The notes under the pieces were generated by a model. The model made no database searches, was not told the DNA's origin, and saw nothing but the letters and a program-made list of their open reading frames with translations. DNA of 64,000 nt from Cobetia marina (lineage in GTDB: Bacteria > Pseudomonadota > Gammaproteobacteria > Pseudomonadales > Halomonadaceae), in the NCBI RefSeq assembly GCF_001720485.1, contig NZ_CP017114.1:3472001-3536000 (forward strand). The letters are read 5' to 3'. Below are positions 1 through 64,000 of this stretch, in pieces (within the stretch, counting starts at the first letter, position 1; the number at the start of each line of letters is the position of its first letter). The position numbers and the translations under genes were made by a program.

Positions 1-528
1 TGCACCACCAACTTCCGCCCCTTCGAGGCGGTGATCCTGCACATGGTGACGCGCTTCCGTCCTGACATCCCCATCGTGTGGATGGACAACGGCTACAACA
101 CCGATGCCACCTATCGTTTCGCCGATGAGGTGACGCGCAAGCTGAATCTGAATCGCATCATCTATCTGCCGCAGCGTACCCGCGCGCACCGTGAAGCCGT
201 CGATGGCCTCACGCCGCATATCGATGACCCGCGCCACGAAGCCTTCACCCGTGAAGTGAAGCTCGAGCCCTTCGAGCGTGCCCTGCGTGAGCTGAACCCC
301 GAGATGTGGTTCACCGCCGTGCGCGCCAGTGACACCGCCTTCCGTGCCGGCATGCAGCCGGTCTCGCTGAACGGAGATGGCCTGATCAAGGTCGCACCGG
401 TGCTCCACTGGTCCTCCAAGCAGATGCACGAGTATCTGGTCGCCCACGACCTGCCCAACGAGTTCGACTACGTCGACCCGACCAAGGCGGAAGACAACCG
501 TGAGTGTGGCCTGCACCTGGCGCACTGA
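1..528 (+). CDS. cysH: Phosphoadenylyl-sulfate reductase, 3' part only
   Basis: This is the C-terminal 175 residues of an assimilatory PAPS/APS reductase, which reduces activated sulfate to sulfite with electrons from thioredoxin or glutaredoxin in the cytoplasm. The reading frame is open from base 1, so the start lies outside the window. The protein ends with the hallmark ECGLH motif, whose cysteine is the catalytic nucleophile, seven residues from the stop. The VWMDNGYNT stretch and the HWSSKQMHEYL stretch fit the nucleotide-binding fold of this family. It is convergent with cysB, the regulator that normally activates it, and a thioredoxin gene lies 2.3 kb away. Because the N-terminus is missing I cannot tell PAPS from APS specificity. 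Confidence 0.93.
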   Translation, partial: CTTNFRPFEAVILHMVTRFRPDIPIVWMDNGYNTDATYRFADEVTRKLNLNRIIYLPQRTRAHREAVDGLTPHIDDPRHEAFTREVKLEPFERALRELNPEMWFTAVRASDTAFRAGMQPVSLNGDGLIKVAPVLHWSSKQMHEYLVAHDLPNEFDYVDPTKAEDNRECGLHLAH

Positions 529-545
529 TACTGTCGGCCACACGC

Positions 546-577
546 AAAACGCCCGCCTCTCAGGAGGCGGGCGTTTT
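546..577. terminator. Bidirectional terminator between cysH and cysB
   Basis: A perfect 14-bp stem (546-559 with 564-577) closes a four-base loop and is flanked by AAAA on the left and TTTT on the right, so it can end transcription of both convergent genes. Confidence 0.9.
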
Positions 578-604
578 CATTTGCGCAATGGCAGATCAGG
601 CGAG

Positions 605-1603
<999 letters not shown>

Positions 1604-1693
1604 TCACTCTCCTGAGAAGCCCCGTCGACGCGGGAGAGCGCGACAGTGGCCCGGACATGGCCGTTCACCCTGCTAAGATGATCGGGCGATAAA

Positions 1694-1721
1694 ATCATGA
1701 ACAATGATTCCTTTCGGGAAT
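1694..1721. promoter_or_regulatory. Overlapping inverted repeats, candidate CysB operator
   Basis: Between divergent cysB and the TauE gene, ATCAT-5-ATGAT (1694-1708) overlaps ATTCC-5-GGAAT (1707-1721). Both are perfect 5-bp arm inverted repeats in an otherwise AT-rich promoter region. The position suits autoregulation of cysB and control of the exporter; assignment to CysB is inference. Confidence 0.4.
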
Positions 1722-1773
1722 ATACAGTCAAGAGTAGATTGACGGCAGTAACCTGACAAGGGGTAGACAAGGG

Positions 1774-2550
1774 ATGGATGTCACACAGCTGCTGCTATAC
1801 GTACTGGCAGGCGCCGGAGTGGGCTTTGCGGTCGGTGTCACCGGCGTGGGCGGTGGCTCACTGATGACACCGCTGCTATTGATGTTCGGCTTTCCGCCGC
1901 ATGTCGCGGTCGGTACCGATCTGCTTTACGCCGCCATCACCAAGGCCGGCGGTGCCTTCGCGCACCATCGCCAGGGGCATGTGGACTGGACCATCACCCG
2001 TCGCCTGGCCCTGGGCTCCATCCCCGCCGCGCTGGTGACCATCGGCGTGCTGCATGCCTTCTTCACGGACCCCACCGCCTACGCAGGCCTGATCAAGGGC
2101 ATGCTGGGCGTGATGTTGATCCTCACCGCCGGCGTGCTGCTGTTCAAGAAACGCCTGTTGGGCCTGATCAGTCCGGAAAGCTTCATCGTGCGGCATGCGG
2201 CACCGCTGACCGTGCTGTCGGGCATCGTGCTGGGCGTATGCGTCACCCTGTCCTCCGTCGGCGCCGGTGCCTTCGGGGCGGCCGTGCTGATCATGCTGTT
2301 CCCGCTTCTGAGCACCGCACGCATCGTCGGCACCGATATCGCCCACGCCGTGCCACTGACACTGGTCGCAGGCCTGGGGCATCTATGGCTGGGCAATGTC
2401 GATTTCCTGCTGCTCGGCGCATTGCTGGTCGGCTCCCTGCCTGCCATCAGCCTTGGCGCACGCCTGACGCGCCACATGCCCGGCAGCCTGTTGCAGGGGC
2501 TGCTCACCACCCTGCTGCTGGGGCTTGGCATCCGCTACGCCTTCTTCTGA
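1774..2550 (+). CDS. TauE/SafE-family sulfite/organosulfur exporter
   Basis: A 258-residue inner-membrane protein of the TauE/SafE (formerly DUF81) family, a usual size for it. The N-terminus (LLLYVLAGAGVGFAVGVTGVGGGSLMTPLL) is the typical glycine-rich first helix pair with the GVGGGSL motif, and the second half repeats it around ITLSSVGAGAFGAAVL-like residues 150-170. About eight hydrophobic segments are visible. These proteins are thought to move sulfite, sulfoacetate or related anions across the membrane. Its position divergent from cysB and near cysH supports a role in exporting sulfite or another sulfur oxyanion. The substrate is not determined by sequence alone. Confidence 0.85.
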   Translation: MDVTQLLLYVLAGAGVGFAVGVTGVGGGSLMTPLLLMFGFPPHVAVGTDLLYAAITKAGGAFAHHRQGHVDWTITRRLALGSIPAALVTIGVLHAFFTDPTAYAGLIKGMLGVMLILTAGVLLFKKRLLGLISPESFIVRHAAPLTVLSGIVLGVCVTLSSVGAGAFGAAVLIMLFPLLSTARIVGTDIAHAVPLTLVAGLGHLWLGNVDFLLLGALLVGSLPAISLGARLTRHMPGSLLQGLLTTLLLGLGIRYAFF

Positions 2551-2595
2551 CCCCGCCCTTCCTTTGCTGCTGCACGCGTAATCCAGACCAATGTC

Positions 2596-2623
2596 GCAGC
2601 AGGCAATCGTGATTGCCTGCTGC
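2596..2623 (+). terminator. Hairpin after the TauE-type gene
   Basis: A near-perfect hairpin with 13-bp arms (2596-2608 and 2611-2623) lies 45 bases after the stop. No T-tract follows, so termination may be partial. Confidence 0.55.
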
Positions 2624-2801
2624 GTGGCTATTCCCTCCAACCAATAAAACAGCTATAAAAATACCAACGATCATAACCCCGTGCTATTGAGTCGATGGAC
2701 AATGCCCATTTGTCAGTGATGGAAAGTGGCGCTACCATCGGACGCAGCCTGCATGTCCGGCAATGCCGCAGACAGCGAAACGAATCCCCTGGAGAAACAA
2801 G

Positions 2802-3125
2802 ATGTCCAATCACGTCGATGTCACCGGCGCCAACTTCGAACAGGAAGTTCTCAACGCTGAAGCCCCGGTACTGCTGAAGTTCTGGGCGCCCTGGTGTGGC
2901 CCGTGCAAGATGATGGCGCCGGTCGTCGAGGAAGTCGCCAACGAGAAGGGCGAAGGCCTGAAGATCGTCAACGTCAATGTCGATGACGCACCGGAAATCG
3001 CCGCCGAGCAAGGCGTGCGTGGCGTGCCGACCGTGATCCTGTTCAAGTCCGGCGCCAAGGTCGCCTCGCTGGTCGGTGCCCAGTCCAAGGGACAACTGAG
3101 CCAGTTCATCGAGCAGAACCTCTAA
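2802..3125 (+). CDS. trxA: Thioredoxin 1
   Basis: A 107-residue cytoplasmic thioredoxin, the standard length. The active site WCGPCK sits at about residues 31-36 and the cis-proline motif RGVPTVILF at about 72-80. It reduces protein disulfides and donates electrons to ribonucleotide reductase, methionine sulfoxide reductase and PAPS reductase, the last of which is encoded at the start of this window. The ATG at 2802 is chosen because GGAG lies eight bases upstream; an ATG 39 bases earlier would add residues absent from the family. A strong terminator follows, so it is probably a single-gene transcript. Confidence 0.97.
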   Translation: MSNHVDVTGANFEQEVLNAEAPVLLKFWAPWCGPCKMMAPVVEEVANEKGEGLKIVNVNVDDAPEIAAEQGVRGVPTVILFKSGAKVASLVGAQSKGQLSQFIEQNL

Positions 3126-3180
3126 ACCGGTCCGCTCGAAGGTGGCTGCCCCGGCAGTCACCAGACACGAGATGAACACC

Positions 3181-3217
3181 AGAAGGCCCCGTCACGCTCA
3201 ACGTGACGGGGCCTTCT
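3181..3217. terminator. Terminator between trxA and the AI-2E-family gene
   Basis: A perfect 16-bp stem (3181-3196 with 3202-3217) with a five-base loop separates the convergent genes and probably serves both. Confidence 0.88.
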
Positions 3218-3284
3218 GCATTCCCTTCTGCATTCAGGGGGGCGCGGGCTCATCGAGCCCGCGAAGACACGCCTTGCCGACGCG

Positions 3285-4601
3285 CTATTCCTCCGCCATG
3301 CGTCGGCGACGTCGAATGCGTCTGGCGGAGGGTCCCAGCAGGCGTGCCGCCCAGCGCGTGCCCGGGTGCGAGTCGAAGGCGATCTTGAGCGTCATGGTGA
3401 TCGGCACCGACAACAGCATCCCCACCGGGCCGAACACCCAGCCCCACACCACCAGTGACAGGAAGGCGGCCAGTGTCGACAGCCCCAGCGTCCGCCCCAT
3501 CACGCGCGGCTCGATCATGTTCCCGAGAATGAAATTGATCGCCAGGTAGCAGCCGCCCAGCATCAACGCCTTGACCGCCCCACCCTCCGGCATCACCAGC
3601 GTCAGCAATACTGCCGGCACCGCGGCCAGCGCCGACCCGATATTGGGAATGTAGTTGAGGCAGAAGGCCAGCGTGGCCCACAGGAAGGCGAACTCCACAT
3701 CCAGTGCCAGACAGCTGATGCCGACCAGCGCACCGGTCACCAGACTGATCAACGTCTTGACCGCCAGATAACGTCGCAGCGTCAACGAGAACAGCGTAAA
3801 GCGGCGCAGGCTGACATGCGGGCTGCGCAGAGTGGTGATCAGCTTGTCGCGCAGCGACAGGGCTTCGTACAACAGGAAGGTGGCCGTCAGCACGATGATG
3901 ACACTGGAAGACAGCAGACCGCCCAGCCCGGTGAGCAGGTTGGGCACCCATTGCGTCAGCGATGCCGGATCCACCAGCTCACTGAAGCGCGCCGGCGCGA
4001 TGGAGACGCCGTGGCCTGCCAGCCATTCCAGCATGCTCTGATACTGCTCCCGCAGACTTTCCTCCAGCTTGGGCATCTCATCGCTGAACAGGGTGAAGCG
4101 TGAGACCAGCAAGGCCGCCAGCGAGGAAAACAGGATGCAGACCGTCAGGATGACGATGGGCACCCCGAAACGCTGGCCGATGCCGTGTCGGGCCAGCCAG
4201 CGCACCGGCGCATCACAGACCGCCGCGACAAACACCGCCATCAGCAGGGGGACCACCAGGTCTGCCGCCATCTTGAGGCCACCGATGATCACCACCAGCG
4301 CGGCCATGCCGACCAGCAGCGGATGGATCTCCAGCGCCTTGCGGACCTTGGGGACATGGCGAGAACGCCCGGAAAGCTCCAGCGCTTCCTGCTGACGCTC
4401 GTCTCGCGGCACCTGCATGCGTGCCACGGCCTCCTCGGCGGAAGTGCCTTCGCTGACACTGCTCGGCTCACCCACCATCATGTCATGCGCGTCGTCGCCG
4501 CCCTCACTGCTCGGCACTTCGGGCCTCGATGAGGCCTGCTCAGAGCGGGAGGACCGCCCTGACTCCTGCGCGGCCTCTTCAGGGGTATCGTTAGCCTGCA
4601 T
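3285..4601 (-). CDS. AI-2E family (PerM/YdiK-like) membrane transporter
   Basis: A 438-residue polytopic membrane protein. The first ~90 residues are polar and rich in Ser, Glu and Asp, an unusually long soluble tail. From about residue 93 come the paired hydrophobic segments typical of the family (HPLLVGMAALVVIIGGLKMAADLVV), and the conserved central block GLGGLLSSSVIIVLTATFLLYE and the C-terminal LGNMIEPRVMGRTLGLS motif are present. Members export AI-2 or act as Na+/H+ antiporters in halophiles, so the true substrate is open. The start has AGGTGG six bases upstream. The ORF is isolated, with terminators or intergenic DNA on both sides. Confidence 0.85.
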   Translation of the reverse strand: MQANDTPEEAAQESGRSSRSEQASSRPEVPSSEGGDDAHDMMVGEPSSVSEGTSAEEAVARMQVPRDERQQEALELSGRSRHVPKVRKALEIHPLLVGMAALVVIIGGLKMAADLVVPLLMAVFVAAVCDAPVRWLARHGIGQRFGVPIVILTVCILFSSLAALLVSRFTLFSDEMPKLEESLREQYQSMLEWLAGHGVSIAPARFSELVDPASLTQWVPNLLTGLGGLLSSSVIIVLTATFLLYEALSLRDKLITTLRSPHVSLRRFTLFSLTLRRYLAVKTLISLVTGALVGISCLALDVEFAFLWATLAFCLNYIPNIGSALAAVPAVLLTLVMPEGGAVKALMLGGCYLAINFILGNMIEPRVMGRTLGLSTLAAFLSLVVWGWVFGPVGMLLSVPITMTLKIAFDSHPGTRWAARLLGPSARRIRRRRRMAEE

Positions 4602-4786
4602 CCTGCGCCACCTATCCTGTCAGTTACTGCAAATTGAGTCCCGCATGTCATCTCCCGCGCACTGGGCGGGACAGGCTGTCACTGCGACTATCTTGGGCGT
4701 CTGACCGTCACAAGCCAAGCGCGGGACACAAAGAGAAGAGAATGTTCTGCAGACCGGCGCGACCCCGTGCAGGAATGACCCGCCAC

Positions 4787-4812
4787 AAAAAAGGGGAGAC
4801 CGAAGTCTCCCC
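4787..4812 (-). terminator. Rho-independent terminator of the acyl-CoA dehydrogenase gene
   Basis: An 8-bp stem GGGGAGAC/GTCTCCCC with a CGAA loop (4793-4812). On the minus strand it is followed by six Ts, 80 bases past the stop of the upstream minus-strand gene. The rest of 4602-4893 shows no gene. Confidence 0.88.
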
Positions 4813-4893
4813 GAGAAATCCGAGTCAGAGCGCACTGACTGGAGGCACATGATTGCCTGACAAACAGACCGAATTCAGCGTGTGGACGTGAGA

Positions 4894-6705
4894 TCAGATC
4901 TCGAACCCGCTGCCGAAGCCCTCCACCGCAGGTGCCATCAGCGTCTCGCCGCCGGCACGAATCATCGCGGCATGCCCCTGGGTACGCGGCAGGATGCGCT
5001 GGAAGTAGAAGCGTGCGGTATCCAGCTTGGCCTGGTAGAAGGTCGCGTCCCCCGTGCCAGATGCCAGCGCTGCCCTGGCGGTCTCACCGGCACGCGCCCA
5101 CAGGTAGCCCAGCGTGACGTAACCGGCATACATCAGATAATCGACACTGGCAGCACCGACCGCCTCGCGGTCCTGCATCGCTCCCATGCCCACCGCCATG
5201 GTCAGCTCACCCCATTCGCGGTTGAGCTCCGCAAGTGGCGAGGCAAATTCGCTGCCTTCGCTGGCCTGACAGAACTTGTGGATCTCCTTGGTGAAGACCT
5301 TGAGCGACTCGCCCTGGCTCATCAGGATCTTGCGTCCCAGCAGGTCCAGCGCCTGGATACCGGTGGTGCCTTCATAGAGCAGCGTGATGCGCGCATCGCG
5401 CACGAACTGCTCCATGCCCCACTCCTGGATGAAGCCGTGGCCACCGAACACCTGCACCCCATGGTTGGTCGCCTCGAAGCCGGTCTCGGTCAGGAAGGCC
5501 TTGACGATGGGCGTCAGCAGGCCCAACAGCGTGTCGGCACGAGTCTTCTCTTCGCTGTCCGGCGCATTCTCGACAAGATCATTGAGCTGGGCGGCGTACA
5601 TCACCAGCATGCGTCCGCCCTCGGCGATGGCCTTCTGGGTCAGCAGCATGCGCCGTACGTCCGGGTGCACGATGATCGGGTCGGCTGCCTTCTCCGGCGC
5701 CTTGGCCCCCGAGAGAGCTCGCATCTGCAGACGGTCCCGCGCATAGCTCAGCGCATTCTGGAAGCTGGCCTCGGCCAGCGCCACGCCCTGGATGCCCACG
5801 CCAAGCCGCGCGGCATTCATCATGGTGAACATGCAGGCCAGCCCCTTGTGCGGCGGGCCGACCAGATAACCGATCGCGGAGTCGAAGTTCATCACGCAGG
5901 TCGCGTTGCCGTGAATACCCATCTTGTGCTCGATGGAGCCACAGCTGACACCGTTGCGCTCTCCGGCCTCGCCACTGGCATCCGGCAGGAACTTCGGCAC
6001 CACGAACAGCGAGATGCCGCGTGAGCCTTCCGGCGCGTCCGGCAACTTGGCCAGCACCAGATGCACGATGTTCTCCGAGAGATCGTGTTCGCCGGCGGAG
6101 ATGAAGATCTTGGTACCGCTGATGGCGTACCCCTTGCTGCCATCGGCGTCATCCAGTGGCACGGCGCGGGTCTTGATCAGCCCCAGATCCGTGCCACAGT
6201 GCGGTTCGGTCAGACACATGGTGCCGGTCCAGCGGCCTTCGACCAGCTTGGTCAGATAGGTCTGCTTGAGCACCTCGCTGCCATGGTGCTCAAGGGCGTT
6301 CATCGCGCCATGTGACAACCCCGGATACATGCCCCACGAGAGGTTGGCGGAGGCGACCATTTCCGAGAGCACCATCGCCAGAGACGGCGGCAGGCCCTGG
6401 CCACCATGCTCCGGTGAGGCTGCCAGACTCGGCCAACCGCCCTCGACATACTGCTGATAGGCGGCCTTGAAGCCACGCGGCGCCTTCACCTCTCCCCCCT
6501 CGAAGGTACAGCCCTCGAGATCGCCCGACTGGTTGAGCGGCGTCAGCACCTCGTTGGCAAAGCGTGCCCCTTCCTCGAGAATCGCGCTGACGATGTCATC
6601 ACTGGCATCTTCGCCACCCGGCAGGCGGGCGTAATGCGCGGGGTAGTCGAGCAGCTCATTCATCACGAAGCGAATATCGCGCAAGGGCGCCTGATAGTCG
6701 GGCAT
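4894..6705 (-). CDS. Acyl-CoA dehydrogenase with extended C-terminal domain (FadE/DmdC type)
   Basis: A 603-residue FAD-dependent acyl-CoA dehydrogenase, the size of the DmdC/FadE5 branch rather than the ~385-residue short type. It oxidises acyl-CoA to enoyl-CoA in beta-oxidation and passes electrons to ETF. It has the N-terminal cap MPDYQAPLRDIRFVMNELL, the TGTMCLTEPHCGTDL flavin-binding segment, the catalytic-region YEGTTGIQALDLLGRK motif and the extra C-terminal acyl-CoA dehydrogenase domain. The ATG at 6705 is chosen because AAGGAG lies seven bases upstream; the open frame upstream to 6969 is non-homologous and covers the operators. Two PsrA-like boxes lie upstream. Substrate length, or methylmercaptopropionyl-CoA, cannot be decided here. 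Confidence 0.92.
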   Translation of the reverse strand: MPDYQAPLRDIRFVMNELLDYPAHYARLPGGEDASDDIVSAILEEGARFANEVLTPLNQSGDLEGCTFEGGEVKAPRGFKAAYQQYVEGGWPSLAASPEHGGQGLPPSLAMVLSEMVASANLSWGMYPGLSHGAMNALEHHGSEVLKQTYLTKLVEGRWTGTMCLTEPHCGTDLGLIKTRAVPLDDADGSKGYAISGTKIFISAGEHDLSENIVHLVLAKLPDAPEGSRGISLFVVPKFLPDASGEAGERNGVSCGSIEHKMGIHGNATCVMNFDSAIGYLVGPPHKGLACMFTMMNAARLGVGIQGVALAEASFQNALSYARDRLQMRALSGAKAPEKAADPIIVHPDVRRMLLTQKAIAEGGRMLVMYAAQLNDLVENAPDSEEKTRADTLLGLLTPIVKAFLTETGFEATNHGVQVFGGHGFIQEWGMEQFVRDARITLLYEGTTGIQALDLLGRKILMSQGESLKVFTKEIHKFCQASEGSEFASPLAELNREWGELTMAVGMGAMQDREAVGAASVDYLMYAGYVTLGYLWARAGETARAALASGTGDATFYQAKLDTARFYFQRILPRTQGHAAMIRAGGETLMAPAVEGFGSGFEI

Positions 6706-6847
6706 GCTGTACTCCTTGTGCCGTCGCGACGCGGCGGCGATGACCTGACACAGCCACTTCCGAGCATCTGAAAGCGGGAAATGGTGGCTATGCACATGAA
6801 TGGGGGCGTGGCAGCGGGATCCTTTCGCGGGATCGACCCGACCACTA

Positions 6848-6903
6848 TCAAACATTCGTTTGAAATTAGCGCCACCCCGATCGTCAGTCAAGCGATCGTT
6901 TGA
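6848..6903 (-). promoter_or_regulatory. Two PsrA/FadR-like operator boxes
   Basis: TCAAAC-ATTC-GTTTGA (6848-6863) is a perfect 6-bp arm inverted repeat that fits the PsrA consensus of pseudomonads (C/GAAAC-N4-GTTTG/C). A second copy, TCAAGC-GATC-GTTTGA (6888-6903), differs at one base. The copies are exactly 40 bp apart, close to four helical turns, and lie 143-198 bp upstream of the acyl-CoA dehydrogenase start. Binding by a PsrA-type TetR repressor is inferred. Confidence 0.7.
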
Positions 6904-6937
6904 TCGTGGCCGTGAGACATTGGTGGCACGCGGACAC

Positions 6938-6967
6938 AAAAAAGCCCGACCACTCATGTGGTCGAGC
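6938..6967 (-). terminator. Terminator of the SDR gene
   Basis: A 7-bp stem (6947-6953 with 6958-6964) with a TCAT loop; on the minus strand six Ts follow. It lies 62 bases past the SDR stop and separates this operon from the acyl-CoA dehydrogenase promoter. Confidence 0.85.
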
Positions 6968-7028
6968 AATATCTCCCCCAGAGATTCCTTGCTTTCAGGT
7001 CGTCGTGCGTGATCGCGAGACGGCAGGC

Positions 7029-7793
7029 TCAGGCCATGCGGATGCTGCCGTCGAGACGGATCACTTCCCCATTGAGCATGCCGTTGGTGATGATGTGTTC
7101 GGCCAGGCGAGCGAATTCATCGGGCCGCCCCAGGCGCTTGGGAAACGGAACGGCCTCGCACAGCGCCTCGCGAGCAGGCTCCGGAATGCCTGCCATCATC
7201 GGTGTCTCGAACACGCCAGGGGCAATCGCCATCACGCGAATGCCGTGACGCGCCAGTTCGCGTGCCATCGGCAGGGTCATGCCTGCCACCCCGGCCTTGG
7301 AAGCACTGTAGGCACATTGCCCTATCTGGCCATCGAAGGCCGCGACCGAAGCGGTGTTGAGAATGATGCCGCGCTCTCCGTCTTCCCCCTCGGCCACATT
7401 GCGCGCCATGCGGGCCGCCGCGAGACGCGCCACGTTGAAGGTACCGCTCAGATTGATGGCCAGGGTCTTCTCGAACCCTTCCAGCGGCGCCGGTTCCCCC
7501 TCGCGATCCACCAGCTTGGCGACGCTCACCACGCCCGCGCAGTGGATCACGCCATGAAGGGCTCCGAAGCTCTGCTCGGCGACATCCAGCGCCGCGCTCA
7601 CGCTCGCGGAATCGGTGATATCGCAATGACAGAAGCGTGCCGACGCACCGAGTGCCGCGGCATGCTCGCGTGCGGCCTCGGAGATGTCAGCCAGTACGAC
7701 GCGTCCACCGGCGGCCACCAGACGGTCCGCTGTGGCAGCCCCCAGGCCGGAGGCGGCACCCGTGATCAGGAAGCAGTGCTCGGCAATCTTCAT
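7029..7793 (-). CDS. Short-chain dehydrogenase, HSD10-like 3-hydroxyacyl-CoA dehydrogenase
   Basis: A 254-residue classical SDR. It shows TGAASGLG (residues 11-18) for NAD binding, a CDITD segment, the HCAG motif, NTASVAAF containing the catalytic serine region, YSASK with catalytic Tyr and Lys, and PGVFETPM after it. The pattern is closest to 3-hydroxyacyl-CoA dehydrogenase type 2 (HSD17B10), which oxidises 2-methyl-3-hydroxybutyryl-CoA in isoleucine breakdown or short 3-hydroxyacyl-CoA. The ATG at 7793 has GGAG a short distance upstream; an earlier in-frame start at 7823 is less likely. It lies 100 bases downstream of an acyl-CoA synthetase on the same strand, so the two probably form an operon. 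Confidence 0.88.
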
Positions 7794-7893
7794 GCATGAC
7801 TCTCCAGATGGCACCCGGCGCATCCGCTGCCGGGTCGTTCAATGACGATCATCCTGCGGCAGCCCGCAAGGGGCGTAGCGGCAGCCGCGGGTC

Positions 7894-9645
7894 TCACTCC
7901 TCGCGAGCTTCGGCGCGCAGCAGGAATCGCTGGATCTTGCCCGAGGGTGTCTTGGGCAGGTGGTCCACGAAGCTGATCTCGCGGGGATAGCTGTGGCCTG
8001 ATAGCCGCTGGCGCACTTCGCTGCGTATTGCCTCGGCGAGGGCTTCATCCCCGACATGTCCGTCGCGCAGCACCACGTAGGCCTTGATGATCTCGCCGCG
8101 CAGGTCATCCGGCTTGCCGACCGCCGCGGACTCCGCGACGGCGGGATGGGCAAGGATGGCGTTCTCGACATCCGCCGGGCCGACCCGATAACCCGAGGTG
8201 GTGATGATGTCGTCGTCACGGCCGGCGAAGGTGAAGCGACCATCAGGCTCCGCGACGACCACATCCCCGGTCAGGTAATAGCCTTCGACACAGGGCTGTT
8301 TCTCCTGCCAGGTATAGCCGGAGAAGAAATAGGCGGGGGAATTGGCGATATCCACCGCCAGCACGCCCGGTTCACCGGGCGCAAGCTCCCGGTATTCGGC
8401 GTCCAGCACGGCCAGGCGATAGCCGGGCAAGGGGAAGCCGACGCTGCCGATGACCACCTCATGCGCCAGAGCATGATGATTGCAGCAGACCATGCCGACT
8501 TCGGTCTGACCGTAGTGATCCATCACCGTGCAGCCAAGCTCACGGGCGACCCAGCCCACCACCTCGGTATTGAGCGGCTCGCCGGCCGAGCTCGCCACGC
8601 GCAGCGTCAGGCGCTCGAAGGCCCCCTCCCCGAGCCCGGAGGCCTTGAGCATCCGATAGGCCGTGGGCGCCGCCGCGAAGTTGTCGATGGCGTGGCGCTG
8701 CAGGAAGTCCAGCCCGCCCTGCGCGCTGAAGGGAGCTTGCATGAAGTAGGTGGTGGCACCCAGCAACAGAGGTGCCGTGATCCCGTAGTAAAGCCCGTAG
8801 GCCCAACCGGGGTCGGCCATGTTCCAGAAGCGCTCGCCGGGTCGCAGATCCACTGCCAGCCGCTGATAGAGCCAGAAGGCCGGCAGCGCATTGAGTGCCA
8901 CCGCCACCCCCTTGGGCTTGCCGACCGTGCCGGAGGTGAACATCTGCAGAAAGGGCGCATCACTCGGCAATTGTACGGGCGGTTGCGCCAGGGGCTCGCT
9001 TTGCATCAGGGCCTGCCAGTCCAGATCCCCCTCATCCAGTGCCTCCCCCTCCCCGCGCACGCAGATGATCGGTGGATGGCTCGCAAGCGCCCTGAACTTG
9101 GCACGCTGACCGGACTCGGTGATCACGACACTGGTCTCGGCGCGCGACAGACGGTAGGCGAGCGCATCCGTTCCGAAGGCCGTGAACAGCGGCTGATAGA
9201 TGGCGCCCAATCGCCAGGTGGCGGCCAGCGCGATCAGAAGCTCAGGCGTACGCGACAGCATGCAGGCCACGCGCTCGCCGGGTCCGACGCCCTGCGCAGC
9301 CAGCGCCGTGGCCATGCGAGCACTCTCGAGATCCAGTTCGGCGTAGCTGAGCGTGCGTACCTTGCCATGCTCATCCTCGTGGACCAGAGCGATGCGCTCG
9401 CCCTGCCCGGCGCGCAGGTGCCGACCGATGCAGGCGTCAAAGGCATTGCCCATGTGCCCTTGCCCGGAGGACGTCAGGAGTTCATCGCGCAACGCGTCGA
9501 TGTCGAAATGTTCCAGATACTCGCTCAGCGTCTGGCTGGCAGCCGGTTGCATGGCGGATGAATTCGCAGGTTCGTCAGATGTAGCGACATATGCAGCAGA
9601 GGCGGCGCGTGACGTGCGGTTTGTTGTTGTATCGCTTGGCGTCAT
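7894..9645 (-). CDS. AMP-forming acyl-CoA synthetase (ACSM/AcsA-like)
   Basis: A 583-residue member of the adenylate-forming ligase family, which activates a carboxylic acid to an acyl-AMP and then an acyl-CoA. It has the P-loop FTSGTVGKPKG (about residue 240), the DHYGQTEVGM A5 motif, YYLTGDVV, GRDDDIITTSGYRVGP (hinge) and the C-terminal LPKTPSGKIQRFLLR with the acetylation/catalytic lysine. Length and motifs fit medium/short-chain or branched-chain acyl-CoA synthetases rather than FadD. The first ~35 residues are Thr/Ser/Ala rich and poorly conserved, so translation may start at an internal ATG. Its promoter holds a LiuR-like inverted repeat, which with the HSD10-like gene downstream points to branched-chain acyl-CoA metabolism. 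Confidence 0.9.
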   Translation of the reverse strand: MTPSDTTTNRTSRAASAAYVATSDEPANSSAMQPAASQTLSEYLEHFDIDALRDELLTSSGQGHMGNAFDACIGRHLRAGQGERIALVHEDEHGKVRTLSYAELDLESARMATALAAQGVGPGERVACMLSRTPELLIALAATWRLGAIYQPLFTAFGTDALAYRLSRAETSVVITESGQRAKFRALASHPPIICVRGEGEALDEGDLDWQALMQSEPLAQPPVQLPSDAPFLQMFTSGTVGKPKGVAVALNALPAFWLYQRLAVDLRPGERFWNMADPGWAYGLYYGITAPLLLGATTYFMQAPFSAQGGLDFLQRHAIDNFAAAPTAYRMLKASGLGEGAFERLTLRVASSAGEPLNTEVVGWVARELGCTVMDHYGQTEVGMVCCNHHALAHEVVIGSVGFPLPGYRLAVLDAEYRELAPGEPGVLAVDIANSPAYFFSGYTWQEKQPCVEGYYLTGDVVVAEPDGRFTFAGRDDDIITTSGYRVGPADVENAILAHPAVAESAAVGKPDDLRGEIIKAYVVLRDGHVGDEALAEAIRSEVRQRLSGHSYPREISFVDHLPKTPSGKIQRFLLRAEAREE

Positions 9646-9712
9646 GGCGTGACTGGCTCCTGAGTGGCGCTCCGGGGCGGATCGAGATGGCTGGGCGTCA
9701 GTCCATCTACAG

Positions 9713-9728
9713 TTAACGTAAACGTCAA
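9713..9728 (-). promoter_or_regulatory. LiuR/MerR-type inverted repeat
   Basis: TTAACGTAAACGTCAA has the TT-N-ACGT-N2-ACGT-N-AA symmetry of MerR-family operators and closely resembles the LiuR site that controls branched-chain amino-acid degradation genes in gammaproteobacteria (comparison from memory). It lies 68-83 bp upstream of the acyl-CoA synthetase start. Confidence 0.55.
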
Positions 9729-9785
9729 GTTAGCGACAAGCCTGTCGTGCGGCAAGCATTGTGGCGCTCGACTGGCCGAAAGTTG

Positions 9786-9911
9786 CAGACGCCGTGTAAC
9801 AGACGCCGTGTAACAGACGCTGTGTAGCAGACGCCGTGTAACGGACGCTGTGTAGCAGACGCCGTGTAACGGACGCTGTGTAGCAGACGCCGTGTAACGG
9901 ACGCTGTGTAG
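9786..9911. repeat. 14-bp tandem repeat (minisatellite A), 9 copies
   Basis: Nine contiguous 14-bp units, alternating mainly between CAGACGCCGTGTAA and CGGACGCTGTGTAG. From 9828 the units pair into three identical 28-bp higher-order copies. The array sits between the 3' end of the TetR gene (stop at 9923) and the promoter of the acyl-CoA synthetase. No spacers separate units, so it is not a CRISPR. Confidence 0.95.
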
Positions 9912-9922
9912 CGGTCGCTCGC

Positions 9923-10525
9923 TCAGGGAAGACGACACAGGCTGTCGACCAGCGCCTCGGCCAGCTCATCCGGGGAACGCTCACCCTCGGGACGGTACCA
10001 GCGTACGCTCCAGTTGAGCGCCCCCAGCATGAACTGGCGCAGAAGCAGAGCGTCTCCCTTGAGCAGTCCCGCGTCGACGGCCGCCTCGATGGCGTCGCGC
10101 CACAGGGCTTCATACTCGTCACGCAGATGCACGAGATGCTCCCGCGAGGCTTGCTCGAGGCGACGCCATTCGTAGAGCGCCACGACATGCGCATTGCGGT
10201 CCGTCAGCAGGGTTTCCAGATGCGCCCGCGCCAATGCCAGCAAGCGATCTCGCGCCTGCTGATGCCGTGATGCGGGGGCTATGCCGGCTTCCAGCCGCGC
10301 GAGATGCTCACGCGCGATGGCCAGTGCGCTGAACATGCCCTCCTCGATCACCGCGCACAGGATTTCCTGCTTGTCAGCGAAGTGATGGAACAGGCTGCCG
10401 GACTTGATGCCCATTTCCTGGGCCAACATGCGAACGGTGGTGCGATCGAAGCCCTCCTCCACGAACAGACGGGCGGCGATGCGTACCAGCTCCTTGCGAC
10501 GGGGTGAGGCGGTGGCTACATTCAT
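9923..10525 (-). CDS. TetR-family regulator (KstR2-like C-terminus)
   Basis: A 200-residue TetR repressor. The helix-turn-helix (about residues 12-55, RKELVRIAARLFVEEGFDRTTVRMLAQEMGIKSGSLFHHFADKQEIL) is canonical and the C-terminal half carries the EWRRL...R pattern seen in KstR2/FadR-type regulators that sense acyl-CoAs. It is divergent from the thiolase and upstream of the acyl-CoA synthetase/SDR pair, so it probably regulates one or both. ATG 10525 is chosen because the helix-turn-helix then starts at the usual distance; an upstream in-frame start at 10606 would cover the intergenic operator. The gene ends just before minisatellite A. Confidence 0.85.
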   Translation of the reverse strand: MNVATASPRRKELVRIAARLFVEEGFDRTTVRMLAQEMGIKSGSLFHHFADKQEILCAVIEEGMFSALAIAREHLARLEAGIAPASRHQQARDRLLALARAHLETLLTDRNAHVVALYEWRRLEQASREHLVHLRDEYEALWRDAIEAAVDAGLLKGDALLLRQFMLGALNWSVRWYRPEGERSPDELAEALVDSLCRLP

Positions 10526-10530
10526 CGTAT

Positions 10531-10548
10531 AACTAGCGCTTGCTTGGT
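10531..10548. promoter_or_regulatory. Candidate TetR operator in tetR-thiolase promoter
   Basis: AACTAGC-GCTT-GCTTGGT is an imperfect inverted repeat (five of seven arm positions pair) immediately upstream of the TetR start and 95 bp before the divergent thiolase. Autoregulation is the simplest reading. Confidence 0.4.
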
Positions 10549-10642
10549 TTATGGGATTGAATGGATCAAAGCACAGCCACGCAGTGATCACAACGCCGAA
10601 CGCCACAGGTGATCTTCCAATAACAAGACACTGGAGACCGTC

Positions 10643-11863
10643 ATGACGACCGCTTCCCGCACCACGCCAAGCCCCACCACCGCCGCTGACGACATCGTGA
10701 TCCTGTCCGGGGCGCGCACGCCGATGGGCGGGTTGCAGGGCTCGCTTTCCAGCCTCAGCGCACCGCAGCTCGCCGCCGTGGCCATCAAGGCCGCCATCGA
10801 ACGCTCAGGCCTGACACCCGCCGATATCGATGAGGGCATCTTCGGCTGCGTACTGCCGGCAGGCGTCAAGCAAGGCCCGGCACGTCAGGCCATGCGCCAG
10901 GCCGGAGTCCCGGACAACATCGGCGCGACCACCATCAACAAGCTGTGCGGTTCCGGCATGAAAGCCACCATGCTCGCGCACGACCTGATCCGTGCCGGCA
11001 CCAACCGCATCATGCTGGCGGGTGGCATGGAATCGATGTCCAATGCCCCGCACCTGCTCACCCAGGCACGCGGCGGCTATCGCCTCGGACATGGAGAACT
11101 GAAGGACCACATGTTCTTCGATGGCCTGGAGGACGCCGAGACCGGCAAGCTGATGGGCGTGTTCGCCCAGGAAGTGGCCGATGCGCGTGGCTACGATCGT
11201 CAGCGCATGGATGACTTCGCCATCGAATCACTCAAGCGCGCCATGGCCGCCACCGAGGCCGGCGACATCGCCCCGGAAATCGCGCCGGTGACGGTCAAGA
11301 GTCGCAAGGGCGAGAGTCTCGTCGAGCAGGATGAACAACCCTTCCAGGCCAACCTCGACAAGATTCCCACGCTGCGTCCGGTATTTGCCAAGGACGGCAC
11401 CATCACTGCCGCCAATGCCAGCTCCATCTCTGACGGTGCCTCGGCCCTGGTGCTGACCCGACGTGATGAGGCCGAGCGTCGTGGCCTGGCCGTCAAGGCC
11501 CGTATCCTCGGTCACAGCACCCACTCCCAGCACCCCAGCGAATTCACGCTGGCCCCCATCGGGGCCATCGATTCGCTGATGAAGCGACTGGAGTGGACCA
11601 CCGAGGATGTCGATCTGTTCGAGATCAACGAGGCCTTCGCCGTGGTGACACTGCTGGCGATGGATGCCCACGACATCCCGCACGACAAGGTCAATGTCTT
11701 CGGGGGAGCCTGCGCCCAGGGTCACCCGGTGGGCTCCACCGGATCACGCATCATCGTCACCCTGATCAATGCGCTGGAACGGCGCGGCAAGAAGCGCGGC
11801 ATCGCGGCACTGTGCATCGGCGGCGGTGAGGCCACCGCGATCGCCGTCGAACTGGAAGGCTGA
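10643..11863 (+). CDS. Acetyl-CoA C-acyltransferase (thiolase)
   Basis: A 406-residue thiolase catalysing 3-ketoacyl-CoA cleavage or acetoacetyl-CoA formation. The nucleophile Cys102 lies in INKLCGSGMK, the second signature NEAFAVV is at about residue 334, and CAQGHPVGSTG and CIGGGEATA carry the catalytic His and second Cys. The N-terminal ~16 residues are Thr/Ser rich and precede the conserved IVILSGARTPMGG. GGAG lies six bases before the ATG. It is divergent from a TetR regulator and belongs functionally with the neighbouring acyl-CoA genes. Whether it is degradative (FadA-like, branched-chain) or biosynthetic (AtoB/PhaA-like) cannot be settled; the LxGGMESMSNAP loop fits the AtoB/degradative short-chain class. 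Confidence 0.92.
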   Translation: MTTASRTTPSPTTAADDIVILSGARTPMGGLQGSLSSLSAPQLAAVAIKAAIERSGLTPADIDEGIFGCVLPAGVKQGPARQAMRQAGVPDNIGATTINKLCGSGMKATMLAHDLIRAGTNRIMLAGGMESMSNAPHLLTQARGGYRLGHGELKDHMFFDGLEDAETGKLMGVFAQEVADARGYDRQRMDDFAIESLKRAMAATEAGDIAPEIAPVTVKSRKGESLVEQDEQPFQANLDKIPTLRPVFAKDGTITAANASSISDGASALVLTRRDEAERRGLAVKARILGHSTHSQHPSEFTLAPIGAIDSLMKRLEWTTEDVDLFEINEAFAVVTLLAMDAHDIPHDKVNVFGGACAQGHPVGSTGSRIIVTLINALERRGKKRGIAALCIGGGEATAIAVELEG

Positions 11864-11930
11864 GCCGGGAACGGGGGCTGAGCCGACCTCGCGTTCCAGC
11901 ACGTCTGACATGACAAGCGCCAGACACGAC

Positions 11931-11961
11931 AGAAGGCCCGGATCCATGATCCGGGCCTTCT
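11931..11961. terminator. Terminator between thiolase and pstB
   Basis: A perfect 14-bp stem (11931-11944 with 11948-11961) and three-base loop between convergent genes. Confidence 0.88.
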
Positions 11962-12002
11962 GTCATCTTCGGGAATCATTCGCGCCGAGACGGCGCCAGT
12001 CC

Positions 12003-12845
12003 TCAGCCATAGCGACCGGTGATGTAGTCCTCGGCCTTCTTGGTGTGCGGATTGGAGAACATCGTCTTGGTGTCGTTGTACTCGATCAGCTCGCCCATGT
12101 GGAAGAAGGCGGTGTAATCGGCGACACGCGCCGCCTGCTGCATGTTGTGGGTCACGGTCACGATGGAGAACTGGGTCTTCAGCTTGTCCATCAGGTCTTC
12201 GATGGTCGCGGTGGAAATCGGGTCCAGCGCCGAGGTCGGCTCATCCATCAGGATGACGTCCGGCTTGACCGCGATCGCACGCGCGATGCACAGACGCTGC
12301 TGCTGACCACCGGACAGCGAGGTGCCCGGCTGATCCAGAATGTCCTTCACCTCTTCCCACAGGCCGGCATCACGCAGCGCGCTCTCGACCAGATCGTCCT
12401 TGTCGGCACGACGGCTGACCAGGTCGTGCATGGTCGGCGCATAGGCGATGTTGTCATAGATGGACTTGGGGAACGGGTTCGGCTTCTGGAACACCATGCC
12501 AACACGGCGACGCAGTGCCACTTCATCCATGTTGCGGGCATTGACGTCACGCCCGTCCATCTCGACCAGACCCTCGATGCGCACGCTGCGGATCAGGTCA
12601 TTCATGCGATTCAGGCAGCGCAGGAAGGTCGACTTGCCGCACCCGGACGGCCCGATCAACGCGGTGACATTCTTCTGGAAGATGTCGATGTTGATGTTCT
12701 TCAGCGCCTGCTTCTCGCCGTACCACAGGTTGAGGTCTTCCACACGGATGGCCAGCTCATGATTGGCCTCTTCGTTGGTCACGATCGGTGTGCCGGGGCG
12801 TGCCATGGCGACAGGCTTGGCGGGGGTGGCGACGGTGCTGTTCAT
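12003..12845 (-). CDS. pstB: Phosphate ABC transporter ATP-binding protein
   Basis: A 280-residue ABC ATPase that powers high-affinity phosphate uptake by PstSCA. Walker [10 protein letters not shown], the signature [16 protein letters not shown] and Walker [13 protein letters not shown] are intact, and the N-terminal [21 protein letters not shown] is typical PstB. ATG 12845 is preferred over an upstream start at 12881 because AAGGA lies nine bases before it. It is the last gene of the pst operon; a terminator and a convergent thiolase follow, so phoU is not in its usual downstream place. Confidence 0.96.
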
Positions 12846-12919
12846 GTCTCGTATTCCTTGTTCAGTCGTGGGTCTGGTCATGTCGTGCGTCCCGCCTCGG
12901 CGGGACGTGATCCACCGAC

Positions 12920-14086
12920 CTACCAGCGACGCTCGAATTTCTTGCGCAGCATGACGGCTGCGGCGTTGAGGAAGATCAGCACTGACAGCAGCACCAGGAT
13001 GCCCGCCGCAGTCCGCTCGACGTAGGCCTGTTCCGGCTCACCTGCCCAGGTGAAGATCTGGGCCGGCAGCACGGTGGCCGCCTGGGTGATGGAGGTCGGT
13101 GCATCCGGAATGAAGGCCACCATGCCGACGATGATCAAGGGAGCGGTTTCCCCCATCGCCTGCGCCAGACCGATGATGGAACCCGTCAGGATACCCGGCA
13201 ATGACAGCGGCAGAACGTGATCCCGCACGACCTGCCAGCGCGAGCAGCCAACGCCGAAGGCTGCCTGACGAATGGTGTCCGGCACGCTGCGCAGTGCGGA
13301 GCGGGTGGTGATGATGATCACCGGCAGCGTCATCAGCCCCAGCGTCAGACCACCGACCAGCGGGGACGAGCGCGGCATGCCGAAGAAGTTGATGAAGATC
13401 GCCAGGCCCAGCAGACCGAACAGGATCGACGGCACCGCCGCCAGATTGTTGATGTTGATCTCGATCGCCTGGGTGAGGCGATTGTCCGGCGCGAACTCCT
13501 CCAGGTAGACCGCGGTCAGCACGCCGACCGGGAAGGCGAAGGCCAGAGTGACCAGCAACGTCAGGATCGTGCCCATCGCCGCCGACCAGATACCGGCATA
13601 TTCCGGCATCTTGGAATCACCGGTGGTGAAGAAGTTGATGTTGAACTTGAGCTCGGCCGTGCCGTTCTCGACCATGCGATCCAGTACGGCGATCTGCTTG
13701 GGCTTGAGATGCGCCTTGTGGCCCTTGAGGTACTGATCCACCCGGTCGTCCGCGATCACCCAGGTCTCGAGGGTCTGGCCCAGCAGCTCCGGGTTGGCCT
13801 TCATCTCGCGTGGCAGCTGACGCAGCCAGCCGCGGCTGACCAGCTCACGCACATCCTCTTCCACCGCCGCCAGCGGAATCTCGCGTGACTGCTCGCTGTA
13901 GGTGACCGGTACCTTGAGCTCCGCCTGCTGGAAGGCCGGATAGCCGCGCATCAGCATGTCGCCGATGAACACCACCAGGAAGGTTGCCGCCAGGGCCAGC
14001 GCCGCCATGGACATGTACTTCAGGCGCTGAGTGCGGCGATGACGGCCCTTGAGCTGGGCCGAGATATCGTCGAAGGAATGGCTCAT
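12920..14086 (-). CDS. pstA: Phosphate ABC transporter permease PstA
   Basis: A 388-residue inner-membrane permease, longer than E. coli PstA because of a periplasmic insertion between the first membrane helix (about residues 25-45) and the transport domain, as in other marine gammaproteobacteria. The C-terminal half has the permease helices and the EAA-type loop around [23 protein letters not shown]. An alternative GTG start at 14104 overlaps the pstC stop codon; the ATG at 14086 is chosen because GAGG precedes it. The near overlap indicates translational coupling with pstC. Confidence 0.94.
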
Positions 14087-14100
14087 GTCTTGTCTCGGCC

Positions 14101-15357
14101 TCACAGATTGTTGGCGCTGTACTTCTCACGGAAGCGGCGGATGAGAACCACCGAGACCATGTTCAGCAGCAAGGTGACGACGAACAGCACCAGACCCAGC
14201 GCGAAGGCGGACAATGTCTCGGCACTCGCGAATTCCTGGTCTCCCGTCAGCGCGGCAACGATACGCACCGTCACGGTGGTCATGTCTTCCAGCGGGTTGG
14301 CGGTCAGATTCGGACGCATGCCCGCCGCCATCACCACGATCATCGTCTCGCCCAGCGCACGCGACATGGCCAGCAGTGACGCCGAGATGATGCCCGGCAG
14401 CGCGGCCGGCAGGATGACATTGCGGATGGTCTCGCCCTGGGTCATGCCCAGCGCCAGAGATCCCTGACGCATGGTGTCCGGCACGGAGGTGATGACGTCA
14501 TCCGACAGTGAGGAGATGAAGGGAATGATCATGATGCCCATGACCAGTCCCGGCGCCAGAGCATTGTTGTAGGACGCCTCGATACCCAGCGGCGAGAAGA
14601 TGTCGACGATCAGCGGTGCCACGGTGATGGCGGCGAAGAAGCCATAGACGACGGTCGGGATACCGGCGAGCACTTCCAGCACCGGCTTGGCCACGGTACG
14701 CACGCGCTCCGGGGCGAATTCCGACATGTAGACCGCCGCCAGCAGGCCGATGGGAATGGCCACCAGCATGGCGATCAGGGTGATCATGAAGGTACCGGCG
14801 AACAGCGGAACCGCCCCGAAGTTGGCGGTGCTCTCGACGCCCTCGCCACGGCCGGCTGCCAGCTGGAAGCTGTTGCCCGGGTCCCAGGTGGTGCCGGTGA
14901 TGAAGGTCCAGAAGCTTTCCATCTGGAAGAAGCGGATGGCTTCGAAGATGATGGAAGCCAGAATGCCGAACGTCGTGACGATGGAGATCATCGCCGCCCC
15001 GATCAGCACATAACGAATCAATGTCTCGATCGCATTGCGCGCGTGAAAATCAGGCTTCACCAGCGCCAGACCGATGAGCATGCCGACACCTGCGACGACG
15101 AGGCTGGCAGCCAGCAGCTCGGCGCCCTCGATGGATACCCCGGCCGTGGCGATCGCCAGTACGGCGGCCAGTCCGACCAGCAGTGCCGGGCCGGCACAGG
15201 AGATGGCGGTGAACCAACCGTATTGATCCGGCTGGGCGTACATCTCTGCCCCGCTGGCACGCACCTTCTGCGCCTTGCCTCGGCCGACGAAGAAGGCAAT
15301 CAGGCCAGACAGCGCCACGATGCCAATGAAGAAGAGAAAGATCTGCTGAGTCTGCAT
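14101..15357 (-). CDS. pstC: Phosphate ABC transporter permease PstC
   Basis: A 418-residue inner-membrane permease partner of PstA. An extra N-terminal membrane region (IFLFFIGIVALSGLIAFFVG and two further helices) precedes the conserved transport domain, matching the long PstC form. The EAA-type loop LALGMTQGETIRNVILPAALPGI is present at about residues 285-310. It sits in the order pstS-pstC-pstA-pstB, the standard operon, and its 3' end abuts the possible GTG start of pstA. A hairpin in the gap before it may reduce read-through from pstS. Confidence 0.94.
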   Translation of the reverse strand: MQTQQIFLFFIGIVALSGLIAFFVGRGKAQKVRASGAEMYAQPDQYGWFTAISCAGPALLVGLAAVLAIATAGVSIEGAELLAASLVVAGVGMLIGLALVKPDFHARNAIETLIRYVLIGAAMISIVTTFGILASIIFEAIRFFQMESFWTFITGTTWDPGNSFQLAAGRGEGVESTANFGAVPLFAGTFMITLIAMLVAIPIGLLAAVYMSEFAPERVRTVAKPVLEVLAGIPTVVYGFFAAITVAPLIVDIFSPLGIEASYNNALAPGLVMGIMIIPFISSLSDDVITSVPDTMRQGSLALGMTQGETIRNVILPAALPGIISASLLAMSRALGETMIVVMAAGMRPNLTANPLEDMTTVTVRIVAALTGDQEFASAETLSAFALGLVLFVVTLLLNMVSVVLIRRFREKYSANNL

Positions 15358-15438
15358 CTTTCGAGTCCCGGAGTCGCGTTATCCGCAAAGTGAAGGCAAC
15401 TTGCCTGTCCGATATCCCTGCGGACCGTCATGCAAACG

Positions 15439-15463
15439 GGCCGGCTGCCAATGGCAACCGGCC
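15439..15463 (-). promoter_or_regulatory. Intercistronic hairpin between pstS and pstC
   Basis: An 11-bp hairpin with an ATT loop that pairs fully only as minus-strand RNA (one G-U pair; it is a C/A mismatch on the plus strand). No long U-tract follows, so it may act as an mRNA stabiliser or weak attenuator that keeps pstS more abundant than the permeases. Confidence 0.5.
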
Positions 15464-15486
15464 GCGTCGTGGGTCAGCTGCGTCAG

Positions 15487-16503
15487 TTACTTCTTGAGGT
15501 CAGCCAGGGTCAGCTTGGTGCGGTTCTTCACCTGCTCACGCAGGGCTTCACGCTCATCCTTGGGCAAGGGAATCAGGCCGATGCCCTTCAGGTAGCCCAG
15601 CTCACCGATCATCTTCTCGCTCATGAACAGGTCGTTGTAGGCCTGCTGCGCCGGCACGTCATCCTTGTGCTGGTTCTTCACGTAGTAGAACAGCGAGCGG
15701 GACACCGGGTACTCACCGGAGGAGATGGCATCGGCTTCCGGCAGGACGCCATCGATGGAGGCACCGACGACCTTGTCGGCGTTCTCTTCCAGGAAGGAGT
15801 AGCCGAAGATACCGAAGGCATCGGTGTTCTCGACCAGTTTCTGGATGATCAGGTTGTCGTTCTCACCCGCCGCGATGTAGTGGCCGTCCTGACGGATGTT
15901 GGTGTAACCCTCACCGCCGTAGCCTTCCATCTCTTCGGTGGAGACTTCCATCACCAGCTCTTCGAAGGCATCACGCGTACCGGACGTGGAAGGCGGACCA
16001 TAGACGGTGATCTTGCGATCCGGCAGGGAGGAATCGATCTCGGACCACTTGGTGTAGGGGTTGTCGACCAGCTTGCCATCGACCGGCACCTGAGCGGCGA
16101 CCGCCAGGGTGATCTGCTCACGCGTCAGGTTGATGTCGCCATCACCGACCGCCTGAGCGAAGGCGATGCCATCGAAGCCGATCATCGCTTCGGTGATGTC
16201 GGTCACGCCATTCTCTTCACAGCGCTCGAACTCGGACGTCTTCATGCGGCGGGAAGCGTTGGTGATGTCCGGCGTGCTGTCCCCGACCCCTTCACAGAAC
16301 AGCTTCATGCCGCCACCGGAACCGGTGGACTCGATGACCGGCGTCGGGAAGTCGCTGGTGGCACCCAGCTCTTCTGCCACATAGCTGGAGAACGGATAGA
16401 CCGTGGAAGAGCCGACGATGCGCAGCTGTTCACGGGCTTCTGCTGCACCGACGGATGCGGCGAGAACAGCGACTGCGAGACCTGACTTGAGGAACGCCTT
16501 CAT
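15487..16503 (-). CDS. pstS: Periplasmic phosphate-binding protein PstS
   Basis: A 338-residue secreted protein that captures inorganic phosphate for PstCAB. A cleavable signal peptide (MKAFLKSGLAVAVLAASVGA, cut near AEA) precedes RIVGSSTVYPFSSYVAEEL, and the phosphate-contacting motifs STGSGGGMKLFCEG and SGTRDAFEEL are present. It is rich in Asp and Glu, as expected for a periplasmic protein of a halophile. A Pho box lies 76-93 bp upstream. It is the first gene of pstSCAB. Confidence 0.96.
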   Translation of the reverse strand: MKAFLKSGLAVAVLAASVGAAEAREQLRIVGSSTVYPFSSYVAEELGATSDFPTPVIESTGSGGGMKLFCEGVGDSTPDITNASRRMKTSEFERCEENGVTDITEAMIGFDGIAFAQAVGDGDINLTREQITLAVAAQVPVDGKLVDNPYTKWSEIDSSLPDRKITVYGPPSTSGTRDAFEELVMEVSTEEMEGYGGEGYTNIRQDGHYIAAGENDNLIIQKLVENTDAFGIFGYSFLEENADKVVGASIDGVLPEADAISSGEYPVSRSLFYYVKNQHKDDVPAQQAYNDLFMSEKMIGELGYLKGIGLIPLPKDEREALREQVKNRTKLTLADLKK

Positions 16504-16578
16504 GCCTGAAACTCCTTGCGAAAAGAATGAGCCTTGAGGTTGGCTTCTTGTCTACGAGGAGCACTTTGCCAAGCATTC

Positions 16579-16596
16579 ATGACAACCGTGTGACAG
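16579..16596 (-). promoter_or_regulatory. Pho box upstream of pstS
   Basis: On the minus strand CTGTCAC-ACGG-TTGTCAT gives two PhoB half-sites with exact 11-bp spacing and near-consensus sequence. The site predicts PhoB activation of pstSCAB under phosphate limitation. Confidence 0.88.
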
Positions 16597-16627
16597 TCAT
16601 CGCGAGTCGCCGTGTGATCAATGACCC

Positions 16628-17845
16628 TCAGTCCGAGGGGGCGGCATGACGCGCCAGGGCGCGACGCCCCGCCAGCACGCGCAGCAGGATATTGCTGACC
16701 AGCGCCGTGCCCAGCATGCCGAGGATCATCGGCCACAGGCTGTCCAGCGCCAGCCCTGCGATCAGCATGCCGATCAAGGCGCCACTGGCGAATTGCAGGC
16801 TGCCGATCAGGGCGTTGGCGGTGGCGCTGATACGGGGGAAGTACTCGAGCGCGGAAGAAATCGCATTGGGAGCGACCATGCCGTTGGCCCCGACGAAGAG
16901 CATCAACAAGGGTGCCATCAGCGCCAGATGATCCAGCCCCAGCGCCAATGCCAGCACCAGCAGACAGGCCGCGAGCAGCTGGATACCGATCCCGATGCGC
17001 AGCAGCCGTGGAGGCGACATGCGTGACAGCAGGCGCACGTTGAGGCGATTGGCGGTGAACATGAACAGGATGTTGGCCCCGAACAGCGCCGGGTACCAGG
17101 AGGCGGTGACACCGAAGTGCTCCATGTAGACATACGGGGAGGCGGTGATGAAGGCGAACATGCCACCGAAGCCCATCGCCTGGGTAATGGCATAGCCCAT
17201 CGCCGGGCCATGGCGCATCACGCTGACATAATCGCGAGCGACCTGCGCGATGCTGGCCGGAGGCTCATCCGCTTCGCGATGGCGGCGTGTCTCCGGCAGC
17301 CGGAAAGGCAGCACGACCAGCAGGAAGGCGGCATAGGCGGCCAGGAAGGCGAAGATCAGCCACCAGCCCGCCAAGCCCAGCAGCAGACTGCCGATCGCCG
17401 GGGCGATCAGCGGTGCCAGCATCATGATCACCGCGACGGTCGAGAGCACCTTGGCCGCCTCGCGCCCGCTGAAGCAGTCACGCACGATCGCCGAGGAATT
17501 CACCACCGAGGCCCCGCCGCCCAGCGCCTGCACGAATCGCAACGCATAGAGGCCTTCGAGACTGTCGACCTGGGTGATCGCCAGACTCGCCAGCAGGAAG
17601 ACGAAGATCCCGGAGAGCAACACCGGCTTGCGGCCGATGCGGTCCGACAGCGGCCCGAAGATCAACTGCCCCAGCGAGAAGCCGAGCAGGAAGATCGACA
17701 GCGACAGCTCCGTATGATGGACGCTGGTGTCGAGCGCTTCCGCCATGGCCGGCAATGCCGGCAGATAGGCATCGATGGCCAAGGGGGCCAGTGCGGTGTT
17801 GGCAGCGACCAGCAAGGCCAGCTGACGGGTTTGACGCTTGTCCAC
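16628..17845 (-). CDS. Bcr/CflA-family MFS drug efflux transporter
   Basis: A 405-residue inner-membrane MFS antiporter with 12 predicted helices. The N-terminal APLAIDAYLPALPAMAEAL and the GQLIFGPLSDRIGRKPVLL motif A are characteristic of the Bcr/CflA branch (bicyclomycin, chloramphenicol, sulfonamide efflux or dipeptide export). I place the start at GTG 17845 because GGGAGGGG lies just before it; a GTG at 17866 would include that site in the coding sequence. It ends just past the pstS promoter, in the same direction, with no shared operon evident. Confidence 0.88.
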   Translation of the reverse strand: MDKRQTRQLALLVAANTALAPLAIDAYLPALPAMAEALDTSVHHTELSLSIFLLGFSLGQLIFGPLSDRIGRKPVLLSGIFVFLLASLAITQVDSLEGLYALRFVQALGGGASVVNSSAIVRDCFSGREAAKVLSTVAVIMMLAPLIAPAIGSLLLGLAGWWLIFAFLAAYAAFLLVVLPFRLPETRRHREADEPPASIAQVARDYVSVMRHGPAMGYAITQAMGFGGMFAFITASPYVYMEHFGVTASWYPALFGANILFMFTANRLNVRLLSRMSPPRLLRIGIGIQLLAACLLVLALALGLDHLALMAPLLMLFVGANGMVAPNAISSALEYFPRISATANALIGSLQFASGALIGMLIAGLALDSLWPMILGMLGTALVSNILLRVLAGRRALARHAAPSD

Positions 17846-18273
17846 ATCCCCTCCCGAGAGTTTCACGATAACGGCGCGATCATGCGCCTGCTGAAGAATC
17901 CTTCACGATGCGGCACGTCATGGACCCAGGTGCCGGCATCGGCCCGCTCACCGGCTCCCTCACCTTCCTTGGGTCCCCGACACCTCGGTGCCAGCCTGTC
18001 GCAGGCATGAGCGGACACATCTGCCGGTAGACCGCGACAGTGGGCGCGCCGCCATACAATTGATACAGTTGAGGTAACGAACGTGAAGAAGTTGTCACAT
18101 CCATGTGATCATGTTCACACCGACAGCGACGACATCCCCGCGGTACGGCCGATGGAGTATCATCGTCGAGGCTCTGGCCATGTCGTTCCCGCTTCGTAGC
18201 CCAGACCTTCACGTCTTCCCTTTTCATGAAGGTCGTCATCGGACGACCCGCGCTCAGTACAGGAAACTCTTGC
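17846..18273. other. 428-bp intergenic region upstream of transaldolase
   Basis: Divergent promoter region of the efflux gene and tal. It holds a CRP-type palindrome (listed separately) and no convincing ORF. Confidence 0.7.
18103..18120. promoter_or_regulatory. CRP/Vfr-type operator
   Basis: ATGTGATCATGTTCACAC contains TGTGA-N6-TCACA, the exact consensus half-sites of CRP. It lies 154-171 bp upstream of tal. Catabolite or cAMP control is inferred. Confidence 0.6.
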
Positions 18274-19212
18274 ATGGCACAGGACAAGCTCTCCCAACTC
18301 AAGGACATGACCACCGTTGTCGCCGACACCGGTGACCTCGAGGCGATTCGTCGCTTCGCGCCCACAGATGCTACCACCAACCCGTCGCTGATCCTGCAGG
18401 CCGCCCAGGACCCGTCGCGTCGCGAGCGCCTGACCGAGGTCGCGCGCAAGGCCACCGACATCGACGATGCCGTGGACGCCGTGGCCGTGGATATCGGCAC
18501 CGAGATCGCCGGTCTGGTACCGGGCTATGTCTCCACCGAAGTCAGCGCCCGCCTGTCCTTCGATGCCGACGAGACCATCCGTCGCGCGCATCGCATCATC
18601 GAGCGCTACGCCGCCAATGGCGTCGGTCAGGAGCGCATCCTGATCAAGACCGCCTCCACCTGGGAAGGCATTCGTGCCGCCGAGAAGCTCGAGCGTGAAG
18701 GCATCCGTACCAACCTGACGCTGCTGTTCAGCTTCGCCCAGGCCCAGGCCTGCGCTGATGCCGGCGTGACGCTGATCTCGCCCTTCGTCGGCCGTATCCT
18801 CGACTGGCACAAGGCCAACCAGCCGGATGCCGATTTCAGCGGCGACAACGACCCGGGCGTGAAGTCCGTCAAGGCCATCTACGAGCACTACAAGGGTCAC
18901 GGCTACAAGACCATCGTGATGGGCGCCAGCTTCCGCAACACCGGGGAAATCGAAGCCCTGGCCGGTTGCGACCGCCTGACCATCTCTCCGGCGCTGCTGG
19001 GTGAGCTGGCCGAAAGCACGGGCCCGCTGGCGCGTCGTCTGCAGGCCGCCGATGCCGAGCGCAACGTGCCGGAAGTGCTGACCGAGTCCAACTTCCGCTG
19101 GGACATGAACGAAGATGCCATGGCCACCGAGAAGCTGGGCGAAGGCATCCGCAAGTTCATGGCGGATCAGCGCAAGCTCGAGTCACTGCTGGCCGAACTG
19201 CGCAGCCACTGA
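18274..19212 (+). CDS. tal: Transaldolase
   Basis: A 312-residue transaldolase B-type enzyme of the non-oxidative pentose phosphate pathway, exchanging a three-carbon unit between sugar phosphates. The TIM-barrel motifs [11 protein letters not shown] (about residues 30-40) and [16 protein letters not shown] with the Schiff-base lysine (about residue 129) are present, as is the conserved [11 protein letters not shown]. The ATG at 18274 has AGGA nine bases upstream. A strong terminator follows, so it is probably transcribed alone. Confidence 0.96.
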
Positions 19213-19225
19213 GCATGACGTCGAG

Positions 19226-19254
19226 AACACGCCCTTGTCGAGCAAGGGCGTGTT
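19226..19254 (+). terminator. Terminator of tal
   Basis: A perfect 12-bp stem (19226-19237 with 19243-19254) with a five-base loop, followed by a short T-run, 13 bases after the stop. Confidence 0.88.
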
Positions 19255-19270
19255 TCTGGCGCAGCAACGA

Positions 19271-19303
19271 AGAGCGCCTGCCGTGAATCACGGCAGGCGC
19301 TCT
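19271..19303 (-). terminator. Terminator of the STAS gene
   Basis: A perfect 15-bp stem (19271-19285 with 19289-19303), loop AAT, 26 bases past the stop of the minus-strand STAS gene; it forms a tandem pair with the tal terminator. Confidence 0.85.
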
Positions 19304-19328
19304 TGCGTTCAGGCGACACCCCGCATCG

Positions 19329-19886
19329 TCAATGCGGCTGGCGCTGCTCCTCGCTTTCCAGAAGCTCGATCAAGGGCTGGAACTGCAGGCGATTGTGGCC
19401 ATTGAGACACATCAACAGACGATGCGCCTCGAGAATACGGCCGCGCAGTGCCTGCTCCTGACTCGCCGAGGCCTCTGCCCCACCCTCGACCGGCACCTCC
19501 GCCGTGGCGTCATCACAGCCCGAGCTGTCCAGCTCGGCCTGCTCCGCCTCCGCCAGCTGACTGGCATCCACGACACTGGCCACCTCATCGAACCCCATGA
19601 CCTTGAGCATGGTCATCACATCAGGGTGAGCCGCTACCACCTGGGCCGGCAGGATCAGACGATCCCGCACGGCCAGTGCCAGCTTGGCCAGAAAGCCCAG
19701 TGCAGTGGAGTCAATGTTGGTGGCTTCGCGCAGATCGATGATCACGCTTTCCAGACCATCGACCGCTGCCACGCGTTGAACCTGCTGGTCCAGCGTGGCA
19801 CACAGTGTCAGGCGTACGTCACCCGACAGCTTGAGCACGAACAGGCCGTCATCGAACACGGCCTGGATACGTCCTTCATCCATCAT
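19329..19886 (-). CDS. STAS-domain anti-sigma factor antagonist-like protein
   Basis: A 185-residue cytoplasmic protein. Residues about 5-105 form a STAS domain with the phosphorylatable-loop region LREATNIDSTALGFLAKLA, where Ser (in IDSTALG) is the expected phosphosite. The C-terminal ~80 residues are acidic and then helical with no known motif, longer than a plain SpoIIAA/RsbV. It overlaps the upstream phosphatase gene by 11 bases, so the two are translationally coupled and probably interact: the phosphatase would dephosphorylate this protein. The partner kinase or sigma factor is not in the window. Confidence 0.85.
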   Translation of the reverse strand: MMDEGRIQAVFDDGLFVLKLSGDVRLTLCATLDQQVQRVAAVDGLESVIIDLREATNIDSTALGFLAKLALAVRDRLILPAQVVAAHPDVMTMLKVMGFDEVASVVDASQLAEAEQAELDSSGCDDATAEVPVEGGAEASASQEQALRGRILEAHRLLMCLNGHNRLQFQPLIELLESEEQRQPH

Positions 19887-21027
19887 GGAATCCTGTCAGC
19901 GTCATCAGGGTAAGGTCATCCGGCAGCTCACCATCCAGTGCCAGACCGCGGCGCAATCCCTGCACATCCTCACTGCTCAGTATCCGTTGATGCAGTGCTT
20001 GAGTTCGTTCCTCCAGCGCCTCGCCCGGCAGGCACTCCAGCACACCATCACTGGCCAGCCACAGGCGGAAACGCGCGGGAAGCGCCACACGATACGCCGG
20101 ATAGCGGGTGCCTGGGAAGAGGCCTACCGGGCGCCCGCTGCCTTCCAGTACCTGAATCCCACCCTCCGGAGTCACCAGGACCGGCATCGGCAGCTGGGCC
20201 CCCAGGGTGTAATGCAGTGTGGCCGCTTCACGGTCAATCACACCGCACAGCACGGTCGCGTGCTTGCCGATGCCACTGTCCAGCAGCTCACGGTTGAGCA
20301 ACGCCAGCCATTCAGGACCGAAGGTTTCCGGCGTATGTTCCTCCCAGTGGCGAATCGCACGCGCGAACAATAGCTTGAGCAGCACCGTCACGAAGGCCGA
20401 AGACGCCCCATGCCCGGAGACATCGGCGAAATAGAACAGACTGAAACGCTCATCGATCGCCTGATACTCGAGAAAATCTCCCGACAGATACAACGAGGGC
20501 GACAGGCAGTAGTCATAGCGGATGCCATTGATTCTCTGCCCACTTTCCGGCAACAAGCGTTGCTGAATCTGCCCACCGGCCAGCTGGTCCTGACGCAGCA
20601 TCGCCAGATGCGTCTCGAGATGCTCGTTGAGCTCCTCGAGACGCGCGCGGGCCTTGGCGTGTTCATGCGCGAGCTGGTGATGCTCCGCCGCCCGCTTGAG
20701 CAGACTGCGCAACACCGAGCCATGCTCACGCGGGGCGATCAGATAATCCACCAGCCCCGCCTCCACCGCGGGCAACAGGCATTCATCGCCGCGACTCTCG
20801 GCCACGACCACCGTGGGCAGGCACTCGGCGAGACGCGCCCACTCCTGACTGGCCACGGCCTCGACATGCGCCACCACCACCGCGACCCCACTGGGCAGCG
20901 TTGCAATGCTGTCACAGGCCGCCACTGCACAACGCTCATCCGTCAACAGCGTCGCCAGCGCATCACGCCGCGAACCGACCAGATCGATCAGACCGATCAA
21001 CAGACGCTTGCCTTGCTCATCCGCCAT
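19876..21027 (-). CDS. SpoIIE/PP2C-type phosphatase with degenerate receiver domain
   Basis: A 383-residue protein: an N-terminal receiver-like fold (residues 8-120), a coiled-coil linker (about 125-170) and a PP2C/SpoIIE phosphatase domain (about 180-380). The phosphatase keeps the metal-binding aspartates in SGDFLEY and DVSGHGASSAF and a C-terminal LPDDLTLMTL. The receiver has AVVVAHVEA where a phospho-acceptor Asp is expected and only one acidic residue in the N-terminal pocket, so it is probably not phosphorylated. It resembles HsbR-type regulators of the HsbR-HsbA switch in pseudomonads, and the STAS gene downstream would be its substrate. Confidence 0.86.
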   Translation of the reverse strand: MADEQGKRLLIGLIDLVGSRRDALATLLTDERCAVAACDSIATLPSGVAVVVAHVEAVASQEWARLAECLPTVVVAESRGDECLLPAVEAGLVDYLIAPREHGSVLRSLLKRAAEHHQLAHEHAKARARLEELNEHLETHLAMLRQDQLAGGQIQQRLLPESGQRINGIRYDYCLSPSLYLSGDFLEYQAIDERFSLFYFADVSGHGASSAFVTVLLKLLFARAIRHWEEHTPETFGPEWLALLNRELLDSGIGKHATVLCGVIDREAATLHYTLGAQLPMPVLVTPEGGIQVLEGSGRPVGLFPGTRYPAYRVALPARFRLWLASDGVLECLPGEALEERTQALHQRILSSEDVQGLRRGLALDGELPDDLTLMTLTGFHDG

Positions 21028-21134
21028 GCCAACCTCTCATGCCCGTCCCGTGCCGCAATCCACTGCCAGACCCTGGCGCCTCGCCATCGCGCTATCCGCG
21101 TGCCTCGACGTGCCGCCAGGACACTCGGCAGCCC

Positions 21135-21896
21135 TTACTGGCTGTCATCTTCCGGTGCAAAGGCACCATCGAGATCCGCATCATCGAAACTGTCGCTGGC
21201 GAAGGGATCATCCCCGAGCTTGCCATCGTTGATCTCGAAGTTGCGACGCTGCAGATAGGCATCGCGGATGAAGCTGTAGCGATCTCCCTGAATCAACTTC
21301 TCCTGCTCGAGCAGACCGGCACGGGTATCGACGAGATCCAGTGCTTTCAGGCCATAGCGCACCTTGTCTTCCTCGAGGTAGTTGATCGGATCATTGAAGT
21401 AATCCACCGGCATGCCGGCAGTGTCACGCAGCGTGCTCGGACCGAACAGCGGCAACATGAGGTAAGGCCCCTGGCCGGCGCCCCACACGGCAAGTGTCTG
21501 ACCGAAATCTTCCTCGTCGACCGTCCAGCCAAGCTCGCTGGCCGGATCGAACAGCCCGCCGATACCGACGGTGGAATTGAGCAGCAGGCGCCCCGTGGAA
21601 ATCCCGGCATTCGCCCACTTCCACTGCAGCACCGAGTTGAACATGGTGCGCACTTCCCCGAGGTTGGAGAAGAAGTTGCCCACGCCATCCTGAACCAGCT
21701 CCGGCGTCACGTAATCGTAGCCCTGAGCCACCGGCTTGAGCGCATAGCGATCCAGGGTGTCATTGAAGGTGTAGACGTTGCGGTTGAAGCCCTCCCACGG
21801 GTCCTGGGGATTCGGCTCGCTGTCACCTGTACTGGCACAACCGGCCAGCAGAGACATGGCCAGCAGTGCCGGCAGGGAAGTCTTGATCATGTGCAT
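21135..21896 (-). CDS. mlaA: Outer-membrane lipid asymmetry lipoprotein MlaA (VacJ)
   Basis: A 253-residue lipoprotein that removes misplaced phospholipids from the outer leaflet of the outer membrane and hands them to the Mla transport system. A signal peptide ends with the lipobox LLAGC, so Cys is lipidated. The family core DPWEGFNRNVYTFNDTLDRY, GNFFSNLGE and the GPSTLRDTAG segment are intact. The C-terminus is an acidic, probably disordered tail. ATG 21896 is preferred because AGGTG is five bases upstream; the next ATG at 21890 is also possible. The other mla genes are not adjacent. Confidence 0.92.
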   Translation of the reverse strand: MHMIKTSLPALLAMSLLAGCASTGDSEPNPQDPWEGFNRNVYTFNDTLDRYALKPVAQGYDYVTPELVQDGVGNFFSNLGEVRTMFNSVLQWKWANAGISTGRLLLNSTVGIGGLFDPASELGWTVDEEDFGQTLAVWGAGQGPYLMLPLFGPSTLRDTAGMPVDYFNDPINYLEEDKVRYGLKALDLVDTRAGLLEQEKLIQGDRYSFIRDAYLQRRNFEINDGKLGDDPFASDSFDDADLDGAFAPEDDSQ

Positions 21897-22032
21897 CGCA
21901 TCACCTGTAAGTCTGTTGGAATCCTGCAGCGGTCCTTGCCACATCCATGGCTGTCAGGTCCGGTCTTCTTTATACGTTCCGCTCACGCCAGGAGCCAGTG
22001 CGCCATCCGCTCAAGCACGCCATCAGCGCGAA

Positions 22033-23277
22033 TCAGCCACAGCGTTTCAGCAGCACGCTTCCCGCACTGTAGCCGGCCCCGAAGGAGCAAAGCACACCCA
22101 GGCTGCCAGCGGGCAGATCCGCATGATGCAGATGGAAGGCGATCACCGACCCCGCCGAGCTGGTATTGGCGTAGCGGTCGAGAATGATCGGCGCTTCCTC
22201 GCTCGACGGATCACGCCCCAGCACACGACGAGCGATCATGTCGTTCATGTGGCGATTGGCCTGGTGCAGCCACATGCGATCAAGATCACCGCCATCGGCC
22301 TCGATCTCGCCCAGATGCGTGGTGATCAGCTCGGCCACCATCGGGCAGACTTCGCGGAACACGCGCCGACCTTCCTGGATGAACAGCTTGTCATCGGCCT
22401 GTTCACGGTGCGTGGCGCTGTCCAGCGTCGTGGCAGATGCCACATCATCCTCAAGCACTGCCGCGCGATTGAGGAAGCCGAAATTGTTGCGTATCGCGTT
22501 GGAGAAACGGGTCACCAGTCGCGTACCGAGCACCTCGAAGCCATCGGTGCGCGTGGCGACATCCGCCGCTTCCAGCACCACGGCCGTGCAGGCATCGCCG
22601 AAGATGAAGTGACTGTCGCGATCACGGAAATTCAGATGCGCACTGCAGATCTCGGGATTGACCATCAACACCCGCTGCGCGCTGCCACTGCGGATGGCGT
22701 TGGCCGCGGTCTCGATCCCGAAGGTGGCGGAGCTGCACGCCACGTTCATGTCAAAGGCATAGCCACCGGCCTCTAGCGCCGCCTGCAGCTCCACCGCCAC
22801 GGCCGGATAGGGGCGCTCGAGATTGGAGCAGGCCACGATGACCAGATCAAGTTCCTCGGCCTTCACGCCCGCCGCGGCCAGCGCCTCACGCGCGGCCGCC
22901 ACGCCCATCTCGCACTGCACCGAGGGTTGATCATTGTCGCGCGCGGGCAGCCGCGGGCGCATGCGCTCAGGGTCGAGAATGCCCTCGGCATCCAGCACGT
23001 AGCGGCTGTGGATACCCGAGGCCTTGACGATGAATTCAGCGCTGGACTCGGTACGCGGCTCGCGCTCGCCCCGAGCGATGGCCTCGGCATTGGCGGCGTT
23101 GTCCGCCGCCACCCAGGCATTGAAGGAGGCGACCAGCGCCTCGTTGCTGACGGCATGTTCCGGCGTGTAGAGGCCGGTGCCGGTGATCAGCACGCGGTGA
23201 TTGCCAGTGGCGTCCAGCTGGCGCTCCGCCGTGGTGGCGCGAGGGTCGGCAGCGTGCTGATTGTCGTTGTTGGGCAT
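22033..23277 (-). CDS. FabH-like beta-ketoacyl-ACP synthase III (PA3286-like)
   Basis: A 414-residue thiolase-fold condensing enzyme, longer than FabH (about 317). The active-site Cys lies in FDMNVACSSATFGIETAANAI, the catalytic His in WLHQANRHMND and Asn in RYANTSSAGSV, so the triad is complete. An insertion around residues 110-160 (GIHSRYVLDAEGILDPERMRP) is typical of the branch that includes P. aeruginosa PA3286, which links beta-oxidation products to fatty-acid synthesis by condensing acyl-CoA with malonyl-ACP. AGGAG lies seven bases before the ATG at 23277; the open frame further upstream is non-homologous. Function in this organism is inferred from family. Confidence 0.85.
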   Translation of the reverse strand: MPNNDNQHAADPRATTAERQLDATGNHRVLITGTGLYTPEHAVSNEALVASFNAWVAADNAANAEAIARGEREPRTESSAEFIVKASGIHSRYVLDAEGILDPERMRPRLPARDNDQPSVQCEMGVAAAREALAAAGVKAEELDLVIVACSNLERPYPAVAVELQAALEAGGYAFDMNVACSSATFGIETAANAIRSGSAQRVLMVNPEICSAHLNFRDRDSHFIFGDACTAVVLEAADVATRTDGFEVLGTRLVTRFSNAIRNNFGFLNRAAVLEDDVASATTLDSATHREQADDKLFIQEGRRVFREVCPMVAELITTHLGEIEADGGDLDRMWLHQANRHMNDMIARRVLGRDPSSEEAPIILDRYANTSSAGSVIAFHLHHADLPAGSLGVLCSFGAGYSAGSVLLKRCG

Positions 23278-23566
23278 GCATCCACTCCTGACAGTGGCCT
23301 CTCGTCGGAGACCACCGATTGATCGGGTGACGTCGCGGCTGACATCCCATGCGGCGAATGCCGAGCCTCCAGGTCCGCGCCGGCAGCGAGACAGCGTCAC
23401 CCTCTTGTCTTCAGTGTACGCTGTCTCGCGCCAGGCGGACGCCTGAACCTGGCATCCGTCCCGTGATAACAGCCGTCTCTTAAACAGCTTTCTCTGTATG
23501 CAGCTTGAGCCATACGCGAGCATCACGCCTCCACGCAGCAGTCACGCAAGCGGATGGCGGCTCGAC

Positions 23567-26500
23567 TCAGCGCCGCGCCATCAATTCCTGCCAGCGCTTC
23601 TCCAGCCGCTTGGGGGAGACGGTCTCCAGCGTGCCGAGCTGCTGAGCGAACAATGAGACGCGCAGCTCCTGCAGCCACCAGCCGAACTCCTCCAGCTCCG
23701 CATCGGGCAGGCCCTGCTCGCGGGCCTTGCTCAGGCGGGCATCAAGGCGTGTCTCGAAGCTCTTGACCGCCTCCATGTCACGTTGATCACGCATGCGCTC
23801 ACGCGGGGCCTTGTCGAGACGGATCAGCATCGCCTCCACATAGCGTGGCAGCTGATGCAGCCAGGCACCCGCCTCCTGGAGGAAGCCCGGGTGCACCAGG
23901 CGGGCCTGCTGGGCCTTGAGGTCTGCCACCACCAGCGCCATCGAGAAGTCGATCTTGCCCTTGAGGCGCTTGGAAAGCTCCAGATGCTGCGTGAGCGCAG
24001 CCTCCAACGGCTTGATCAGTGCTTCGGCGTGGGGCACCAGCTCGGCCCGCTTGTCATCCAGACGCGCCTGCAACTCACCGCGCGAACGCGGCAGCGGCTC
24101 GACGGCCATCACCTGCTCGAAGACGCTGTAGAGGAAGTCATCCGCCAGCACGCGACGCGTGCCGACCTTGGCGAACAGCAGCGCGCAGCGCTCCAGTGCC
24201 TTGAACTCCCGGTCCAGATAGCGCACCTGGTCCGGCAGGCGTGCCATCGCCAGACGCGTGATGCCATCACGATGCGCGGCGGCGGCCTTGGCCGGATGAT
24301 CGAACAGCTCCACGCTCAGCTGCTGCTCGCTTGAGGTGGCAGCATTCGCGGGCGAGTGACTTGACGGTGCACTGTTTCTGCCGGTCTTGCGAGCCAGCTT
24401 GCGTTCCTTGGCACTCATGCCGCCCTCGGCGGGCACCGACGGCTTCACCACCAGCGCCGGATAGGCCTCGACCCGAATGCCTGCCTGGGTGGTGCTGTGG
24501 GAGGTCGCGATCGGCGCCTCCGGCAGGTCTTCCAGCACTTCACTGTCGGCATCGCGGCTGCGACTGGCCATGGCGCGTGCCGCGGCGGCCGCCGAGTCCT
24601 TGAAACGCGCCTCGAGCACTTCAAGATCACGCCCCTCCCCCAGCACCTTGCCGTCCTGATCGACGATGCGCAGATTCATGTTCAGGTGCGGCTCCAGCGT
24701 CTCCGGCGCCCAGGCATCCGACGGCAGGCGCAGGCCAGTCTTGACGCGCATGAACTCGGCCAGCGCGTCGGTCAACGGCACGTCATCCGGGGTCAACGCC
24801 TCAAGCGCGGCATCGACCCAGTTGGGAATCGGCACCACCTGCTTGCGATACTGCTTGGGCAGCGATTTCATCAGGCCGATGGCCTTGTCCCGCAGCAGCC
24901 CCGGCACCAGCCACTCGATGCGATAGCGCGGCAGCTGGGAGAGCATCGCCGCCGGGACCGTCATGGTCACGCCGTCATCCACCGCGCCGGGCGCGAAGTG
25001 ATAGCTCAGCGGATAGGCGACACCATTGTGATGCAGCTGCTCGGGATAGCGTGCGGCGGTGACTTCCTCGGCATCGCGCGCCATCAGGTCATCGAGATCC
25101 AGATGCAGGACATTCGGATTGTCGCGCTCGGCATCCTTGCGCCACTTGTCGAAGCCGCGCCCGTTGTAGATGCCTTCCGGAATCCGCTCGGCATAGAAGG
25201 CGAACAGCGTCTCCTCATCGACGAGAATGTCACGCCGGCGCGCACGATCCTCAAGCTCCCCGACTTCCTCCATCAGGCCACGATTATGGGCGAAGAATGG
25301 CGCGCGGGTCTGGAATTCACCCTCGACCAGCGCGCGGCGGATGAACAGCTCGCGGGATTCCTGTGGCGCCAGCGGGCCGTAATGCACCTTGCGCGCGGTG
25401 ACGATGGGCAGGCCGAACAGCGTGACCTGCTCACTGGCGACCACCTGGGCACGCTTCATCTCCCAGTGCGGCTCGCTGTAGCTGCGCTTGACCAGATGCT
25501 CGGCCAGCGGCTCGACCCACTCGGGCTTGATCGCCGCGACCTGTCGCGCGTAGAGCCTGGTGGTCTCGACCATCTCGGCCGCCATCACCCACTTGGGCGA
25601 CTTCTTGGCCACACCGGAGCCCGGATGCACGAAGAAGCGTCGGTTGCGCGCCCCGAGATACTCGCGATTTTCCTGCTTGAGGCCGAGATTGGAGAGCAGC
25701 CCGGTCAACAGCGCACGATGCAGGGCTTCATGATCAATGGCCACCGACGGACGACGGCCCTGGCCCGGAGACGCCAGCACTCGCGCGGTGACCTCGGCCT
25801 GTGCCTCGGCGTCACGCGCATGCTGGCTGCTGGTCATCTCCAGCCCAAGATCCCGCGTCAGCTGCTTGAGCTGACGGAAGGTGTCATGCCACTCGCGCAG
25901 ACGCAGATAGTTGAGGAAGCGCGCCTTGCACCAGCGACGCAGCGGGTTGGCTCCCAGCGCGTCACGCGCCAGCTCGAAGCCTTCCCACAGATTCAGCCAG
26001 CTGACGAAATCGGAGCTGTCATCGTCCCACTCGTGGTGAATCTGATCCGCCTGCTGGCGCTTGTCGGCGGGACGCTCGCGCGGGTCCTGGATCGACAGTG
26101 CACTGACGATGATCAGCACTTCACGCAGACAGCCGCGCGAGGCGCCTTCCAGCACCATGCGCGCCAGACGCGGGTCGATGGGCAGACGTGCCAGGGTGCG
26201 ACCATCACGACTCAGACGGTTGTGCTCATCCACCGCCCCCAGTTCGCGCAGCAGGCGGAAACCATCGGTGACGAAGCGCGAATCCGGGGCATCGACGAAG
26301 GGAAACTTCTCGATGTCGCCCAGCTTGAGCGACAGCATCGACAGAATCACCGAGGCCAGATTGGTGCGCTGGATTTCCGGCTCGGTGTATTCCGGGCGCG
26401 CGAGGAAATCCTCCTCGCTGTAGAGGCGGATGCACAGGCCTTCGGCGATACGCCCGCAGCGGCCCTTGCGCTGATTGGCGCTGGCCTGACTGATCGGTTC

Positions 26501-27733
26501 CACCGGCAGTCGCTGGATCTTGGAGCGATAGCTGTAACGACTGATGCGCACCAGCCCCGGGTCGATCACGTAGCGGATGCCCGGCACGGTCAGCGAGGTC
26601 TCGGCGACGTTGGTGGCCAGCACGATGCGCCGGCCACGATGCGGCTGGAAGACGCGATTCTGCTCTTCGTTCGAGAGCCGCGCGTACAGCGGCAATACCT
26701 CGGTATCGCGCAGCTGGGCGCGACGCAGGGTATCCGCGGTGGCGCGGATCTCGCGCTCGCCGGGCAGGAAGATCAACACGTCACGCGGACCCTGCATCCA
26801 GCCCTTCTCGCGCTCGATCAGCGACAGCTCTTCCACCGCGCGCAGGATACCTTCCTGCAGGCTGAGGTCTTCCTCATCCTCGGCATCGCGCACCAGCGGC
26901 AGGTATTGGGTCTCGACCGGGAAGTTGCGCCCGCTGACCGAGACGATGGGTGCCGGCGTGCCATCCTGGGCCGCGAAGTGCTGACTGAAGCGCTCCACGT
27001 CGATGGTCGCCGAGGTGATGATGATCTTGAGATCCGGACGGCGCGCGGTGAGGCGCTTGAGATAGCCGAGCAGGAAGTCGATGTTCAGACTGCGCTCGTG
27101 GGCCTCATCGATGATGATCGCCTCGTAGCGGCTCAGGTCCGGATCATGCTGGGTTTCCGCCAGCAGGATACCGTCGGTCATCAGCTTGATCAGCGTCGAC
27201 GGGCCAGTGGTGTCGTTGAAGCGCACCTGATAGCCGACCGTCTCGCCGAGGGTCGTCTCGAGCTCCTCGGCCAGACGCGCCGCCACCGAGCGCGCCGCCA
27301 GACGGCGTGGCTGGGTGTGGCCGATCAGACCATTGCGCCCCAGCCCCATCTCCAGACACAGCTTGGGCAGCTGGGTGGTCTTGCCCGAGCCTGTCTCACC
27401 GGCGACCACCACGATCTGATGCTCGGCGAGCGCGGCGAGGATGTCCTCGCGACGCTCCACCACCGGCAGCTCCGGCGGATAGTTGAGTGCGGCCGGTGTC
27501 TGCCAGCGCGCCAGCGCCGTCTCGCGCGCGGCACGCTGGGCGATGCTCGCCTCGAGGCGGCTCTCGATATCGTTGATGGCACGATCGACCGGCTTGCCTT
27601 CCTTGAGACGCCGACGCAGGCCAGCCAGGCGCTTGCCCAGCTCGCGCTGATCACGGCTCAGGGCGCGTTCGAGGCGAGCCGCAAGGGCTTCAAGACGCGC
27701 ATGTTCGGACGGTGCGGTAGCGGTGTCGCTCAA
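23567..27733 (-). CDS. hrpA: ATP-dependent RNA helicase HrpA
   Basis: A 1,388-residue DEAH-box RNA helicase, the usual size for bacterial HrpA, which resolves stalled or colliding ribosomes and processes mRNAs. Visible motifs are GETGSGKTTQLPK (I), DEAHERS (II), SATID (III), NVAETSLTVPG (V) and QRKGRCGR (VI), followed by the HA2 and OB-fold regions and a long HrpA C-terminal domain. No ATG fits the start: TTG at 27733 has AGAGG seven bases upstream and gives LSDTATAPSEHARL, while GTG 27763 has no such site. The whole gene is on the minus strand with no nearby operon partner. Confidence 0.95.
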   Translation of the reverse strand: MSDTATAPSEHARLEALAARLERALSRDQRELGKRLAGLRRRLKEGKPVDRAINDIESRLEASIAQRAARETALARWQTPAALNYPPELPVVERREDILAALAEHQIVVVAGETGSGKTTQLPKLCLEMGLGRNGLIGHTQPRRLAARSVAARLAEELETTLGETVGYQVRFNDTTGPSTLIKLMTDGILLAETQHDPDLSRYEAIIIDEAHERSLNIDFLLGYLKRLTARRPDLKIIITSATIDVERFSQHFAAQDGTPAPIVSVSGRNFPVETQYLPLVRDAEDEEDLSLQEGILRAVEELSLIEREKGWMQGPRDVLIFLPGEREIRATADTLRRAQLRDTEVLPLYARLSNEEQNRVFQPHRGRRIVLATNVAETSLTVPGIRYVIDPGLVRISRYSYRSKIQRLPVEPISQASANQRKGRCGRIAEGLCIRLYSEEDFLARPEYTEPEIQRTNLASVILSMLSLKLGDIEKFPFVDAPDSRFVTDGFRLLRELGAVDEHNRLSRDGRTLARLPIDPRLARMVLEGASRGCLREVLIIVSALSIQDPRERPADKRQQADQIHHEWDDDSSDFVSWLNLWEGFELARDALGANPLRRWCKARFLNYLRLREWHDTFRQLKQLTRDLGLEMTSSQHARDAEAQAEVTARVLASPGQGRRPSVAIDHEALHRALLTGLLSNLGLKQENREYLGARNRRFFVHPGSGVAKKSPKWVMAAEMVETTRLYARQVAAIKPEWVEPLAEHLVKRSYSEPHWEMKRAQVVASEQVTLFGLPIVTARKVHYGPLAPQESRELFIRRALVEGEFQTRAPFFAHNRGLMEEVGELEDRARRRDILVDEETLFAFYAERIPEGIYNGRGFDKWRKDAERDNPNVLHLDLDDLMARDAEEVTAARYPEQLHHNGVAYPLSYHFAPGAVDDGVTMTVPAAMLSQLPRYRIEWLVPGLLRDKAIGLMKSLPKQYRKQVVPIPNWVDAALEALTPDDVPLTDALAEFMRVKTGLRLPSDAWAPETLEPHLNMNLRIVDQDGKVLGEGRDLEVLEARFKDSAAAAARAMASRSRDADSEVLEDLPEAPIATSHSTTQAGIRVEAYPALVVKPSVPAEGGMSAKERKLARKTGRNSAPSSHSPANAATSSEQQLSVELFDHPAKAAAAHRDGITRLAMARLPDQVRYLDREFKALERCALLFAKVGTRRVLADDFLYSVFEQVMAVEPLPRSRGELQARLDDKRAELVPHAEALIKPLEAALTQHLELSKRLKGKIDFSMALVVADLKAQQARLVHPGFLQEAGAWLHQLPRYVEAMLIRLDKAPRERMRDQRDMEAVKSFETRLDARLSKAREQGLPDAELEEFGWWLQELRVSLFAQQLGTLETVSPKRLEKRWQELMARR

Positions 27734-27848
27734 GGACTGCCTCTTCTCAACCAGCGACCACACGCCACGCGCGCAGCCGGATACTCTCGGGAACTCAGCC
27801 TCTCGCCCGACTGCACAGGGCAGCGAGCCACGAGACCTGAATGACGAA

Positions 27849-27875
27849 ACGGCCCGCCAACGAGTGACGGGCCGT
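27849..27875 (-). terminator. Terminator of fadD
   Basis: An 8-bp GC-rich stem (27849-27856 with 27868-27875); as minus-strand RNA it is followed by UUU. It separates fadD from hrpA. Confidence 0.75.
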
Positions 27876-27954
27876 CCATTGTAGCCCCGCGCGTAGCCAC
27901 GCCCAACCTTGGTGGCCGCCCGCTCATGCCGGCGGTCCGTCTCAACGCCGGGAT

Positions 27955-29703
27955 TCAGGTCTCGCGCACCGGGGTATTGCCTCCTTCGTCGTCGCTGTCA
28001 CGCAGTTCACGGCGCAGCACCTTGCCCACGTTGGTCTTGGGCAGCTCATCGCGGAATTCGACGAAACGCGGCACCTTGTAGCCGGTCAGCTGCTCCTTGC
28101 ACCAGCTGCGCAGGCTGTCGCGGTCGAGATCCGGGTTGCTGGACACGACAAACAGCTTGATCGCCTCACCGCTCTGCTCGTCCGGCACGCCGACCGCCGC
28201 GGCCTCGACGATATCCGGATGCCCGCTGACCACGTCCTCGATCTCGTTGGGGAACACATTGAAGCCGGAGACGATGATCATGTCCTTCTTGCGATCGACG
28301 ATGCGCACGAAGCCATCCGGCTGGATGACCGCGATATCGCCGGTGCGAATGAAGCCCTCGTCATCCATCGCCTCACGCGTGGCGTCATCACGCTGCCAAT
28401 AGCCCTTCATCACCTGGGGACCGCGCACGCACAGCTCACCCGGCGCGTCACGCCCCAGCGTCACGCCCTCGGCATCCACCACCTTGAGTTCGGTGCCGGG
28501 CACCGGCTTGCCGATGGTCCCCAGCTGCAGCTCACGCGGGGGGTTGAAGCTGACGATGGGCGAGGTCTCGGTCATGCCGTAGCCCTCGGCGATCGGGCAG
28601 CCGGTGACGGCTTCCCAGCGTTCAGCCGCGCTGCGCGTCAGGGCCATGCCGCCGGAGATGGTCAGCTTGAGGCTCGAGAAGTCCAGCGCCTTGAAATCAT
28701 CGCGCTGGCACAGCGCCGAGAACAGCGTATTGAGGCCGACGAAGGCGGTGAACGGTGTCCTGGCCAGCGTCTTGATGAAGCCATCGATGTCACGGGGATT
28801 GGTGATCAGCACGCTGTGGTTGCCGCTCTCCATGCTGTAGAGGCAATTCACCGTGAAGGTATAGATGTGATAGACCGGCAGCGGCGCGATCAGCACCTCG
28901 TGGCCTTCATTGAGCACATCACTGATCACACCGCGCGCCTGCAGCATGTTGGCCACCAGATTGCGGTGGGTCAGCATGGTGCCCTTGGCGACCCCGGTGG
29001 TCCCGCCGGTGTACTGGAGTGCCGCGATGTCGTCGGCCTCTCGCGTGACACGCGTGTGCGAGAGCCCCGCGCCGCGCTTGAGCACGCTGCGCAGCGAGTG
29101 GGCGTCGGGCAGATGGTACTTCGGCACCATCTTCTTGACGTAGCGTACGGCCAGGTTGATCAACGGGCGCTTGGGGAAATCATGCAGGTCACCGATCTCG
29201 GTGATGATGACCTCCTCGATGGACGTGCGCTTGAGCACCTTCTCGAGCTTGTCCGCCATGTTGGCCAGAATCACGATGGCGCGTGCGCCGGAGTCATGGA
29301 ACTGGTGCTGCATCTCACGCTCGGTGTAGAGCGGGTTGGTGTTGACCACCACCAGACCGGCGCGCAGCGCCCCGAACACGGCCACCGGGAACTGCAGCAG
29401 GTTCGGCAGCTGGATGGCGATGCGATCCCCGGGCTCAAGGCCGGTCTCATGCTCAAGCCAGGCGGCGAAGTCGCGCGACAGGCGATCCACATCGGCGTAG
29501 CTCAGCGTCTTGTCCATGCAGCTGAAGGCCGGACGCTCGGCATAATTGGCGCAGCTGGCCTCGAAGACCTCCAGAATCGAGGGGTACTCCTCGAGACCGG
29601 ACAACGGCTCACCGCTGAGAATCAGGGAATCGGCGGCCTCTGCCGAGCCTGACTGGTGCGGATCATGGGCTGCCGCAGGGGCGGCAGGATTGGCATCACG
29701 CAT
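27955..29703 (-). CDS. fadD: Long-chain fatty-acid CoA ligase
   Basis: A 582-residue adenylate-forming ligase that activates long-chain fatty acids at the inner membrane during uptake for beta-oxidation. It has the P-loop YTGGTTGVAKGT, GYGMTETSP, the fatty-acid signature region GFIRTGDIAVIQPDGFVRIVDRKKDMI, and the C-terminal LPKTNVGKVLRRELR. Size and motifs fit E. coli FadD (561). The start is uncertain: ATG 29703 has GGAG nine bases upstream; ATGs at 29718 and 29739 would add a Pro/Ala-rich leader. Degenerate PsrA-like boxes lie in the 470-bp region shared with the divergent cysK gene. Confidence 0.92.
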   Translation of the reverse strand: MRDANPAAPAAAHDPHQSGSAEAADSLILSGEPLSGLEEYPSILEVFEASCANYAERPAFSCMDKTLSYADVDRLSRDFAAWLEHETGLEPGDRIAIQLPNLLQFPVAVFGALRAGLVVVNTNPLYTEREMQHQFHDSGARAIVILANMADKLEKVLKRTSIEEVIITEIGDLHDFPKRPLINLAVRYVKKMVPKYHLPDAHSLRSVLKRGAGLSHTRVTREADDIAALQYTGGTTGVAKGTMLTHRNLVANMLQARGVISDVLNEGHEVLIAPLPVYHIYTFTVNCLYSMESGNHSVLITNPRDIDGFIKTLARTPFTAFVGLNTLFSALCQRDDFKALDFSSLKLTISGGMALTRSAAERWEAVTGCPIAEGYGMTETSPIVSFNPPRELQLGTIGKPVPGTELKVVDAEGVTLGRDAPGELCVRGPQVMKGYWQRDDATREAMDDEGFIRTGDIAVIQPDGFVRIVDRKKDMIIVSGFNVFPNEIEDVVSGHPDIVEAAAVGVPDEQSGEAIKLFVVSSNPDLDRDSLRSWCKEQLTGYKVPRFVEFRDELPKTNVGKVLRRELRDSDDEGGNTPVRET

Positions 29704-30173
29704 GGCACTTGGCTCCATGGCATCGTTCGTCTGGTGCATTCCCCGAGAGGCGGTGGAGACCGCTGGCGGCTGCTTGACGACAGCCCTCGCGAGTGATCGC
29801 AACACTTGTTGTTATCGGGACGTGGTGTCCGCAGCTGGACGGACACGCAGGAAATGACGGGGGATGCCGAGATGGCACTCCACCCCACCCTCTCATGCTG
29901 TCAGGCTACCTTAACCAGCCGCCTCGAGATTGTAAAACGATCGATTGAAACCATCGTTCACATTACGGGAATCGACTGCTGTCGGCCATGACGGCATGCA
30001 TCACATGGGGCCCTGACGACGCTGACATGTCGTTATGCTCTCAAGGCCTTTGAATCGCGACGCGCTACCTCTTACTCTGAAGCCCATCCACACAGAACGC
30101 CAGTGGCAGCCGCATGCCCGGCGTCTGTTTCTCGTCACTCATGTCACTGTTCATCGATCAGAGAGATTTCCCC
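29704..30173. other. 470-bp fadD-cysK divergent promoter region
   Basis: No ORF in it has a recognisable product. The AT-rich core at 29920-29970 holds two overlapping PsrA-like half-palindromes (listed separately). Confidence 0.65.
29934..29961 (-). promoter_or_regulatory. Degenerate PsrA-like boxes upstream of fadD
   Basis: AAAACGATCGATTGA and TGAAACCATCGTTCA overlap by three bases. Each has the A/GAAAC-N4-G(T)TT-type layout of the two better boxes upstream of the acyl-CoA dehydrogenase, and the first shares its CGATCG centre. Both depart from consensus by one or two bases. Confidence 0.4.
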
Positions 30174-31139
30174 ATGGCAAAGATCTACCAGGACAACTCA
30201 CAGGCCATCGGCAATACACCGCTGGTCAAGATCAACCGCCTCAGCCGCCACCCGCGCCTGTACGCCAAGGTGGAAGCCCGCAACCCGGCCTTCTCCGTCA
30301 AATGCCGGATCGGTGCCAGCATGGTGTGGGATGCGGAAGCGCGCGGCGAGCTCAAGCCGGGCATGGAGATCGTCGAGCCGACCTCCGGCAATACCGGTAT
30401 CGCGCTGGCCTTCGTCGGTGCGGCGCGTGGCTACCCCGTCACCCTGACCATGCCGTCCTCCATGAGCATGGAGCGCCGCAAGGTGCTGAAGTCACTGGGT
30501 GCCAATCTGGTGCTGACCGACCCCGCCAAGGGCATGCAGGGCGCCATCGACAAGGCCTGCGAACTCAAGAAGGCCGAGCCGGAGCGCTACTTCCTGCCGC
30601 AGCAGTTCTCCAATCCGGCCAACCCGCGCATCCATGAGGAAACCACCGGCCCTGAGCTCTGGGATGCGCTGGACGGCGACATGGACGTGCTGGTCGCGGG
30701 GGTCGGCACCGGCGGTACCATCAGCGGTATCGCACGCTACTTCAAGACGGTGCGTGGCCAGACGCTGGAAGCCGTGGCGGTAGAGCCGGCGGAATCGGCC
30801 ATCATTGCCCAGCGCCTCAAGGGCGAGCCCATCACCCCGGCACCGCACAAGATCCAGGGGATCGGTGCCAACTTCATCCCCGACAATCTGGATCTGACGC
30901 TGATCGACCGCGTCGAGTCGGTGGTCAGCGAAGACGCCATGGCCATGGCACGCCGTATCATGCAGGAAGAAGGCATCATGTGCGGCATCTCCTGTGGTGC
31001 GGCGATGACTGCGGCACTGCGCCTGGCCGAAGACCCGGCCTACGCCGACAAGTCCATCGTCGTCATCCTGCCGGACAGTGGCGAACGCTACCTGTCCTCG
31101 CCGATGTTCGCCGGCATGTTCGATGATGTCGAAGGCTGA
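30174..31139 (+). CDS. cysK: Cysteine synthase A
   Basis: A 321-residue PLP enzyme that makes cysteine from O-acetylserine and sulfide. The PLP-binding lysine is in [12 protein letters not shown] (about residue 43), the substrate loop [13 protein letters not shown] follows, and [14 protein letters not shown] binds the cofactor phosphate. Length and pattern fit CysK rather than CysM. It belongs to the same pathway as cysH and cysB at the window start but is unlinked from them. The ATG at 30174 matches the family N-terminus [17 protein letters not shown]; an earlier ATG at 30114 would add residues not seen in homologues. Confidence 0.95.
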
Positions 31140-31185
31140 ATCTGATGCCTGCCGCTGACCGCAAACGTCAGTGAAGACCGGGAAG

Positions 31186-31229
31186 CCAGACACACGAAGG
31201 GCCGCGATTGCGGCCCTTCGTGTGTCTGG
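31186..31229. terminator. Terminator between cysK and the yafJ-like gene
   Basis: A perfect 20-bp stem (31186-31205 with 31210-31229) closing a GATT loop between convergent genes; the longest hairpin in the window. Confidence 0.88.
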
Positions 31230-31259
31230 CGATCGAACGACTTTTCTAGCGCTCAGGCA

Positions 31260-32147
31260 TCAGCAACTCAGGTCCGAGGCCAGCCAGTCCGGCTTGCGAC
31301 GCGCAGTGGCGGTGCGATCGACCGCCCCGCTCTCGGCCTGCCCCTGCTCTTCCTGACTCAGCGGCAACTCACCGCCAAGACTGGCGACCAGCTCACCTTC
31401 CCGAAACACGACCAGCTGCCCGGGCAGCAGCCGCTGCCATTGCTCGTTGTCGGTCAGCGGGTCGGTGGCGATCACCGACACCACATCGGCATCGGTGGTG
31501 TGTTGCTGGAAGTCGACGCTCATCTCGAAATCGGTGAGGCTCGCCTGCCCGAAGGGCGCTCGGCGCGTGATGTGCGCAAGCTTGGTGGAGCAGTAGGCGT
31601 AGAGATGCACGCCATCGGAGAGCAGCAGATTGAAGACCCCCAGCGCACGCAGACGCTCGCACTGGGCATGCAGGTGACGCCACAGGTCCTCACAGCGAGA
31701 GGGCGGTTCCGGGAAGGCACGGCGGATCTCGCCGAGCAGGAAACAGGCGGCGTGCTCGCTGTCCGTGCTGCCCACGGGGCGATAGTACGGCAAGGGAAGC
31801 GTTTGCCAGTCCGCCAGCTGCCCATTGTGGGCATAGCACCACTGGCGCCCCCACAACTCCCGCGTGAACGGGTGGGTATTGGCCAACGTCACCTGGCCGA
31901 CATTGGCTTGGCGGATATGACTGATCACCATCTGTGACTTGATGGGATAGTCGAGAATCATCCGCGCGATGGGCGAATCCACTGAAGGGTGCGGGTCACG
32001 GAATTCGCGATAGCCACCCTCTTCATAGAAGGCGATACCCCAGCCATCGCGGTGCGGGCCGGTACCACCCCCGCGTTGCAGAAAGCCCGCGAAGCTGAAG
32101 CAGATATCGGTCGGAACATTGGCACTCATGCCAAGCAGCTCACACAT
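31260..32147 (-). CDS. yafJ: Class II glutamine amidotransferase (YafJ-like)
   Basis: A 295-residue protein with an N-terminal Ntn-type glutaminase fold. The nucleophile is Cys2 (MCELLGMSAN). GGGTGPHRDGWGIAFY, SHIRQANVGQVTLANTHPF and WCYAHNGQL are the conserved YafJ/EgtC-type blocks. It would hydrolyse glutamine or a gamma-glutamyl compound; the acceptor is unknown. The C-terminal ~40 residues are polar and not conserved. The gene starts inside the stop region of the upstream vWA gene (8-base overlap), so translation of the two is coupled, which is an unusual pairing for this family. Confidence 0.88.
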   Translation of the reverse strand: MCELLGMSANVPTDICFSFAGFLQRGGGTGPHRDGWGIAFYEEGGYREFRDPHPSVDSPIARMILDYPIKSQMVISHIRQANVGQVTLANTHPFTRELWGRQWCYAHNGQLADWQTLPLPYYRPVGSTDSEHAACFLLGEIRRAFPEPPSRCEDLWRHLHAQCERLRALGVFNLLLSDGVHLYAYCSTKLAHITRRAPFGQASLTDFEMSVDFQQHTTDADVVSVIATDPLTDNEQWQRLLPGQLVVFREGELVASLGGELPLSQEEQGQAESGAVDRTATARRKPDWLASDLSC

Positions 32148-34221
32148 GGGGTTCCTCCCGTCGGGTCGGTTTGCGTGTCATGCGGCGCACCAGCAGGATC
32201 AGCATCAGCAGGCCGAATGCACCGGCCACGGCATAGGCGATCATGCGGCTCCGGGCAGAGCCGGCTTCCTGGCGCGCGAAGTCGGAAGCGCCCTCGAACC
32301 ACTGGCCGATCAACGCCGGTACCTTGTCGATGGGCAGACGGCCCTTCATCAACAGGGCATTGAGGTCTTCCGGCGCATCTTCCCCGGCCTGATCCAGCCC
32401 CTCGATCTCACCGAAGCGCTCCCCCTCGATGGGTGTGCGATCCAGATTGGCCGCCCGACGCGCCGCGTCCGCATTGAGGGTATAGGGCGCGAGGTCCAGC
32501 ACCGGCGGAGCTCCGTCGAGCGCGAGACGCGCGCTGATCTGCACATCCGCCTGGACATCCGAGTCCAGGGGCGGCAGGTCGATGCGCCATTGCCGCTCGC
32601 CATCCTCCGCCACGCTCAGGGCCTCCCCATGCAGCGTCGCGACCAGACGCGTGTTGGCGGTATTGAGCAGCGGATGACGCGCACTGACTTCCAGCGCGTC
32701 AGGCGACTTGCCGGTACGCGGGTCAGCGCCGACGGGCTCGACCAGCAGCGGGTCCACCACGCTGGTACGCTGACTGAGCTGGCGCGCGAAGGAGGCATTG
32801 TCGCGATAGCCCATCACGGTCAGGGTCAGGCGGGCGCCACCGAGCTGGTCGGGGGCCGGCATGTCGACATGGAAGTCGGCGCCGTCACGCTCAAGGCCTC
32901 GCTGCTGCGCGGTGGTGACATCCTCCGCCGCGCCTTCTCCCTCCTGCACATCCTGCTCCGGCACCAGACGTGCATTGCCATCCAGCGTCGCCAGGAAGTC
33001 CTCATCATTGACGGCGCGCGCGCCATCGACCAGCGATGCGGTCAGCGAGTAGTCGAAACCCCGATAGAGCGTGGCAGGCAGGGGCCGTGATACCAATGCC
33101 AGTTCCGAGACGATCGTGATGCGGCTATCGGCCCCCACCTCACCCTCGAGCTGCCACTTGCCGGTCTGGGGGTCCGTCACGGTGATCAGGTCATAACGCG
33201 GCTGGTGCTCCCAGCGCACCCCTTCCGGCAGTGACGCCTGGTCGGCGAGACGGTAACGCTGCCCCTGCGGCGAAATCAGCACCGGCGAGCGATCATCGGG
33301 GCCGTGGAAGACCAGGGCGGTGAATTCCTGCACGCTGTCATCGATCACGAAGTGCTTGTCGTTCAGCGGTACCTGCTCACCGGGCACGATGCGATCCAGC
33401 GCCGCGAGGAAGGCACGCAACAGGTCTTCCGGGCTCTCGGCGACCGTCGCCAGGCCGCCGGTACCGTCCGCGATCTGCTGAAGCAGATCCACATCGGCAT
33501 TGCGCGACAGCGCCACCGTATGCACCGTGATGTCGTGGGCGGCAAGCTGCGGCGTCAGCTCATCCGTGATGCGCTGACGCGAGGCGCTGTCCGCGGCGGC
33601 CTTGCGGGTGCTCGGCTCACGCAGGTCGACCATGCCATCGGAGAGCAGGATGATCTGACGCGGTGCATCACCACCCACGCCGGCATCATTTCCCTGGGCA
33701 GCGGCGCGCAGGCCCGCCTCCAGATCCGTGTACTGCTCATAGTCGTCGAGACGGCTCTCGAGTCCGCGGGCAGACCGCTTCCAGCCGGCATCCACCGCCC
33801 CCAGCGCCAGCAGTGACTGTACCTGCTCACCGAAGCCCCATACCCCGGCATGCGAGCGCTCCGGCAACAGCGTCACCAGCAGATCCAGCGCACTGGCGCG
33901 CAGATTGGCCGGGTCGTTGTGCTTCATGCTGCCCGAGACATCGATGGCCATGCGCAGATCCGGTGTCTTGCCCGGCGCTGTCGCCTCGCTGGGCGACATC
34001 TCTGCGCCTTCCTGTCTCCCGCTCGCTGAAGCCGCGACCTTGGGGGCAGAGGCTGACTCTTCGGCCCATGCCGCGGTGGCCCCCAGCCCTGAGAAAGCGC
34101 TCAGCAGCGAGATGGTCAGACCGGCCAGCCCCCGGCGCCACGCGCGGGGATCTGACAGGCGCCGGCGGGCGCGCCGAACGACGGGACGAGCGAGAGACGA
34201 GGCATTCACATCACGAGCCAT
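32140..34221 (-). CDS. Membrane-anchored vWA-domain protein (TIGR03503-like)
   Basis: A 693-residue exported protein. The N-terminus is very basic (VRRARRRLSDPRAWRRG) then hydrophobic up to AAWA, a likely signal sequence. A von Willebrand A domain occupies about residues 85-280 with the metal site DVSGSM and LLSDGMVD. A long beta-rich region follows, then a C-terminal membrane helix (about residues 655-675) with a basic tail inside the cell. The bulk therefore faces the periplasm. The start at 34221 has AAGGA six bases upstream. It is followed by yafJ with an 8-base overlap and preceded by a small membrane protein. Function unknown; metal-dependent protein binding is likely. Confidence 0.82.
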   Translation of the reverse strand: MARDVNASSLARPVVRRARRRLSDPRAWRRGLAGLTISLLSAFSGLGATAAWAEESASAPKVAASASGRQEGAEMSPSEATAPGKTPDLRMAIDVSGSMKHNDPANLRASALDLLVTLLPERSHAGVWGFGEQVQSLLALGAVDAGWKRSARGLESRLDDYEQYTDLEAGLRAAAQGNDAGVGGDAPRQIILLSDGMVDLREPSTRKAAADSASRQRITDELTPQLAAHDITVHTVALSRNADVDLLQQIADGTGGLATVAESPEDLLRAFLAALDRIVPGEQVPLNDKHFVIDDSVQEFTALVFHGPDDRSPVLISPQGQRYRLADQASLPEGVRWEHQPRYDLITVTDPQTGKWQLEGEVGADSRITIVSELALVSRPLPATLYRGFDYSLTASLVDGARAVNDEDFLATLDGNARLVPEQDVQEGEGAAEDVTTAQQRGLERDGADFHVDMPAPDQLGGARLTLTVMGYRDNASFARQLSQRTSVVDPLLVEPVGADPRTGKSPDALEVSARHPLLNTANTRLVATLHGEALSVAEDGERQWRIDLPPLDSDVQADVQISARLALDGAPPVLDLAPYTLNADAARRAANLDRTPIEGERFGEIEGLDQAGEDAPEDLNALLMKGRLPIDKVPALIGQWFEGASDFARQEAGSARSRMIAYAVAGAFGLLMLILLVRRMTRKPTRREEPHV

Positions 34222-34265
34222 TGCAGATCCTTGTTCCACCCATGGGCAAGCCCGGGCAGCGTTGA

Positions 34266-34784
34266 TCAGAGAGAAGGTTCCTGACGATCCCGCGCGGCGC
34301 GCGAGCGTGTGGCGCCACCGGCGGACGTGTCACGACGCTCGGCACGCAGGCCCTCTCCGTGCAGGTCGTCGTTCTCTTCTTCGTCGGCGCTTGACGCGCG
34401 ACGCTGACGCGAGCGGGCCATTTCACGCCGACGCTGCTCACGGCCACGTCCCAGCCACCAGATGCCGAGACCGGCCGCGACGCCCGCTCCGATGCCCAGT
34501 ACCAGCATGGCAAAGGCCGAGGCCATGCCGCTGCCATCCTTCTGGATCAGGCTCACCGCGAAGGCCACGATGGCTGGCGCCGTACCACCATAGGAATCTT
34601 CCGGCACGCTGGCCGTCACGTGAAAACCGGTCGGCACCGCGATCATGCCGGCCACCGCTCCCACCACGATCCAGCGTATGAAGCGCGGCAAGGCGCGAAC
34701 CGCCAGATAACCGGTCACCAAGACCACTGCCGCCAGGCCAAGATAGATCAGCCACATCTGCGGCAGAGAATCCGAAATCAACAT
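34266..34784 (-). CDS. Small membrane protein of unknown function
   Basis: A 172-residue protein that I do not recognise. Hydrophobic segments lie at about residues 9-30, 37-50 and 90-110 (FAMLVLGIGAGVAAGLGIWWL), and the last ~65 residues are highly charged with Arg and Glu repeats, probably cytoplasmic. The ATG at 34784 is eight bases after AGGAG; a GTG three codons earlier lacks room for a ribosome site. It is the first gene of a probable operon with the vWA protein (45 bases downstream) and yafJ, so it may anchor or regulate the vWA protein. Confidence 0.7.
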   Translation of the reverse strand: MLISDSLPQMWLIYLGLAAVVLVTGYLAVRALPRFIRWIVVGAVAGMIAVPTGFHVTASVPEDSYGGTAPAIVAFAVSLIQKDGSGMASAFAMLVLGIGAGVAAGLGIWWLGRGREQRRREMARSRQRRASSADEEENDDLHGEGLRAERRDTSAGGATRSRAARDRQEPSL

Positions 34785-35025
34785 GCCCTTCACTCCTGTC
34801 AGAACTTCCTGGCGAGACCTGTGTCAGGTCTTCGATATAAGGCCAGCCATCACATCCTCCCCACTCAGGGGGCCGCTCACCGCATGACGTCAGACACGGC
34901 TCATCGCCAACCAGGGACGCGACATGCCGCTCGCGGCAAGGGCTTGCGAACGCTGTGGGACAGGCTCAATGTTACACTCCAAGCCCGCCCGACACACTCG
35001 GGCACACGACATTCAAGAGGTAGCC

Positions 35026-37170
35026 ATGTCCGACAGCCCCGTCCAGCGTCATTATCGTGCCGAAGACCCCCACTGGCACTGGCTTGAAGCGCGCGACACA
35101 CCAGAGGTAAAGGCCTTTCTCGAGGCCGCCAATGCCGAGAGCGATACCTGGTTCACGCCACTCGAGTCACTGACTGACGCCCTCTACACCGGACATCTGG
35201 CTCGTCGCGAACTCGCCGTTTCCAGTCTGCCGGAAGCCCTCGACCATCACGTCTACTGGAGCGAGACCGCCGCTGACGCGGAGTATCCCGTCTGGTGGCG
35301 CCATCCGTTGGAGGCGGACCCCACGGATCGCTCGCGCCATGAATGTCTGCTGGACCTGCAGGCCCTGTCGCGCCATCACGATTTTGTCGAACTGGGCGAC
35401 ATGGCCATTTCGCCCGATGAGCAACGACTGGCATGGACTCTGGACACCAGCGGCGACGAGGTGTTCAGCCTGCGGCTTGCAACACTGAGCGCGGTTGACC
35501 GCGACGCGCGCACGCCAGTGCGTGGCGAGGCCCAGCCTGCAGGGCAGGACGATGAATGTCTGCTGGAGGATATCGGGCCGGACCTGGTGTGGGCCGAGGA
35601 CGGTCAGCACCTGCTGTTCACGCGCTATGACAGCACCCAGCGCCCCTTCGAGATCTGGTGTCTGGACATCGAGAGCCGTGCCGAGACGCTGCTCTACCGT
35701 GAGGAAGACAGCGAATTCTGGGTCGGCATGGGCAAGACCCGTTCACGGGACTGGCTGGTACTGGAAACCGCGTCCAAGGACACCAGTGAATCCTGGCTGC
35801 TGCCGGCCGCGGCCCCACTGGGCGAGATGACGCTGGTGCGCGCACGCGAGACAGGCGTCGAATATGGCATCGATCACCGCCCCGGCCACTTCTATGTGCT
35901 GCACAACAAGGAGGCGCCGCATTTCCAGCTGGATATCGCCACCGAGCATGCCCCCGGCGACTGGCAGCCGCTGATCACCACTCGCGACGACGTGACGCTG
36001 GAAGGCGTGGAGGCGTTTTCCTGGGGCCTGATGGTCGATGAACGCGATCACCGTCAGGCCCAGGCCTGGCTGCGCGTGATCGAATTCGAGGGCACGGCGC
36101 CTACGCAAACGATCTGCCGCGACGAACGCCTGGCGATGCCGGAGCAACCGCTGAGCCAGGGGCTGGGCGACTGCCCGCACTTCGACGCTCGCCGCCTGCG
36201 CATCCGTGAGGAAAGCTTCACCACGCCGCCGAGCTGGATCGAGCTGGACCTTGACACGGGTGAGCGCACCTTGCTCAAGCGCCAGACCGTGCATGGCGAT
36301 CTCGCGCCAGAGCAGTTGATCAGCCGTCGTCTGTGGGCCACCTCCGACGATGGCGAGCAGGTGCCCGTCTCGGTGGTGATGCGCCGTGACCTGTGTGATG
36401 GCGAGGGTATCCCCCACGCCCCGCTGCCGGTACTGCTCTATGGCTATGGTGCCTACGGCGAGACACTGGACCCCTGGTTCTCCATCGCGCGGCTGGAGCT
36501 TCTCAGCCGTGGCGTCGCCTTTGCCGTCGCCCACGTGCGCGGCGGTGGGGATCGTGGCGAGCCCTGGTATCTGGCCGGCAAGCTGGAGCACAAGGAAAAC
36601 AGCTTCAATGACTTCCTCGCCGCGCGGGATGCGCTGGTCGAGCAAGGCGTCGGGGCCGCGGAGCGCATTGCCGCCTACGGTGCCAGCGCCGGTGGCCTGC
36701 TGGTCGGGGCCAGCCTCAACAAGCGTCCCGAGGCCTTCTGCGCCGCGGTGCTCGATGTGCCCTTCGTGGACGTGCTGCGCACCATGGAAAATCCGGAGCT
36801 GCCGCTGACCACCGCGGAATACACCGAATGGGGCAACCCGCACGAGAGCGAGGCGCGGCGTCGCATCCGCGCCTATTCCCCGCTGGACAACCTGAGCGCC
36901 GCCCCCTACCCGCCGCTGTTCCTGCAGGGCAGCTGGCACGATACCCGCGTGCCCTACTGGGAACCGGCCAAGCTGTATGCCCGCCTGCGCCAGATGGACT
37001 GCACGCCGCATCCGGTGCTGCTGCGCACCGACATGAGTTCCGGTCATGGCGGTGCCTCGGGTCGCTTCAAGGCCTGGCGTGACAACGCCCGGCAGGATGC
37101 CTTCCTGCTGTGGGCACTGGGCGTGTGTGAGAAAGCAGGCAGCGAAACGACCGCCCGCAGCAACGGCTGA
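35026..37170 (+). CDS. ptrB: Oligopeptidase B (prolyl oligopeptidase family S9)
   Basis: A 714-residue cytoplasmic serine peptidase that cuts small peptides after basic residues. An N-terminal beta-propeller (about residues 1-420) precedes the alpha/beta-hydrolase domain. The catalytic Ser is in AAYGASAGGLLVG (about residue 553), Asp near DTRVPYWEP and His in SSGHGGASGRF. The GYGAYG and VAHVRGGGDRGEPWY motifs are typical. The ATG at 35026 has AAGAGG five bases upstream; an earlier ATG at 34924 is non-homologous. A strong terminator follows. Confidence 0.92.
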   Translation: MSDSPVQRHYRAEDPHWHWLEARDTPEVKAFLEAANAESDTWFTPLESLTDALYTGHLARRELAVSSLPEALDHHVYWSETAADAEYPVWWRHPLEADPTDRSRHECLLDLQALSRHHDFVELGDMAISPDEQRLAWTLDTSGDEVFSLRLATLSAVDRDARTPVRGEAQPAGQDDECLLEDIGPDLVWAEDGQHLLFTRYDSTQRPFEIWCLDIESRAETLLYREEDSEFWVGMGKTRSRDWLVLETASKDTSESWLLPAAAPLGEMTLVRARETGVEYGIDHRPGHFYVLHNKEAPHFQLDIATEHAPGDWQPLITTRDDVTLEGVEAFSWGLMVDERDHRQAQAWLRVIEFEGTAPTQTICRDERLAMPEQPLSQGLGDCPHFDARRLRIREESFTTPPSWIELDLDTGERTLLKRQTVHGDLAPEQLISRRLWATSDDGEQVPVSVVMRRDLCDGEGIPHAPLPVLLYGYGAYGETLDPWFSIARLELLSRGVAFAVAHVRGGGDRGEPWYLAGKLEHKENSFNDFLAARDALVEQGVGAAERIAAYGASAGGLLVGASLNKRPEAFCAAVLDVPFVDVLRTMENPELPLTTAEYTEWGNPHESEARRRIRAYSPLDNLSAAPYPPLFLQGSWHDTRVPYWEPAKLYARLRQMDCTPHPVLLRTDMSSGHGGASGRFKAWRDNARQDAFLLWALGVCEKAGSETTARSNG

Positions 37171-37203
37171 CGCTCGCACGGCGCTCTGCGACTCGCCTAC
37201 GAC

Positions 37204-37235
37204 AAGGCCCCCGCCGGGTAACCGGCGGGGGCCTT
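37204..37235. terminator. Terminator between ptrB and katA
   Basis: A perfect 14-bp GC-rich stem (37204-37217 with 37222-37235), loop GTAA, then a short T-run on the plus strand; usable by both convergent genes. Confidence 0.85.
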
Positions 37236-37295
37236 GAGGTTTTCGTCAGCTCAAAGGGTCATGACTGACCTGACGAAGGGTGCAACATGACTGAC

Positions 37296-38822
37296 TCAGC
37301 GCGGATCGAGTCTGGCCAGCTTGGTCGCGACACGCTCGCCGTAGTCGGCATCCGCCTGGCGGAAGTGCGCGATCATCTTGTCCTGCACGACGTGGCTGAC
37401 ACCCACCATGGTGCCGGCGATGACGTCCGTGATGCGCGACTTCTGACCTTCATCGAACAGGCGGTAGAGATTGCCGGCCTGGCTGTAGTTATCCTCATCG
37501 CTGTTGTCGTGATAGCCCATCCAGGCGTTCTGCTCCAGCGGCATCGGCGGCTCGGCAACAGTGGCGTCCGGCACCGGGGCGCCGTGATCGGCACGCTCGT
37601 TGGGGTAGAAGTTGGTGCGCGAGTACTGGCCACCTTCCTTCGTCTCTCCCGGCACACCCTGGCCGACCTGGCCGCCCAGCGGACCGCCACCGTGACCGGT
37701 GACCGGGCACATGCCCGCCATCACGCCATCACGCTGGTAGTGGTTGACCGGGCAGACCGGACGGTTGACCGGCAGCTGCTCGGCGTTGGCACCGACGCGA
37801 TAGCGGTGTGCATCGGCGTAGGCCCACAGACGTGCCTGCAGCACGCGGTCCGGGGAGGCGCCGATACCCGGCACGAAGTTGGACGGTGAGAAGACGGACT
37901 GCTCGACTTCCGCGAAGTAGTTCTCCGGGTTGCGATTGAGTTCCATCTTGCCGACTTCCATCAGCGGGAAGTCACCGTGCGGCCACACCTTGGTCAGATC
38001 GAAGGGGTTGATGTGGTAGTCGCGCGCCTGCTGCTCAGTCATCACCTGGAGGTTGACGGTCCAGCTCGGACGCTCGCCACGCTCGAGGCGGGTGAACATG
38101 TCGTGCTGGTGGAAGTCCGGTGCGACCTGTGCCGCTTCGTCATCGGTCAGTGTCTCGTGGCCCTGGTCGGTCTTGAAGTGCCACTTGACCCAGACACGCT
38201 CGCCCTTGTCGTTCCACAGGCTCAGCGTATGCGAGCTGTAGCCGTTCATGGTGGTCAACGACTTCGGGATACCGCGGTCGGACATCAGGATGGTGACCTG
38301 ATGCAGCGCCTGCGGATGGTTGGCCCAGAACTCCCAGCGGTTCTGCCAGTCGACCATGTTGGTGCGCGGGTCTTTCTTCTGGGTGTGGATGAAGTCAGGG
38401 AACTTGGATGGCTCGCGGATGAAGAACACCGGCGTGTTGTTGCCGACCATGTCCCAGTTGCCTTCCTCGGTGTAGAACTTCAGGGAGAAGCCGCGCACGT
38501 CACGAGTGTTGTCGCCGCTGTCCTGACCACCGGCCACGGTGGAGAAACGTGCCAGCATCGGGGTCTGCTTGCCGACGCCCTGCAGGAAGCGGGCAATGGT
38601 CAGGTCAGACAGGTCACGGGTCAGGGTGAAGGTGCCGTAGGCGGCAACGCCGCGGGCGTGGACGACACGCTCCGGAATGCGCTCACGGTTGAAGTGCGCC
38701 AGCTTCTCGAAAAGACGCCAGTTGTCGAAGGTCAGTGAGCCATTCGGGCCCGCTGTCTGGCTGATGTCATCGTGAGGCACCGGGGCGCCGTTACCAGTGG
38801 TATAGCGTGGAGTCTGGGACAT
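37296..38822 (-). CDS. katA: Monofunctional heme catalase (KatA type)
   Basis: A 508-residue small-subunit catalase that splits hydrogen peroxide into water and oxygen. The distal His55 is in ERVVHARGVAAYG, the distal Asn in DMVGNNTPVFFIRE, and the proximal heme tyrosine in RLWAYADAHRYRVG (about residue 338). The N- and C-termini are those of the NADPH-binding clade. AGGAG lies ten bases before the ATG. A second, larger catalase is encoded directly upstream on the same strand. The 450-bp promoter region contains GATA/CTATC-type repeats that could bind OxyR. Confidence 0.95.
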   Translation of the reverse strand: MSQTPRYTTGNGAPVPHDDISQTAGPNGSLTFDNWRLFEKLAHFNRERIPERVVHARGVAAYGTFTLTRDLSDLTIARFLQGVGKQTPMLARFSTVAGGQDSGDNTRDVRGFSLKFYTEEGNWDMVGNNTPVFFIREPSKFPDFIHTQKKDPRTNMVDWQNRWEFWANHPQALHQVTILMSDRGIPKSLTTMNGYSSHTLSLWNDKGERVWVKWHFKTDQGHETLTDDEAAQVAPDFHQHDMFTRLERGERPSWTVNLQVMTEQQARDYHINPFDLTKVWPHGDFPLMEVGKMELNRNPENYFAEVEQSVFSPSNFVPGIGASPDRVLQARLWAYADAHRYRVGANAEQLPVNRPVCPVNHYQRDGVMAGMCPVTGHGGGPLGGQVGQGVPGETKEGGQYSRTNFYPNERADHGAPVPDATVAEPPMPLEQNAWMGYHDNSDEDNYSQAGNLYRLFDEGQKSRITDVIAGTMVGVSHVVQDKMIAHFRQADADYGERVATKLARLDPR

Positions 38823-39272
38823 GTTGACGTTCTCCTGTCAGGTAGAAAAAAGCGCTATCAAACTCGACTGGCAAGGCCAGATGCTGCTGATGTCACATTT
38901 TCATGCGCTGCTTGATGTGAAAGCCTGCAGCCCATTGTCGAATCGGGTCGGGGCCGATGCCTGCCCGGCATGTGCTGGCTTGTGGCCCCTTGATGCCTGC
39001 TTACCTTACGCACCTGGTACTTCTAGCGATAATCAATTACCAGCATACCTTCGATAATCAGCCCCTATCACCGAGCCTATCAGCCACTCTCAGCGGCGTG
39101 AACCGCAGGACGGCACTCAACCCAACGGCATCACCAACCTTGTTTACACCTTTCACCGCCACCCCATCTTCACGCCCACAAATGACCGCATCATGACCAT
39201 GAAAAAGCCCCCTGACCTTCAAAGGTCAGGGGGCTTGGTGGCTCACATCATGCCTTTTGGGGCGTCAGCGCC
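38823..39272. other. 450-bp intergenic region between the two catalase genes
   Basis: AT-rich at its centre. GATAATCA occurs twice, 25 bp apart (39028 and 39053), followed by CTATC at 39065 and 39077, spaced roughly 10-12 bp. The array loosely recalls OxyR half-sites but does not match the consensus well. The katE terminator (listed separately) closes the region. Confidence 0.5.
39202..39236 (-). terminator. Terminator of katE
   Basis: A 13-bp stem (39205-39217 with 39224-39236) with a six-base loop; the minus-strand transcript continues into UUUUU. Confidence 0.88.
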
Positions 39273-41516
39273 TCATGCTGGCATCTGATTGGCACGCGCA
39301 TCACGCGACCACACACGGTGAGCCAACAGGGCATCACGCAGTGGCAGGCTGGCGGCGAGCACATCATCCACCAGGATGACGCCCTCCTCGACCGGCACGC
39401 GCGCGGCGGCCAGCAATTCCTTGCCTTCACTGATCGCCACGATGGGCTTGAGGTGCTTGTAAGCCTCCTGCACGTAGTAGAGGCCGAGCCCTGATGCGGC
39501 CAGCGCCTTGACGCTGCCCTCGCCACCGGCCACGACCACGCCATCCACCGCCACGGACGGCAGACCATTGAGCATCGCGTCCGGCGCCAGCATGCTGCCA
39601 TCGCTGGCCTTGATCGGTGCCATGCTCGGCGCGATCAGCAGCCCTTCGGCGCCTTCATCGCTGAGCTGCTTCTGGATGGAGCGCACATCTTCCATCGTCA
39701 CGCCATCGGCCGCCAGAATCGCCACCTTGCGGGTCGCGATGCTGTCGGGCATGCGCGCCATCAGGCTCAGCGCCGGGTCGCTCTCGACCTGACTGGTGCC
39801 CAGCTCCCCTTTCGGCGCCGGCTGGGTGGTGGGCGCCTCGATACCGTGGTTCTCACCGACACGACGCGCCAGCTCCAGATCGATGTTGGGCAGGATCTCG
39901 GTGATCACCCGCTCTCGGATCCACGGGCGTTCGACCTTGGAGAGCTCGAAGGTGTAGGCCGCGATGATGTGCTCCTTCTCCACCTCGGTCTGGCTGTTCC
40001 AGAACAGGGTGGCCTGGGAGTAGTGATCCCCGAAGGAGGCACTGCGCGCACGCACCTTGTGCGCCTCGATGCGCTCATGATGTGGCTCGTAGCCGCCATG
40101 TTCATCCGCAGGCGGCGTCTCGGAGGGCCAGCCACCATCGATGGAGTTCGGCTCGTAGGACGCCTGCCCGGTGTTGATGGTCTGACGATGCTGGGCATCG
40201 CGCTGGTTGTTGTGGAACGGACACACCGGCTGATTGATGGGGATCTCGTGGAAGTTCGGGCCACCAAGACGCAGCATCTGGGTATCCAGATAGGAGAACA
40301 GACGCCCCTGCAGCAGCGGGTCATTGGAGAAGTCGATACCCGGCACGATGTTGGCCGGATTGAAGGCCACCTGCTCGGTCTCGGCGAAGTAGTTGTCCGG
40401 ATTGCGATCCAGCACCATCTTGCCGATCGGCACCACCGGCACCAGCGATTCGGGGATCAGCTTGGTCGGGTCGAGGATGTCGAAATCGAAGCTGTGTTCA
40501 TCCTTCTCTTCCACCACCTGGATGCCCAGTTCCCACTCCAGCGGCGCACCGTTCTTGATGTCATCCCACATCATGCGGCGATTGAAGTCCGGGTCACGTC
40601 CCCACAGCTTCTGGGCTTCATCCCAGATCAGCGAGCAGGTACCCGCCACCGGCTTCCAGTGGAACTTGACGAAGCGCGACACGCCTTCACGGTCGATCAG
40701 ACGGAAGGTATGCACGCCGAAGCCTTCCATGTTGCGGTAATGGCGCGGGAAGGCACGATCCGACATGGTCCACAGCACGGTGTGGGTGGTTTCCGGCATC
40801 AGCGACACGAAATCCCAGAAGGTGTCGTGGGCCGACTGCCCCTGGGGAATCTCGTTGTGCGGCTCCGGTTTCACCGCGTGCACGAAGTCCGGAAACTTCA
40901 TGGCATCCTGGATGAAGAACACCGGGATGTCGTTGCCGACCAGATCCCAGTTGCCTTCATCGGTATAGAACTTGGTCGCGAAGCCGCGCACGTCACGGAC
41001 GGTGTCATTGGAGCCGCGCGAGCCCTGTACGGTGGAAAAACGCACGAACACCGGTGTCTTCTTCGACGGATCACGGAACACGCCGGCCTTGGAGTACCTG
41101 GCGGCATTGTCGTACGCCTGAAAATACCCGTGCGCGGCCGCGCCACGCGCGTGGACGATACGCTCCGGAATACGCTCGTTGTCGAAGTGGTTCATCTTCT
41201 CGCGGAAGATGAAATCTTCCATCAGGGTCGGACCGCGTTCCCCCGCCTTCAGCGAGTTGTGGTTGTCCGCGATGCGCAATCCCTGATTGGTACGCAGGTC
41301 ATGCCCCTCGGCATCCGCGCGATAGGTCTCCAGCGCCTCGTCCTTGGCCTTGCCATCCCCGGCATTGGGCTGGGTGTCATGTGGCCCGTTGCGATTGGGA
41401 TGGGTATAGGGGTTCTCCGCGTCTGCCGAGCGGTTCTGGCCCTCGTGGTACGGGCACTTGGCGCTGTCGGCATTTGACTGGGGTGAGGATGCTGAATCGT
41501 GCTCATTGCTCGCCAT
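39273..41516 (-). CDS. katE: Large-subunit catalase HPII
   Basis: A 747-residue clade-2 catalase. The distal His is in [15 protein letters not shown], the distal Asn in [13 protein letters not shown], and the proximal tyrosine in [15 protein letters not shown]. The last ~150 residues ([20 protein letters not shown] onward) are the flavodoxin-like/class I amidotransferase-like domain seen only in large catalases. The N-terminal ~80 residues are a polar leader rich in Asn and Asp. ATG 41516 is chosen because AGGAG lies nine bases upstream; a TTG two codons earlier is too close. It probably serves stationary-phase or general stress. Confidence 0.95.
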
Positions 41517-41775
41517 GCTCAAACGCTCCTGTTTTCGCTAGATCTGCAACGCGCCATCCGGGATGGCGTCGAAGTTGATTCGGCCTTGCGATGTCCTGTC
41601 AGGCTGCCTTGTCACGGTCACGAGGACCGTCTGGCTGTCAGGGGCAACCGATGACAGGCGACTTCCATGCGGCGGATGTCTCGAATGAATCCCTTAGGAC
41701 ACCCACGTGGGACTTGATGCACCTGCGACCTGTACTGCTGTGGAACGCCTGACGATGTTCGCCGGCGCCGCATCG

Positions 41776-42021
41776 TCAGGCCTTGGACTTGACCTTCGAG
41801 ACGATCCACAGCAATACCACCGCCCCCACGATCGAGACGACCAGCGAGCCGATGATGCCGGTGGAGGCCAGCCCCAGCAGCTTGAAGATGACGCTGCCCA
41901 GCAGGCCACCGACCACACCGACGACGATGTTGCCGAGAATGCCGAAGCTGCCGCCACGCATGATGTTGCCTGCGATCCAGCCAGCCAGACCACCGATGAT
42001 CAATCCAAGAATGATACCCAT
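41776..42021 (-). CDS. GlsB/YeaQ/YmgE-family stress membrane protein
   Basis: An 81-residue inner-membrane protein, the normal length. It starts MGIILGLIIGGLAGWIAGNIMRGG, has the GIVVGVVGGLLGSVIF glycine-rich central helix and a third helix VVSIVGAVVLLWIV before a basic tail. Members are induced by acid, osmotic or general stress; their molecular role is unknown. AGGAG lies seven bases before the ATG. It sits between the catalases and the DUF924 gene, all on the minus strand, suggesting a stress-related neighbourhood. Confidence 0.9.
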   Translation of the reverse strand: MGIILGLIIGGLAGWIAGNIMRGGSFGILGNIVVGVVGGLLGSVIFKLLGLASTGIIGSLVVSIVGAVVLLWIVSKVKSKA

Positions 42022-42120
42022 CTGCTGTCTCCTTTCTTGCGGATGAAGTGGCGCTGTACGCCCGATGAACATGTCTTGGAGACGATCTCGCGAAATTAAA
42101 AGGGTCAGATTTCCCGATTG

Positions 42121-42747
42121 TCAGAACGAGGAGCCGGGCTGGCGAAGAAATGCCTCCTCCTGTGGCGTGGAAACACGGCCGAGAATCGCGTTGCGGTGCG
42201 GGTAACGGCCGAATCTACGCACGATGTCCGCATGCCGTCGCTCGAAGCGCAGCGTGTCCTCGAGCCCTGGGCGTGCAAACAGCGCTTCAGCGTGTTCATG
42301 GACACGCAACGACTCGCTGTGCATCCACGGCATGATGACGAAGGGTTGCCAGGCCAGCGGGAGGCGTTCGAGATCCCCCAGCGCCACGGCCTGCTGGGAG
42401 AGCGCGAGTGCCAGGCTGTCGCCACTGAAGGCGCGCGGGGTATCGCGATGGATATTGCGCGCGAACTGGTCCAGCACCAGGATTTCCGCCAGCCGACCAC
42501 CGGGAGTGGTGCGCCACTCCCACAGTTCACAGACCAGTGCCTGCTCGAGAAGCTCCGCGAACCGTTCACGCAGCTGAGCATCGAGGGCCTCGCTCTTGCG
42601 AAACCAGTCCTTGGGCGTCAGTCGAGTGAACCAATGTGCGAGCACCGGCCGTGCCTGGGGATGGCTATCCGCGATCAGCCTGTCGGCATCCGATGGCGCG
42701 GGGGTGGACGATGAAGGTGTCGGGTTGGAGGGGCGTGAGGGGCTCAT
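42121..42747 (-). CDS. DUF924 family protein
   Basis: A 208-residue soluble protein of the DUF924 (TPR-like fold) family, typical length about 180-200. Conserved blocks are PVLAHWF, LVLDQFARNIHRDTPRAF and FGRYPHRNAILGR, which are the family signature. The first ~20 residues are Ser/Pro rich and variable. The ATG at 42747 has AGGA eight bases upstream; an earlier start at 42795 is less likely. The biochemical role of the family is not known; no membrane segment or signal peptide is present. Confidence 0.85.
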   Translation of the reverse strand: MSPSRPSNPTPSSSTPAPSDADRLIADSHPQARPVLAHWFTRLTPKDWFRKSEALDAQLRERFAELLEQALVCELWEWRTTPGGRLAEILVLDQFARNIHRDTPRAFSGDSLALALSQQAVALGDLERLPLAWQPFVIMPWMHSESLRVHEHAEALFARPGLEDTLRFERRHADIVRRFGRYPHRNAILGRVSTPQEEAFLRQPGSSF

Positions 42748-42814
42748 GAAAGGTGTCCTGATCCGGGAGTGGCATGAAGTGACAGCAAGTCGCAAAGGGA
42801 AGAGGTAAACAGAG

Positions 42815-42846
42815 AAAGAGAGCGAGAAAGCGAGAAAGCGAGAAAG
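42815..42846. repeat. 8-bp GA-rich tandem repeat
   Basis: Three exact copies of CGAGAAAG (42823-42846) follow a related AGAGAAAG unit. This strand-asymmetric purine tract lies just upstream of the DUF924 start. Confidence 0.8.
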
Positions 42847-42958
42847 CGGTCACAAGGCAAAGAGAATCCGCAACACAGCAACACCGCAACACCGCAAGGA
42901 GGCTCTGACGACCGGACGTCGCGCTGCCGGTTCACGGGACTGCATGGCGATCATGGTT

Positions 42959-42976
42959 CTGACACCTGATCGTCAT
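42959..42976 (+). promoter_or_regulatory. Candidate Pho box upstream of phoD
   Basis: CTGACAC-CTGA-TCGTCAT matches the 7-4-7 PhoB layout with one mismatch in each core half-site. It is 103 bp upstream of the phoD start. Confidence 0.5.
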
Positions 42977-43078
42977 CTTGAGCATGGAAAGTAGCCTCTC
43001 CCGTGAGCCCTGTCAGCCACCGCGGCACCTTTGCCGCCGCTGCCATCCTGATGCCAGACCGTAACAAGGAAGCCCTTC

Positions 43079-44788
43079 ATGTCCCGCCGTCTGTCTGATC
43101 TGCTACCTTCCCGCTCCTCGCGCACGACACCTGCCTCGCCCACCTCGCAGGACGACGCGAACGCGAGCCCCGGTGACTCGCATGCCGCACGCGCCGGCGC
43201 ACCTTCGCGAATGGACCGCCGACGCCTGCTGAGCCGTGGCCTTCAGGGTGCCGGCGTAGGCCTGCTGGCAAGCTCAGGCCTGCTGGGCGCCCCGGCCATC
43301 GTGATGGCCGAGGGCCGTCGCCCGGGCATGCCCTCTGGCGTGATGAGCGGCGACGTGACCGCCAGCCGCGCCATGCTGTGGAGTCAGACCGACAAGCCGG
43401 CCCGCATGCTGATCGAGCTGGCCGACAACATCGAGATGCGTGGCGCCTTCCAGATGCGCGGCCCCGTGGCCTTGCCGGCCGACGGCCTGACCAGCAAGCT
43501 GGATCTGACCCGCATCAACACCCGCGCCAATGCCAGCGGTGAAGTCTTCTACCGGGTACGCTATGCGGCACTGGATGACCACCGCGCCATCAGTGAGGCG
43601 ACCACCGGGCGTCTGGTATTGCCGCCCGGCGTTCAGACACCACGTGCGCTGCGTTTCGTGTGGTCCGGTGACACCGTCGGCCAGGGCTGGGGGATCAACC
43701 CGGATTTCGGTGGATTGCGCCTCTACGAGACGATGCGTCAGGTCAAGCCGGACTTCTTCCTGCATTCCGGCGACACCATCTACGCCGATGGCCCGCTCGA
43801 GGAGAGCGTCACTCAGCACGATGGCAGCCTGTGGCGCAATATCGTCACGCCGGCCAAGTCCAAGGTCGCCGAGACCCTGGACGAGTATCGTGGTCAGTAC
43901 GCCTACAACCTGATGGATGAGAACCTGCGTCGCTTCAATGCCGAGGTGCCGATGTTCGCCCAGTGGGATGACCACGAGACCACCAACAACTGGTATCCGG
44001 GCGAGATTCTCGAGGATGACCGCTACACCGAGAAGAATCTCGACGTGCTGTCCGCCAATGCGCGTCGTGCCTTCCTCGAGAACATGCCGCTGCGGACCGG
44101 TCCAGCCGCGCCGGAACGCATCCACCGCAACTTCAGCTTCGGCCCGGGGCTCGAGATGTTCATGCTCGACATGCGCAGCTTCCGCGGCCCCAATTCCGCC
44201 AATCGCCAGTCCGGGCGTGGCCCCAAGACCGACTTCCTGGGGCGCGATCAGCTGGCATGGCTCAAGCAGTCGCTCAAGGCCAGCACCGCCACCTGGAAGA
44301 TCATCGCCTCCGACATGCCCATCGGCCTGCTGGTGCGTGACGGCGACAATTTCGAGAACGGTGCCAATGGCGATGGTGAGGCGCTGGGACGCGAACAGGA
44401 AGTCGCGGAGCTGCTGAAGTTCGTGCGCGATCACGACATCCAGAACCTGGTGTGGCTGACGGCGGATGTCCATTACACCGCCGCGCACCACTACTCGCCC
44501 GAGCGCGCCGTCTTCAAGGAGTTCACGCCGTTCTGGGAATTCGTCAGCGGGCCGATCCATGCCGGCACCTACGGCCCTGGCGAGCTGGACAATACCTTCG
44601 GGCCAAGACTGGAATTCGTGAAGGCACCGCCGGAAGGTCGTGCCAACATGTCGCCCAGCGAAGGGTTCCAGTTCTTCGGTCAGGTGGATCTTGATCCCGA
44701 AAGCGAAGCACTGACCGTCACGCTCAAGGATATCCACGGCGCCTCGCTCTATCAGAAGGTGCTGACGCCTGAGTCGCGAATGGGCTGA
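43079..44788 (+). CDS. phoD: PhoD-family alkaline phosphatase/phosphodiesterase
   Basis: A 569-residue secreted metallophosphatase. A twin-arginine signal (DRRRLLSRGLQGAGVGLLASS, starting at residue 46) follows an unusually long 44-residue polar leader. Then come the PhoD N-terminal beta domain (about residues 80-180) and the Ca2+/Fe3+ catalytic domain with SGDTIYADGP, QWDDHETTNNWYPGE, SDMPIGLLV and TADVHYTAAHHY. The enzyme releases phosphate from mono- and diesters in the periplasm or outside. AAGGAAG lies upstream of ATG 43079; an internal ATG at the Tat motif lacks a ribosome site. A Pho-box candidate fits phosphate control with pst. Confidence 0.9.
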   Translation: MSRRLSDLLPSRSSRTTPASPTSQDDANASPGDSHAARAGAPSRMDRRRLLSRGLQGAGVGLLASSGLLGAPAIVMAEGRRPGMPSGVMSGDVTASRAMLWSQTDKPARMLIELADNIEMRGAFQMRGPVALPADGLTSKLDLTRINTRANASGEVFYRVRYAALDDHRAISEATTGRLVLPPGVQTPRALRFVWSGDTVGQGWGINPDFGGLRLYETMRQVKPDFFLHSGDTIYADGPLEESVTQHDGSLWRNIVTPAKSKVAETLDEYRGQYAYNLMDENLRRFNAEVPMFAQWDDHETTNNWYPGEILEDDRYTEKNLDVLSANARRAFLENMPLRTGPAAPERIHRNFSFGPGLEMFMLDMRSFRGPNSANRQSGRGPKTDFLGRDQLAWLKQSLKASTATWKIIASDMPIGLLVRDGDNFENGANGDGEALGREQEVAELLKFVRDHDIQNLVWLTADVHYTAAHHYSPERAVFKEFTPFWEFVSGPIHAGTYGPGELDNTFGPRLEFVKAPPEGRANMSPSEGFQFFGQVDLDPESEALTVTLKDIHGASLYQKVLTPESRMG

Positions 44789-44823
44789 TCTTGCCGCGAC
44801 ACACGCGGTTCACGCCCTACCCC

Positions 44824-44880
44824 GAATGCCCCGTGCACGACAGGATCCCGAGGGCGGATTCTCGAGTGCACGGGGCATTC
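44824..44880 (+). terminator. Terminator of phoD
   Basis: A 15-bp outer stem (44824-44838 with 44866-44880) encloses a 27-base loop that itself forms a CGAG/CTCG hairpin. It lies 36 bases past the stop. Confidence 0.8.
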
Positions 44881-44982
44881 GCCTGTCTGGGCCGCCTGTC
44901 GGGTGCCGCCTTCCCCAGAGCCACTCGAGAAGACCGTTGCGCCGGAAGAGGACATCCGGCCACGCTGCTATGTCTGCACGCT

Positions 44983-45017
44983 TCAGACAATTGGGGAAAA
45001 ATGTCAGACAAATTGTC
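44983..45017 (+). promoter_or_regulatory. Repeated TCAGACAA(A)TTG operator candidate
   Basis: TCAGACAATTG (44983) and TCAGACAAATTGTC (45004) are direct repeats 21 bp apart, two helical turns; the second contains the palindrome GACAAATTGTC. They lie 165-199 bp upstream of the first symporter, in the otherwise empty 393-bp gap 44789-45181. Confidence 0.45.
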
Positions 45018-45181
45018 AATGGAGAGGTGAGCGCATTTCTCTGACACTGATCGGCACGCTGGTTGTCGATCACTGACCGCCTGCCTCGAGGTACCGCGCG
45101 CCAACGGTGAGGCAGGCCAATCGGGTGATGGCAACTGAGCAGGCAGGCCTCCGAGCCCTGTTGTTCAACAAGGATAACGCC

Positions 45182-46777
45182 ATGAATGCCCTCACCCTGA
45201 GCTCCTTCGTGTTCTTCACGGGGCTGGTCGCCGTGATCACCTGGTGGCTGACCCGTCGTGACGACCATCGCCATTCCACCGGCTACTTTCTTGCCGGCCG
45301 CAGTCTGACCTTCCCGATCATCGCAGGCTCCCTGCTGATGACCAATCTCTCCACCGAGCAGATGGTGGGCCTGAACGGGGCCGCCTTCACCGATGGCCTC
45401 TCCGTGATGGCCTGGGAGGTGGTGGCCGTGGTCTCGCTGGTCGCGATGGCCATGTTCTTTCTGCCACGCTTCCTCAAGAGCGGCATCACTACCCTGCCGG
45501 AGCTGCTGGCACTGCGTTTCGATCGCACCACCCAGCTGCTGGCCAACCTGATCTTCATGCTGGCCTACGCCATCATCCTGCTGCCCAGCATCCTCTATTC
45601 CGGCGCCCTCGGCCTGATGGGCGTGCTGGATTTGCACGCCCTGACCGGCATCGATTCCCAGATGGTGCTGTTGACCGGTACCGTGATCGCCGTCGGCATC
45701 GCAGGGGCCATCTATGCCCTCTTCGGCGGTCTGCGCTCCATCGCCATCTCCGACACCCTGAACGGTATCGGGCTGCTGATCGGCGGAATGATCATCGTCT
45801 ACTACGGGCTGGATCGGATCAGTGATGGCAACGGTATTCTCGCCGGGTGGGAGACACTCAAGGAGACCCACCCGGAGAAGCTCAATTCGCTGGGCGGTGA
45901 TGACCAGTCAGTGCCGGTCTCGACCCTGTTCACCGGGGTGCTGCTGCTCAACATGTTCTACTGGTGTACCAACCAGCAGATCATCCAGCGTACCTTCGCC
46001 GCCAAGACATTGGCCGAAGGCCAGAAGGGGGTGCTGCTGACCGGCGCGCTCAAGCTGCTGGGCCCGCTGTACCTGGTACTGCCGGGCATCATCGCCTTCC
46101 AGCTCTACGCCGGTGATGGCATCAAGGCTGACGCCGCCTACGGTCGCCTGGTCTTCGATGTATTGCCTGCCCCGCTGACCGGCTTCTTCGCCGCGGCGAT
46201 GGTCGGCGCGATCCTGTCGTCCTTCAACTCGGCGCTCAACTCCACCGCCACGCTGTTCAGTCTCGATGTCTACAAGGCACGCCTCAAGCCGGATGCCAGC
46301 GATGAAGAGGTGGTCAAGGCGTCCAAATGGGCGGGCTGGATCATGGCAGCCGCCGCGATGACCATCGCGCCGCTGCTGGCGACTCAGGAAAGCCTGTTCG
46401 TCTATATCCAGAAGGTGAACTCCATCTACTACATCCCGCTGTTGGCGGTGATCGTGGTCGGACTTCTCTCCAGGCGCGTGCCGGCCATCGCCGCCAATCT
46501 GGCGCTGGTGCTGGGCTGTGCGGTCATCGGCCTGTTCTACTTCGTGCCGGTGCTTTCCGAGCTGGTCGACAAGGTGCACAACTTCCACTTCATCGCCATC
46601 GTGCTGGTGCTGTTGATCGCCCTGATGCTGGTGATCGGCAAGCTGGCACCGCGTGCCGAACCCTGGATCCAGCAGGATGTCGGTGCCATCGACATGACGC
46701 CCTGGGCCGGCACGCGCATCGCCAGCATCATTCTTCTCATACTGGTGATGATCATCTATCTGGCCTTCGCCGGCTGA
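45182..46777 (+). CDS. Solute:Na+ symporter (SSS family), copy 1
   Basis: A 531-residue inner-membrane symporter of the sodium:solute symporter family, vSGLT/SglT-like branch, with about 13-14 helices. It begins MNALTLSSFVFFTGLVAVITWW and has TGYFLAGRSLTFPIIAGSLLMTNLSTEQMVGLNG (the conserved Na+/substrate region), FGGLRSIAISDTLNG and AAMVGAILSSFNSALNSTATLFSLDVYK (Na2-site serines). The substrate is probably a sugar, amino acid or related solute but cannot be read from sequence. AAGGA precedes the ATG. A paralogue of nearly the same length follows, and the two appear to be a tandem duplication. Confidence 0.88.
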   Translation: MNALTLSSFVFFTGLVAVITWWLTRRDDHRHSTGYFLAGRSLTFPIIAGSLLMTNLSTEQMVGLNGAAFTDGLSVMAWEVVAVVSLVAMAMFFLPRFLKSGITTLPELLALRFDRTTQLLANLIFMLAYAIILLPSILYSGALGLMGVLDLHALTGIDSQMVLLTGTVIAVGIAGAIYALFGGLRSIAISDTLNGIGLLIGGMIIVYYGLDRISDGNGILAGWETLKETHPEKLNSLGGDDQSVPVSTLFTGVLLLNMFYWCTNQQIIQRTFAAKTLAEGQKGVLLTGALKLLGPLYLVLPGIIAFQLYAGDGIKADAAYGRLVFDVLPAPLTGFFAAAMVGAILSSFNSALNSTATLFSLDVYKARLKPDASDEEVVKASKWAGWIMAAAAMTIAPLLATQESLFVYIQKVNSIYYIPLLAVIVVGLLSRRVPAIAANLALVLGCAVIGLFYFVPVLSELVDKVHNFHFIAIVLVLLIALMLVIGKLAPRAEPWIQQDVGAIDMTPWAGTRIASIILLILVMIIYLAFAG

Positions 46778-46813
46778 GCACTGCATGACCTGACGGTGTC
46801 CCCCTGGCCGCCT

Positions 46814-46844
46814 GCGCCCCGTTCTCCTCGCCGAGACGGGGCGC
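46814..46844 (+). terminator. Terminator of symporter copy 1
   Basis: A 9-bp GC-rich stem (46814-46822 with 46836-46844) with a 13-base loop, 36 bases past the stop. Confidence 0.7.
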
Positions 46845-46875
46845 TTGCGTTGCGCGGCGCGGCGGGTCTCGCGTC

Positions 46876-46944
46876 ACGGGTCTTACAAGGCGGGTCTTAC
46901 AAGGCGGGTCTTACAAGGCGGCCTTACAAGGCGGGCCTGACACA
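46876..46944. repeat. 14-bp tandem repeat (minisatellite B), about 5 copies
   Basis: Units read GCGGGTCTTACAAG, with a first copy beginning AC, one copy shortened by a base and a diverged last copy. The period and core match minisatellite A (9786-9911). Confidence 0.9.
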
Positions 46945-47215
46945 CGTTTCCTCTGCCCGCCATCACGCCGACAGGGGCGAGCCAAGCCCCGAAACCAACG
47001 TATGTTCTACAAATGGCGGATAGCAGGAACTCGGGAGATACCTACACTGTCGCCAGACTTGCCGCGAATGTTACCGGTGAGTCTCGTCACGGACGATGAC
47101 ACAGCTCGCTGTGTGCATTGCATCGATACTGCTGGACTGATCGCCGAATCGCCGCGCGGACCGAGTGCCCGTGAGCCAGACGTCGCGCCAGCCAGCATCA
47201 AGGAACCCTCCTCCC

Positions 47216-48808
47216 ATGCACGCCCTTACCCTTGTTTCTTTCGTGTTCTTTACCGGCCTGGTCGCCGCCTTGACCTGGTGGTGGACACATCGCGATGACA
47301 CCTCGCATTCCACCGGCTATTTCCTCGCCGGACGCAGTCTGACCTTCCCGCTGATCGCGGGCTCGCTGCTGATGACCAACCTGTCCACCGAACAGATGGT
47401 CGGTCTGAATGGCGCCGCCTTCACCGATGGTCTGTCGGTGATGGCCTGGGAGGTCATGGCGGTGCTGGCGATGGTGGTGATGGCGCTGTTCTTCCTGCCA
47501 CGCTTCCTCAAGAGCGGCATCACCACCCTGCCGGAACTGCTGGCGCTGCGTTACGGGCGCAGCACCGAGCTGATCACCAACCTCATCTTCCTGTTCGCCT
47601 ATGCGGTGATCCTGCTGCCGATCATCCTGTACTCCGGTGCCATCGGCCTGCAGGGCATGCTGGATCTGCCCTCTCTTACCGGCATCGGCTCACCCAATGC
47701 ACTGCTGTGGATGACCATCTGGGTGGTCGGCATCATCGGCGCCATCTATGCGCTGTTCGGTGGCATGCGCTCCATCGCCATCTCCGACACCCTGAACGGC
47801 GTGGGACTGTTGATCGGCGGCATGCTGATCGTCTGGTTCGGTCTCGATGCCGTGAGCGACGGCCAGGGCGTGATGGCTGGCTGGGACACGCTGACCGCCG
47901 CCAATCCCGAGAAATTCAATTCCATGGGCAGTGAAGACCAGTCGGTGCCCTTCTCGACCCTGTTCACCGGCGTGATGATCATCAACTTCTTCTACTGGTG
48001 TACCAATCAGCAGATCATCCAGCGCACCTTCGCCGCCAAGACCCTCGCCGAGGGTCAGAAAGGCGTGCTGCTGACCGGCGCACTCAAGCTGCTGGGCCCG
48101 CTGTATCTGGTGATTCCCGGCATCATCGCCTATCACCTCTACGCCTCTTCCGGCGTCAAGGCCGACAGCGCCTACGGCCAGCTGGTGTTCGACGTGCTGC
48201 CCGCACCGCTGACCGGCTTCTTCGCCGCCGCGATGGTCGGGGCGATCCTGTCATCCTTCAACTCGGCGCTGAATGCCACCACCACGCTGTTCTCCACCGG
48301 CATCTACAAGGCGCACCTGCGCCGTGATGCCAGCGACGAGGAAGTGGTCAAGGTCTCCAAGGGTTTCGGCTGGGTGCTGGCGATCGCTTCCATGACCCTC
48401 GCGCCGCTGCTGGCCGGTCAGGAGAGCCTGTTCGGTTACCTGCAGAAGATGAATGCCATCTACTTCATCCCGATCTTCGCCGTGGTACTGATGGGCCTGC
48501 TGACGCGTCGCGTGCCGACCATCGCCGCCAACCTGGCGCTGTTGATCGGCTGCAGCGTGATCGGCGTGGTCTACTTCGTGCCGGCCTTCTCCGGCGTGCT
48601 GGACGTGATCCACGAGTTCCACTTCGTCGGCCTGGTGTTCGTGCTGCTGATCGCGATGATGCTGATCATCGGCAAGCTGGCACCGCGTGACGAGCCATGG
48701 ATCCAGCAGGATGTCGGCGCCATCGACATGACCCCCTGGAAAGGTGCCAAGGTCTGTGCGCTGCTGCTGGTCGTGCTGGTGATCGCCATCTATCTGGCCT
48801 TCATCTGA
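47216..48808 (+). CDS. Solute:Na+ symporter (SSS family), copy 2
   Basis: A 530-residue paralogue of the preceding symporter. Long blocks are identical, for example around GSLLMTNLSTEQMVGLNGAA and WCTNQQIIQRTFAAKTLAEG, while the loops at residues 125-165 and 225-265 differ. The Na+-site serines in GAILSSFNSALNATTTLFS are kept. ATG 47216 lies eleven bases after AAGGA. Conserved membrane core with divergent loops suggests either changed substrate range or different expression rather than a dead copy. A terminator follows. Confidence 0.88.
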   Translation: MHALTLVSFVFFTGLVAALTWWWTHRDDTSHSTGYFLAGRSLTFPLIAGSLLMTNLSTEQMVGLNGAAFTDGLSVMAWEVMAVLAMVVMALFFLPRFLKSGITTLPELLALRYGRSTELITNLIFLFAYAVILLPIILYSGAIGLQGMLDLPSLTGIGSPNALLWMTIWVVGIIGAIYALFGGMRSIAISDTLNGVGLLIGGMLIVWFGLDAVSDGQGVMAGWDTLTAANPEKFNSMGSEDQSVPFSTLFTGVMIINFFYWCTNQQIIQRTFAAKTLAEGQKGVLLTGALKLLGPLYLVIPGIIAYHLYASSGVKADSAYGQLVFDVLPAPLTGFFAAAMVGAILSSFNSALNATTTLFSTGIYKAHLRRDASDEEVVKVSKGFGWVLAIASMTLAPLLAGQESLFGYLQKMNAIYFIPIFAVVLMGLLTRRVPTIAANLALLIGCSVIGVVYFVPAFSGVLDVIHEFHFVGLVFVLLIAMMLIIGKLAPRDEPWIQQDVGAIDMTPWKGAKVCALLLVVLVIAIYLAFI

Positions 48809-48855
48809 CTCGCGCCGTTTGCTGACTCGCCCCGCGAGCAGCACATCCGCCATGA

Positions 48856-48900
48856 CACGAATGCCCCGCCCTGTCTCCCCGGACAGCCGGGGCATTCGTG
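48856..48900 (+). terminator. Terminator of symporter copy 2
   Basis: A 12-bp outer stem (48856-48867 with 48889-48900) surrounds an inner CTGTC/GACAG hairpin, 47 bases past the stop. Confidence 0.8.
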
Positions 48901-48965
48901 CATTTGTGCATTTGCTGCACCGCTTTCAGGCATGCTGGACGAGTCGCTCATCACCGAGGTCTCCC

Positions 48966-49802
48966 ATGTCCCGCTGTCGCCTGCGTAGCCGTCGTCCGCG
49001 CCTCAAGGTGCTGTCACTGTCGATCTCCCTGCTCGCCTCACTGATGTCGGTGCCTGTCAGCCAGGCCGCCGAGCGCTGGCAGCGCGCCGATGTGCTGACG
49101 GACAGCTTTCTGGAGGTGGCGCTCAAGCGTGAATACCAGCCCGGCAGCAGCGCCTCGCTCACCCGCTGGCAGGTGCCGATCACGGTCTGGCTCGATTCGC
49201 AGCTGGGTGACGCCCGCCTGCAACGCCAATTGAGCCAGGTCCAGTTTCGTCATCTCTCCGCCATCACCGGCCAGCCGCTGAGTTTCGTGTCCTCCGCCAG
49301 AGAGGCCAACCTGCGCATCGCCTTCATCACCCGGGACCACATGACTCGCGAGGCCGCCGCCTACGTCGGCAAGCAGCAGGCCGCCACCCCGGGCATGCGC
49401 AAGGCACTGCGGGAAGGCGTATGCCTGACACTGTTCAAGACCGGGGCCAATCAGGCCATCGCCAGTGGGCTGATCCTGATTCCGGTCGACTACGCCCGCC
49501 AGAAGGGACGTCTGGTGGATTGCATCATCGAGGAAACCGCCCAGCTGATGGGATTGCCCAATGATTCGGACAGGGTGTTCCCCTCCATCTTCAGCGACGT
49601 CACGGTGGATCATTGGCTGAGTCCGCTGGATTACGTGCTGCTCAAGATGCTCTATGCCCCGGAACTTTCCCCCGGCATGTCAGCCGATGAGGTCCGCGCC
49701 GCGCTGCCTGCGGTCATCCAGCGACTTGCCGAGCAGGGCGAGCTGTCACACGCTGTCCGTCGGGTGCGCAAGGGTAGCCTGCGGGAATGGGCGGGAGAGT
49801 AG
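48966..49802 (+). CDS. DUF2927-family secreted protein
   Basis: A 278-residue protein with an N-terminal signal (RRPRLKVLSLSISLLASLMSVPVSQA). The mature part contains the DUF2927 pattern: SFLEVALKREY, RWQVPITVWLDSQ, LRIAFITRDHM and CIIEETAQLMGLPNDSDRVFPSIFSDV, where the IIEE region resembles a metalloprotease helix. It is likely periplasmic; the function is unknown. The ATG has GAGG six bases upstream. An upstream in-frame start at 48819 would lie inside the preceding terminator. It appears monocistronic, with an MFS gene 130 bases downstream. Confidence 0.75.
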   Translation: MSRCRLRSRRPRLKVLSLSISLLASLMSVPVSQAAERWQRADVLTDSFLEVALKREYQPGSSASLTRWQVPITVWLDSQLGDARLQRQLSQVQFRHLSAITGQPLSFVSSAREANLRIAFITRDHMTREAAAYVGKQQAATPGMRKALREGVCLTLFKTGANQAIASGLILIPVDYARQKGRLVDCIIEETAQLMGLPNDSDRVFPSIFSDVTVDHWLSPLDYVLLKMLYAPELSPGMSADEVRAALPAVIQRLAEQGELSHAVRRVRKGSLREWAGE

Positions 49803-49932
49803 GCATGCAAGTCATCACGCGACCCGCCCCGGACTCCTCGACGCCTGACGGAGGATTGGAACGCCTGAGCGGAGCACAGGCATAATCAGGACAGGCGCAC
49901 CAGGCGCCGCAATCCGTCGGAGCTGCGTCATC

Positions 49933-51180
49933 ATGTCATCCTCATCCTCATCCTCCACTGCCGGTCGGGCCCGCCTGCCGCTGGCCGTCACGCTGTTGTC
50001 GCTGTGCCAGGCCTTGCTGGTCAGCGGCAACATCCTGTTGATCGCGGTCTCGCCGCTGATCGGTGCCCAGCTTGCCTCGAGCAGCTGGTCGACCGCGCCG
50101 GTCGCGACCCAATGGCTGGGCCTGATGTGCGCCACCATCCCTGCCTCGCTGATCACCGCACGCCTCGGACGACGCCGCGGCTTCGTGCTCGGCAATCTGT
50201 GTGGACTGGCAGGCGCGGGGCTGGCCGTGCTGGCGCTGCATCTTCAGCATTTCGGGCTGTTCCTGTTCTCCACCTGGCTGGTGGGTATCGGGATCGGCTT
50301 CGGCCAGCTGTATCGCTTCGCGGCCATGGAAGCCGCGCCCCCGGAGCAGCGGGAGCGCGCCATCGGGCTGGTGATGGGTGGCGGCGTGCTGGCAGCCTTC
50401 TTCGGCCCCTGGCTTGCCCGCACCAGTCATGCACTGGCCGACACGCCCTTCCTGGGCAGCTTTCTCGGGCTGGGAGCGCTGTATCTGGTGGCGTTGCTGC
50501 TGTTGGCCTTCATTCGGCTGCCCAGCGAAGGCAGCGCCCAGTCGGACGGCGATGATGAACCCGAACCCGCGCGCCCGTTGGGCGTGATCCTGCGCCAACC
50601 GACCTTCCTGCTGGCCGTGCTCAGCGCGATGGTCGGCTATGGGGTGATGAACCTGGCGATGACGGCCACGCCACTGGCCATGGCGCATGCCGGACACGGC
50701 TTCGATCACGTCGCCACCACCATCCAGTGGCATGTGGTCGCGATGTTCCTGCCCTCCTTCTTCACCGGACGCCTGACCGCACGTTTCGGCACCGGCACCA
50801 TGATCATCACCGGCTGCGCCTTCCTGCTGGCAAGCCTTGGCACCGCGCAGCTGCTGGCCGCCGGCTATCTGACCGGCACCCAGGGCTTCTTCCTCGGCCT
50901 CATCCTGCTCGGCATCGGCTGGAACTTCACCTTCCTGCCCGCCACCACACTGCTGACCCGCTGTCATCGCCCCAACGAGAAGGCCCGCACCCAGGCCGCC
51001 AACGAGTTCCTCGTCTTCACCACAGGCGCGGTGACGGCACTGCTGGCCGGACCACTGGTCAGCACGCTGGGCTGGGCGTTGCTCAACCTGCTGTTGATCC
51101 CCGCCTGCCTGCTGCCCGTGGCACTGCTGGCATGGCGACAGCTTGCCTTGCGTACCGATCGCCCGCAGATACAGCACTGA
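49933..51180 (+). CDS. MFS transporter
   Basis: A 415-residue inner-membrane carrier with 12 hydrophobic segments and an Ser-rich N-terminus. The loop RLGRRRGFVLGNLCG after helix 2 is the MFS motif A and the matching C-terminal loop is GRLTARFGTGTMIITG. The central loop (about residues 195-210) is acidic. The branch resembles uncharacterised YbfB/'MFS-1' efflux carriers, so the substrate is unknown. A GGAG-type ribosome site lies 11 bases before the ATG. Confidence 0.85.
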   Translation: MSSSSSSSTAGRARLPLAVTLLSLCQALLVSGNILLIAVSPLIGAQLASSSWSTAPVATQWLGLMCATIPASLITARLGRRRGFVLGNLCGLAGAGLAVLALHLQHFGLFLFSTWLVGIGIGFGQLYRFAAMEAAPPEQRERAIGLVMGGGVLAAFFGPWLARTSHALADTPFLGSFLGLGALYLVALLLLAFIRLPSEGSAQSDGDDEPEPARPLGVILRQPTFLLAVLSAMVGYGVMNLAMTATPLAMAHAGHGFDHVATTIQWHVVAMFLPSFFTGRLTARFGTGTMIITGCAFLLASLGTAQLLAAGYLTGTQGFFLGLILLGIGWNFTFLPATTLLTRCHRPNEKARTQAANEFLVFTTGAVTALLAGPLVSTLGWALLNLLLIPACLLPVALLAWRQLALRTDRPQIQH

Positions 51181-51301
51181 CGGCGAGCATCACGGCGCAC
51201 GACGTCGGCCATTGGCCATTGCCGGATTCGCGTTCACCATCACCTGCCGATCTGCCGTCACGTCGTGTCGCCGCCTCGCCCCCACTGACAGGGAATGCCT
51301 G

Positions 51302-52789
51302 ATGTTCAACACCATGACCCGCAACGCCCGCCAGCTTGCCCGCGAGGTGGGCCGCGAAGCCCATGACCTGCTGGAGCGCGGCCTCGATCGTCAGCTGCGT
51401 CTTGCCGTCACCGGTCTGTCCGGTGCCGGCAAGACGGCCTTTCTCGTCTCGCTGATCGAGCAGCTGCGCCACGCAGGACTCGGCGCGCGTCTGGAGCTGT
51501 TGCCTGCCGCCCGCGATGGCCGTCTGCTCGGGGCAGAGCGTGTCAGTCAGCCGGATCTTTCCATCCCGCGCTTTCCGCTGGAAGCCGGCTTGCGCTCGCT
51601 TTCCGGCCAGCATTCGCCCCATGGCCCCGAATGGCCGACGCCGACCCGCAGCATCAGCGAGCTGCGTCTCAAGATCGGCTTTCGCCCCACCTCACGCGCC
51701 GCGCGCATGCTCGACAGCCAGCGCGCCACCCTGACACTGGACCTGATCGATTATCCCGGCGAATGGCTGCTGGACCTGCCGATGCTGGAGCAGGACTTCA
51801 CCGCCTGGAGCAGCGAATGCGAGACGCAGCTGGCCGATGGGCGCGGCGACTGGGCGCATGACTGGATGGGCGCCATCGCGGGCCTGACGCCGGACAGCGA
51901 AGTGGATGAAGACCGCCTCGCCGAGATCGCGAGCCTGTATACCGACTATCTGCACGCCGCACGCCGCAAGGGGGGCTTCGTCGACCTGACACCGGGCCGC
52001 TTTCTGCTGCCCGGCGAGCTGGATGAAGCGCCGGTGCTGCAGTTCTTCCCGCTGCCGGGGCTCGACGACTGGACAGCCGACGCCTTGGCCGCCTTGCCGG
52101 AAACCAGCCTGTACCGCACCCTGGCGCGGCGCTTCGATCACTATCGCCGCCGCGTGGTACGTCCCTTCTATCACGACCACTTCCGGCGCTTTGACCGCCA
52201 GATCGTGCTGATCGACGTGCTGGGTGCGCTGAATGCCGGCCCGGCACCCTTCCGCGACCTGAGCCGCGCGCTGGACAAGCTGTTCGACAGCTTCGCCTAT
52301 GGCCGCCGTCACCTGCTGGCGCGCCTGATGGACCGTCGCATCGACCGCCTGGCCATCGCCGCCACCAAGGCCGACCACGTCACCCCCGAGCAGCATGGTG
52401 CGATGCGCGACCTGCTCGAGCAGCTACTAGCGGGCCCGCTCAAACGCCTGCGCTATCGCGACGTGCCGCTCAAGGCCTTCACCATCGCCGCCATCCGCGC
52501 CAGCGAGGCGCGCGAGGTGGTCGAGAACGGTCAGCGTCATCCGGCGCTGGCGGGACACCTGCTCGGCGAGCACGAAGGGTCGAGCGACTCAGGCACGCAG
52601 GGTGCTGGCCGCGAGTCCGTGCTGCTGTTCCCGGGCGAGGTGCCCTCACGGTTGCCCGACCCGAATTTCTGGGCCGAAAGCCGCTTCGACTTCCCCCACT
52701 TCGCGCCGCCGCAGGTCGATGGCAAGGCACCACCTCACATTCGCATGGACGCCGTGCTCGACTGGCTGCTGGGAGACCACCTGAAATGA
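51302..52789 (+). CDS. ycjX: YcjX-family P-loop NTPase (DUF463)
   Basis: A 495-residue cytoplasmic nucleotide-binding protein. The Walker A motif GLSGAGKTAFL lies at about residue 39-49, and LDLIDYPGEWLLDLPML is the family Walker B-like block. SFAYGRRHLLARLMDRRIDRLAIAATKADH contains the TKAD nucleotide-specificity motif. In E. coli ycjX is in the phage-shock (psp) neighbourhood and is stress-induced; the exact role is unknown. AGGGA lies just before the ATG. Its stop codon overlaps the start of the ycjF gene (ATGA), so the two are translationally coupled. Confidence 0.9.
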   Translation: MFNTMTRNARQLAREVGREAHDLLERGLDRQLRLAVTGLSGAGKTAFLVSLIEQLRHAGLGARLELLPAARDGRLLGAERVSQPDLSIPRFPLEAGLRSLSGQHSPHGPEWPTPTRSISELRLKIGFRPTSRAARMLDSQRATLTLDLIDYPGEWLLDLPMLEQDFTAWSSECETQLADGRGDWAHDWMGAIAGLTPDSEVDEDRLAEIASLYTDYLHAARRKGGFVDLTPGRFLLPGELDEAPVLQFFPLPGLDDWTADALAALPETSLYRTLARRFDHYRRRVVRPFYHDHFRRFDRQIVLIDVLGALNAGPAPFRDLSRALDKLFDSFAYGRRHLLARLMDRRIDRLAIAATKADHVTPEQHGAMRDLLEQLLAGPLKRLRYRDVPLKAFTIAAIRASEAREVVENGQRHPALAGHLLGEHEGSSDSGTQGAGRESVLLFPGEVPSRLPDPNFWAESRFDFPHFAPPQVDGKAPPHIRMDAVLDWLLGDHLK

Positions 52790-53991
52790 CCACCGAATCC
52801 CGCCACCCGCGCCCGGGCAAACGCTTCACGAGTCCCGGTTCTGCCGACTCGGCGCGGGCCGATGCCACCTCGACGGCTTACGCCGAGCGCCCCACCGAGA
52901 GCGCGGCAGAGGCCCTGCGCGGCGCGCGCCACTTCTCGCCGGAGATGGAAAGCCAGCCACTGGCCGCAGCCGAACCGGAGCCCGCCACGCCGGGACTCGA
53001 TGCGACGCTGAGCGCCAGGCCACGCCATCGTGGCCTCAAATGGCTGCTGCTCGGCACCCTGACACTCGGTGGTGTCGAGGCCGGCCATGCGCTGTATCAG
53101 GCGGCCATGGGCGGTGACCTGATCGCCGGGGCCTGGGGCCTGCTGGAGCTTGGTGCCATCGGGCTCGGCGCCCGCGCGCTGGGCAAGGAGCTCTTCCGAC
53201 TGCGTCATCTGCGCAAGCACGTCGCGCTGCGTGCCGAGCTGGAAGAACATCAGCAGGATGATTTTGGCCAGGAGAGCTTTGGTCAAGGAGGCTTTGGCCA
53301 GAAAAGCTTTGGCCAGCGCGGTGATGCGCCGTCCACGCCTAACGAGGGCTCGAACAAGGCAGGCGGCAAGGCCGACAGCCAGCAGGAAGACCTGCTTGAG
53401 CAGCTGCGCCGTCAGATGAAGCTGGGCGAGGATGATGCCGGCGTGCGCGCCTGGCGCGCTGCCTGCGAAGCGCATCACTCCCCGTCGGAGCGCCGCGAGC
53501 TGTTCGCCTTCCATGTGCTGGGGCCGCGGGACCGTGAGGCGCGGCGTCTGATCTCGCGCATGAGCGGCGAGACGGCGGTGATGGTGGCGGTCTCGCCATT
53601 GACCTGGGTCGACATGAGCCTGGTGGCCTGGCGCGGACTGCGCATGATGGAGCGCCTGTCGCGCCTCTACGGACTGGAGCTGGGCTACGCCAGCCGTCTG
53701 CGCCTGTTCAAGGAGGTGCTGGCGTCGATGGCCTTCGCCGGCGCCAGTGAACTGGCCGCCGAGGCCAGCATGGATCTGCTGTCGATGAATCTGGCCGGCC
53801 GCCTCTCCACCAAGGCCGGACAGGGGCTGGGCAGTGGCCTGATGAACGCACGCCTGGGCCTGCGTGCCATGCGCCTGCTGCGCCCCATCCCCTTCCATGC
53901 CGAGGAGGTACCGCGCATCGGCGAGCTGCGCGCGGAGCTATTCTCGCGCATGCGCAAGGCCGACAAGGGCGAGGACGACGCCAACGCCTGA
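52786..53991 (+). CDS. ycjF: YcjF/TIGR01620-family membrane protein
   Basis: A 401-residue inner-membrane protein, partner of YcjX. A polar N-terminus (about 75 residues) leads to two hydrophobic segments near residues 85-130. The DUF697 region (about 230-370) has SPLTWVDMSLVAWRGLRMMERL and the conserved LFKEVLASMAFAGASELAAE. Residues 158-177 are an unusual insertion of four xxFGQ pentapeptides that lies in the cytoplasmic linker. It overlaps ycjX by four bases. Role unknown; stress-related by association. Confidence 0.88.
   Translation: MTTESRHPRPGKRFTSPGSADSARADATSTAYAERPTESAAEALRGARHFSPEMESQPLAAAEPEPATPGLDATLSARPRHRGLKWLLLGTLTLGGVEAGHALYQAAMGGDLIAGAWGLLELGAIGLGARALGKELFRLRHLRKHVALRAELEEHQQDDFGQESFGQGGFGQKSFGQRGDAPSTPNEGSNKAGGKADSQQEDLLEQLRRQMKLGEDDAGVRAWRAACEAHHSPSERRELFAFHVLGPRDREARRLISRMSGETAVMVAVSPLTWVDMSLVAWRGLRMMERLSRLYGLELGYASRLRLFKEVLASMAFAGASELAAEASMDLLSMNLAGRLSTKAGQGLGSGLMNARLGLRAMRLLRPIPFHAEEVPRIGELRAELFSRMRKADKGEDDANA
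53257..53316 (+). repeat. In-frame 15-bp tandem repeat within ycjF
   Basis: Four 15-bp units encode DDFGQ, ESFGQ, GGFGQ and KSFGQ. Unit length keeps the frame, so copy number can change without breaking the protein. Confidence 0.92.
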
Positions 53992-54031
53992 GCGCATCGC
54001 AGGCTGATCCTTGTCACTCTCTTGAAAGCAG

Positions 54032-54063
54032 AACGCGCGCCCCGAGTCATCGGGGCGCGCGTT
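54032..54063. terminator. Terminator between ycjF and the oxidoreductase gene
   Basis: A perfect 14-bp stem (54032-54045 with 54050-54063), loop GTCA, followed by TT on the plus strand; between convergent genes. Confidence 0.88.
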
Positions 54064-54091
54064 TTCGTGAGTCATCTCACCGCCAACAGCC

Positions 54092-55213
54092 TCAGCCTTC
54101 GCTGGCGATCCCCGCTTCCAGCCATTTCATCACGCGCAGTGCCTCGTCGGCGGGCGTCGGGTTGGCACTGCCGGAACGGATGCAGTCGCGCAGCCGCGCA
54201 TACCAGGCCGGGTAGTCGCCATCGCGGCCCTGGTGGATACCGGCGACCAGAACCTGCTCCCCATCGCCGGCCTCCCTTGCCGTCTCCAGCACCGTGAGCA
54301 TGCCCGGGCGCGGGTCGCGCCCCCATTGCTGCGCGAGCCGCTCGGCCTCGTCACGGGCCGGGAAGCTGCCGGCCTTGAGACATGCCTCCTGAGGATCGAG
54401 ACCGAACGTCACGTAACTGCCGCGCGTGCCGTGGACGGCGAAACGTGCCGTCGGTGCGGCCGCCAAGGCACTGGCGTGCAGCTCGACCACCAGCGAGGGA
54501 TAGATGGCATGTGAGGCATAGCTCAATACGGCATGGAAGAAATCATCGGTGACGGCTCCCTCGCGCTGGGTGCGACGTGTCAGCTGGATGCTGGCAGGCT
54601 CGCCGAACAGGCACAGCGCCTGATCCAGCAGGTGTGGCCCGAGGTCGTACCACAGGCCGCTGCCGGGCAGGGCCTGCTCACGCCAGCGGTCCGGCACGCT
54701 GGGGCGGAAGCGGTCGAAATGGGACTCCATGTGGGCGATGCGGCCCAGGGTACCGCCCTCGATCAGCTCGACCAGCGTCAGAAAATCGGCATCGAAGCGA
54801 CGATTGTGGAACACCGCCAGCACCCGCTCTGCCTGCTCCGCCTCTCGGGCCAGCGCCTCACCCTCGGCCAGCGTGACGGTGAAGGGCTTGTCGACCACCA
54901 CATGCTTGCCGGCCGCCAGCGCCGCACTCGCCAGGGGATAGTGGGTCTCGTTGGGCGTGGCGATGATGACGAGATCGATGTCCTGACGCGCCAGCAGTGC
55001 CTCGGGAGTGGCTTCCACCTCGAGCTCGGGACGTTCGGCCTTGACCACCTCGGGACGCGAGGTCGAGAGCGCGACCAGCGCCAGGCCTTGCGTCGCCTCG
55101 ATCAGTGGCGCATGGAAGGTACGTACCGCCATGCCATAACCGATCAGGCCGACGCGAATGGCGTTGCCTTGTGTCTGGGAGGGCGCGGCATCGGAATTCA
55201 TCGTGGCGCTCAT
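54092..55213 (-). CDS. Gfo/Idh/MocA-family oxidoreductase (YdgJ/YhhX-like)
   Basis: A 373-residue NAD(P)-dependent sugar or polyol dehydrogenase-like protein. The Rossmann motif GLIGYGMAVRTFHAPLI (about residues 21-37), the ATPNETHYPLA segment and VVVDKPFTVTL with the catalytic-region lysine are typical. The GSGLWYDLGPHLLDQAL block holds the Asp and His of the active site. The substrate is unknown. AAGGA lies eight bases before the ATG at 55213; the open frame upstream to 55318 is not conserved. It is monocistronic. Confidence 0.88.
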   Translation of the reverse strand: MSATMNSDAAPSQTQGNAIRVGLIGYGMAVRTFHAPLIEATQGLALVALSTSRPEVVKAERPELEVEATPEALLARQDIDLVIIATPNETHYPLASAALAAGKHVVVDKPFTVTLAEGEALAREAEQAERVLAVFHNRRFDADFLTLVELIEGGTLGRIAHMESHFDRFRPSVPDRWREQALPGSGLWYDLGPHLLDQALCLFGEPASIQLTRRTQREGAVTDDFFHAVLSYASHAIYPSLVVELHASALAAAPTARFAVHGTRGSYVTFGLDPQEACLKAGSFPARDEAERLAQQWGRDPRPGMLTVLETAREAGDGEQVLVAGIHQGRDGDYPAWYARLRDCIRSGSANPTPADEALRVMKWLEAGIASEG

Positions 55214-55627
55214 CGGACGTCCTTGTCTTTCATGCTGTCGTGGAGACCGAGAGCCGTGGGCTCTCGGGTGTTGTAGCGCCATCCTAGCAGGCTGCACGTC
55301 ACGGCATAGCCCCGGCATGCGCCTTTAATACCGCAGTATTTATAAGCTAAGACTCATGTAGGTGTGTCGGCGCTCACGTCAGTCATGCGCGGCTTGCGAG
55401 TGCCGGCCTCGCGTGCGTGTGATCGGCTCTGTCCACCTGTCCACTCCCCCCATCACATCTCTCATGGCCTGACCTCCTGTCAGGCTCCCGACGGCAGGAC
55501 CACTTGAAGTTCACTCCGGCCGACCGCAGGAAAGACGGTATCCCGCCGAGTCATCGCTTGAGGATCGCTCTCTCGAGATGATGGCTCGGCCTGCTGCATT
55601 CGTTCCCCCGAACAAGGAGTCGCCAAC
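55214..55627. other. 414-bp divergent promoter region of oxidoreductase and SDR genes
   Basis: AT-rich near 55325-55360, with AATAC-CGCA-GTATT (55327-55340), a perfect 5-bp arm inverted repeat 114 bp upstream of the oxidoreductase start. No gene is seen. Confidence 0.6.
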
Positions 55628-56293
55628 ATGCGCAAGACGCTCATCATCGGTGCCAATGGCAAGATCGGTCGTCAACTCTGCGAGAAGGCCCAGGCCGCCG
55701 GCGAACCCATCGTCGCCATGATCCGCTCGACGGACCAGCAGGGCTGGTTCCATGAACGAGGCATTCCGACCGTCATGGGAGACCTGGAAGGCGAGATGCA
55801 CCAGGCGTTCTATGGCTGTGACCAGGCAGTGTTCGTCGCGGGGTCCGGCCCGCATACCGGCCCTGACAAGACATTGACCATCGACCTGCACGGTGCCATG
55901 CGCACTGCGGAACTGGCCGCGGAATTCGGCCTCTCGCGGGTGATCCAGGTCAGCTCGATCCGCTCCGAGACCCCGCTGGCAGGCCCGGCGGCCATGCGTC
56001 CCTACTTCGCGGCCAAGAAGGCGGCGGATCTCTGCCTGGCCGAGAGCGGACTGCGCCACGTCATCGTCAAACCGGGCCGCCTCACCGAGGAAGCCGGCAA
56101 CGGCAAGCTGACCCAGGACGCGGAGAAGTCCGACGAGATGCAGGTCTCACGCGCCAACGTGGCGGAATTCCTGCTGGGCGTGATGCAGGCGCGCGAGATC
56201 GGAGGTCGCCATCGCAAGGCACCGGTCTTCACGCTGTTCGATGGTGATCAATCGGTCTCCAGCCTGCTGCAGGACGCTGCTGCCACGGTCTGA
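55628..56293 (+). CDS. Atypical SDR / NAD(P)-binding protein
   Basis: A 221-residue cytoplasmic protein of the atypical short-chain dehydrogenase group (NAD(P)H-binding, YhfK/SDR_a5-like). The nucleotide site is TLIIGANGKIGRQL (residues 4-17). VIQVSSIRSE follows, but the canonical YxxxK is replaced by PYFAAKKAADLCL, in which Tyr and Lys are present with a different spacing. Such proteins act as quinone or stress reductases or as redox sensors. CAAGGAG lies seven bases upstream of the ATG. It is 172 bases before RNase II on the same strand. Confidence 0.82.
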   Translation: MRKTLIIGANGKIGRQLCEKAQAAGEPIVAMIRSTDQQGWFHERGIPTVMGDLEGEMHQAFYGCDQAVFVAGSGPHTGPDKTLTIDLHGAMRTAELAAEFGLSRVIQVSSIRSETPLAGPAAMRPYFAAKKAADLCLAESGLRHVIVKPGRLTEEAGNGKLTQDAEKSDEMQVSRANVAEFLLGVMQAREIGGRHRKAPVFTLFDGDQSVSSLLQDAAATV

Positions 56294-56465
56294 AGCCGCA
56301 TCTGGCGCAAGCGACGCACCGCCACCGGCGGCGTCATCGCCACTCGTTCGGCCAGCTGCCGACGCCCGCACGCAGCCCGTGCGGGCGTCGGAGTCTCTGG
56401 CCGCTTTCCCCCCATGCGTCATGTCCGTATAGTGAGCCACTGACCCCGCCAACAGAACTTCCGAA

Positions 56466-58412
56466 ATGCTGCAGAACAATTCGCTGCTGGCGCAGCTGAA
56501 AGATCAAATCCGCCAGGAAATTCCCCGTGTCACGGGGGTGATCAAAGGCACCGACAAGGGCTTCGGCTTCCTCGAGTGCGAGGATGGCGAGTCGTATTTC
56601 GTGCCGCCGCCCGCCATGAAGCAGGTGCTGCACGGTGATACCGTCGAAGCGACCGTCAAGGTCGAAGGCGAGAAGAAATCCGTACAGCCGGAAGTGCTGA
56701 TCGAGACGGGTGTCGACCGCTTCGTCGCTCGTGTCGGCAAGCGTGACGGTCGCCTCAACGTGATGCCGGATCACCCGTCCATCAACACGCGCATGAAAGC
56801 GCGCGTGAAGCGCGGCATCAATGAGGAAAGCCTCAATGATGGCGACTGGGTCGTGGCTCGTCTGCTGCGTCACCCGATGCGCAAGGATGACCGCAGCTTC
56901 TTCGCCCAGATCGAGGAAGTCATCGCCGAGGTGGACAACCCGCGCGTGCCGTGGCGTGTCACCCTGGCGCGTCACGCGCTGGAACAGGCCTCTCCGGAGG
57001 GCGGCAACGACTGGCCGCTGCTGGAGGAAGGTCTGACCCGCGAAGACATGACTCACGTGCCCTTCTTCACCATCGATGGTGAGAAGACCCGTGACATGGA
57101 TGACGCCCTGCACATCGTCGAGCGCCCGGAAGGCGGCTGGACCCTGAGCATCGCCATCGCTGACCCGACCGCCTATGTGCCGGAAGGCAGCCGCGTGGAC
57201 GAAGAGGCGCGCACGCGCTCCTTCACCGTCTACCTGCCGAGCCAGAACGTCACCATGCTGCCGGAAATCCTGGCCGATGACCTGTGCTCGCTGAAGGAAG
57301 GTGAAGACCGTCCGACGCTGATGTGCATCGTCGACATCGACACCGACGGCGTGATCGGTGAGCCGAAGTTCTTCGCGGCCACCATGCGCTCGCATCACCG
57401 CCTGACCTACGACAACGTCTCTGACTGGATCGAAGGCCAGGAAGGCAGCTGGAAGCCGGAAACCGAGGAGCTGGCCGAAGGCCTGCGTCAGCTGGAAGCC
57501 TTCACTCAGGCGCGTATCGCCTGGCGTGCACGCAACTCCCAGATCTTCCGTGAGCGTCCGGACTTCGAATTCGAGCTGGATGAGGAAGGCAACGTGCTCA
57601 ACGTGCGTGCCGACCATCGCCGCATCAGCAATCGCATGATCGAAGAATCCATGATCACCGCGAACCTGAGCTGCGCCCGTCTGCTCTCCAAGCACATCGG
57701 TCACGGCATCTTCAACGTGCACCAGGGCTTTGCACCGGAGAAGTACGACGACACCATCGAATTCCTGGCCACTCAGGAGATCACCGCGACGCCGGAACAG
57801 CTGGGCAGCCTGGAAGGCTATCGCCTGCTGCGCCAGGAGCTGGACAGCCGCGAGGATACCTGGCTGGACGTGCGCATGCGTCGCTTCCAGGGCTACACCG
57901 TGATGTCTGCCCAGCCGGGCCCGCATTTCGGTCTGGGTCTCGAGGCCTATGCCACCTGGACTTCCCCGATCCGCAAGTACGGCGACATGGTCAACCATCG
58001 CCTGATCAAGCGCGTGATTCTGGGTCAGGATGCTCCGGCCGAAGCCACCGAGCAGCTGACCGAACACCTCAGTGAACGTCGTCGTCTCAACCGCATGGCT
58101 GAGCGCGACGTCAAGGACTGGCTCTACGTGCGTTACCTGACCAAGGCCGCCGAAGAGCAGCAGATCTTCACTGGCGAGATCATCGACATCCGCCGCGGTG
58201 GCATGCGTGTGCGCCTGGAAGAGAATGGCGCCAGCGTCTTCATTCCGGCACCGCTGATCCACACTGATCGCAAGAAGGTCGCGATCGATGACAAGGAAGG
58301 CCGTGTGCGCATCGAAGACGAGCTGCGTTACTCATTGGGCGACATCATCAAGGTCTCCTTGACCGAAGCCCGTGAAGAACGTCGTTCACTGGTGGGTCGT
58401 CCGGCCGAATAA
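56466..58412 (+). CDS. rnb: Exoribonuclease II
   Basis: A 648-residue 3'-5' exoribonuclease that degrades single-stranded mRNA, the standard RNase II length. Two cold-shock domains (about residues 20-165) precede the RNB catalytic domain with TIDGEKTRDMDDAL, whose aspartates bind Mg2+, and the conserved HQGFAPEKY and YATWTSPIRKYGDMVNHRL blocks; an S1 domain ends the protein. RNase II rather than RNase R is supported by length and by the lack of a basic C-terminal tail. It is followed by a strong terminator. Confidence 0.94.
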   Translation: MLQNNSLLAQLKDQIRQEIPRVTGVIKGTDKGFGFLECEDGESYFVPPPAMKQVLHGDTVEATVKVEGEKKSVQPEVLIETGVDRFVARVGKRDGRLNVMPDHPSINTRMKARVKRGINEESLNDGDWVVARLLRHPMRKDDRSFFAQIEEVIAEVDNPRVPWRVTLARHALEQASPEGGNDWPLLEEGLTREDMTHVPFFTIDGEKTRDMDDALHIVERPEGGWTLSIAIADPTAYVPEGSRVDEEARTRSFTVYLPSQNVTMLPEILADDLCSLKEGEDRPTLMCIVDIDTDGVIGEPKFFAATMRSHHRLTYDNVSDWIEGQEGSWKPETEELAEGLRQLEAFTQARIAWRARNSQIFRERPDFEFELDEEGNVLNVRADHRRISNRMIEESMITANLSCARLLSKHIGHGIFNVHQGFAPEKYDDTIEFLATQEITATPEQLGSLEGYRLLRQELDSREDTWLDVRMRRFQGYTVMSAQPGPHFGLGLEAYATWTSPIRKYGDMVNHRLIKRVILGQDAPAEATEQLTEHLSERRRLNRMAERDVKDWLYVRYLTKAAEEQQIFTGEIIDIRRGGMRVRLEENGASVFIPAPLIHTDRKKVAIDDKEGRVRIEDELRYSLGDIIKVSLTEAREERRSLVGRPAE

Positions 58413-58455
58413 GCCGCGACCTGCTCACCGCCGTCTGACAGGATGGCGGCACCCC

Positions 58456-58488
58456 ACGCCCCGGAGCGCTCTGCGCCCGGGGCGTTTT
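58456..58488 (+). terminator. Terminator of rnb
   Basis: A 9-bp stem (58456-58464 with 58477-58485) with an inner GCGC pairing, followed by TTTT. Confidence 0.88.
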
Positions 58489-58500
58489 CGTTGCTGCAAC

Positions 58501-58567
58501 GTAACGTATTCATAGCGTGATCGTATCGTGATAAATTGTAATTTTATGAAACATAAAATCACGTTAC
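58501..58567. promoter_or_regulatory. Nested inverted repeats upstream of small membrane gene
   Basis: The inner repeat is ATTTTATG-AAA-CATAAAAT (58541-58559), perfect 8-bp arms. An outer GTAACGT (58501) / ACGTTAC (58561) pair encloses it. The AT-rich block stands out against the surrounding GC-rich DNA and looks like a promoter with one or two operators. Confidence 0.55.
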
Positions 58568-58684
58568 ACTCATTTCATCGAGACACGAGGCATCCACACT
58601 CCTCGCGCCAACGTTGATTGAGTCAAGTACCGAGTCAGTCATTGCCATCTGTCCATGCTGCCACTTGCCGTGAGAGGACCTCCC

Positions 58685-59038
58685 ATGAAATTCCATCGCT
58701 CGCCTGCTGCCTCACAGCGTCATGCTGCAGAACACGCCGCCATCGTGCGCCAGCCGGCCATGGTCCTGGCACGTATCACCGATCAGCCGTCAGATGGCCA
58801 CTCGCGTGACGCGGTCACGCCACAGCGACAGCGTGAGATCCAACAGGAGGCGATGGAGCATGTGGCCATGCTGCTGGAGCGCGACCGCCGCCGGACACGC
58901 AATCGCCTGCTGCTCGCAGCCGGCATGCTGCTGAGCCTCGTGTTGCTCGCCAGTCAACGTCCCGCCGAGCCCGAAGCCGCCTTCTCCCAAGAGCTGGGCC
59001 AGACGATGTCCTCCCTGTCCGCTCAATCATTCTCATGA
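58685..59038 (+). CDS. Small single-span membrane protein, unknown
   Basis: A 117-residue protein that I do not recognise. Residues 1-70 are polar with many charged residues (RQREIQQEAMEHVAMLLERDRRRTRNR, a likely amphipathic helix), followed by one membrane helix LLLAAGMLLSLVLLA (about residues 75-90) and a short acidic tail. This is type II or tail-anchor-like topology, with most of the protein in the cytoplasm. AGAGG is eight bases before the ATG, and a dedicated terminator follows, which supports a real gene. The promoter has nested inverted repeats. Confidence 0.65.
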   Translation: MKFHRSPAASQRHAAEHAAIVRQPAMVLARITDQPSDGHSRDAVTPQRQREIQQEAMEHVAMLLERDRRRTRNRLLLAAGMLLSLVLLASQRPAEPEAAFSQELGQTMSSLSAQSFS

Positions 59039-59129
59039 GTCCTGAGGCACTCCCAGGCGTAGTCCGCGTCTGAGAAGGCCTCGGGAATCCATCCGCGTAT
59101 CCCCTGAATTCCTGTAGTGCACGCAACTT

Positions 59130-59160
59130 TCCCATCCGGCTGCCCGGGTGGGATTTTTTT
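59130..59160 (+). terminator. Rho-independent terminator of the small membrane gene
   Basis: A 10-bp stem (59130-59139 with 59144-59153), loop CTGC, followed by a run of eight Ts ending at 59161. Confidence 0.9.
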
Positions 59161-59188
59161 TGCCATGGCATGGCCAGGTGTCCCGTCG

Positions 59189-59349
59189 CTTCTCCCTTTT
59201 TCACTCTCTCCCTTTTTCACTCTCTCCCTTGATCACTTTCTTCCAGTATCACTTTCTTCCAGTATCACGTCCTTCCCGCATCAGTCCCCTGAATCCCCTA
59301 CCCGCATCACTCCCCTGAATCACTCCCCCCGCATCACGTTCTGTCTGCA
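59189..59349 (+). repeat. 16-bp pyrimidine-rich tandem repeat
   Basis: Six contiguous 16-bp units (59189-59284), for example TCTCTCCCTTTTTCAC and TTTCTTCCAGTATCAC, mostly ending TCAC, followed by degenerate 13-16-bp units to about 59349. The strand is strongly pyrimidine-rich. The array fills much of the 643-bp gap 59039-59681, which otherwise shows no gene. Confidence 0.85.
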
Positions 59350-59681
59350 CCGCGGCTCACCAACGCCGCAACCGTGTTGTGCCCGCGAGCGCATTCGCTG
59401 CTGGGCCAGCATGACGCCTCCTCGGCTGGCATCGCACAAAATCCTCCGGCCGCTGTCACATGGGTCACGCCATCCGTGGCGTAGGGTTGGCGTCTCACTC
59501 TTGAGTGCAGGGGGTAGCCAGCGACCGGAAAGCAGAGCCAGTTGCGCAACATGACTTCCGCGTTCCCAAAAGCCTACTTGAAGCCCACCCCTCTCCCCCC
59601 CAGATCAATAGCAGACTCAGACTGGGCACAAGAATTGACCTTTCGGCGCTGTCTGCCAGAAAACACAACGGAATCAAATAG

Positions 59682-60808
59682 ATGCTCCACGTTGCAGACA
59701 TGACGATGTTTCATGCGCCGTCCAGCGGCGGCGTGAGAACCTATCTGGAAGCCAAACGACGACGCCTACGAAGCCGACCAGGCATTCGTCACAGCCTGCT
59801 GGTTCCCGGAGAGTCCTCCAGTGTCAGCGATGACCTCTATCACGTCCCGGCCCCCCGATACCCTTCGGCAATGGCTACCGCTTCCCGCTGAGGCGTGGAG
59901 GCTGGGTCAGCACCCTGCTGGCACTGCAGCCGGACGTGATCGAGGCGGGTGACCCCTACGTCACCGCCTGGGCGGCATTGGATGCAGGCCGCAAGCTGGA
60001 TGTCCCGGTGATCGGCTTCTATCACTCGGATCTGCCACGTCTGATCACCAACCGTCTCGGCGAGTGGTCGGGGGCCAATGTCGATCGCTATGTGCAGCGC
60101 CTCTATCGCCATTTCGATCGCGTGCTGGCACCCAGTGACGTGATGGCGAGGCGACTGGATCGACTCGGGGTACGCAATGTCCACATCCAGCCACTGGGCG
60201 TCGATCTGAACACCTTCCACCCCGATTGCCGGGATCAGGACCTGCGACGTGAACTTGGCCTGGCGGATCACGTGCGACTGCTGGCCTTCGCCGGCCGCGG
60301 TTCACGCGAGAAGAATCTCGACGAGCTGCTGGAAGTCGCCCGTCTGCTTGGCCCGAATTACCATCTGCTGTTGATCGGCTCCGGGATGCCTCGCCACCTG
60401 CCGGACAATGTCAGTGTCACCGGCCATTTCTGCAGCAGCGCGGAGGTGGCACGACTGGTCGCCTCCGTCGATGTGCTGTTGCATGCCGGCACACAGGAGA
60501 CCTTCGGTCTGGTCGTGCTGGAAGCCATGGCCTGCGGCACGCCAGTGGTGGCCGCTCGCGCCGGTGCGCTGGCGGAAAATGTTCCGCTGGGCTGTGGCCA
60601 ACTGTGTGATCCTCATGCACCGCATGCCATGGCGCGTGCCGTTCAGGACATCTTCGCCAATGACCCGGCGGCCCTGGGTCGCCAGGCGCGTCGTCATGTG
60701 GAGAAGCACCATGACTGGGACCGCGTGGTGGATGGACTGCTCGATCACTATCGCGCCGTCACCGGCACTCAGCTGCAACCGATACTGGAAGAGGTGACAC
60801 ATGGGTGA
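59682..60808 (+). pseudogene. GT4-type glycosyltransferase with a one-base frameshift
   Basis: The N-terminus (MLHVADMTMFHAPSSGGVRTYL) is read in one frame to about 59856 and the rest (FGNGYRFPLRR...VIEAGDPYVTAWAALDAGRK onward) in another. The shift is in a run of six Cs (59851-59856); seven Cs would give VPAPPIPFGNGYRFPLRR and a continuous 376-residue enzyme. The two Rossmann domains of a GT-B fold are present, with GVDLNTFHPD and the E-x7-E motif ETFGLVVLE for the nucleotide sugar. The downstream part alone (from ATG 59936) lacks the acceptor-binding N-terminus. It could be a real mutation, a sequencing slip or a gene rescued by slippage. It overlaps the next gene by eight bases. Confidence 0.85.
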
Positions 60809-61616
60809 GTCTTCAGCCGCCAGAAAGCATTTCCTGCTGGTCCTCCATGACATCGCTCCCGAGACCTGGCAGGACTATCGCGACTTCGTCAATCAGATGG
60901 ATGAGCTGTGTCAGGAGCGACTTGGCCATCCCTGCCCGATCACCTGGCTGGTGGTGCCGGACTTCCACCATCGCAACCCTCTCGAGAGTGCTCCCGAGTT
61001 CATCGCCCTGCTGGAGGCCCGCAGACAGCAGGGCGATGAACTGGCGCTGCATGGTTTTCATCATTGCGATGATGCGCCACCGCCCCGCACGCCACGCGAT
61101 TACGTGATGCGCCGCGTACTGACCTGGGAAGGCGAGTTCTATCCCCTCGATGAGAGCGAAGCCAGACGGCGTCTTCAGGAAGGCGCTGCCCTGTTCAAGC
61201 GGCTCGGCTGGCCGCTGTCGGGCTTCGTGGCACCGGCCTGGTTGATGAGTGACGGCACACGGCGCGCCCTGCAGGCACTGGACTTCCAATACACCAGCGA
61301 CCCTCAGCACCTCTATCGCCTGCCGGACTTCACCCCCATCGATGCTCCGGGACTGGTGTGGAGCGCGCGCTCCGCGCCGCGGCGCGCCATGTCCCGCTGG
61401 GTCACGGAACGCAAGATGGCGCGTGAGCGTGACGCCGATGTCCTGCGCCTCGGACTGCATCCGGTCGACATGCGCCACACGGGCTCGCGAGACTACTGGG
61501 CACGACTTGTCACACGGTTGCTGGATGATGGCTACCTGCCGATGACCAAGATCGATTGGCTGACACACAAGGGGCTGCTCACCGCCGATCGACGGAATGC
61601 CGACAGTGCTGCCTGA
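60801..61616 (+). CDS. DUF2334 polysaccharide-deacetylase-like protein
   Basis: A 271-residue protein of the DUF2334/polysaccharide deacetylase superfamily. LVLHDIAPETW carries the expected Asp, ELALHGFHHCDD has the metal-binding His residues, and a C-terminal LRLGLHPVDMRH closes the barrel. No signal peptide is visible, so it acts on a cytoplasmic glycan or lipid-linked sugar. It starts within the end of the glycosyltransferase (ATGGGTGA overlap), so the two are coupled and probably act on the same product: one adds an N-acetylated sugar and this one removes the acetyl group. Confidence 0.85.
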   Translation: MGESSAARKHFLLVLHDIAPETWQDYRDFVNQMDELCQERLGHPCPITWLVVPDFHHRNPLESAPEFIALLEARRQQGDELALHGFHHCDDAPPPRTPRDYVMRRVLTWEGEFYPLDESEARRRLQEGAALFKRLGWPLSGFVAPAWLMSDGTRRALQALDFQYTSDPQHLYRLPDFTPIDAPGLVWSARSAPRRAMSRWVTERKMARERDADVLRLGLHPVDMRHTGSRDYWARLVTRLLDDGYLPMTKIDWLTHKGLLTADRRNADSAA

Positions 61617-61679
61617 GTTCCCGCAGCATGCCCTGGGCACCATGCCCTTCCACCCATCGCCTGAACACGAGAATCCACC

Positions 61680-62684
61680 ATGAATCGCGCCCTGTGGATG
61701 CTGGGAGCCGGCCTGGTGCTGGTCATCGCCGTGCCGCTGGTGCTGGGCGGCAGTGGGCTGGGGAGCCAGCTGCGCCAGTTCCCCCTCGAGACCTTCGCGC
61801 TGATGCTGGGCATGATCGTGATGTGCTGGAACCTGAATGCCGGACGCCTGCGCCTGCTGCTGGCCGGGCGTGGCGGCCACCTCGGACAGCGGCGTGCACT
61901 GGGCATGGTGATGGCCACCGAGTTCGCCATCAGCGCCACGCCGGGTGGCAGTGGCGGCCCGCTCACCCTGATGGGGCTGCTGGCACGTCAGGGGGTACGC
62001 CCGGCACACGCCTCGGCGGTGTTTGCCGTCGACCAGATGACCGACATGCTGTTCTTTCTCTCGGCGCTCGCCAGCATCGGGCTCTACGCACTGTCGCATA
62101 CCATCGATCTACGCCTGGGCTGGATGCTGGCCGTGCCGGCGCTGCTGCTGATCTTCGGCTTCGGCCTGCTGGCGGCGCTCGGCAAGCATCATCGACGATT
62201 GATCAAGGCCAGTGGCCGCCTGCTGCGCTGGCTCAAGGTACGCCATCGTTCGCGCCTCAGACTGGCGCGTGCCTTGATCCATTTCCGCCATGCACTGATC
62301 GAGACGCTCGCCCTGCCTCGCCTGACGTTGAGCCTGATCTTTCTGCTGTGCTGCGCCCATTGGCTCTTGCGCTATTCCATCCTCTATCTGGCCGTCGCGG
62401 GACTTGGGCGCGACATCGACTGGAGCTGGACCTTCATCGTGCAGATGCTCTCGCTCGCCGCCGGGCAACTGACGCTGCTGCCCGGTGGTGCAGGCGGTGC
62501 CGAACTCTCGTCCACGGCACTGCTGGGGCCTGTCATCGGTGCCTCCACCGCCGCTGCCGCCGTCGTCATCTGGCGCGCCGTCACCTTCTATTTCTACCTG
62601 ATCGCCGGTGCCCCGGTGTTCTTCGTGATGGCGGGACGCGGCATGCTGGCCCGCCTGCTCAATCGTCGCTCGCCCTCGGCCTGA
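61680..62684 (+). CDS. Flippase-like membrane protein (LPG_synthase_TM/UPF0104)
   Basis: A 334-residue inner-membrane protein with about eight helices of the lysylphosphatidylglycerol synthase transmembrane (YbhN/UPF0104) family, which moves or flips lipids but lacks the soluble synthase domain of MprF. The glycine-rich ATEFAISATPGGSGGPLTLMGLL and LSLAAGQLTLLPGGAGGAELSSTALL motifs are the family signature. It is 63 bases after the deacetylase on the same strand, so glycosyltransferase, deacetylase and this protein form one probable operon. The lipid moved is unknown. Confidence 0.85.
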   Translation: MNRALWMLGAGLVLVIAVPLVLGGSGLGSQLRQFPLETFALMLGMIVMCWNLNAGRLRLLLAGRGGHLGQRRALGMVMATEFAISATPGGSGGPLTLMGLLARQGVRPAHASAVFAVDQMTDMLFFLSALASIGLYALSHTIDLRLGWMLAVPALLLIFGFGLLAALGKHHRRLIKASGRLLRWLKVRHRSRLRLARALIHFRHALIETLALPRLTLSLIFLLCCAHWLLRYSILYLAVAGLGRDIDWSWTFIVQMLSLAAGQLTLLPGGAGGAELSSTALLGPVIGASTAAAAVVIWRAVTFYFYLIAGAPVFFVMAGRGMLARLLNRRSPSA

Positions 62685-62826
62685 CCCCCAGCGACCCGCC
62701 TCTGCCGGACAGCTCCAGCGCATCATCATTCATTTCCATTGCTCATCGCCATTTGGATAAGTGTTTGTTATGGTAATGATTCGATGTTGAACGTCCATAC
62801 AATAACCACATCCAAGGTGATCCTAC

Positions 62827-63972
62827 ATGTCCGGCTCCCCTCATTTCCTGACTCACCGCTCACTCACGCGTCTTGGCGTGATGGGCGCATTGCTTGTGAC
62901 CACGGCCTCCACTGCCCTCGCCGATGACGCGACGCTGCGCAGCATCGACCCCGGCCATGGCACCGACAAGGTCGTCGTGGCTCACCGTGGTGCCTCGGGC
63001 TACCTGCCCGAGCACACGCTGGCCGCCAAGTCGATGGCCTATGCCCAGGGTGCCGACTTCCTTGAGCAGGACGTGGTGATGAGCAAGGATGATCAGCTGG
63101 TGGTGCTGCATGATCGCTTTCTGGATCGCGTGACCAATGTCGCCGATGTCTTCCCGGACCGCGCTCGTGAGGATGGCCGCTACTATGCCATCGACTTCAC
63201 CCTGGATGAGCTGCGCAAGCTGGCCTTCAGCGAGGGCTTCACCGTCAAGGATGGCGAGCGTGTCACGGATTACCCCGAGCGCTTCCCGCTGGGCAAGTCC
63301 CACTTCGGTCTGCATACGCTGAGCGAGGAGATCGAGATGATTCAGGGCCTGAATCACTCCACGGGCCGTGATGTCGGCCTGTATGTCGAGATCAAGGCCC
63401 CCTGGTTCCATCAGTCCGAGGGCAAGGAAATCTCCAGAGCCGTCCTCGAGACGCTCAAGCAGTACGGCTATGTGGACCATGACGACAATGCCATCGTGCA
63501 GGTCTTTGATCCCAATGGACTCGAACGCATCCACGACACGCTGCAGCCCGAGCTGGGCATGGACCTGCGACTGGTGCAGCTGATGGGCGAGACCAGTTGG
63601 GACATGACCTTCCAGCCGGGCTCGGATGGCAAGCTCGAGCCCTACAGCTATGACTGGATGTACCAGGATGGGGCCATGCAGCGGATTGCCGGCTATGCCG
63701 ATGGCATCGGGCCGTGGAAGCCGATGGTGATCGAGGACAGCTCGACCCGGGACGACATCAAGGTCACGCCGCTGGTCAAGGAAGCGCATGCGGCAGGCCT
63801 GATCGTGATGCCCTATACCTTCCGGCTTGATGAGGGTCGCATCCCTGACTGGGCCAGCGATTATGATGACATGCTGCGCGTGTTCTTCGTCGACGCCGAT
63901 GTCGATGGCGTCTTCACGGACTACCCGGACCGCGCGGTACAGTGGCTCAAGCACAACGGCGAAGCCCTGTAG
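62827..63972 (+). CDS. glpQ: Periplasmic glycerophosphodiester phosphodiesterase
   Basis: A 381-residue secreted enzyme that splits glycerophosphodiesters from degraded phospholipids into glycerol 3-phosphate and an alcohol. A signal peptide (about residues 1-32, cut near ALA|DDA) is followed by the catalytic VAHRGASGYLPEHT with His53 and Glu62, then FLEQDVVMSKDD with Glu80 and Asp82 and the second His95 in VVLHD. Length fits E. coli GlpQ (358). An AT-rich promoter region lies at 62735-62800; I found no clear Pho box there. It recycles phosphate from lipids, in line with pst and phoD elsewhere in the window. Confidence 0.93.
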   Translation: MSGSPHFLTHRSLTRLGVMGALLVTTASTALADDATLRSIDPGHGTDKVVVAHRGASGYLPEHTLAAKSMAYAQGADFLEQDVVMSKDDQLVVLHDRFLDRVTNVADVFPDRAREDGRYYAIDFTLDELRKLAFSEGFTVKDGERVTDYPERFPLGKSHFGLHTLSEEIEMIQGLNHSTGRDVGLYVEIKAPWFHQSEGKEISRAVLETLKQYGYVDHDDNAIVQVFDPNGLERIHDTLQPELGMDLRLVQLMGETSWDMTFQPGSDGKLEPYSYDWMYQDGAMQRIAGYADGIGPWKPMVIEDSSTRDDIKVTPLVKEAHAAGLIVMPYTFRLDEGRIPDWASDYDDMLRVFFVDADVDGVFTDYPDRAVQWLKHNGEAL

Positions 63973-64000
63973 GACTCACGGCAGGACGGCTTGCAGAAAA

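Follow-up and report, generated by a model that had tools for sequence, protein, structure and literature searches.

In the deposited genome of Cobetia marina, a gene for a GT4 glycosyltransferase, gpgS, changes reading frame at a run of six Cs. Does this break reflect a switch, a mutation in the sequenced strain or an error in the sequence? The gene lies in a window of 64,000 nucleotides, positions 3,472,001–3,536,000 of the one contig (4,176,400 bases) that makes up the genome. If the run were a switch, it would bear on how bacteria tune membrane charge, as the gpgSDF operon makes a cationic phospholipid. If the break is an error, the type-strain reference would hold some 23 falsely broken genes (extrapolating from 7 per 1.264 Mb to 4.18 Mb), and readers could mistake such breaks for the loss of recB, mgtE or gpgS. 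The evidence presented here indicates that the split is likely not a real feature of gpgS, and that the breaks found across the assembly point to sequencing error at short C/G runs and not to a switch.

A gpgSDF operon with a split first gene

The features of the locus, numbered from the first base of the window, are as follows:

59130..59163, + strand: terminator-like hairpin with a T run, upstream of gpgS; a weak call, the scan having found 3 sites versus 1.9 expected by shuffling
59682..59891, + strand: 5′ part of gpgS, from the ATG at 59682 to a premature TGA at 59889–59891 (69 aa); aligns with the five intact Cobetia copies
59834..60808, + strand: remainder (3′ part) of gpgS, in a different frame that opens at 59834 and stops at 60806–60808, with homology from about 59852; matches NF053787
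59851..59856, + strand: six-C run at the frame change, one base shorter than the same site in five Cobetia congeners
60801..61616, + strand: gpgD, GlcNAc-PG deacetylase, intact; DUF2334; 390.5 bits against NF053788 (cut-off 280); overlaps the 3′ end of gpgS
61680..62684, + strand: gpgF, predicted GlcN-PG flippase, intact; LPG_synthase_TM; 466.9 bits against NF053789 (cut-off 320)
62827..63972, + strand: glycerophosphodiester phosphodiesterase gene adjoining the operon

The original prediction of a glycosyltransferase is borne out and can be made exact. The 3′ part of gpgS alone scores 515.5 bits against the NCBIfam model for N-acetylglucosaminyl phosphatidylglycerol synthase (NF053787, cut-off 480), and the GpgS homologue of C. 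amphilecti (P0003) scores 616 bits against the same model. The downstream genes were also rightly described as intact, both gpgD and gpgF being uninterrupted. Judged by sequence, the three genes are a gpgSDF operon. The operon has been described in Pseudomonas aeruginosa by lipidomics of mutants and by expression in E. coli (PMC12713373), and the likeness extends to both the identity and the order of the three genes, all of them above the cut-offs of their NCBIfam equivalog models. The C. marina operon differs from the one in that description in that its gpgS is frameshifted in the assembly. By family, GpgS would place GlcNAc on phosphatidylglycerol, GpgD would deacetylate the product and GpgF would act as the lipid flippase, a role that is given as a prediction for P. 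aeruginosa too (PMC12713373).

In C. marina, the phosphodiesterase gene comes after gpgF; it has a match in 3 of 80 related gpgS loci (the 80 best of 98 retrieved when the 3′ part served as query). On the other side of the operon, degenerate short tandem repeats with units of 13–32 bases occupy 59191–59337, between the terminator-like hairpin and gpgS. Farther upstream, an ORF of 127 aa (58655–59038) has no Pfam match at E 0.001 and is matched in only 2 of the 80 loci, both from Cobetia (L001 and L002).

One base is missing at a run of six Cs

The deposited sequence confirms that gpgS is split where two frames meet at the six Cs, as had been claimed; the gene does not form one uninterrupted frame in the C. 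marina assembly, being divided by a frameshift. Neither frame is closed at the run, and the two overlap from 59834 to 59888. Alignment with five other Cobetia genomes places the missing base at the C run, as a single base in the third codon position. The claim that one added base restores the gene therefore stands as to the base, but not as to the length of the product: the 1127 + 1 bases amount to 376 codons including the stop, and hence to 375 residues rather than 376.

We also compared substitutions private to the window copy, at positions where the five relatives agree. Third codon positions account for 8 of 12 such changes upstream of the break and for 20 of 31 downstream, and by this measure both sides of the break show ordinary coding constraint. 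Because the private changes look protein-coding, the break must be either very recent or not real.

Homologues read through the site

In all five of the other Cobetia genomes compared, gpgS is uninterrupted, one base longer and without that C run; the set holds one genome per species and so consists of congeners, not of other C. marina strains. A comparison of C-tract length among relatives, which the original prediction had proposed, thus finds no such run at the site in any of the five. Across the family, gpgS exceeds the NF053787 cut-off in 79 of 121 genomes and is full length in 78 of these 79, a count biased toward intact copies because a gene broken in the middle would score below the cut-off and go uncounted. 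The 78 full-length proteins span profile positions 1–2 to 359–360, and the sole exception is the window copy, which begins at position 53.

In 77 of the 80 related loci the N-terminal motif is in frame within the distance threshold, and in the other three it is in frame at a greater distance from the upstream stop. A shared frame break was found in none of the 5 congeners, the 80 loci or the 78 other copies above the cut-off, sets that overlap (locus L001 is C. amphilecti N-80, the genome G001, and L002 matches G002). When the 69-aa piece was used as query, six short proteins were matched, none with the gpgS break of the window: three cross the site in the normal frame, two depart from that frame before reaching it, and one stops short of it. 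The nearest match in a protein search with clusters at 90% identity, among 120 of 3169 matches, was P0003 (374 aa, 93% identical), whose cluster of 58 members would hide any intact copies from the same species.

These comparisons bear on whether programmed slippage, ribosomal or transcriptional, could yield full GpgS from the split gene at the C run. Frames that are both open from 59834 to 59888 and coding constraint in both parts would be in keeping with such a mechanism. However, with the N-terminal motif in frame, no locus among the 80 requires such a mechanism, and on visual inspection the sequence at the site departs from the X XXY YYZ heptamer that is the rule for slippage sites. We regard the chance of programmed slippage as next to negligible.

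Single-base losses recur across the assembly

We scanned 1.264 Mb of the C. marina genome (30% of the total) against C. amphilecti N-80. Of 845 ORFs chosen, 630 were aligned, with a total of 728,063 bases, the remainder having failed tests of length, identity or coding. The alignment revealed 15 isolated indels that were not a multiple of three, all of one base, comprising 12 losses and 3 gains in C. marina relative to N-80. A local coding filter, designed after the first results, was passed by 8 of the 15. In seven of these eight, a conserved gene is broken by the loss of one base at a C/G run of 6–7, at contig positions 2773018, 3250743, 3329907, 3391469, 3531852 (the gpgS break), 3582918 and 3901419. 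The broken genes are gpgS, mgtE, an nhaD-like antiporter gene (above the NF038006 cut-off and below that of TIGR00775), recB, a dctM permease gene and two without a family match. The eighth event that passed the filter, a one-base insertion at 3906456, is not located at a run and falls within the initial 7% of a long ORF. The eight indels outside the seven lie at runs of 1–5, one of them the gain of a single base where the run is 5 long, and none of the 15 is a single-base gain at a C/G run of at least 6.

Such runs make up a small part of the genome. C/G runs of at least 6 number 9 in the window, 103 in 464 kb and 265 in the scanned 1.264 Mb, where they hold 1,629 of 1,264,000 bases (0.129%). 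Losses placed at random would leave a C/G run of at least 6 in 0.18% of cases on N-80 and 0.24% on the C. marina genome; all possible single-base losses were counted, since a run can also arise when the base that interrupts it is lost. The observed proportion, 7 of 12 losses or 7 of 7 filtered losses, is far above this 0.18–0.24%. The six-C run in gpgS is itself ordinary for the genome, being one of the 265 and not unusually long. Under-calling would leave an assembly short of C/G runs, but a comparison of C. marina with two references (N-80 and cqz5-12) found no such shortage; runs of 5–7 are instead commoner in C. marina than in either, so that more sites are at risk.

The excess is peculiar to one of the two assemblies. 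With N-80 as the target and the same script, isolated indels again numbered 15, in 637 of 847 ORFs (746,420 bases). Of these, 2 pass the filter and none of the 15 lies at a run of at least 6; several are mirror images of the C. marina breaks. The recurrence is thus 7 in 630 ORFs versus 0 in 637. A comparison over 464 kb used both N-80 and cqz5-12 as references. Four of the five isolated indels found there in 285 ORFs were one-base losses at C/G runs of 6–7 and the fifth was an 8-base deletion; with N-80 or cqz5-12 as the target, 267 ORFs gave one indel each, neither at a homopolymer and both, by eye, in over-extended N-termini. Three of the seven breaks have been checked against one reference only.

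A cruder first pass had given six frameshift calls in C. marina and none in either control. Two of the six (N-80 ORFs 1085 and 10) were dropped as poorly aligned sequence. The same pass gave 17 in-frame-stop calls in C. marina versus 5 and 4 in the controls, most of them start extensions or spurious frames by eye; one, in ORF 785, is the 3250743 break seen differently. Running the second block without the local coding filter yielded six events in each direction, again mostly over-extended N-termini or spurious by eye, and this run was superseded by the filtered scan. The 8-base deletion at 3235577, present in the two-reference result and listed as an 8-base insertion in the reverse comparison, is absent from the final 15, and the scan can therefore miss breaks. 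This deletion breaks a gene of 175 aa that looks NusG/RfaH-like by eye, and it is possibly a real mutation, since it is not at a homopolymer.

A switch, a mutation or an error

The original prediction listed a slippage switch, a fresh mutation and a sequencing error as possible causes of the split; an error is now favored among the three, and what was offered there for a switch was the run itself. Phase variation would have the length of the C run change in culture, toggling gpgS on and off. The run does lie early in the gene, where a one-base change shifts the frame, and GpgS acts on a membrane lipid. The locus also resembles the phase-variable glycosyltransferase genes described in Campylobacter and Neisseria in pairing a glycosyltransferase gene with a homopolymer at the frame change. 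It departs from those descriptions in that the C. marina run is short and not conserved: it is absent from the site in the congeners, and among the 80 loci a run of six Cs is found nearby in one (L078). Next to the tracts of known contingency genes a run of six is short, and a run of this kind is one of hundreds in the scanned sequence. In addition, the break is one of seven like it in the same assembly, the others falling in unrelated genes such as recB and mgtE. Phase variation of gpgS is, in our estimation, very improbable. The broader proposal that all seven breaks are real, and that this free-living marine bacterium carries low-threshold slippage switches genome-wide at C/G runs of 6–7, we consider extremely improbable.

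A real and recent loss of one base at the C run, inactivating gpgS in the sequenced strain or culture, deserves closer attention. GlcNAc-PG and GlcN-PG would then be absent, and gpgD and gpgF would remain. Homopolymers are the commonest place for replication slippage, and the loss sits in one; the coding constraint still visible in gpgS is what a very recent event would leave; and 42 of the 121 family genomes have no gpgS above the cut-off, which marks the gene as dispensable in the family. Against a fresh mutation stand the six other conserved genes with a like loss within 1.26 Mb, recB and mgtE among them, and the comparison genome, which has none at such runs. We consider a real mutation unlikely, though we continue to weigh it because genuine slippage would also target homopolymers.

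In our view, the split in gpgS is most probably a residual homopolymer base-count error in the deposited consensus, and the living bacterium does not have it. An error is favored because the assembly shows losses without gains at C/G runs of at least 6, in unrelated genes that close relatives have kept, and because the joint loss of recB, mgtE, the nhaD-like antiporter and the dctM permease is unlikely. The excess of losses at C/G runs is an observation, from which we infer that the seven single-base losses are errors. Location in a homopolymer alone is no proof of error, since real slippage also falls there. It also counts against an error that, to our knowledge, none of the named broken genes (gpgS, mgtE, the nhaD-like gene, recB and dctM) is strictly essential. 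The genome of C. marina JCM 21022T was, we presume, sequenced on PacBio. Errors in long reads are mostly homopolymer indels (PMC12007338), and the assembly errors described in that source resemble the present ones in being single-base homopolymer losses that break conserved genes. In the minION assemblies it describes, however, most deletions follow runs of 4–5 (PMC12007338), whereas the seven in C. marina lie at C/G runs of 6–7. If the split is such an error, the gpgS of the organism probably forms one frame and works as in P. aeruginosa.

Distribution of gpgD in halomonads

The same loci reveal an uneven distribution of the deacetylase gene. Among the best 80 of 98 gpgS loci, 20 have gpgD directly after gpgS, followed by gpgF; 59 have gpgF without a gpgD match; and 1 has neither. 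Genome counts point in the same direction, with gpgS above its cut-off in 79 of the 121 family genomes and gpgD above its own in 51. On the evidence of these family matches, many halomonads carry a predicted synthase without the known deacetylase. Such halomonads may make GlcNAc-PG instead of GlcN-PG, or may use another deacetylase.
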